Shown: positions 1-33,926 of the stretch, in pieces
Layout of the letters: every line of letters begins with the position of its first letter
How positions within the stretch are numbered: the stretch's first letter is position 1
Assembly (NCBI GenBank): GCA_012800855.1
Contig: JAAZIN010000119.1
Coordinates: forward strand, 1 to 33,926
Length of the DNA: 33,926 nt
Source: Bacillota bacterium
GTDB taxonomy: Bacteria; Bacillota; Dethiobacteria; DTU022
Direction of reading: 5' to 3'
The notes under the pieces: model-generated
What the model saw: only the letters and a program-made list of their open reading frames with translations
Databases searched by the model: none
What the model was told of the DNA's origin: nothing
Program-made: the position numbers and the translations under genes

Positions 1-1543
1 ACATCAGCCAGGCGGCTCCGGGAGTGATGCGCTGCCGGGGATTGTCCGGGTGGTAGCGGCAGTTGTTGATAGAGAAGAAAAGGCCGATGGCGCTGGCGGC
101 AAATGTGAGCAGGAGAGCGCCTGCCGCCATGAGCAGCGTCATCCCGCGGGAGAGCCCGGTGGCCAGGGCGGTTCCCAGCAGCATCGCCTCCATGAGCACC
201 AGGGTGGGCAGAATGGCGGCCAGCAGCTTGCCCCAGACTACCGGCCACCCGGCCAGGGGGACGCTGTTCAAGATCCAATCCGATTCTCCCTCCCGGCCGA
301 AGGACTGCGCGGCCATGTTCCCGCTGAAAATGATTGTATACATAATCAGGACTGTAACCAGCGAAGAGCGGGAGGTGTCGCTGAAGAGGAAAATATGCTG
401 GCCGATAAAGAAGGCCAGGACGATGAGGGGGATCATGTAGCCGAACCATTCGCGGGTGTCCCGCCTCAGGTAGAGCAGATCTTTTTTGGCCACGGCCCAC
501 ATGCCCCGCCATGCGGAAGCTTTTGGGAAGGGTTCTTGGGTGGCGGTTAAAGATAGAGGGTGCCTCTCTTCGGACCGGACCCGCTCGCCGCTGCTTCTCG
601 GCTGGCGGTGTTTCTTCCTGCGGCGGCCGCCCTGATCCTGGCTTAAAGAAATCCAGCCGCGGCGGAAGCCCCGCTCCACCAGCAGAAAGGCTGCGGCCAG
701 AACTGCCGCTCCCAGCGCCAGCAGCAGCAGGCTCCAGCCTAGGCCGGCCCACTGGGCGCCGGCGGCGCTGCCGGCCAGGGCCCGGGAAGCCCAGCCCCAG
801 GGGAAGAGATCCATTACCTGCAGCATCTTTTGCTGCCCGCCAAGCCAGCCTGGGAGGTCAATCTTTTGGCCGCTTTGAATAAGCAAATTGGGAAGCTGGA
901 AGAAGAGGGCGATCAACACCCCGCCAATGCCGCCGAGCAGCCCTACGGCTTCGCGGCTGCGGTGCGGCGGGACAATTCGCATTACCAGCAGGTTCAGCAG
1001 CGCCGCCACGGCGATTCCCGATAACCAGAGGCCCAGGCTGACCAGAGCCGCCCAAAGATAGAAAAGCGGGGCGGCACCGAAGAGGAGGCCGAAAAACAGC
1101 GCCGGCAGGAAAATGAAGATTAGCACGGTGATGCTGTTGCCGGCGGCTACGACCAGCAATTTTACTGCAAAAACCGCCCGCGTGGAGACCGGGGCCATGA
1201 AAAGCAGATCCAGGTCTTCGGACATGTAGAGGGTGGCGAAAGCCGTGGTAATGCCAAAAAATATCAGGGCCCCATATCCAGCCATGAAAATAAGCGAGAG
1301 GAAGCCGCGGGCGATATGGGGCGGCAACTGGCTTAGAACACCGTACGACAGCTGGCCCAGGAAAACAATCAGGGACAAAAAGGCCAGGGAGGTGATCGCC
1401 ATCCCTATTCGTACGCTCCGGGGCCAGTGTCGTATCTTGTTCCAGGTTACTCGCAGCTGGGCGGTCAGGAGCAATTTGAAATCCTGCCAGAAAGGACGCG
1501 GCGGCGGGGCTTCAACCAGCGGAGAGGGCAGAATGATTTTCAA
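1..1543 (-). CDS. ABC-2 type transporter permease (partial, runs off left edge)
   Basis: Reverse complement from TTG at 1543 gives an uninterrupted frame to position 1 (MKIILPSPLVEAPPPRPFWQDFKLLLTAQLRVTWNKIRHWPRSVRIGMAITSLAFLSLIVFLG...LYMSEDLDLLFMAPVSTRAVFAVKLL...). Many hydrophobic segments; TTGA overlap with the stop of the upstream ATPase gene. Absent from the ORF track, probably because no stop lies in the window. Confidence 0.85.
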   Translation of the reverse strand, partial: MKIILPSPLVEAPPPRPFWQDFKLLLTAQLRVTWNKIRHWPRSVRIGMAITSLAFLSLIVFLGQLSYGVLSQLPPHIARGFLSLIFMAGYGALIFFGITTAFATLYMSEDLDLLFMAPVSTRAVFAVKLLVVAAGNSITVLIFIFLPALFFGLLFGAAPLFYLWAALVSLGLWLSGIAVAALLNLLVMRIVPPHRSREAVGLLGGIGGVLIALFFQLPNLLIQSGQKIDLPGWLGGQQKMLQVMDLFPWGWASRALAGSAAGAQWAGLGWSLLLLALGAAVLAAAFLLVERGFRRGWISLSQDQGGRRRKKHRQPRSSGERVRSEERHPLSLTATQEPFPKASAWRGMWAVAKKDLLYLRRDTREWFGYMIPLIVLAFFIGQHIFLFSDTSRSSLVTVLIMYTIIFSGNMAAQSFGREGESDWILNSVPLAGWPVVWGKLLAAILPTLVLMEAMLLGTALATGLSRGMTLLMAAGALLLTFAASAIGLFFSINNCRYHPDNPRQRITPGAAWLM

Positions 1544-2322
1544 CTGACACCCTCCTCCCCAAGGCTCCGAATGAGCTCGGCATCCTCGGCGCCCCCGGTG
1601 AGCTCCAGAAAGATATCTTCGAGACTCCCGCCGGCGCGGCCGGCCTGCTGCCGCAGCTCTTCCGGGCTGCCCTGGGCAATGAGCCGCCCTTCCTTCAGGA
1701 TGCCCACGCGGTGGCACATCCGCTCCGCTATTTCGAGGATGTGGGTGGAGAGGAAGATGGCCTCCCCCTGGCGGGCCAGCTCCTGCAGCACATCTTTCAG
1801 CAGGCGGGCGCTGCGAGGATCGAGGCCCACGGTGGGTTCGTCCATCAATAGGACCCTGGGCCGGTGGAGCAGGGCCGCCGCCACCACCACCTTTTGGCGC
1901 ATGCCGTGCGAAAAGCCCTCCAGGAGCTCATCGGCCCGCTCGGACAGTTCAAACAAGGTCAGGAGCCGTTCGGCCTGATCCCGGGCATATTCCGGCGGCA
2001 TGCGGTAAAGATCGGCCATTAGGGCCAGGAATTCGCGTGCAGTCAGCTTGCCGTATACCCTGGGATGATCGGGGACATAGGCGATCAGCGCCTTGGCCCG
2101 GGCCGGCTCCCGGTTGAGATTGTAGCCGCAGATAAAGGCTTCCCCGGAGGTCGGTTCCAGCAAGCCCGCGAGCATGCGGATGGTGGTGGTCTTGCCGGAG
2201 CCGTTCGGCCCGAGGAAACCGTAGATCTCGCCGCCAAAAACCTCGAGGTCCAGCTGGTTAACGGCTGTAATGGCGCCGTATTGCTTTGTAAGGCGGTTGG
2301 TCTTAATCAAAATCTGCTTCAT
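1540..2322 (-). CDS. ABC transporter ATP-binding protein
   Basis: Walker A GPNGSGKTT, signature-like FSHGMRQK, Walker B VLLMDEPTVGLDP, H-loop STHILE; SD aaaggag upstream of ATG. Confidence 0.95.
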   Translation of the reverse strand: MKQILIKTNRLTKQYGAITAVNQLDLEVFGGEIYGFLGPNGSGKTTTIRMLAGLLEPTSGEAFICGYNLNREPARAKALIAYVPDHPRVYGKLTAREFLALMADLYRMPPEYARDQAERLLTLFELSERADELLEGFSHGMRQKVVVAAALLHRPRVLLMDEPTVGLDPRSARLLKDVLQELARQGEAIFLSTHILEIAERMCHRVGILKEGRLIAQGSPEELRQQAGRAGGSLEDIFLELTGGAEDAELIRSLGEEGVS

Positions 2323-2529
2323 GTGCCATAACTCCTTTGCACTTGCCCTGCTTAGAAATCAATCTATACTTCTTTTTTTTCAAGGACATATCCTCCCGTA
2401 ATATTATCAATACGAACACCGTTTTCGAAAAGAAGTTGCAGCTTCTATCATTATTGCATGAAAGCTGGATATTATTGTTCAAATAGGGCTTATCAAATTG
2501 CCTATATGTAAAATTAAGTCAATTGGAGG

Positions 2530-2559
2530 TTGACCAAGCATTTAAAATAATGCTATATT
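2530..2559 (+). promoter_or_regulatory. putative sigma-A-type promoter upstream of spo0E-like ORF
   Basis: TTGACC (2530-2535), 18-nt spacer, TATATT (2554-2559) in an AT-rich intergenic region. Confidence 0.45.
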
Positions 2560-2589
2560 TAATCGGATAACAAGATCTTTAATTATTTG

Positions 2590-2772
2590 ATGTGGAAAGG
2601 TCAAATGGAAGAGCTACGACAGCGCATTGAATACTATCGCTTGCAACTGGCGGAGCTGGTTGAGCAGGAAGGGAATCTACTGGAGCCGGAAGTTTTGGCC
2701 AAGAGCAGGCAGCTTGACCGGGCGCTGAACAAGTTCATGAAGATGCAACTGCGTAAACAGCTCCAGCGGTAA
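2590..2772 (+). CDS. Spo0E-like aspartyl-phosphate phosphatase (sporulation regulator)
   Basis: About 60 aa; I-x4-L pattern and LLEPEVLAKSRQLDRALNKFMK, resembling the Spo0E-family SQ/S-x2-LD motif. Start may be ATG 2590 or ATG 2605. Confidence 0.75.
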   Translation: MWKGQMEELRQRIEYYRLQLAELVEQEGNLLEPEVLAKSRQLDRALNKFMKMQLRKQLQR

Positions 2773-2848
2773 CAGGAGTCGGTAGCCGGCCCGAGGCGGC
2801 CGCGTTGTACCCTATCCGTGCCCACTGATCCTAATTGGCGTTAACCCC

Positions 2849-2877
2849 TTGTTTTTTTAAACAAGACCCTTTATAAT
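2849..2877 (+). promoter_or_regulatory. putative sigma-A promoter for tRNA-Val
   Basis: TTGTTT (2849-2854), 17-nt spacer, TATAAT (2872-2877), about 50 nt before the tRNA. Confidence 0.6.
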
Positions 2878-2927
2878 AGGGGTGGCGAAAAAGTGAATAG
2901 GCAGGTTGTTTTTTTACTGCTAACCAT

Positions 2928-3002
2928 GCGCCTGTAGCTCAGGGGGAGAGCGCCTGCTTGACGCGCAGGAGGCCGCAGGTTCGAAACCTGCCGGGCGCAC
3001 CA
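2928..3002 (+). tRNA. tRNA-Val (anticodon GAC)
   Basis: Cloverleaf by eye: acceptor GCGCCTG/CGGGCGC, D stem GCTC/GAGC, anticodon arm CCTGC-TTGACGC-GCAGG, T arm GCAGG-TTCGAAA-CCTGC, encoded CCA. Confidence 0.93.
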
Positions 3003-3007
3003 TATTG

Positions 3008-3032
3008 AAGAGCAGCAGGAGCTGCTCTTTTT
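3008..3032 (+). terminator. Rho-independent terminator after tRNA-Val
   Basis: AAGAGCAGC-AGGA-GCTGCTCTT followed by TTT; perfect 9-bp stem. Confidence 0.88.
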
Positions 3033-3067
3033 CATAACTAATACCGGTTGTTCAGGGAGGGTAGACT

Positions 3068-4033
3068 GTGCCGGCTAATCTTACCCCGCAGTATCATGCC
3101 GCCGAAGAGCGATACCGCCGCGCCCGCACGCCCGAAGAGAAGGAGGCGGCGCTGCACGAGATGCTCGCGGTGATCCCCAAGCACAAGGGGACAGAGAAGC
3201 TCCAGGCCGATATCAAAAGACGCCTGGCCCGCCTGCGCGAAGAGAAAAAGAAGAAGAAGCAGGCCAAGGGCTTCGATCCCTTTGCCGTGGAGAAGGAGGG
3301 GGCGGGGCAGGTGGTCCTGGCCGGCTACCCCAACTGCGGCAAGTCCGCCCTGGTGGGGGCCCTCACCCGCGCCAAGGTGAAGGTGACCGACTACCCCTAC
3401 GCCACCTCGGTGCCCGTGGCGGGGATGATGCCATACGAAGATACCCATGTCCAGCTTGTCGACACCCCGCCGGTGACGCCCGAAGCCATTCCCCCCGGCC
3501 TGACCGGCACCTTCAAGGCGGCCGATGCCCTTCTCATCGTCATCGACGCCGCCTCGCCGGAATGCCTGGACCAGCTGGAGGGGATGCTGCAGCTGCTACA
3601 GGAGCGGGAGGTGATCGACCTCTCTGAAGAAGGCGAGATCATCGCCCCGGTGCCCTTTCTCATCGTGGCTACCAAGTGCGACCTGCCGGAAAGCGAAGAA
3701 AATTTGCAGCTATTGCGCGAATTGAGGCCCGATTTGGAGATTGGGGCTGTCTCCTGCCACGGCCAGGGGCTGGACCAACTGCGCCGGAAGCTCTTCGACA
3801 TCCTGGGAGTGATCCGGATCTACGGGAAAGCTCCCGGCCGGCCTCCCGACAAGGAGCGCCCCTTTATCCTGAGAAAAGGGAGCACTGTGCTCGATTTTGC
3901 GGAGATGGTACACAAAGATTTTCCCAAGAGGCTGAAAAGCGCCCTGGTCTGGGGATCGGCCCGCTTTGACGGCCAGGCGGTGCCGCGGGACTACGTCCTT
4001 TCCGACGGGGACGTGGTGGAGCTGCAGCTGTAG
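3068..4033 (+). CDS. DRG/Obg-like GTPase with C-terminal TGS domain
   Basis: G1 GYPNCGKSALVGALT, G3 LVDTPP, G4 ATKCDL, G5-like VSCHG; TGS-like C-terminus (PFILRKGSTVLDFAEMVHKDFPKRLKSALVWG...LSDGDVVEL). GTG start. Confidence 0.88.
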   Translation: MPANLTPQYHAAEERYRRARTPEEKEAALHEMLAVIPKHKGTEKLQADIKRRLARLREEKKKKKQAKGFDPFAVEKEGAGQVVLAGYPNCGKSALVGALTRAKVKVTDYPYATSVPVAGMMPYEDTHVQLVDTPPVTPEAIPPGLTGTFKAADALLIVIDAASPECLDQLEGMLQLLQEREVIDLSEEGEIIAPVPFLIVATKCDLPESEENLQLLRELRPDLEIGAVSCHGQGLDQLRRKLFDILGVIRIYGKAPGRPPDKERPFILRKGSTVLDFAEMVHKDFPKRLKSALVWGSARFDGQAVPRDYVLSDGDVVELQL

Positions 4034-4078
4034 CGGTGCCACGAGATCCGGGCTTGAAATTACAAGGTGCTATTCAAC

Positions 4079-4657
4079 CTAGGGGAACCTATATGCAACA
4101 TTGTTGTCCTTGTCCAGGCCCCTTATTTCTATAAATCCCGGATAATGTTGAACCTTAATTGGAATGATGTAACCGCCCAAGCCGTCAATTTCCTGGCTTT
4201 TGATTTCACCGCCAATAAAATCAACTTCCACTTTACGAATTTTAGGGTTCATGGAGTGGCCGTAAACCAGATAAATCCAGTTTTCTTCCCCGGTTGCGCT
4301 GGGTTCGCTAAAAGCATAGCCGGAAACAGTGAGCTGCTCCTCTTCGGTGGCGGTAATCATATTCCCTGGCCCGTTGTCTAGGACGACCCGGTCGTTTATT
4401 ATTTCGAAATGCATCAAATGCTCATTTTCCATTTGGCCCACCTTGTAATAATACAGGACAAAATTCCTGTTCTCGAAGCTGATAAACTTTAAGACCCGGA
4501 TATCTGAGACATAATCCATTTCCTCAATGAGAGCATGGTGCAGCTTTGCCGCCAGTTCCTCCCCACTTGATTCGTTTTGCGCCCGCAAGCACCCGGTAAC
4601 CGGGAGAAGTACAACAGCGCATAGCGCCAGGAAATAAACAACAGTGCTTCTCGACAT
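4079..4657 (-). CDS. predicted lipoprotein of unknown function
   Basis: Starts MSRSTVVYFLALCAVVLLPVTGCLRAQ (signal peptide plus lipobox LPVTGC); SD gggagg just upstream. The longer ORF to 5104 overlaps the methyltransferase and is rejected. Confidence 0.75.
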   Translation of the reverse strand: MSRSTVVYFLALCAVVLLPVTGCLRAQNESSGEELAAKLHHALIEEMDYVSDIRVLKFISFENRNFVLYYYKVGQMENEHLMHFEIINDRVVLDNGPGNMITATEEEQLTVSGYAFSEPSATGEENWIYLVYGHSMNPKIRKVEVDFIGGEIKSQEIDGLGGYIIPIKVQHYPGFIEIRGLDKDNNVAYRFP

Positions 4658-4789
4658 GCCGTTCCTCCCAGTGCCGCCTGTTCCCGAATTGTATATCATA
4701 TATTCATTGATATTCATTATCCGGAGTTGTAAAAACAAAAACGGCAGCTTTTTTAGAGAAAATAACGGCTCTATTTTTTTAGCAGGTTT

Positions 4790-5638
4790 ATGCCTCCGTC
4801 GCTGCGAATAGATTTCCCGGGGGTGAAAGCCATCAGCGAAGGGAGGAAGCGATGCAACCGTTTGGATGGGAAGACCTGGACCCGCTACAGCATCAGCATA
4901 TGGAGCGACCTGCGCAAGTCCGCTGCGGAGCTGCGGCTGAACCACCCGGCTTCCTTCCCCCTGGAGCTGGCCGAGCGCTGCATCGAGATCTTTACCGCCG
5001 TGCCGGGGGAAGTGGTGCTCGACCCCTTTGCCGGGACGGGGACGACCCTCCTCGGCGCCTACAATCTTGGCCGCAGGGGCGTGGGCTTCGAGATCTACGC
5101 GCACTACCTGGAGCTCTTTGAGCGGCGGCTCCGCTCCGAAGAGGCCGCCCCGCCCGCCGGCAGCTCTTTACAGCCCTGCCTTTACCATGACAGCGCCCTC
5201 AACCTGCGCCACTACCTGGAACCCAACTCCGTCGATTTTATCCTCACCTCGCCGCCCTACTGGGACATCCTCCTGGAGAAGCGCTCCGCCGACCGCCGCC
5301 AGCCGCGCGCTTACGGCGACTGCGCGGCCGACCTGGGCCGGGCTGCCGATTACCAATCCTTCCTCAAAAAGCTGGCCCAGGTCTTTGCCGAGGTGCACGC
5401 CGTGTTAAAACCGGGCCGCGCCTGCGTGGTCGTGATTATGGACCTGCGCAAGAAAAACCGCTTCTATCCCCTGCACATGGATCTCACCCTGGCCCTGCAG
5501 CCCCTTGGCTTCCGGCTGGAAGACATCATCATCTGGGACCGGCGCCATGAATACAACCGCCTCCGTCCCCTGGGTTATCCCGCGGTTTTTCGCGTCAACA
5601 AGGTCCACGAGTACCTGCTAATTTTTACCAGAGGCTAG
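4790..5638 (+). CDS. DNA methyltransferase (N4-cytosine/N6-adenine type), orphan
   Basis: SAM-binding motif I VLDPFAGTGTTLLGA, then catalytic motif IV DFILTSPPYWDIL; C-terminus RVNKVHEYLLIFTR. Exact start uncertain. Confidence 0.85.
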   Translation: MPPSLRIDFPGVKAISEGRKRCNRLDGKTWTRYSISIWSDLRKSAAELRLNHPASFPLELAERCIEIFTAVPGEVVLDPFAGTGTTLLGAYNLGRRGVGFEIYAHYLELFERRLRSEEAAPPAGSSLQPCLYHDSALNLRHYLEPNSVDFILTSPPYWDILLEKRSADRRQPRAYGDCAADLGRAADYQSFLKKLAQVFAEVHAVLKPGRACVVVIMDLRKKNRFYPLHMDLTLALQPLGFRLEDIIIWDRRHEYNRLRPLGYPAVFRVNKVHEYLLIFTRG

Positions 5639-5765
5639 GCGAAGGAGGCGCGGGAAAAGGGAAAGGCGGAAAACAGAAGAATTATTTACTTGTAAAAACA
5701 ATTTGCCGTCTATTTCGGGAAGGCGGGCAGAACGCAGCCGCCTCCAACGGAAAGGAGGATGCCAA

Positions 5766-7235
5766 TTGATTGAACGTCTCAGCAGGACCATTCAAGAAGA
5801 GCGCCTTCCTGCGCCCGATTATGAGCTCATTGCCAAGAAGCTCCGCCATATCGTGGGCGATGATGGCGTCTCAGCAAGCGGAGCCGACCGGCTGGCCACC
5901 TGCCGCGATTACTGGCCCATGGGGACACTCTGGTTCCTGGAAGGAAAGGCCCCGGCTTTGCCGGACCTGGTGGTCTGGCCGCGCAGCACTTCCGAGGTGG
6001 CCGCGGTGCTCAGGCTGGCCGGCGAGCACAACATTCCGGTCACCCCCTACGGCGAGGGCTCTGGGGCGCTCGGCGGGGCCGTGCCGCTGCAGGGCGGCAT
6101 TGCGCTGGACATGAAGCGGATGGACAGGGTGCTGGAGCTGGACCGGGACAATCTTATGGTTACCGTCGAGCCCGGCCTGAACGGAGCGCGCTACGAGGAA
6201 TACCTTAACCGGCACGGCTTCACCGGGGGGCATTTTCCCCAGTCCCTGCGCTGCTCCACTGTGGGGGGATGGGTGGCCTGCCGGGCGGCGGGGACTTTTT
6301 CCACGCGCTACGGCAAGATCGAGGACATGGTCGTCGCCCTGGAGGCGGTGCTGCCCGATGGGAAGGTGATCCGGGGCCGCAAGCTGCCCCGCACCGCCAC
6401 GGGTCCGCGGGTGGATCACCTTTTCATCGGCTCCGAGGGGACCTTGGGGGTAATTACCGCCATCACCCTGCGGATCTGGCCTTACCCGGAAAAGCGCATC
6501 TACAGCTCCTACATCTTTGAGAACATCGAGCGGGCCCTGGAGGCCATCCGCCGGCTGGTCCAGGCGGGGGCTCGCCCCGCGGTGGTGCGCCTCTACGATC
6601 CCGCCGAGACGGCGCATCACTTTCCCGACTGCGAGGTTCCGGCGGGCCATGTCATCTTAATCTACCTCTTCGAGGGCGCTGCCGGGATTGTCGCCGCCGA
6701 AGATGAGCTGGCGGCCAGGCTGGCCCGCGAAGAGGGGGGTGTTGCGGCAGGCCCTGCCCCCGTGGAGCGCTGGCTGGAGACCCGCTTCAACGTGAGCCTG
6801 GCCTCCAAGCTTTTCCGGCAGGGTGCCGTTGTCGATACCATTGAAGTGACCACCAGCTGGAGCAAGGCAGCGGAGATCTATCATGCCATGCAGAAGGCGC
6901 TCCTGGAGGTGGAGGGGACGGTGCTGGCCACCGGCCACTATTCCCATGTCTACCCCGAGGGAGCGGCCCTTTACCTTACCCTGGTGGGCTTTCCGCCGGG
7001 CGACAAGAGGGAGTATTACCGCCGTCTCTGGAACGCGGCCATGGACAGCTGCCTCGCCCTGGGAGGCGCCATCAGCCACCATCACGGCGTGGGCCTGCAC
7101 CGGGGGCTCTGGATGGCGCAGGAGCATGGACAGGCGCTGGAGGCGCTGCGCATGATTAAGGATGCCTTCGACCCGCAGGGAATTATGAATCCGGGCAAGC
7201 TGGGCCTGGGGGAGGTGAAAAAATGGCCGGAGTAA
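5766..7235 (+). CDS. FAD-linked oxidase (alkyl-DHAP synthase/GlcD-like)
   Basis: FAD_binding_4 (PCMH) motifs VVWPRSTSEVAAVLRLA, TPYGEGSGALGGAVP, STVGGWVACRAAGTFSTRYGKIEDMV, FIGSEGTLGVITAITLRIWP; C-terminal SHHHGVG and DPQGIMNPGKLG. TTG 5766 with SD aaaggagg; the ORF track starts further upstream. Confidence 0.9.
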   Translation: MIERLSRTIQEERLPAPDYELIAKKLRHIVGDDGVSASGADRLATCRDYWPMGTLWFLEGKAPALPDLVVWPRSTSEVAAVLRLAGEHNIPVTPYGEGSGALGGAVPLQGGIALDMKRMDRVLELDRDNLMVTVEPGLNGARYEEYLNRHGFTGGHFPQSLRCSTVGGWVACRAAGTFSTRYGKIEDMVVALEAVLPDGKVIRGRKLPRTATGPRVDHLFIGSEGTLGVITAITLRIWPYPEKRIYSSYIFENIERALEAIRRLVQAGARPAVVRLYDPAETAHHFPDCEVPAGHVILIYLFEGAAGIVAAEDELAARLAREEGGVAAGPAPVERWLETRFNVSLASKLFRQGAVVDTIEVTTSWSKAAEIYHAMQKALLEVEGTVLATGHYSHVYPEGAALYLTLVGFPPGDKREYYRRLWNAAMDSCLALGGAISHHHGVGLHRGLWMAQEHGQALEALRMIKDAFDPQGIMNPGKLGLGEVKKWPE

Positions 7236-8308
7236 ACCGCAAACTGCTGCTGGATTGTGCACTTTGCCCCAACATGTGCCGCTGTGAATGCCCTGTAGAC
7301 AAGGAGTACGGTCGCGAAGCCGTTTCCCCCTCCGGCAAGGCCCGACTGGCCCACCTGCTGCTAGAGGGGCACCTTGACTGGGAGGAAGACCTCCTGGAGG
7401 CCGTCTCTTCCTGCCTGGGCTGCCGCGGCTGCCGCCTGCTTTGCCCCTTCCCCGAGCTTGACCTCTGCGAAGAGTTGCTCCAGGCGCGCACGGTGGAGCG
7501 CCCTCCGGGGATGGTTCTGCCCGCCGCGGCGCCTTACCTGAACAATTTGAAAAAGTTCGGCAGCCCTTACGGCACCCGCCCCGTGGCCCAGGCTTCGCCG
7601 CAGGGCGGCAGTCCCGAGGTGCTCTATTTTATAAACTGCACCGCGCAGGCAAACCACCCCCGGTCGCCGCAGCTGGTGCTGGAGCTGCTTGAAGCCGCCG
7701 GGGTCTCCTACCGGGTGATGGACCAGTACTGTTGCGGCTACCCGGCGCAGATATGGGGCGATATGGAGCTGGCCCGGCAACTGGCAGAGGAGAACCGCGA
7801 CCGCGCCGCGCAAAGCGGCGCCCGCCTGCTGCTTACCGACTGCCCTGAGTGCTGGCATACTTTTACCGCCAGGTATCCCCAGTGGGGCTGTGAGCTGGGC
7901 CTGCCCGTGGTGGACGCGGCCACCTATTTCCTCGAGCTGGTGCAGCAGGGGCGGCTCAAGATAACACCGCCGGAAGGGATTGGCAGCGTCACCTACCACG
8001 ATCCCTGTATCTGGGCGCGGGTGGCCGAAATGACCGCGGCGCCGCGCGAGCTGCTGCAGCACATTCCCGGGCTGGAACTTAAAGAGGCCCGGCCCGCGGG
8101 GCGGGAGACGCGCTGTTGCGGCGGCGGGGCCATGTTCCAGCTGACCTTTCCGGAGCGCTCCGCCGGGATCGCGCGGCGGCGCCTGGAGGAGCTGCCCCCG
8201 GCCGACGCCGTAGTCACCTCCTGCCCCTTTTGCCGCGAGAACCTGCAGGTGGGCGGCGGTAAGGTCCTCGACCTTGCCGAGCTGCTGGGCCTGGCCGCTC
8301 TCCGGTAG
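7223..8308 (+). CDS. (Fe-S)-binding oxidoreductase with CCG domains (GlcF/HdrD/LldE-like)
   Basis: Ferredoxin-like CxxCxxxC...CP and CLGCRGCRLLCP; two CCG domains (QYCCGYP...; RCCGGGAMF). Overlaps the preceding gene by 13 nt. Confidence 0.9.
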   Translation: MAGVNRKLLLDCALCPNMCRCECPVDKEYGREAVSPSGKARLAHLLLEGHLDWEEDLLEAVSSCLGCRGCRLLCPFPELDLCEELLQARTVERPPGMVLPAAAPYLNNLKKFGSPYGTRPVAQASPQGGSPEVLYFINCTAQANHPRSPQLVLELLEAAGVSYRVMDQYCCGYPAQIWGDMELARQLAEENRDRAAQSGARLLLTDCPECWHTFTARYPQWGCELGLPVVDAATYFLELVQQGRLKITPPEGIGSVTYHDPCIWARVAEMTAAPRELLQHIPGLELKEARPAGRETRCCGGGAMFQLTFPERSAGIARRRLEELPPADAVVTSCPFCRENLQVGGGKVLDLAELLGLAALR

Positions 8309-8349
8309 AGAGGGCCAGGCCGGCGACACCATTAACCGATAACGGAGGT

Positions 8350-9276
8350 GTGGAGTTGGAAGCTTTAAAGACTGCTGTAGTGGTCAACCCGGCTTCAGCA
8401 AACGGAACTACGGCCAGGCGTTGGCCGGAGATCGCCGCCTTTATGGAGAGTGAGGGGATTTCCTTCACCGCTTTCATGACCGAGGCTCCCGAACATGCCA
8501 CGGAGTTGACCCGCCGGGCGCTCCAGGACGGCTGCGACCTGGTGGTTTCGGTTGGCGGTGATGGGACGCACAACGAGGTGATGAACGGCTTCTTTACCGC
8601 GGAGGGCCCGGTGCGCCCCGAAGCGCAGCTCGCTTTCATCTCCATGGGCACGGGCAGCGACCTTATCAAAACACTGCACATTCCCAAGGATCCCGCGGCA
8701 GCGGTAAAACAATTCCGGGCAGCGCGGCCGCGCAAAGTTGATGTGGGCCGGATTAATTTCTACAATCACCGCGGGGAGCGGGCGATACGCTACTTTATCA
8801 ACATTGCCGGCCTGGGCCTTGACGGCGATACCGTGGACCGGGTTAACCGCACCAGCAAGGCCCTGGGCGGCTTTATCTCCTTCCTCTGGGGAACAATCGC
8901 CAGCCTCATGCTCTACCGCAACCAGCAGATGGCCATCTCCGTTGATGACGAGCCCGTGTTTGAGGGGCCGGTGACGGAAGTGGCCGTGGCCAACGGCCGC
9001 TATTTTGGCGGCGGCATGTTCATTGCCCCCCACGCGGTGATGGATGACGGGCTATTCGATGTGGTGATTTTGCACAGCCTCAGCAAGCTAAACCTGCTCG
9101 TCAACCTCCCCAAGGTCTATCGGGGGACGCACCTGGATCACCCCCAGATTATTAGCGTGCGGGGCCGGAAGGTGGTCATTGAGACCGAGGCGCTCTTGAA
9201 CGTGGACGGAGAGCAGCCCGGCCGGGGGCCGGTGGAGATGGATCTGCTGCCCCTGGCCCTTCAGGTGAGGGCTTAG
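8350..9276 (+). CDS. diacylglycerol kinase family lipid kinase (YegS/BmrU/DgkB-like)
   Basis: VVNPASANGTT, GGDGTHNEVMNG, MGTGSDLIKTL, GLGLDGDTV; lipid kinase layout. Start GTG 8350 or TTG 8356 (better SD spacing). Confidence 0.88.
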   Translation: MELEALKTAVVVNPASANGTTARRWPEIAAFMESEGISFTAFMTEAPEHATELTRRALQDGCDLVVSVGGDGTHNEVMNGFFTAEGPVRPEAQLAFISMGTGSDLIKTLHIPKDPAAAVKQFRAARPRKVDVGRINFYNHRGERAIRYFINIAGLGLDGDTVDRVNRTSKALGGFISFLWGTIASLMLYRNQQMAISVDDEPVFEGPVTEVAVANGRYFGGGMFIAPHAVMDDGLFDVVILHSLSKLNLLVNLPKVYRGTHLDHPQIISVRGRKVVIETEALLNVDGEQPGRGPVEMDLLPLALQVRA

Positions 9277-9361
9277 TAAAAATACTTCACTTAATGATAG
9301 CGTTGGAAGGTAGTAGCTAGGGGGCCCTCCTCATATAATAAAGCAGGAAGGAGGAGGCCCG

Positions 9362-10279
9362 GTGTATACCCTCTCGATCATGGTCAGGCGCTCTTGTGAG
9401 CAGCTGCAGCGAAGGCTGGAGAGCAAGGGCGCCTTGTTTAATAACCTGCCCTTTCTCTATTCCTGGAGCGACTGCGGCAGCGCCGGAAAGCTGCTTTGCT
9501 TCCTTCCTGCTCAACCTGTCGACGGCAGCTCCAGGCAGGCCCTTGTCAAGGCAGTTGCCTCCCTGGTATCGCATTACCTGGTGGAGGACCTGGTCGTTCA
9601 CCTGCTGCGCGATCTCATTCGCTTTCACTACTTCTATTTCAGCAAGGAGGAGCGAGAAGAGATCCTCGCCATTGCCTGCCGCAAGTTTAACAGCGTAAAG
9701 CTAAAGCTGCGCCGGGAGCTTCACCGGGACTTTATTGAGAAGAGCATCCTCTCCTACCTGAAGGGGCCGCATGATCATCTAAACATCGAAGGGTTCTACA
9801 ATTTCCGGCTGCACGAATGCCGCCGCGAGCTGTGCCGGGTCATTGAAGAAGCCATTGAGACCTATCTTGCCGACAGGGAATACCGGGAATTTATCCGCCT
9901 GTTGAAGTATTTTCTTAGCCTTCAGCAGCCGAAGATAGAGCTCATTCACCTTACCGCCGACCAGAAAGGGCGCGTGCGGATTACCGATCACCGCTTCAGG
10001 CAGGTCCATCCCGGGGAATGGGATGAATTTGATCTCGCCGATTTTGACAATGAGAGCGATTACGAGGATATCCTTGTGAGCATGCTTGTGTCGGTGGCGC
10101 CCCGCCGGATCATGCTCCACCGGAGCGTTGCCCAGCGCTATCCCCGGGCGGTGGAGAGCCTGCGCCGCATCTTTGAACACCGCCTTATTGACTGTGAAGA
10201 CTGCAGCCGCTGCCGCCGGGAGAAGGCGCCCCTTCTTACCGGCGACAAGCCCTGCCCACCTGGGCTTCCATACCATTAA
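9362..10279 (+). CDS. ytxC: YtxC-like putative sporulation protein
   Basis: About 305 aa with the YtxC-type segment FYNFRLHECRRELCRVIEEAIETYLADREYREFIRLLKYFL; located directly before thrS, its common position in Clostridia. Confidence 0.8.
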   Translation: MYTLSIMVRRSCEQLQRRLESKGALFNNLPFLYSWSDCGSAGKLLCFLPAQPVDGSSRQALVKAVASLVSHYLVEDLVVHLLRDLIRFHYFYFSKEEREEILAIACRKFNSVKLKLRRELHRDFIEKSILSYLKGPHDHLNIEGFYNFRLHECRRELCRVIEEAIETYLADREYREFIRLLKYFLSLQQPKIELIHLTADQKGRVRITDHRFRQVHPGEWDEFDLADFDNESDYEDILVSMLVSVAPRRIMLHRSVAQRYPRAVESLRRIFEHRLIDCEDCSRCRREKAPLLTGDKPCPPGLPYH

Positions 10280-10410
10280 GTCCCTCCTGGCAAAGAGGGA
10301 GTAAATGGCCCGGAGCTCTTCACTTGTTCAGGACGACATTCCAGGAAGCCCCCAAACCTCTTACCTCTAACCTATCACCCCTGGCTTCCCAACTCTCGCT
10401 TCTCCTAAAC

Positions 10411-10439
10411 TTGACAGGGGTTGGGACAAGTCATATCAT
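10411..10439 (+). promoter_or_regulatory. sigma-A promoter for thrS
   Basis: TTGACA (10411-10416), 17-nt spacer, TATCAT (10434-10439), 40 nt before the TTG start. Confidence 0.75.
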
Positions 10440-10478
10440 TAAGCTAGCCTATTGCAGCAGGGAAGGAGGACATGCTTT

Positions 10479-12386
10479 TTGCCGCAGATCAAGGTTAGGT
10501 TAAAGCCGAGGAAGGAACTCTCCTATTCTGCGGGAGTTAGCTTGCTGGATATATGCCGCGAACACGAGGACAGCTGCGACAGTGTGATCGCGGCACTGGT
10601 CAATGGAAAGGAACGCGACCTGACCAGCTCCCTTGAATCTGACAGCGAGGTCGCTTTTTTGAATTTTACCGACGAGCAGGGCGCCAGGATCTACCGCCAC
10701 AGCACCAGCCACGTCCTGGCCCAGGCCGTGAAGAGGCTCTATCCCGACGCGAAGCTGGGGATCGGCCCGGCGATAGAGAACGGCTTTTACTATGATTTCG
10801 AGTTTCCCGAGCCCATCTCGGCGGAAGACCTGGACAAAATTGAAGCGGAGATGAAGCGGATCATCGCGGAAAAGCTGCCCATTAGGCGCCGGGAAATCAG
10901 CCGGGAGGAGGCCCTTGAACTCTTCAGGCAAAAGGGCGAGACCTACAAGTGCGAATTAATCGCCGAGCTGCCCGACAATGAACCCATCAGCATATACGAG
11001 CAGGGCGAGTTTGTCGATCTCTGCGCCGGACCCCACCTGCCCGATACGGGCAAGATTGGGGCGTTTAAGCTAACCGGGCTTGCCGGCGCCTACTGGCGGG
11101 GCGATGAGCGCAACCCCATGCTGCAGCGCATTTACGGCACCAGCTTCCCCACCGCCGAGCAGCTGGAGCGGCACCTGGAGCTGCTGGAGGAGGCGAAGAA
11201 GCGGGATCACCGCAAGCTGGGCCGCGAGCTCGATCTTTTCAGCCTGCACGAAGAGGGCCCCGGCTTCCCCTTTTTCCACCACAACGGGATGATCATCATC
11301 GAGGAGCTCATCTCCTTCTGGCGCCGGGAGCATCGCCGGGCCGGCTACGAGGAGATCCGCACTCCCATAATTTTGAACCGGAAGCTCTGGGAGCATTCCG
11401 GCCACTGGGATCATTTTCGCGAGAACATGTATTTCACCAAGATTGACGGAGAAGATTATGCCGTCAAGCCGATGAACTGCCCCGGTGCGATGCTCGTTTA
11501 CCGCTCGCGCATGCACAGCTACCGCGACCTGCCGCGGCGCATTGCCGAGCTGGGCCTGGTGCACCGCCACGAGCTTTCCGGCACCCTGCACGGGCTGCTG
11601 CGCGTGCGCAGCTTTACCCAGGACGACGCCCACATCTTCATGACCCCAGATCAGATCGAGTCGGAGGTTGCCGGCGTCATTGACATGATCGATCGCTTTT
11701 ACCGCGTGTTCGGCTTCAACTACCGCGTGGAGTTGAGTACCAGGCCGGCCAAGGCCATCGGCAGCATCGAGATGTGGAACCGGGCTGAGTCCATTCTCGA
11801 GCGGGTCCTGCAGGCGAGGGGGCTTCCCTACCGCATCAACGAGGGCGAGGGCGCCTTTTACGGGCCCAAGATCGACTTTCACCTGGAAGACTGCCTTGGC
11901 CGCAGCTGGCAATGCGGGACCATCCAGCTGGACTTCCAGATGCCCAGCTTGTTTGACCTTTCCTATATCGGCCCCGACGGCCAGAAGCATTGCCCGGTGG
12001 TGATCCACCGCGTCATCTACGGGGCCATAGAGCGCTTCCTGGCGCTGCTCATCGAGCACTATGGCGGCGCCTTCCCGGCCTGGCTGGCCCCGCAGCAGGC
12101 GGTGGTAATTCCCATCACCGAAAGGCAGCACCTCTACGCCGCGGAGGTCTACGAAGCCCTGCGCGGCGCCAATTTCAGGGTTTATGTGGATGACCGGAGC
12201 GAGAAGGTGGGCTACAAGATCAGGGAGGCGCAGCTGAAGAAGATTCCCTACATGCTGGTGTTAGGGGAGCGGGAAGCCGCCGCGAAGCAGGTGGCGGTGC
12301 GCCACCGCGAGGAGGGCGACCTCGGTCCCTGTTCCCTGGATAATTTTATCGCCCGCCTTAGAGAGGAGATAGAAGAAAAAAAATAA
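10479..12386 (+). CDS. thrS: threonine--tRNA ligase
   Basis: TGS domain, editing domain HSTSHVLAQAVKRLYP, class II core (MNCPGAMLVY, RHELSGTLHGLLRVRSFTQDDAHIF, QCGTIQLDFQMP). TTG 10479 is in frame behind ggaaggagg. Confidence 0.97.
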   Translation: MPQIKVRLKPRKELSYSAGVSLLDICREHEDSCDSVIAALVNGKERDLTSSLESDSEVAFLNFTDEQGARIYRHSTSHVLAQAVKRLYPDAKLGIGPAIENGFYYDFEFPEPISAEDLDKIEAEMKRIIAEKLPIRRREISREEALELFRQKGETYKCELIAELPDNEPISIYEQGEFVDLCAGPHLPDTGKIGAFKLTGLAGAYWRGDERNPMLQRIYGTSFPTAEQLERHLELLEEAKKRDHRKLGRELDLFSLHEEGPGFPFFHHNGMIIIEELISFWRREHRRAGYEEIRTPIILNRKLWEHSGHWDHFRENMYFTKIDGEDYAVKPMNCPGAMLVYRSRMHSYRDLPRRIAELGLVHRHELSGTLHGLLRVRSFTQDDAHIFMTPDQIESEVAGVIDMIDRFYRVFGFNYRVELSTRPAKAIGSIEMWNRAESILERVLQARGLPYRINEGEGAFYGPKIDFHLEDCLGRSWQCGTIQLDFQMPSLFDLSYIGPDGQKHCPVVIHRVIYGAIERFLALLIEHYGGAFPAWLAPQQAVVIPITERQHLYAAEVYEALRGANFRVYVDDRSEKVGYKIREAQLKKIPYMLVLGEREAAAKQVAVRHREEGDLGPCSLDNFIARLREEIEEKK

Positions 12387-12387
12387 A

Positions 12388-12416
12388 TTGACCTCTGGGG
12401 CATCTTTTGGTATGCT
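12388..12416 (+). promoter_or_regulatory. sigma-A-type promoter for infC operon
   Basis: TTGACC (12388-12393), 17-nt spacer, TATGCT (12411-12416). Confidence 0.6.
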
Positions 12417-12420
12417 CCAA

Positions 12421-12598
12421 TCAGCAACAAAAAAATAATTAATCTGCTGAAAGAAGAAGTAGAAGCCACTGCTTCTCACCCTGGGGCGCGTGGAGTGATG
12501 CTGCTGCCAGGGTTATCCAGGCCAACTGCGGGATTGGTGGGCAGGTGCTTTTACCTGCTCATATTTGTTAATTAGATTAAATGGGGGAATGCCATGGC
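12421..12598 (+). promoter_or_regulatory. structured 5' leader of infC-rpmI-rplT (candidate ribosomal protein L20 leader)
   Basis: About 180-nt leader with TCAGCA/TGCTGA (12421-12426/12445-12450), AGAAGC-CACT-GCTTCT (12461-12476), ACCCTGG/CCAGGGT (12478-12484/12507-12513), and GGGCAGGT/ACCTGCTC (12539-12546/12553-12560). The L20-leader call rests on position plus the GCTTCTCACC element, not a covariance search. Confidence 0.55.
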
Positions 12599-12612
12599 AG
12601 GAGGTGAAAAAG

Positions 12613-13122
12613 ATTACCAAAAACTTGCCCGTCAATGAGCAAATTAAGGCCCGGGAAGTGCGCGTCATCGATGTGGACGGCACCCAGATCGGGGTGATGG
12701 CGCTCCAGGATGCTCTGGAAATAGCCCGGCAAAAGAGGATGGACCTGGTAAATGTAGCTCCCAACGAGAATCCGCCCGTATGCCGGCTGATGGACTTTGG
12801 CAAGTATAAGTACGAGCAGAGCAAGAGGGAGCGCGAAGCCCGCAAGAAGCAGAAGATGGTTACGATAAAAGAGATCAGGCTCCGTCCAAAGATTGAAAAG
12901 CACGACTTTGAGGTGAAATTAAGGAGCACGCGCCGCTTCCTGGAAAGCGGCGACAAGGTTAAGGTCACCGTGATGTTCCGGGGCCGGGAGCTGGCGCATC
13001 CGGAGATGGCCAAGCGCCTTTGCGAAGAGATGGCACGGGCGCTGCAGGATTGCGCCGTTGTCGAACGCAGTGCCAAGCTAGAGGGGCGCAACATGATCAT
13101 GATTTTGTCCCCTAAATCATAG
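12613..13122 (+). CDS. infC: translation initiation factor IF-3 (probable ATT start)
   Basis: KNLPVNEQIKAREVRVIDVDGTQIGVM...GKYKYEQSKREREARKKQK...; AGGAGGTG at 12599-12606, 6-nt spacer, ATT 12613. The ORF track starts upstream at 12565. Confidence 0.95.
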   Translation: MTKNLPVNEQIKAREVRVIDVDGTQIGVMALQDALEIARQKRMDLVNVAPNENPPVCRLMDFGKYKYEQSKREREARKKQKMVTIKEIRLRPKIEKHDFEVKLRSTRRFLESGDKVKVTVMFRGRELAHPEMAKRLCEEMARALQDCAVVERSAKLEGRNMIMILSPKS

Positions 13123-13140
13123 TAGAAGGAGATAAGAGCA

Positions 13141-13332
13141 ATGCCCAAGATGAAAACACACCGGGGGGCAGCGAAACGTTTCAAGAGAACGGGGAGTGGA
13201 AAGTTCAAGCGCTTTCACGCTTTCAAAAGCCACCTCCTCACGAAAAAATGCGCCCGCCGGAAGAGAAGGCTTCGCCAATCAACTCTGGTTAGCCCTTCCG
13301 ACTACAAGCGTGTAGAGAGGCTATTGCCCTAG
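13141..13332 (+). CDS. rpmI: 50S ribosomal protein L35
   Basis: [36 protein letters not shown]; between infC and rplT. Confidence 0.98.
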
Positions 13333-13353
13333 TCAAGAAAGGAGGTCGCAGCC

Positions 13354-13707
13354 ATGCCCCGCGTCAAAAGAGGACCGGTTGCCCGCCGGAGACGCAAAAG
13401 AGTATTGAAGCTGGCAAAGGGATACTACGGGGGCAAGAGCAGGCTATATCGCACGGCAAAGCAGCAGGTGATGAAATCGCTCTTTTACGCCTACCGGGAC
13501 CGCCGGCAGCGTAAAAGAGATTTCCGCAGGCTGTGGATCGCGCGCATTAACGCCGCCGCGCGCTCCAATGGGATCTCCTACAGCCGTTTTATCAGCGGGC
13601 TGAAGAAAGCGGACGTGGAAATCAACCGGAAGATGCTTGCCGAGATGGCCGTTCATGACCAGGACGGTTTCAGCAGGCTGGTTCAAGTGGCCAAAAAGCA
13701 CAGCTAG
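13354..13707 (+). CDS. rplT: 50S ribosomal protein L20
   Basis: [43 protein letters not shown]. Confidence 0.98.
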
Positions 13708-13814
13708 CCCTCTCCGCATAGAATGTCCTGCATTTCCGGGGCGGATGGTGGCAGGGCCTTGCCCCGTTATTTCCCTGAAGTTAGCCGCCCCTGTCCTGGG
13801 ATGAAGAAGGGGAG

Positions 13815-14477
13815 GTGTTTGAAGTGTCCAAGCAATATCTGGTGATCGGGGCCGGCCGTTTCGGTTCCAGCGTAGCCACAACCCTTTATGAGCTGGGGCA
13901 TGATGTAACCGTTGTGGATATCAACCCGTCGCGGGTGCAGGAGATTAGCAAATCCGTCGCCCATGCCCTCCAGGCGGATGCTACCAGCGAGGCCGCCTTG
14001 AGCTCGCTGGGGGTGAGGGAGTTTGATGTCATCGTCGTGGCCATTGGCCATGATCTCCAATCCTCGATTATGACCTGCATCCTGCTCATCGAGATGGGAG
14101 CCCGCTTTGTCGTGGCCAGGGCGCACACGGAGATGCACGGCAAGGTCCTTTCCAAGATTGGTGTCAACCGGGTCGTATTCCCGGAGAAAGACATGGGACA
14201 GAAGCTGGCCCATAGCCTGAGCGCATTCAACATTGTCGACTTGATTGAACTTTCCTCCAGCAGCAACGTGGTGGAAGTAACCGCGCCTGCAGAGATGGTG
14301 GGACGTTCTCTCCAGGAGTTGAACTTACGGGCGCGTTTCGGCATAAATGTGATTGCTTTGCGGAGCAAGGACGGGAAGACCAATATTTCTCCCGGCGGGG
14401 AGGATATAATCAAGGAGGGCGATCTCATCATCGCCGTTGGCGACAATAAAGCATTGAAAAAAATGGGCTGGGTTTGA
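13815..14477 (+). CDS. TrkA/KtrA-family potassium uptake regulator (RCK domains)
   Basis: Rossmann motif VIGAGRFGSSVATTLYELGHDVTVVDINP; RCK_N plus C-terminal RCK_C (VGRSLQELNLRARFGINVIALRSKDG...GDLIIAVGDNKALKKM). Confidence 0.92.
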   Translation: MFEVSKQYLVIGAGRFGSSVATTLYELGHDVTVVDINPSRVQEISKSVAHALQADATSEAALSSLGVREFDVIVVAIGHDLQSSIMTCILLIEMGARFVVARAHTEMHGKVLSKIGVNRVVFPEKDMGQKLAHSLSAFNIVDLIELSSSSNVVEVTAPAEMVGRSLQELNLRARFGINVIALRSKDGKTNISPGGEDIIKEGDLIIAVGDNKALKKMGWV

Positions 14478-14478
14478 T

Positions 14479-15282
14479 GTGCCGGTTAAAGAGATCCGCA
14501 GCAGCGGCAACAGGTATGTAAAAGAATACCGACGCCTCGCCGGCAGCCGCAAGTACCGCCGCAGCGCCGGCAAGCTGGCGCTGGAGGGGCCGCACCTGCT
14601 TCAAGAGGCGCTGGCGGCGGGGCTGACCCCTGAAGTCGTATTTTTCACCCGCGATTTTCTTGAAGGAAACGGCGGCGAAGTGGTTGCTTCCTTGCCGGAG
14701 AAAGCAAGGAAGTATCTCCTGCCGCCTTCTCTTTTTGCCAGGCTGGCCGATACGGAAAGCCCCCAGGAAGTGGCGGCCATTGTCCCCTTCATCCTGCCGG
14801 AGCCTTCGGCCATTGCCGGGAGGCAGCCTTCCCTGGTCCTGATCCTGGATCGGCTCCAGGATCCCGGCAACATGGGCACGCTGGTGCGCACCGCCGCTGC
14901 CGCCGGTGCAGACGCCATCTTCTATACCCCGGGTTCCGTGGATCCATATAGCCCCAAGGCGCTGCGGGCTTCGGCCGGCGCCGTTTTCCACCTTCCACCG
15001 GCGGTGGCGGAAGAGCCCCTGCAGCTGGTAAAGCTGCTCCAGGGCGGCGGCATGCAGGTGCTGGCGGCCCAGCCCCGGGATGGGCGGCTTTACTGGGAGG
15101 TGGACCTGCGCAAAAAGGCGGCCTTTCTCATCGGCAGCGAAGGCGGAGGCCTTTCGCCGGAACTGGCGGCGGCGGCGGACCTGGCCGTCTCCATTCCCCT
15201 GCTTTCCCCCCTCGATTCGCTGAATGCCGCTGTTGCCGGCGCCCTCCTCCTCTACGAGGCGCTCCGCCAGCGCCGCGAATGA
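14479..15282 (+). CDS. TrmH/SpoU-family RNA 2'-O-methyltransferase
   Basis: SpoU motifs LVLILDRLQDPGNMGTLVRTAAAAGADAIFY, FLIGSEGGGLSPEL, SIPLLSPLDSLNAAVAGALLLYE; GTG start. Confidence 0.92.
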   Translation: MPVKEIRSSGNRYVKEYRRLAGSRKYRRSAGKLALEGPHLLQEALAAGLTPEVVFFTRDFLEGNGGEVVASLPEKARKYLLPPSLFARLADTESPQEVAAIVPFILPEPSAIAGRQPSLVLILDRLQDPGNMGTLVRTAAAAGADAIFYTPGSVDPYSPKALRASAGAVFHLPPAVAEEPLQLVKLLQGGGMQVLAAQPRDGRLYWEVDLRKKAAFLIGSEGGGLSPELAAAADLAVSIPLLSPLDSLNAAVAGALLLYEALRQRRE

Positions 15283-15370
15283 ATTGCATTCCCATTGCGC
15301 CTTTCTCCCACTTTTACCTCCAGCAAAGCGGGACAAAAAGGTACGTCGCCGTTGTCCAGGCGGGGGCAGG

Positions 15371-15399
15371 TTGTTTTTGCAGGGGGGCTGTGTTATAAT
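15371..15399 (+). promoter_or_regulatory. sigma-A promoter of pheST T-box transcript
   Basis: TTGTTT (15371-15376), 17-nt spacer, TATAAT (15394-15399). Confidence 0.65.
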
Positions 15400-15405
15400 T
15401 CATTA

Positions 15406-15665
15406 AAAATATTTACCAATGCGATGAAGGAGAGGAGTAGGCGGAGAAGGGGCCGCCCAGGGAGGCGGGGCCGCGACTGCAAGCCCCGTCCGGCGCCACC
15501 CGCTGAAGTTCGCTCCGGAGCTTCCGGCTGAACGGCCCCTGCAGCCCAGTAGGCCTGCGACGGGTCATCCCGTTATTGATGATCAGAGTGGAGCCGCTTT
15601 TGCGGCTAAGTCGGGTGGTACCGCGGAAGGAAAGCTTTCGTCCCTCAAGGCGAAAGCTTTTTTTT
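15406..15665 (+). ncRNA. T-box leader upstream of pheS
   Basis: Canonical GGGTGGTACCGCGG at 15613-15626, followed by an intrinsic terminator; upstream sequence consistent with Stem I. Located directly before pheST. Confidence 0.93.
15631..15665 (+). terminator. T-box attenuator terminator
   Basis: AAAGCTTTCG-tccctcaagg-CGAAAGCTTT followed by TTTTT; perfect 10-bp stem. Confidence 0.92.
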
Positions 15666-15694
15666 AAGATAGAAATGAAAGGAGCGGTAGAGGC

Positions 15695-16720
15695 TTGCTC
15701 GATCAGATTGCTCAACTGGAAGAGGAAGCCCTGCGGGAGATCGAAGCTGCGCAGGACATGGAGGCGTTGAAGGAGCTGCGCGTGCGCTACCTGGGCAAGA
15801 AGGGAGCACTCACGGCGCTGCTGCGCCGGATGGGCGACCTGCCCCCAGAGCAGCGCCCGGCGGCGGGGCAGAAGGCCAACAGCCTCCGGAAGAAGCTTGA
15901 AGAGCTCCTTCGCCGCAAGGAAGAGGAGCTCCGCGCGGCGGCCGCGGCAGCTCGCATCGAAGAAGAGCGCATTGATGTAACCTTGCCCGGCGCTCCCTTC
16001 AAGCTGGGGCGCAAGCATCCCCTCACCTTGGTCCTGGAGGAGATTACCGCCATTTTTACCGGCCTCGGCTTCCAGGTGGCGCGGGGCCCGGAGATTGAGA
16101 GCGAATACTACAATTTTGAAGCCTTGAACATCCCTGCAGACCACCCGGCAAGGGATATGCAGGATTCTTTTTACTTTACGCCGCAGATACTTCTGCGCAC
16201 GCACACTTCGCCCGTGCAGGTGCGGACCATGGAGAAGAAGGCGCCGCACCTGCCGGTGCGCATCATCGCCCCGGGCAAGGTCTACCGCCGCGACGACGAT
16301 GCCACCCACTCGCCCATGTTCCACCAGGTGGAAGGGCTGGCCGTGGATCGCGGGGTCACCTTTGCCGACCTTAAGGGGACGCTGCTCCTCTTTGCCCGGG
16401 AGATGTTCGGCCCCGATCAGCGCATCCGGCTGCGGCCCAGCTTCTTTCCCTTTACCGAGCCCAGCGCCGAGGTGGATATTGCCTGCATCATCTGCCGCGG
16501 CGAGGGCTGCCGGGTCTGCGGCCACTCCGGCTGGCTGGAGATTCTCGGATGCGGCATGGTCCACCCCCGGGTGCTTGAAGTGAGCGGCTACGATCCCGAA
16601 GATGTGACCGGCTTCGCCTTCGGGATGGGGGTGGAGCGCATTGCCATGATTAAGTACGGCATCGACGACATCCGCCTTTTCTTTGCCAACGACCTGCGCT
16701 TCCTGAAGCAGTTTCGCTAG
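15695..16720 (+). CDS. pheS: phenylalanine--tRNA ligase alpha subunit
   Basis: [87 protein letters not shown] start. Confidence 0.97.
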
Positions 16721-16819
16721 AGCCGGGGCCGTTGCCCCGGGGAATCGAAACAGGGCAGCCTTGGCCTGGGTGGAGCTGCTTTAATGAAAGCGAGACCATG
16801 CAAGGGAGGTATAACGGAG

Positions 16820-19231
16820 ATGCGCATTCCATACAGCTGGTTGAAAGAATATATCGACCTGGGGCTCTCGCCGGAGGAGCTGGCGGAGCAGCTGACCCAT
16901 GCCGGCATCGAGGTTGATGCGGTAGAGAGGCTGGCCGAACTGCCGGCCCGCGTGGTGGTGGGCGAGATTGTCTCGCTGGCGCCTCATCCCGGCAGCAGCA
17001 ATCTTTCCATAGCTGCGGTTGATCCCGGCGGCGGCCCGGCGCTGCAGGTTGTCTGCGGCGCCCCCAACATCGCCGCCGGACAGAAGGTGCCCCTGGCCCT
17101 TCCCGGGGCCGTGCTGCCGGGAAGGGGCCCCATTGAAGCGGCGGAGATCCGTGGCGTAAGATCCGAGGGCATGCTCTGCTCGGGAGAGGAGCTGGGCCTG
17201 GAGCTGGGCTCGCCCGACGGTATTCTCATACTTGACCCTGACGTCAAAACGGGGCAGCCTCTCGGTGAAGCCCTGGGGCTGGACGACCCCATCCTGGTTC
17301 TCGACCTCACGCCCAACCGGGCCGATTGCCTGGGCATGCTGGGGGTAGCTTACGAGGTGGCGGCGCTTACCGGCGCCGCGGTGAAGCATCCCCCGGCGTC
17401 GCCGCCGGAGGGGGAGGAGCCTACCTCCGAGGTGCTGCAGGTGGAGGTAGAGGAGCCCTCACTCTGCTCCCGCTACACGGCGCGGGTGATCGACGATATC
17501 GCTGTGGGGCCGTCGCCTCTCTGGATGCAGCTGCGCCTGCTCAAGGCCGGTCTGCGCCCCATCAGCAATATTGTCGATATCACCAACTACGTCATGTGGG
17601 AATACGGCCAGCCGCTGCATGCCTTTGACTTCCAGCTCATCCGCGGGGGCAGGATCATTGTCCGCCGGGCCCGCCCCGGTGAGATCCTGGTCACCCTTGA
17701 CGGGGTGGAGCGCTCGCTCGACGAGGAGGTTCTCGTCATCGCCGACGCCGCGGGGCCGGTGGCCCTGGGCGGGGTCATGGGCGGCGAGAGCTCGGAGATC
17801 AAGCCTTCCACGCGGCGCGTCCTGCTCGAGGCGGCGCTGTTCAACGCCGCCAATATCCGGCGCACCTCCCGCCGCTACGGCATTCCCTCCGAGGCCTCGC
17901 AGCGCTTCGAGCGGGGAGTAAATCCTCAATGGGTGGCGGAGGCCTCCGGGCGGGCGGCGCTGCTCATGGCCCAGCTGGCGGGGGGGAAGGTGCTCCGCGG
18001 TCTGCTGGACAGCAATCCCGCTCCCGTTGAACCTCGACGGGTGACCGTGCGCCCGCACCGGATGAGCGAGATACTGGGCATGAAGATAACGCCGGAAGAG
18101 GTGAGAGAGATCTTAGAGCGGCTGGGCTTTGCCGTGGATCCGGCGGGGCGCAGCTTCGAGGTGACGGTGCCGCTGCGGCGCGGCGACATCTCCTTGGAGG
18201 AGGACGTGGTGGAGGAGGTGGCCCGCCTTTATGGCTACGAGAAGATCCCCGCCACCCTGCCGCGCGGTGAGATGCAGGAAAGCCGCGAGGGGCTGCCGGG
18301 GAGGCTGCAGGGTCTGGCCCGGGATACCTTGACGGCCTGCGGCTTTAACGAGATCATTACCTACTCCTTCATCAGCCCAGCGGAGCTGCGCAGCCTGCGC
18401 CTGCCGGAGGGCGACTACCGCCTTCAGGCCATCCCTTTGCAGAATCCCCTCTCCGAGGAGCAGAGCATCATGCGCACCACCCTGCTGCCGGGCATCCTTA
18501 AGACGATGCAGTACAATTTTCACCAGCGGGAGATGAACCAGCTGCTTTTTGAAATCGGGGCGGTCTTCCTGCCGCGGCAGCTGCCCCTGGCGGAGCTGCC
18601 CCAGGAGAAGCTGCGCCTCTCCCTGGGAGCCACCGGCCAGTTCCCCGAGGCGAACTGGTACAGTCCCTCGCAGCCGGCTGGCTTTTTCGTGCTGAAGGGG
18701 GCGGTGGAGGCGCTCCTGCATCGCTTTGGCATTGCCGGGGTGCGCTATCTCCCGGCGGAGCTGCCCTTTGCCCATCCCACCAGGGCGGCGGCGATCATGA
18801 TTGGGGAAGAAGAAGCGGGCTTTATCGGGGAACTGCGGCCGGAGGTGGCCGAGGCGTGGGACTACCCGCAGCCGGCCACCGTCGCCGAACTGGACCTGGA
18901 TCTGCTCATTGCAAAGGCCAACCTCGTACCGCGCGTGGCGCCGCTGCCGCGCTACCCCGCGGGGCTGCGGGACATTGCCGTGCTGGTCCCCCGCTCCATG
19001 CCTGCCGAAAAGCTGGAGCGCTGCATCTATGAAGCGGGCGGCGGCCTGGTGGAAAAGGTGGCTCTCTTCGATCTTTACGAGGGCGCGCAAATCCCGGCAG
19101 GCAAGCGCAGCCTAGCCTTTACCATCACCTTCCGCCATCCCCAGCGCACCCTTACCGAGGCGGAGATCAATGCTGCCCAGGCGGATATTGAGGCCGCCCT
19201 TGCCCGGCTGGGAGCGGAGCTGCGCCGCTAA
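16820..19231 (+). CDS. pheT: phenylalanine--tRNA ligase beta subunit
   Basis: MRIPYSWLKEYIDLGLSPEELAEQLTHAGIEVDAVE; B3/B4, B5 and C-terminal anticodon-binding (FDX-ACB) regions; SD ggagg upstream of ATG 16820. Confidence 0.97.
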   Translation: MRIPYSWLKEYIDLGLSPEELAEQLTHAGIEVDAVERLAELPARVVVGEIVSLAPHPGSSNLSIAAVDPGGGPALQVVCGAPNIAAGQKVPLALPGAVLPGRGPIEAAEIRGVRSEGMLCSGEELGLELGSPDGILILDPDVKTGQPLGEALGLDDPILVLDLTPNRADCLGMLGVAYEVAALTGAAVKHPPASPPEGEEPTSEVLQVEVEEPSLCSRYTARVIDDIAVGPSPLWMQLRLLKAGLRPISNIVDITNYVMWEYGQPLHAFDFQLIRGGRIIVRRARPGEILVTLDGVERSLDEEVLVIADAAGPVALGGVMGGESSEIKPSTRRVLLEAALFNAANIRRTSRRYGIPSEASQRFERGVNPQWVAEASGRAALLMAQLAGGKVLRGLLDSNPAPVEPRRVTVRPHRMSEILGMKITPEEVREILERLGFAVDPAGRSFEVTVPLRRGDISLEEDVVEEVARLYGYEKIPATLPRGEMQESREGLPGRLQGLARDTLTACGFNEIITYSFISPAELRSLRLPEGDYRLQAIPLQNPLSEEQSIMRTTLLPGILKTMQYNFHQREMNQLLFEIGAVFLPRQLPLAELPQEKLRLSLGATGQFPEANWYSPSQPAGFFVLKGAVEALLHRFGIAGVRYLPAELPFAHPTRAAAIMIGEEEAGFIGELRPEVAEAWDYPQPATVAELDLDLLIAKANLVPRVAPLPRYPAGLRDIAVLVPRSMPAEKLERCIYEAGGGLVEKVALFDLYEGAQIPAGKRSLAFTITFRHPQRTLTEAEINAAQADIEAALARLGAELRR

Positions 19232-19305
19232 AGCGGCAGGATATCGGTCACTTTTCACGAAATAGATGAGCAAAAGCCGGCTGCCGGGCAGGAGGAAGCA
19301 TAATT

Positions 19306-19584
19306 GTGGTGGATGAGAAGCCGAAAAACCGGGTAACGGTAACCATAATGGGGGAAGAATATACCATCAGGGGCAGCGGCTCGCCGGAATCGCTGGAAGA
19401 GGCGGCCCGCTACGTGGACCGGCTGATGCGCTCCCTGGCGGAGAAGAACAGGCAGCTGAGCGGATATAAAATTGCCGTGCTGGCGGCGCTCAACCTGGCT
19501 GACGAGCTGCTGAAAGCAAGACAAGAGCACCCCCGCTTCCATGATGAAGAGAGGGATAGGGAGGGAGAAGATGAACTGGTTTGA
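19306..19584 (+). CDS. zapA: cell division protein ZapA
   Basis: NRVTVTIMGEEYTIRGSGSPESLEEAARYVDRLMRSLAEKNRQLSGYKIAVLAALNLADELLK; typical ZapA, next to pheT. Confidence 0.88.
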   Translation: MVDEKPKNRVTVTIMGEEYTIRGSGSPESLEEAARYVDRLMRSLAEKNRQLSGYKIAVLAALNLADELLKARQEHPRFHDEERDREGEDELV

Positions 19585-20152
19585 TTACCTGCTCCTCGGC
19601 ATCGCCGCCTTCTATCTTATCGGGGGGCTGATCCAGGGGGCGCTGAAGCAGCTTTTCAATCTCTTTGGATTTTTTATTGCCCTGGCCCTGGCTTTCCTGG
19701 GGAGCCGGTACTTGAGCGGGTACGTGGCCGCCTACCTCAAGCCCGATTACTTTTTGCCCTATGAAGAAGTGCTGCAGCGCTTCGGGATGGCCCTCACGGT
19801 GGAAGACATGATGGGCCTTGCCGCCGCAGCCATAACCTTCCTGGCGATCTTGCTCGTCCTGCTCATTGTTTTCCGGCTGCTGCTCCACTGGCTTACCGCG
19901 GCCAACAAGATCCCCGTCATTGGTTTTTTTAACCGGTTGGGCGGGGCCCTTTTGGGCCTGCTCATCGGGCTGCTCATTGATTTCGCCATAATCAGCGCCG
20001 TGTCGCTGCTGCCGCTGTCCTTTTTAACGGAGGCCCTTAACGGCTCCGTGGTGGCAGGATACCTGGCCCAGCAGCTGCCGCTAGCATATGGCGAGGTTAA
20101 GGAAGTTCTGATCAATTTGCTGCTGGGCAGCCGTCCCGGCGAGGGAATCTGA
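19571..20152 (+). CDS. CvpA family membrane protein
   Basis: MNWFDYLLLGIAAFYLIGGLIQGALKQLFNLFGFFIALALAFLGSRYL, several TM helices; ATG 19571 overlaps the zapA end; usual zapA-cvpA-mutS2 neighbourhood. Confidence 0.88.
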   Translation: MNWFDYLLLGIAAFYLIGGLIQGALKQLFNLFGFFIALALAFLGSRYLSGYVAAYLKPDYFLPYEEVLQRFGMALTVEDMMGLAAAAITFLAILLVLLIVFRLLLHWLTAANKIPVIGFFNRLGGALLGLLIGLLIDFAIISAVSLLPLSFLTEALNGSVVAGYLAQQLPLAYGEVKEVLINLLLGSRPGEGI

Positions 20153-20162
20153 GAAAGGACGC

Positions 20163-21899
20163 TTGACGGCATTGGAGAATTGGGAAGTAGCCGCAGCCCT
20201 GGAGAGAATGGCCGGGCTGCTGGCGTTAAAGGGCGAAGACAGCTTTAAGATAAGAGCTTACAGCCAGGCGGCGCGGCAGATTGTCCGCCTCTCGGAGCCC
20301 CTGGCCCAGATAATCGCAGAGGATCGCCTTGAGCAAATCCCCGGCATCGGCAAGGCGCTCTCCTCGAAGATCAAGGAATTGGTCGCCACCGGGCAGAGTT
20401 CTTTTCTGGCCCGGCTGGAAAAGGAGGTCCCGCCGGAGCTGCTCACTCTCTTCTCCATTCCCGGCGTGGGCTTCAGGACGGCGGGGAAGCTGGTGCAGGA
20501 GCTGAAGCTGGAAAACCTGGCCCAGCTGGAGGAGGCGGCGCGGCAGGGCAAGGTGGCCGAACTGCCCGGGCTGGGGAAGGCGCTGCAGGACAAGGTGCTC
20601 CACTTCTTCGCTCACCGTGCCGCCGAGCCGGAGCGCTTCCACCGCGGCGTGGCCCTGCCCCTGGCCGAACAGCTGCACTCTTTTCTCCTGCAGCTGCCTT
20701 TTGTCCTGTGCTGCTCTCCCGCCGGTGAGGTGAGGCGCGGCACGGAGACGGTTGCGGAAGTGGTGGTCGTGGCCGCGCTGGATGAGCAGGCGCGGGAGCA
20801 CCTGGCGGAGCAGCTCCGCAAGCTGCCCGGGGTGGGCAGCCTGGAGCCCGCGCCCGGCGGCTTTAAGCTGGCCACCCTGGTGGGACTGCCCGCCCGTGTT
20901 GTGCTTTGTTCCGCGGAGGAATATCCCACTCGCCTGGCGGAGCTCACTGCTTCGGCGGCGCACTGGGAGCAGCTGCAGGCATACGCGGCCGGGAGGGGCT
21001 TCCAGCTGAGCGGCGACGCCCTGCTGAAGGAGGGCCGCCGGGTGCCTCTCAAGGAGGAGGGAGAGCTTTACCGGGCCCTGGGGCTGCCCTTTATCCCTCC
21101 CGAGTTGAGGGAAGGGAGCGCCGAGCTGGAAAGAGCCGCCGCCGGAAAGCTGCCCCGCCTCGTTGAGCTCTCCCAGATCCGGGGCGACCTCCACCTGCAC
21201 AGCAGCTGGAGCGACGGCAATGCCTCCCTGGAAGAGATGCACGCCGCCGCGGGGCGGATGGGCTACGAGTATATCGCCATCACGGATCATTCCCCTTCGC
21301 TGAAAATTGCTGGGGGGCTTTCCCTGGAGCAGCTGGCGCGGCAGGTGCAGCAGGTAAAAGAGCTGCGCCGGGCCGGCGGCTGCTACATCTTTACCGGCGT
21401 GGAGGTGGACATTCACGCCGACGGCAGCCTGGACCTGCCCGACGAAATCCTCGGCGAGCTCGACGTGGTCATTGCCTCGGTGCACAGCAATTTCCGGCAG
21501 GGGCGCGAGGAGATGACCGCCCGCATCTGCCGGGCCATGGAGCACCCCGCCGTGCAAATAATCGGCCATCCCACCGGCCGCCTCATCGGCAGCCGCGGCG
21601 GCTACGAGGTTGACGTGGAGCGGCTTATCGACAAGGCGGCGGATACGGGCACCATCCTGGAAATCAACGCTTCGCCGCTGCGGCTCGACCTCTCGGAAAA
21701 GTACCACCGCCTGGCCCGCCGCAAGGGGGTGCCCCTGCTGGTGAACACCGATGCCCACTCCACGGCTACGATGCAGGACATGGTTTACGGGGTCACGGCG
21801 GCGCGGCGCGGCTGGCTGGAGGCGGAAGACATTCTCAATACCCTCCCCCTGGAGCGGATACGGGAAGCCCTAAGCTGGAAGCGCCGCCTGAGAGGATGA
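20163..21899 (+). CDS. polX: PolX-like protein: HhH + degenerate pol X core + PHP domain
   Basis: N-terminal HhH (IPGIGKALSSKIKELVATG, LFSIPGVGFRTAGKL, LPGLGKALQDKV); pol X-like core with RRGTETVAEVVVV; intact PHP motifs GDLHLHSSWSDG, ITDHS, GVEVDI, ASVHS, GHPTGR, EINASPLRLDL, NTDAHS. Confidence 0.9.
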   Translation: MTALENWEVAAALERMAGLLALKGEDSFKIRAYSQAARQIVRLSEPLAQIIAEDRLEQIPGIGKALSSKIKELVATGQSSFLARLEKEVPPELLTLFSIPGVGFRTAGKLVQELKLENLAQLEEAARQGKVAELPGLGKALQDKVLHFFAHRAAEPERFHRGVALPLAEQLHSFLLQLPFVLCCSPAGEVRRGTETVAEVVVVAALDEQAREHLAEQLRKLPGVGSLEPAPGGFKLATLVGLPARVVLCSAEEYPTRLAELTASAAHWEQLQAYAAGRGFQLSGDALLKEGRRVPLKEEGELYRALGLPFIPPELREGSAELERAAAGKLPRLVELSQIRGDLHLHSSWSDGNASLEEMHAAAGRMGYEYIAITDHSPSLKIAGGLSLEQLARQVQQVKELRRAGGCYIFTGVEVDIHADGSLDLPDEILGELDVVIASVHSNFRQGREEMTARICRAMEHPAVQIIGHPTGRLIGSRGGYEVDVERLIDKAADTGTILEINASPLRLDLSEKYHRLARRKGVPLLVNTDAHSTATMQDMVYGVTAARRGWLEAEDILNTLPLERIREALSWKRRLRG

Positions 21900-21906
21900 A
21901 GCAACC

Positions 21907-22497
21907 TTGCAGCTGCAGCCCCTGGAGGCTTCATTTTACCGGGATCGCGATACGGTAAGCGTGGCCCGCGCCCTGCTGGGGCACATTCTCTGCCGTGAGA
22001 CCCCCGAGGGCCTGGCCGCGGGAATAATCGTGGAGACGGAGGCCTACCTGAGCAAGGACGACCCCGCCTGCCACGCCTCCCACGGAAAGACGAGGCGCAA
22101 TGCGGTCATGTTCGGCCCCCCCGGTCATGCCTACGTCTATTTCATCTACGGCGTCCATTACTGTTTCAACGTGGTCACCGGCCCGGAAGGCAGCGGCGAG
22201 GCTGTCCTGGTGCGGGCCCTGGAGCCGCTTTACGGGATTGACCTGATGGAGCGGCGCCGCGGACCGGGAAAGGGGGCGCGGCACCTGGCCGGCGGCCCGG
22301 GCCGGCTCTGCCAGGCGCTGGCCATCGACGGCTCCCTCAATGGACATGACCTGCGCCGCCCTCCTCTCTGGATTGCCGCCGGCACCCCGGTGAAGGCGGA
22401 AGAGGTGGCCGTATCGCCACGCATCGGGATCAACCGGGCCGCGGATAAGCTGCTTCGCTTCTACATAAAAGACAATCCCTGCGTTTCAAGGAGATAA
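21907..22497 (+). CDS. DNA-3-methyladenine glycosylase (AAG/MPG family)
   Basis: ARALLGHILCRE, IIVETEAYLSKDDPACHASHGKTRRNAVMFGPPGHAYVYFIYGVHYCFNVVTGPEG, HLAGGPGRLCQALAID, PRIGINRAADKLLRFYIKDNPCVSR. Confidence 0.96.
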   Translation: MQLQPLEASFYRDRDTVSVARALLGHILCRETPEGLAAGIIVETEAYLSKDDPACHASHGKTRRNAVMFGPPGHAYVYFIYGVHYCFNVVTGPEGSGEAVLVRALEPLYGIDLMERRRGPGKGARHLAGGPGRLCQALAIDGSLNGHDLRRPPLWIAAGTPVKAEEVAVSPRIGINRAADKLLRFYIKDNPCVSRR

Positions 22498-22506
22498 GCG
22501 GTTATC

Positions 22507-24909
22507 GTGAATGATGTCATCACCGAGCGGGAAATAAAATCCCTTGAATTCGATACCATCCGGCGGAGGCTGGCCGGGCTGGCAGCCACCCCCATGGGGC
22601 GGGAGGCGGCGGAATCGCTCCTGCCCACCGCGGACCGGGAGATGGTGGAGCGGCTCCTGCAGGAGACGGAGGAGGGAAGGCTGCTCTGCGCCAGGAGTTC
22701 CTTTTCCCCGGCGGCCGTCGACGATATTACCCCCCTGGTGGCGCGCTCCGAAAAAGGGGGGCTGCTCCAGGGGAAGGAGCTGGCGGCCATAGGCAGGCTC
22801 ATCAAGGGGGTGCAGCGCTGCCGGCGCTTTTTCAAGGAGAGCAAGAATGCCGAAAGCTACCCCCTCCTGGCAGGGCTGGCCGCCCGGCTGGAGGGATGCG
22901 AGGCCCTGGGACGCGAGCTGGATCAGTCCGTCGATGCCGAGGGGGAGATCCTCGACAGCGCCTCTCCCCACCTGGCCGCGCTGCGCCGCCGCGAGCGGCG
23001 CCTGCAGGAGGCCATCCGCGAGAAGCTGGATTCCTACCTGCGGGATCCCGCCCAGCGCCGCCTGCTGCAGGAGCCGCTCATTACCATCCGCGGCAACCGC
23101 TTTGTCCTGCCGGTTAAGCAGGAATACCGCCAGCAGGTCAGCGGCGTGGTGCATGACCAGTCGGCCAGCGGGGCCACCCTCTTTATCGAGCCGCTGCCGG
23201 TGGTGCAGCTGCAGAACGAGCTCTCCGGCCTGCGCCACGAGATTGCCCGGGAAATTGAGCGCATCCTGCGGCAGCTCAGCAGCCGGGTGGCGGAATCTGC
23301 CGCCGCCCTGCGCAGCGACTGCGCGCTCTACGGCCGGCTGGACTTCATTATGGCCCGCGGCCGCCTCAGCCTGGAACAGAATGCCGCCCCGCCGCAGCTG
23401 CTGCTCCAGGGCGGCCCGCAGCTTTACCTGGAGCAGGCGCGCCACCCCCTCCTGGGCGCGGCGGCGGTTCCGCTGACGGTGTCCATGGATGAACACTGTC
23501 GCGTCCTGGTCATCACCGGCCCCAACACCGGGGGGAAAACGGTGACGCTGAAAACAATCGGCCTGCTGGCGATAATGGCCCAGTGCGGCCTCCACATCCC
23601 CGCGGAGCGCGGCAGCATCCTCTCCGTCTTTGATACCATCCGCGCCGATATCGGCGATGAGCAGAGCATAGAGCAGTCGCTGAGCACCTTCTCGGGGCAC
23701 CTGAAAAACATCATCTCCATCCTGGAGCAGCACGGCCCCGCCTCGCTGGCCCTCCTGGACGAGCTGGGGGCGGGCACCGACCCCTCCGAGGGAGCCTCCC
23801 TGGCCATGGCCATTCTCTCCGCGCTGGCCCGCAAGGGCGGGCTGACCGTGGCCACGACACACATCAACGAGCTGAAGCTCTTTGCCCAAGTGCAGGAGGG
23901 GATGCAGAACGCGGCCATGGAGTTTGACGAGGAGACGCTGGCCCCCACCTACCGGCTGCTGCAGGGGGTGCCCGGGCGGAGCAACGCCCTTGTCATCGCG
24001 GAGAAGCTGGGGCTCCCCCCGGAGGTGCTGGCCGAGGCGCGGGGCTACTTGACGCAGGGCCACGAGGACATTGAATCGGTCATTGCCAGCCTGGTGGGAG
24101 AGCGGCAGCGGCTGGCCCGGGAGAGCGACGAGGCCTCCGCGGAGCGGGCGCGGGCGGCGTCGCTGCGGCGCGAGCTGGAGGCGGAACGCGAGCAGCTGCG
24201 CGCGAAGCGGCAGAAGATCATCGAGGAGGCGCGCGCCGAGGCTCGCGCCCTGGTGCGGCGGGCCAGGCTGACGACGGAGGGGCTCATCCGCGAACTGCGC
24301 CGGCTGCATGCCGCCGGGGGTGGTCGCGAGGCGCTGGAGCGGACCGAGGAAGCCCGCCGCGAGCTGCAGCAGCTGCAGGGCGAGATCGAATCCGGGCTTG
24401 AAGTGGAGGAAGCTCCCGCCCTGCCCGCTGCCGAACTGGCCGTGGGGAAGACGGTATACGTGCAGAGCCTGCGGCAGAAGGGGGAGATCCTCGCCTTGTC
24501 CGGGGATGAGGCGCTGGTGCAGGTGGGCACGATGCGTGTGCACCTGCCGCAAAGCGAGCTCCGCCGCTGGGAGGGGCCCCCGGCCGAAAAGGAGCCGCCG
24601 GTGCGCATTTCCTACACCGTGAAGAAGGAGCTTGACATCCGGCCGGAGATCAACTTGCACGGCAAAACTGTGGAAGAGGCCATCCCTCTGGTGGATAAGT
24701 TTCTCGATGATGCCCTGTGGGCCGGGCTGGAGCAGGTCACGGTGATCCACGGCAAGGGGACAGGCAGGCTGAAGGAGGGGCTTCGCGCCTACCTGCGCGA
24801 TCACCCCCTGGTAAAATCGATGCGCAGCGGCGGGGTCGCGGAAGGCGGCAGCGGCGTTACCATCGTGACCCTTGTCGGCGGCCCCGGAACGGGAAGGCAG
24901 ATGAGCTAG
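22507..24909 (+). CDS. mutS2: MutS2 (MutS family ATPase with C-terminal Smr domain)
   Basis: Walker A GPNTGGKTVTLKTIG, Walker B LALLDELGAGTDPSEG; coiled-coil insert; Smr INLHGKTVEEA...VIHGKGTGRLKEGLRAYLRDHPLVKSMRSGG. Confidence 0.96.
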   Translation: MNDVITEREIKSLEFDTIRRRLAGLAATPMGREAAESLLPTADREMVERLLQETEEGRLLCARSSFSPAAVDDITPLVARSEKGGLLQGKELAAIGRLIKGVQRCRRFFKESKNAESYPLLAGLAARLEGCEALGRELDQSVDAEGEILDSASPHLAALRRRERRLQEAIREKLDSYLRDPAQRRLLQEPLITIRGNRFVLPVKQEYRQQVSGVVHDQSASGATLFIEPLPVVQLQNELSGLRHEIAREIERILRQLSSRVAESAAALRSDCALYGRLDFIMARGRLSLEQNAAPPQLLLQGGPQLYLEQARHPLLGAAAVPLTVSMDEHCRVLVITGPNTGGKTVTLKTIGLLAIMAQCGLHIPAERGSILSVFDTIRADIGDEQSIEQSLSTFSGHLKNIISILEQHGPASLALLDELGAGTDPSEGASLAMAILSALARKGGLTVATTHINELKLFAQVQEGMQNAAMEFDEETLAPTYRLLQGVPGRSNALVIAEKLGLPPEVLAEARGYLTQGHEDIESVIASLVGERQRLARESDEASAERARAASLRRELEAEREQLRAKRQKIIEEARAEARALVRRARLTTEGLIRELRRLHAAGGGREALERTEEARRELQQLQGEIESGLEVEEAPALPAAELAVGKTVYVQSLRQKGEILALSGDEALVQVGTMRVHLPQSELRRWEGPPAEKEPPVRISYTVKKELDIRPEINLHGKTVEEAIPLVDKFLDDALWAGLEQVTVIHGKGTGRLKEGLRAYLRDHPLVKSMRSGGVAEGGSGVTIVTLVGGPGTGRQMS

Positions 24910-25031
24910 AGGAGCTCCTTGCAATTTGGCTTGCACAGTGCTGCCCTTTGGGGGCAGCCCCCTTTCCAGGCCATGCCTTGTGGACCCAAAACCCAATATT
25001 CTATGCCGGCCCAGGACGTGGGGGATTTAAA

Positions 25032-25313
25032 TTGGAGAAGCGCGAGCTGGAGAAGCTGCTTTTAACGCTGCTGGAGCCGGGAGTTTATAAGACCACCTCC
25101 CAGCTGGTGCAGGAATTCCGCATGGAGTTTCCCCGTGCCTGGCGTGAGCTGGAGAGGGAGGGGCGGCGCCTTTACGGCAGCAGCTGCGGCGCTTACCAGC
25201 AGCCGGCAACGCGGATTGCCCAGGCCCTTTTCAACCTTCCCCCAGGAAAATGTCTCTGCCGGCGGGAGGGCAATAGCTACAGCTGGAGCGCCCCCCCGCC
25301 GGAGGGTGAATAA
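25032..25313 (+). CDS. small hypothetical protein
   Basis: TTG 25032 in frame; MEKRELEKLLLTLLEPGVYKTTSQLVQEFRMEFPRAWRELEREGRRLYGSSCGAYQQPATRIAQALFNLPPGKCLC..., with a plausible helical N-terminal region. The longer ORF from 24717 reads through the mutS2 tail in another frame. Confidence 0.5.
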   Translation: MEKRELEKLLLTLLEPGVYKTTSQLVQEFRMEFPRAWRELEREGRRLYGSSCGAYQQPATRIAQALFNLPPGKCLCRREGNSYSWSAPPPEGE

Positions 25314-25395
25314 ATAGATGGGGTATTACAGGTACAAGCCTGAAGGGTGTGCTTACATGCCACCTGGAAAAAGGATTCCCGCACCGGCTCCGGCT

Positions 25396-26340
25396 TTACT
25401 GGACTTGCAGGATATTGGCCTCAATGGACTGCTTGCTGAAAATTGCCAGCGACCAGCGGCCCTGCCCCAGCGTGATTTTGCCGGAGGCCCCTTGATACGG
25501 CCCCCTGCCGGGATCCTCTTCAGAAGTATATTCCCAGCCGGCGTTGCCGGTTAGGCTTTCCCTTGACCAGCTCACCGAGCCGGAGAGGATTATATCAAGA
25601 TGGGGAACCAGGTTCACCCGCACCGGCCCTTCACTGGCCACGGACCAGGGCGCAGTCAGGGCATCGAGATTTAATTTAATGTCATCTTCGTAGCCGGAGC
25701 AGGAAAGCTCCAGGGCCAGGTGGTGGGGAATAAAAATGGCCCTGCCCGAGCTGCCCCTGCTGCTCCTGAAGATATTCCCATGCCCGGGCACGGGGTTTAT
25801 CTGGATGTAAAGCTTATCCCCCACCTTCTTCACCTCGGCTTCAGCCTCTTTGGCCAACTCGCGGGCCGCTTCGGCGGAAGGGGCCATTATGGTGGCCTGT
25901 CCAAGGATGGTGAGCTTATCGCCGGAGATGGTGTGCAATTCGAGGTTGCTGCCGCGGGCTGAAAGGATCAGCTTTTTTACCCCGGCAAGGTCGATCTCCT
26001 GATCCGGGATGGTGCAGGAGTGCTCGGCGATGGAGAGGGCCTCCCGGACTTCAGGGATCACGCCGGTGTAAGAAAGGGCATAGGTTGCCAGGCAGAAAAC
26101 GATGAGGACCGCCACCAGCACTATGGACCAGCCGTCGTATTTGAGCTTAAACTGCAGTTTTGGGGTCAACAAGCTTGCCGCTATGATCTCGGCTCCCAGC
26201 AGGATGAGTGCTAGCGGCCACCAGTTGAGCACAAGCTCCAGGGATCGGGAGGCACCGCCGAAAGGTTCGATGAGCAGCCCCACGCCCAGGAGCACCAGGA
26301 TCAAGCCCATGGAGAAAGAGCCAACGCGCCACTGCCTCAT
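25396..26340 (-). CDS. LiaF-like membrane protein: N-terminal TM helices plus C-terminal toastrack/adhesin-like beta region
   Basis: MRQWRVGSFSMGLILVLLGVGLLIEPFGG..., LELVLNWWPLALILLGAEII, IVLVAVLIVFCLATYALSY, then a beta-rich repetitive C-terminus. Confidence 0.7.
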   Translation of the reverse strand: MRQWRVGSFSMGLILVLLGVGLLIEPFGGASRSLELVLNWWPLALILLGAEIIAASLLTPKLQFKLKYDGWSIVLVAVLIVFCLATYALSYTGVIPEVREALSIAEHSCTIPDQEIDLAGVKKLILSARGSNLELHTISGDKLTILGQATIMAPSAEAARELAKEAEAEVKKVGDKLYIQINPVPGHGNIFRSSRGSSGRAIFIPHHLALELSCSGYEDDIKLNLDALTAPWSVASEGPVRVNLVPHLDIILSGSVSWSRESLTGNAGWEYTSEEDPGRGPYQGASGKITLGQGRWSLAIFSKQSIEANILQVQ

Positions 26341-26343
26341 CGT

Positions 26344-26928
26344 CTACTCCTCCTCCTGCAGCGATGTCCCCGGAGCAGGAGCGGGGCTGCTTTCCGGCGG
26401 CAGCGGCTGCCGGGGGGCGTGTTTTTCATGCCCCGTCAATGAGGAGCTTGGCTGTCGCATCTTTTCGCCCTGCAGCCGGGGCAGCGGAATGGGCTTGCCC
26501 CAGGCCAGGCGGATGCCGCCGGCGATAAACAGCAGCGCCACCAGGGATGAGGTGATTAAGCGCAGCGTCTGGTAGGTGAAATACTCCAGCAGCAGGGGTA
26601 CGGCCAGCCTGTTTAAGAGAATCAGGCCTCCGATGATGATAAGGCCGATCCCGACCAGCCGCTGTTTTTCATAGTTCCAGATAAAGGGCTCCTCTGCCGG
26701 GCCGGGCGGCTCCCGGTCATAGCACTGCAGGGCATCGAAGAGGCTGTAAAACCAGATCACCGGCAGCAAATAGGTGAACAGGGATAGACCCACCCAGTCC
26801 ATGAGAAAGATGGTCAGGAAGAAGGCGAGCATGAACAAGAGACCTCTCTGCATCCAGCCCAGGTACATGTGCCCCACCCCCGGTAGCGCCGAGAGGATGA
26901 TCGTGGCCAGCTTGCTTTTTTTGGGCAT
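26344..26928 (-). CDS. multi-pass membrane protein in sigma-factor operon
   Basis: ILSALPGVGHMYLGWMQRGLLFMLAFFLTIFLMDWVGLSLFTYLLPVIWFYSLFDALQ plus two further TM stretches; SD ggagg before ATG; 3-nt gap to the next gene. Confidence 0.75.
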   Translation of the reverse strand: MPKKSKLATIILSALPGVGHMYLGWMQRGLLFMLAFFLTIFLMDWVGLSLFTYLLPVIWFYSLFDALQCYDREPPGPAEEPFIWNYEKQRLVGIGLIIIGGLILLNRLAVPLLLEYFTYQTLRLITSSLVALLFIAGGIRLAWGKPIPLPRLQGEKMRQPSSSLTGHEKHAPRQPLPPESSPAPAPGTSLQEEE

Positions 26929-26930
26929 GC

Positions 26931-27386
26931 TTATTCCTCCTTGCTTTGGCGTAATTTTTCAAGCTGTGTGCGGGCGTTCTCCAGGAGACGGCCGGCATCC
27001 CACTGAACCGTCTTCTCGATGGCCCGGGGGATTTGCCCCGTCTCCGCAAGAATGCCGGGGAGTTCCCTGGCGCAGAGGTCGAAGATGCCGCTGCTCATTA
27101 AGACCAGGGTGATTGCCGCGGCGACGGCATAGTTGGCCAGGGAGCGGGAGCGCTGTTTTTTGTAGGCCTGCCACCTTCTGGACCTGATCATCTCTTTAAC
27201 CCGGTCGCTGAAATCCGGGGGCAGCAGCAGCTCGGCCAGGAGAGCATCCTGCTCCGTCCCCGCGTCGAGGTATCTTTGCAGGCAGAGGTCGCATGAAGCA
27301 AGGTGCTCTTCCATGAGGCGGCGCTCCTCCTCGCCGATGCGGTTTTGCCGGTATAAAAGCCATGCCCGGCCATGGTAATGTTTCAC
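26931..27386 (-). CDS. putative zinc-finger anti-sigma factor, single TM
   Basis: KHYHGRAWLLY...RRLMEEHLASCDLCLQRYL (HxxxCxxC) and TM segment YAVAAAITLVLMSSGIF; starts 1 nt after the ECF sigma stop. Confidence 0.8.
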   Translation of the reverse strand: MKHYHGRAWLLYRQNRIGEEERRLMEEHLASCDLCLQRYLDAGTEQDALLAELLLPPDFSDRVKEMIRSRRWQAYKKQRSRSLANYAVAAAITLVLMSSGIFDLCARELPGILAETGQIPRAIEKTVQWDAGRLLENARTQLEKLRQSKEE

Positions 27387-27387
27387 T

Positions 27388-27924
27388 TTACAGCCCCTCC
27401 CTGCATTTGTTCTTCAGCAGCATCCGGGCCCGGTAGAGCCGGGACTCCACCGTTTTTATGCTGACCCCCGCTTCCTTGGCCAGCTGGCGGTAGCTTTTCC
27501 CCTCCAGGAAGTAGCCGGTGATGGTGGCGCGGTAGGGCGGGGGCAGGTCCCGCAGGAGCGCGGCCAGCCGCCCTGCTGCCGCCCGGCGGAGATATTCTTC
27601 TTCCGCCGAGAGGGCCGTGGTGCTGTCCATGTCTCCCGGAGAGTGGTGAAGAAGCTCTCTGCTGCGCCGCTCCTGCTGCCTGCGCCAGTCGATGGCCTTG
27701 CGGGTGGCGATGCGGGCCAGCCAGAATTTCAGGTTGCCGCCGCGGTAGCCGGGAAGAGAGCGGTAGATCTGCCAGAAAGCTTCCTGCAGCACATCCTGAG
27801 CATCGCTGGGATCGCGGACAATGGGCAGGATTGCGGCCATGAGGTAGCCTTTAAACTGTTCGATGAGATCAGCAAAGGCTTCTTCATCGCCGGCCGCGGC
27901 TCTCTCGATCCATCCAGGTTCCAA
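27388..27924 (-). CDS. ECF-type RNA polymerase sigma factor
   Basis: Sigma2 DEEAFADLIEQFKGYLMAAILPIVRDPSDAQDVLQEAFWQIYRSLPGYRG, sigma4 LRDLPPPYRATITGYFLEGKSYRQLAKEAGVSIKTVESRLYRARMLLK. TTG 27924 with SD ggaggag. Confidence 0.92.
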   Translation of the reverse strand: MEPGWIERAAAGDEEAFADLIEQFKGYLMAAILPIVRDPSDAQDVLQEAFWQIYRSLPGYRGGNLKFWLARIATRKAIDWRRQQERRSRELLHHSPGDMDSTTALSAEEEYLRRAAAGRLAALLRDLPPPYRATITGYFLEGKSYRQLAKEAGVSIKTVESRLYRARMLLKNKCREGL

Positions 27925-28060
27925 ACGCTCTCCTCCTTTGTTCTCCCTTATATAAGACGGTGCAAAGCGGGCGAACCCTGCAGCTGGAAAACCCTCTGTA
28001 GGCATGTCGTCCTGGGCGAAGCGCGGGCCCTCCAGGCCGTCCAACCGTCAAACAGCATAA

Positions 28061-28084
28061 AGGGCTGCCCATCTGGACAGCCCT
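28061..28084 (-). terminator. Rho-independent terminator downstream of the PBP gene
   Basis: Minus strand AGGGCTGTCC-AGAT-GGGCAGCCCT followed by TTTATGCTGTTT. Confidence 0.65.
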
Positions 28085-28113
28085 CTTGAAGCACTGTGAT
28101 TCCCCAAAATGTC

Positions 28114-31100
28114 TCACGGCCAGGCTTTACCCTGGGCTGCTACGAGGCGTCCCAGGGAGGCAGAGAGGAAGTCGCGCAGGCGATCCAGGTCCCAGTCCCA
28201 GTCAAAAAACCTGTTGCTGTTCTCTTTTTCTCCGCCGTTGCCGGGAACGTTGATGGAAGCTTTTGCCGAGGCCAAGGGCTGGCCGCCGGCCAAGGCGACG
28301 ACTTCATAGCTATACCTTTGACCCGGCTGGACATCGGCATCTTCACAGTAGTATTGCCCGCCCGCGCTAACGGTGCAGATGGGGTCGTTGGGCTTGTCGC
28401 CGCGATAGACGCGGAATTCATCCGCCATGAGGCCCGCCTGCACCTCCCACGTGATCATTACGCGCCCCTCTCCGTAGTTCAGGCGCAGCGTGAGCGGCTT
28501 ACCCTGGGGCTGTTCCGGCACCGTTACCTCCACCGAGGCCGGCTGGGAGCGGCTGCCATGCTGGTTAAAGGCATATATGGTGTAGACATATGTACCCGGC
28601 GGCACATTTCTATCGCGGTAGGATTTATCATTTTTTCTCGCCCTGGCAATTAGCTCCGCTTCAGTGCCGCTGTCGTCTTTAAGCTGGCGGTAGATAAGAA
28701 ATCCTTCCGGCGTTTCGCCGCCGTATTCCCAGGACAGCTCCACCTGACCCCCTACAGGATTGGCGGTGAAGTATAAGAATGCTCCGGGATATTCACCGTG
28801 GATGTCGCAGGTTTCTTCAGGCGGCATTTCCGCGGCATCCAGCGGCTTGCGCCCGGCTCCCCTGGGCCATCTTCCGTCGGTGACAATAAACTCCGGCCGG
28901 TTGAATCGAATCTCCTTAACCACCTGGTCGGGGGGGCAGTGCTCCCCGGCCAGGAGTCCCGAGGCCTGGCAGATGTCTACCTCCACGTGCAGGTCACAGG
29001 TCAGGTTGGGCGCATGATTTCTCAGGAAGTAGTCGGCCGTTACCGTTCCTGCTTGGCGGCAGAGATCGGTAGGCCGGAGGCCGGATTTTGTGCACACCTC
29101 CACCCGGACCACTCCCGAGGGCGGCGAGGGGAAGTTTTCCAGTGGCAGCGTCTTGAATACCTCTCTGAACACTTCGCGCAGTATGCCGGAGGACCAGTTC
29201 CAGCCGCTGACAATCTTCCCCATGTCCTTGATGTCGTAGCCCATCCAAAAGGTGGCCACGATATTCGGGGCATAGGCTGCCAGGTAGATGTCCCGGGCAT
29301 CATCAGTGGTCCCCGTTTTGGCGGCGAGGGGCCGGCCCAGTCCCGAGAGTCCCCTGGCGGTGGTGGAGGTGACCACGTCCCGCAGGATGCTGGTGGTGAT
29401 GAATACCGCCTCGCGGGAAAGCACCTGCTCCGGCTCGGCCTTGTGCTCGTAGATAACATTGCCGTTGCGATCCTCGATGCGCCGCACGGTATGGAGCGGC
29501 ATCTTCACCCCGTTGTTGGCGAAGACGGCGTAGGCCTGGGCCATCTCCAGCGCGGTTACCTCGCGGGAGCCGATGGCCCAGCTGGGCACGGGGTTATTTT
29601 CCTGGGGGTTGTAGGTGGAGAGGCCCATCCGGTAAGCCTGCCTTGCGCCTTCCTGCAGCCCGGTGTGCTCCGTGTATGCCCTGATCGCAGGGATGTTGTA
29701 CGACCAGGCAAGGGCGCGGCGGACGGTGACCATGCCCTGGAAGTTGCCGGCGTAGTTTTCCGGCCGCCAGCCCTGCGGCCCGATGAGCGGAGAATCATCC
29801 AGCACCGAACCGGCCCCCAGGAGGCCCTTTTCAAAAGCGGGGCTGTAAGCGATTACCGGCTTGATCGCCGAACCGGGCTGGCGCGGGCTTAGGAAGCGCA
29901 GCAGTTCATTCCGGTTCTTGCTGTACTCCCGGCCGCCTCCCAGGGCCAGGACCTCGCCGGTTTTGGGATCGGCCAGCACCAGCGCCGACTGCGGCTGGGG
30001 GATGCCGTTTTCCTCGTCAATGTAGGCATTGGGATAATCGGAAGGCAGCCGGCCGTTGTTGGCCTTAACCGCCTCGCGCAGCTTGGGCATGTTGATGTAG
30101 ATGGTGCGAGGGTAGAGTTCGGCGCGGTTAAGCACCTTTTCCACGTGGGCCTGGTATTCCGGGCTCAGGGTGGTAAAGACCTTGAGCCCGCCGTTGTAGA
30201 TGACCTCGTAAGCATCCTCCACGGTTCCGATTTCAGGCAAATCCGTGAGGATATCGATGAGCTCGTGATGGACCACGTAATCGATGAAGTAAGGGTACGG
30301 GTACGTGACGGGTTTCGGCTCGGCGAATTCTAGCTCCTCGGCGATAGCCGCCTGGTAGTCCTCCTCGCTGATGTAGCCCAGGCGCTTCATGTTACCGAGC
30401 ACCAGCTTCATCCGGTTGATGGATCTCTCTTCGTCGTAGAAGGGATTGTCGTATTCGGGCAGGCGGACGATTCCGGCCAGCAGGGCTGATTCAGCTAGGC
30501 TAAGCTCATCGATGCTCTTGTCAAAATAGAAGCGGGCGGCCGCCTCCACCCCGTAGACGCCATGGCCGAAACAGATCCGGTTCAGGTACATCTCTAAGAT
30601 TTCTTTCTTGCTGTAAATGCGCTCCAGCTGCAAGGACAGCCAGATTTCCTGGACCTTGCGCTGGATCCTCTTCCCTGGGTCAAGCATGGCATTGCGGATC
30701 AACTGCTGGGTAATAGTGCTGGCGCCCTGGGCATAGCTCCCTTCACGGATATTGACCAGCACGGCGCGTGCGAGACCCATCAGGTCCACACCCTTGTGCC
30801 TGAAAAAACGCTCGTCCTCTATGGCGATAAAGGCATTCTGAAGCTGCTCCGGGATCTCTTCAATGGGAACGATGACCCGCTTTTCGGCAGCATGAAGCTG
30901 GGCTATTTCGCGGTCTTCACGGTCGAAAATGTAAGACGCCTCCACCGCTTCCAGGGCGGCCGGATCCAGCTTGGGCGCGGAAGCGGCATAGCTTATGAGC
31001 ACGCCGGCAACACCGAGGCCCGTGACCGCAACCAGGATGAGGATTACCAGGGCTGTTATCTTAAGAGTTTTCCGATTAATTTTCAACTTCGGAAACCGAT

Positions 31101-31164
31101 GCTTTTTATCTTCTTTATCAGCGCCTTTCCGAGAACTGCTCAACGGGACCTTTTTCTCAGCCAC
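28114..31164 (-). CDS. class A penicillin-binding protein (PBP1A family) with two C-terminal fibronectin type III-like domains
   Basis: N-terminal TM; GT51 motifs EDERFFRHKGVDLMGLARA, GASTITQQLIRN, RKVQEIWLSLQLERIYSKKEILEMYLNRICFG; transpeptidase SAIK, SYN, KTGT; two FN3-like C-terminal repeats. Confidence 0.95.
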   Translation of the reverse strand: MAEKKVPLSSSRKGADKEDKKHRFPKLKINRKTLKITALVILILVAVTGLGVAGVLISYAASAPKLDPAALEAVEASYIFDREDREIAQLHAAEKRVIVPIEEIPEQLQNAFIAIEDERFFRHKGVDLMGLARAVLVNIREGSYAQGASTITQQLIRNAMLDPGKRIQRKVQEIWLSLQLERIYSKKEILEMYLNRICFGHGVYGVEAAARFYFDKSIDELSLAESALLAGIVRLPEYDNPFYDEERSINRMKLVLGNMKRLGYISEEDYQAAIAEELEFAEPKPVTYPYPYFIDYVVHHELIDILTDLPEIGTVEDAYEVIYNGGLKVFTTLSPEYQAHVEKVLNRAELYPRTIYINMPKLREAVKANNGRLPSDYPNAYIDEENGIPQPQSALVLADPKTGEVLALGGGREYSKNRNELLRFLSPRQPGSAIKPVIAYSPAFEKGLLGAGSVLDDSPLIGPQGWRPENYAGNFQGMVTVRRALAWSYNIPAIRAYTEHTGLQEGARQAYRMGLSTYNPQENNPVPSWAIGSREVTALEMAQAYAVFANNGVKMPLHTVRRIEDRNGNVIYEHKAEPEQVLSREAVFITTSILRDVVTSTTARGLSGLGRPLAAKTGTTDDARDIYLAAYAPNIVATFWMGYDIKDMGKIVSGWNWSSGILREVFREVFKTLPLENFPSPPSGVVRVEVCTKSGLRPTDLCRQAGTVTADYFLRNHAPNLTCDLHVEVDICQASGLLAGEHCPPDQVVKEIRFNRPEFIVTDGRWPRGAGRKPLDAAEMPPEETCDIHGEYPGAFLYFTANPVGGQVELSWEYGGETPEGFLIYRQLKDDSGTEAELIARARKNDKSYRDRNVPPGTYVYTIYAFNQHGSRSQPASVEVTVPEQPQGKPLTLRLNYGEGRVMITWEVQAGLMADEFRVYRGDKPNDPICTVSAGGQYYCEDADVQPGQRYSYEVVALAGGQPLASAKASINVPGNGGEKENSNRFFDWDWDLDRLRDFLSASLGRLVAAQGKAWP

Positions 31165-31382
31165 TCTTGGCGCGCCTCCTCTCGGCTTCGATCTTGGTAA
31201 AAGTATTATAGCACATAATATAATAATTTAGCTTTAAACGTTTTTTTACTAAGTATGGCCATTAAATATATGTATATTATGTCACATTATGCCATTTATA
31301 AAAATAATTATTAGCACGGTTGCTGTAATTGAGTTAATTAAGTTTAGCCATTGATAATTTTAGATTAAAAATATACCAAAAA

Positions 31383-31411
31383 TTGATGAGATGGGGTAAA
31401 ATACTTTATAG
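31383..31411 (+). promoter_or_regulatory. putative sigma-A promoter for acyl-CoA synthetase gene
   Basis: TTGATG (31383-31388), 17-nt spacer, TTATAG (31406-31411). Confidence 0.4.
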
Positions 31412-31464
31412 CGTGGCTTTCATAGTAAAAATGCTTACCAATCGGAGGCGAGGGGGTAATCTCA

Positions 31465-33624
31465 TTGACTGCCAGGTCAAAGCAAGAATTGGAGAGGGAT
31501 CTGCAGGCGGAGCTTGATCCCCTCTTCTACCCTTCTTCCATTGCCATTGTCGGGGCCAGCCAGAACCTGGTCAAACCCAGCGGCATTCCCATTGCCCTGT
31601 TGACCCTCTACGGGTATAGCGGCAAGGTTTACCCGGTCAACCCCAAGTACGACCAGGTGGGCGGGTGGAAGTGCTACCCCACCCTGGCCGATATCCCCGG
31701 CCCGGTGGATCTGGCCATCATAGGGGTGCCCGCTGCCGCGACCATGGAGGCGCTGCGGCAATGCGCCGCAGCCGGGGTCAAGGTAGCCGTAGTCTTCACC
31801 TCGGGATTTGCCGAGGTGGATGAAAGCGGCAGAAAGGTCCAGGATGAGATGCGCCGCCTGGCCCAGAGTTCGGGGATGCGCATTCTCGGGCCCAACTGCC
31901 TGGGGGTTATGAACCTCTACAATGGCAGCGTTCCCTGCTTCATGTTTCACGACAAGCCCAGCGGCCTCTTTTACCCGGAGAAGCTTTCCTACATCACTCA
32001 GAGCGGCGGCCTTGGCGCCATCATCTACCAGATGGTGCTGCAGCATTCCGTGGGCTTCAATTATTTTGTCAGCACCGGCAATGAAGCCGATATCAGCTTT
32101 GCCGAGGTTTTAAGCTACCTGGTGGAGCGCCAGGAAGTGGGGCTCATCGGCGGCTACATCGAGGGGCTGCAGCGTGACGGGCGACTCTTCATGGAGGCCC
32201 TTCACAAGGCCCTGCAAAGGCGCAAGCTGGTGGCCTTTCAAAAGGTGGGCCGCACCGCCGCCGGCGCCACGGCGGCCGCTTCGCACACCGGGGCCCTCGT
32301 TGGTGAAGACCGGGTCTACGACGGGGTGTTCAAGCAGTTCGGGGCCGTGCGCGCCGACGACGTGGAGCAGATGAATGCGCTCTTCCTTCTCCATGCCGCC
32401 GGGCGCATGCCTGCGGGAAAGAACATCGGCGTGATCACCATCTCCGGCGGCGGCGGGGTGGTGGTGGCCGACAAGTGTCCCCAATTTGGCCTGGAAGTGG
32501 TCCGCCTCACGGAGAAGACGCAGCACAGCCTGCGCCAGTTCTTCCCCCCATACGGGGCCGTGGCCAATCCTGTTGACCTCACCTCGGCCATCTTCACCGA
32601 CCAGACTCTCTTCCAGCGGGCCATACGTACCGTGATGGAGGATCCCCGGGTGCACATGGGGGCATTTTTCTACAACCTGCTTATGCCTGATCCCGACGCG
32701 GCGCAGAAGATCATCGATGTCTATTATGCCACCAGCAAGCCGCTGGTAGTCTTTACCTGGCCCACCGGCCAGGACTTTGCCGTCGAAGCGCGGGAGAAGA
32801 TGATCCGCGCCGGCGTGCCGGTAATCGAGCATGTGCCCAGCGGGCTCTGGGCTCTTGCCGCCCTGGCCGACTGGGTCAAGAAAACGGAAAAGGCCGGCGC
32901 CTTCCCCGAATACCGCCCCGGCGTGGAGAAGCAGCGCGCCCTGGAGGTGATCCGGCGGTCCAGGGAACGCAGCCTTACCGAATCCCTCTCCAAGGAGATA
33001 TTGAGGGCGTACGGCATTCCCGTTACCCGTGAGAAGCTGGCCCATTCTGCTGCCGAGGCGGTGGCGGCGGCGGAGGAGATGGGCTACCCCGTTGTCCTGA
33101 AGGTAGAGTCGCCGGACATTCTACATAAGACCGAAGCGGGCGGGGTCGTCCTGAACCTGGAGAACAGGGCTGCCGTGGAGAAGGCTTACGATCTCATCAT
33201 TAAGCGGGCCCGGAGCTACAAGCCCGCGGCCAGGCTGGAGGGGGTCCTGGTCCAGGAGATGCTCCCACCGGGCCTGGAAGTTATTTTGGGCATGAAAAGG
33301 GATCCCATTTTCGGACCCACCATCCTCTTCGGCCTCGGCGGCATCTACGTGGAGCTGCTCAAGGATGTGGCGCTTCGCGTCGCTCCTTTAAGAGAAGAGG
33401 ACGCGCGGGAGATGATCGCGGAGATCCAGGGGAAGGCTCTCCTTGACGGTGTGCGGGGGCAGCCGCCGCGGGACCGGGAGGCCCTTGTTGAGATCCTGAT
33501 GCGCCTCTCCCGCATGGCGGTGGAGCTGGGCGACGAGATTGCCGAGCTCGATATCAACCCCCTCATCCTCTATCCCGAGGGCGAGGGTGCCGTCGCCGCC
33601 GATGCCCTCATCGTGCTCAGGTGA
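31465..33624 (+). CDS. acetate--CoA ligase (ADP-forming)-type acyl-CoA synthetase, fused alpha/beta
   Basis: CoA-binding PSSIAIVGASQNLVKPSG, ILGPNCLGVMN, ITQSGGLGA, ASHTGALVGED; ATP-grasp YPVVLKVESPDILHKTEAGGVVLNLEN, VLVQEML, EVILGMKRDPIFGPTILFGLGGIYVELLKDVALRVAPL. Confidence 0.93.
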   Translation: MTARSKQELERDLQAELDPLFYPSSIAIVGASQNLVKPSGIPIALLTLYGYSGKVYPVNPKYDQVGGWKCYPTLADIPGPVDLAIIGVPAAATMEALRQCAAAGVKVAVVFTSGFAEVDESGRKVQDEMRRLAQSSGMRILGPNCLGVMNLYNGSVPCFMFHDKPSGLFYPEKLSYITQSGGLGAIIYQMVLQHSVGFNYFVSTGNEADISFAEVLSYLVERQEVGLIGGYIEGLQRDGRLFMEALHKALQRRKLVAFQKVGRTAAGATAAASHTGALVGEDRVYDGVFKQFGAVRADDVEQMNALFLLHAAGRMPAGKNIGVITISGGGGVVVADKCPQFGLEVVRLTEKTQHSLRQFFPPYGAVANPVDLTSAIFTDQTLFQRAIRTVMEDPRVHMGAFFYNLLMPDPDAAQKIIDVYYATSKPLVVFTWPTGQDFAVEAREKMIRAGVPVIEHVPSGLWALAALADWVKKTEKAGAFPEYRPGVEKQRALEVIRRSRERSLTESLSKEILRAYGIPVTREKLAHSAAEAVAAAEEMGYPVVLKVESPDILHKTEAGGVVLNLENRAAVEKAYDLIIKRARSYKPAARLEGVLVQEMLPPGLEVILGMKRDPIFGPTILFGLGGIYVELLKDVALRVAPLREEDAREMIAEIQGKALLDGVRGQPPRDREALVEILMRLSRMAVELGDEIAELDINPLILYPEGEGAVAADALIVLR

Positions 33625-33685
33625 CGGGTAATATTGCCTAAACGCCGCCTAGTTGGGAGAGCCTTCGCTGCCCACAGGATGACGT

Positions 33686-33743
33686 GTGGGGGCGCGCTTC
33701 CATGCCCGCCCGGCGTAGGGGCGGGTTTCCATGCCCGCCCGCG
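33686..33743. repeat. two tandem ~29-nt palindromic units (GTRGGGGCG..TTCCATGCCCGCCC)
   Basis: 33686-33714 gtgggggcgcgcttccatgcccgcccggc; 33715-33743 gtaggggcgggtttccatgcccgcccgcg; 24/29 identical by eye. Confidence 0.85.
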
Positions 33744-33791
33744 GGACAGGTGGCTGCTCTTCACTAAACAATTTCTCCTGTGCCACAGGTT

Positions 33792-33816
33792 CGGGCGACC
33801 CATGGACCGCCCCTGC
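33792..33816 (-). repeat. third, inverted copy of the same repeat type
   Basis: Reverse complement GCAGGGGCGGTCCATGGGTCGCCCG resembles the 33715 unit (GTAGGGGCGGGTTTCCATGCCCGCCCG). Confidence 0.65.
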
Positions 33817-33926
33817 AAGTATTTCCGACGCCTTCTTATTTCCGTATTTCAATCTCCCTCCGGCAAACGCCTCCCACTTCCCCTCCATTTTTCCTTCTTC
33901 TTGTCTCCTCCTTCCTGTTTCCTGCT

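Follow-up and report, generated by a model that had tools for sequence, protein, structure and literature searches.

Bacillus subtilis PolX is an active polymerase (PMC9226535), and an intrinsic AP endonuclease activity is also attributed to it (cited in PMC9226535 and PMC12926913). A single substitution in its catalytic triad, D203A, abolishes the polymerase activity and leaves the exonuclease in place (PMC9226535). Proteins whose triad is altered by nature, termed noncanonical PolX, are an established class that makes up 27.5% of a non-redundant set and has several independent origins, including groups of Firmicutes; the class is defined by the triad, and deletions in the palm and fingers are frequent in it but not required (PMC9226535). 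Exonuclease without polymerase activity has been shown for Deinococcus members with altered triads, and an earlier finding of template-dependent activity in D. radiodurans PolX did not prove reproducible (PMC9226535). The same study found that 11 of 12 Firmicutes genomes with an altered PolX have non-homologous end joining (NHEJ) without the nuclease, and it proposed that PolX stands in for the absent LigD nuclease; it also described the Zap and MutS2 operon neighbours in Clostridia and the pairing of canonical and noncanonical copies in one genome (PMC9226535). In a 2026 survey, the polymerase site is retained in 75% of PolX1 proteins and the PHP site in 95% (PMC12926913).

The PolX described here is encoded in a contig of 33,926 nucleotides (hereafter the window; contig C141 of genome G000) from a Bacillota genome of 1.97 Mb that is 95% complete. 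By its sequence it fits the published noncanonical class, and we hold it highly probable that the gene encodes a member of the X family with a dead polymerase site and a retained PHP nuclease.

The polX gene and its neighbours

The gene order at the locus is pheT-zapA-cvpA-polX-mpg-mutS2, and the genes considered here are as follows.

19306..19584, + strand: conserved upstream neighbour, presumably zapA (named from the known Bacillus operon)
19541..20152, + strand: upstream neighbour by locus comparison, a membrane protein gene that we take to be cvpA-like (from the same Bacillus operon)
20163..21899, + strand: polX, encoding a noncanonical (polymerase-site-altered) PolX; open reading frame of 578 aa with a TTG start, or 575 aa with TTG 20172 as the start
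21907..22497, + strand: mpg, 3-methyladenine/methylpurine DNA glycosylase (locus comparison, PF02245)
22507..24909, + strand: downstream neighbour by locus comparison, presumably mutS2 (again from the known Bacillus operon)

The second in-frame TTG, at 20172, is likely a better start than that at 20163; its spacing from the AGGA at 20156-20159 is more favourable, and alignments to close relatives begin there. The predicted protein matches the full-length NCBIfam profile PRK08609 ("DNA polymerase/3'-5' exonuclease PolX") across residues 8-570 with 463 bits, above the curated cut-off of 426, and this match and the order of its domains identify it as a member of the prokaryotic PolX family. Automated annotation would therefore name the gene a DNA polymerase, as an earlier note on this sequence had foreseen, a label that is very probably wrong in this lineage. 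Pfam recognizes HHH_8, HHH_5, DNA_pol_B_thumb and PHP domains in the protein and reports no match to its divergent palm. The palm and fingers are not truncated; they align as 82 and 71 residues, against 81 and 71 in Thermus PolX. The domains and the altered positions within them, all on the + strand, are these.

20163..20402, + strand: 8 kDa HhH domain (HHH_8; Pfam, alignment), in which we take Lys69 to be the equivalent of Pol beta K72
20403..20612, + strand: second HhH region (HHH_5; Pfam), the thumb domain as named by Prostova et al. 2022 (PMC9226535)
20613..20903, + strand: palm; the model preserves a nucleotidyltransferase fold, and the catalytic site is altered (alignment, AlphaFold, Foldseek)
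20727..20729, + strand: E189, where the GS motif has Ser (GSARR changed to GEVRR; alignment)
20757..20759, + strand: E199, at catalytic Asp 1 (Thermus D198; alignment)
20763..20765, + strand: V201, at catalytic Asp 2 (Thermus D200; alignment), in model strand 200-206
20895..20897, + strand: R245, at catalytic Asp 3 (Thermus D243; alignment), in model strand 244-249
20904..21116, + strand: fingers (Pfam DNA_pol_B_thumb, alignment)
about 20937-20966, + strand: dNTP-site motif AELTASAAHW, with Trp at the position of the conserved Asn (alignment)
21174..21872, + strand: PHP domain with its nine metal ligands, HHHEHHEDH, intact (Pfam, alignment)

The polymerase site and the PHP site

Residues were mapped with phmmer to Thermus PolX (3b0x/3au2) and Deinococcus PolX (2w9m) and with MAFFT in an alignment with about 60 canonical PolXs. 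The two methods agree that E199, V201 and R245 of the window protein lie on D198, D200 and D243 of Thermus PolX. The earlier note had claimed that all three catalytic aspartates are missing, and this proved correct, the triad being E-V-R, although not in every detail that it gave. In its reading of GDID as AEVV, the second Asp is indeed Val, but the first position is Glu, a conservative change that is still acidic; the third Asp, which it had taken to be Ala, is in fact replaced by the Arg of LPARVV. Alignment to the Thermus and Deinococcus proteins, which that note had suggested as a check, thus places only this Glu, and not three acidic residues, at the catalytic positions, two of the three being non-acidic. 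The note was also right that the GS motif has been lost, GSARR having become GEVRR. The dNTP site is altered as well, from YLTGSKAHS to ELTASAAHW, with the steric gate changed, Lys replaced by Ala and the Asn position occupied by Trp, so that neither of the canonical motifs GSxRR and (Y/H)FTGSKxHN is present. The HhH region and the PHP metal-binding motifs are intact, as had been stated, and all nine PHP ligands are present. The E-V-R triad, the replaced dNTP residues and the complete PHP site together support the proposal of the same note that this PolX is probably no longer a polymerase and probably remains a PHP nuclease.

The AlphaFold model of the protein is confident throughout (pLDDT 92.6, pTM 0.89). 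In Foldseek its nearest structure is Thermus PolX on primer/template DNA (3au6, TM 0.82), and its matches to Thermus PolX have E values of 1e-52 to 1e-50. A confident model that resembles 3au6 to this degree indicates that the palm persists as a fold.

The noncanonical clade, its history and its constraint

A survey of related homologues found the altered triad in an open frame in the window, in 13 further genomes of the order and in 15 genomes of other families of the class, as the earlier note had thought worth looking for. These 29 homologues, all from uncultured Bacillota, form one clade, and nearly all are shown in a pheT-zapA-polX-mpg-mutS2 operon; the altered polX occupies the same locus in every relative whose flanks could be seen. 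We therefore reject chance and a sequencing or assembly error as the cause of the altered triad, a state common to 29 genomes. In the wider class, families f6 (13 genomes) and f7 (2 genomes) also have altered triads, with the operon neighbours present wherever the contig extends.

All 29 members carry changes at S188 and within the triad, and none has the conserved Asn, whereas the canonical PolXs have S188, D198 and D200 in 60 of 60, D243 in 59 of 60 (with one Glu) and the Asn in 53 of 60. The two arginines of GxRR are invariant in the clade (29/29), Glu is the commonest residue at catalytic position 1 (12/29), and the PHP ligands are complete (9/9) in every member inspected. In the 14 genomes of the order the triads include EVR (twice), EAR, EIQ, RIR, AES, EPR, HLR, ALH, EVK, EGT and KEC, a scatter that would be expected of a site free to drift.

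Thirty genomes of the order have a canonical DDD PolX as their only PolX, at a quite different locus, the triad having been read directly where the locus sequence was seen and assigned from the 37-42% identity class in the rest. In genomes without the noncanonical polX, pheT-zapA-cvpA and usually mpg-mutS2 are retained and polX alone is missing. One genome, G002, has both proteins: its noncanonical PolX (L055) occupies the ancestral locus, and its canonical DDD PolX (L081/L121) lies elsewhere. G002 is also the sole clade member with intact flanks but no mpg between polX and mutS2.

In trees built without the polymerase columns, the noncanonical Bacillota copies are united with SH-aLRT values of 100 for those of the order and 94 for those of the class. 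This clade stands next to canonical Clostridia and apart from the noncanonical proteins of Saprospiraceae, Deinococcus and Methanomicrobiales, with moderate support at the deeper nodes. Transfer from the noncanonical cluster of Deinococcus and Bacteroidota is not supported by this grouping with canonical Clostridia, of which the deeper support is moderate and in which the Deinococcus branch is long. The loss of the polymerase site in this lineage is apparently old and separate from the Deinococcus/Bacteroidota and Methanomicrobia cases, and the simplest reading of the trees and loci would be that polymerase function was lost once, long ago, in a gene that stayed in its ancestral operon, and that the dead site then drifted and the gene itself disappeared several times. 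Two Methanomicrobiales proteins (L048 and L049) are archaeal noncanonical PolXs with the triads EDR and EEK and a palm just 52 residues long, in agreement with the Methanomicrobia group of PMC9226535.

Between family members, noncanonical proteins are about as similar to one another as canonical ones are over the 8 kDa domain (68.5% identity, canonical 68.0%) and the PHP domain (69.5%, canonical 68.9%). They are less alike than the canonical ones in the thumb (62%, against 72%), the palm (43%, against 62%) and the fingers (50%, against 71%). Judged by these identities, the relaxation of constraint is mainly in the palm and fingers, and the polymerase parts are under a weaker and different constraint. 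The dN/dS ratio (omega) of the noncanonical polX is below 0.45 in every domain, which indicates that the gene is kept by selection.

In f6 (L209-L221; e.g., L217:4868-6394, - strand), the protein has an altered triad and has also lost about 62 internal residues, and with them the second HhH region, or thumb; Pfam HHH_5 is absent. The 8 kDa domain, palm, fingers and PHP domain (9/9 ligands) are kept, and the remainder folds well in the AlphaFold model (pLDDT 93.7). Since canonical and noncanonical PolX alike are said to have a well-conserved thumb (PMC9226535), the thumb-less form may be an undescribed architecture.

Possible roles and comparison with known systems

By analogy with its published relatives, the window PolX would not add nucleotides. 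It would cut DNA 3' ends as a Mn-dependent 3'-5' exonuclease, and it may also act as an AP endonuclease and 3'-phosphatase, with the HhH domains, palm and fingers holding gapped or broken DNA. Its main job might be the cleaning of 3' ends for Ku-LigD end joining, and such trimming seems to us the most likely role, if a weakly inferred one. Ku, a LigD ligase (318 aa) and a LigD polymerase (294 aa) are encoded by three adjacent genes elsewhere in the genome (G000:C71; L120:3905-6619), and a profile search of the genome found no LigD-type phosphoesterase (TIGR02777). G000 thus encodes Ku and LigD without the nuclease domain; the separate LigD polymerase protein would supply the synthesis.

The distribution of these genes in the order may point the same way. 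Ku is encoded by 14 of the 14 genomes with a noncanonical polX versus 6 of the 30 with only a canonical PolX (Fisher 3e-7 on raw counts, a significance that disappears when ancestry is taken into account). In the order, 33 genomes encode Ku; of these, the phosphoesterase is present in none of the 20 with any PolX versus 9 of the 13 without (Fisher 1.9e-5). For both patterns, ancestry-aware contrasts leave only about 3 independent comparisons, with a sign test p of 0.25 at best; with so few independent events, they are a lead and not proof, and the links of noncanonical PolX to Ku and of PolX of any type to the absence of the phosphoesterase are suggestive only. Most phosphoesterase matches are short stand-alone proteins away from Ku (stand-alone genes of 150-210 aa), and five genomes without Ku also encode one. 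The noncanonical polX itself adjoins mpg and not the Ku-LigD genes. A more far-reaching reading, which we hold less likely than not, is that in this Bacillota class PolX changed once, long ago, from a polymerase to a nuclease devoted to trimming ends for the Ku-LigD pathway, that it was kept only together with Ku and there replaces the LigD phosphoesterase, and that the shedding of the thumb in one family marks a further stage on the way from polymerase to plain nuclease scaffold.

Four other explanations were considered. First, PolX could serve base excision repair, with Mpg making AP sites, the PHP domain of PolX cutting them and cleaning the 3' end, and another polymerase filling the gap. 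Such a role would suit the position of mpg in the window, 8 bp beyond polX on the downstream side, the polX-mpg-mutS2 order kept in nearly all clade members and the intrinsic AP endonuclease of B. subtilis PolX (PMC9226535, PMC12926913). However, mpg remains in the operon of most genomes that have lost polX, and G002 has polX at the locus without mpg, such that the two genes are not co-retained; G000, moreover, already has Nfo and Xth, enzymes able to process AP sites and 3' ends. We regard this explanation as rather unlikely. PolX as the sole AP endonuclease of the cell is rejected, given Nfo and Xth in G000. Exonuclease III (Xth) is above its cut-off, beside Nfo, in G000 (Xth and Nfo on contigs C41 and C167), G001 and G011; it is rare among the 71 genomes of the order, 4 of which have it.

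Second, a residual or altered nucleotidyl transfer, with E199 and other residues binding metal and adding nucleotides, is very improbable. It would draw on the acidic E199, at the position where Glu is commonest, on the invariant GxRR arginines and retained palm fold, and on the activity once reported for D. radiodurans PolX, but Val and Arg stand at the remaining metal positions, the clade shows free variation in its triads (GET and CER, among others, beside those named above), and the D. radiodurans result was not reproducible (PMC9226535). Third, a functionless polX decaying toward loss would explain the fast-evolving palm and the fact that many genomes of the order have cleanly lost the gene from the operon; but the frame is open in 29 genomes, which span at least four families, the PHP ligands are complete throughout and omega is well below 1 in all domains, and this makes it scarcely credible. 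Finally, a mis-registered alignment of an ordinary polymerase with true catalytic acids nearby, for which the divergent palm without a Pfam match would speak, is hardly worth entertaining, as the GxRR and ETV anchors flank the first two positions, a GLP/GLQ turn anchors the third, phmmer, MAFFT and the model strands concur, and dNTP-site substitutions accompany the triad change.

The clade offers a natural test of the purpose of PolX in bacteria, as there are entire families in which the nuclease is retained and the polymerase is not. The mutual exclusion of PolX and the phosphoesterase among Ku genomes makes the published idea of PolX as the NHEJ nuclease directly testable, and the proteins available for such tests are small and well folded.

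Compared with known systems, the window PolX resembles the published noncanonical proteins in its altered triad and dNTP site (GS lost, Lys replaced, Asn changed to a hydrophobic residue), its intact PHP domain, its co-occurrence with NHEJ lacking the LigD nuclease and its ZapA and MutS2 neighbours, as in Clostridia (PMC9226535). Unlike the main Bacteroidota/Deinococcus cluster, it belongs to a separate Bacillota clade, which may be among the small Firmicutes groups of PMC9226535, and has the triad E-V-R and a full-length palm and fingers, without the deletions frequent in the class. With D. radiodurans PolX (2w9m, triad AEE; 33% identity in the Foldseek alignment) it shares the loss of the polymerase site and the retention of PHP, but that protein has a 7-residue palm deletion and another triad and groups elsewhere, on a long branch. 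The B. subtilis PolX (YshC) type has the same domain order and the same operon slot between zapA/cvpA and mutS2, as seen in Bacillus suaedae (L017), where pheT, zapA, polX and mutS2 stand in the same order; the Bacillus homologues L016 and L017, however, have the canonical DDD triad and an intact dNTP site. Like the actinobacterial PolX-like proteins (PMC12926913), the window protein appears to have kept PHP and not the polymerase function, but those proteins are without the polymerase region, whereas the window PolX keeps a folded palm and fingers.
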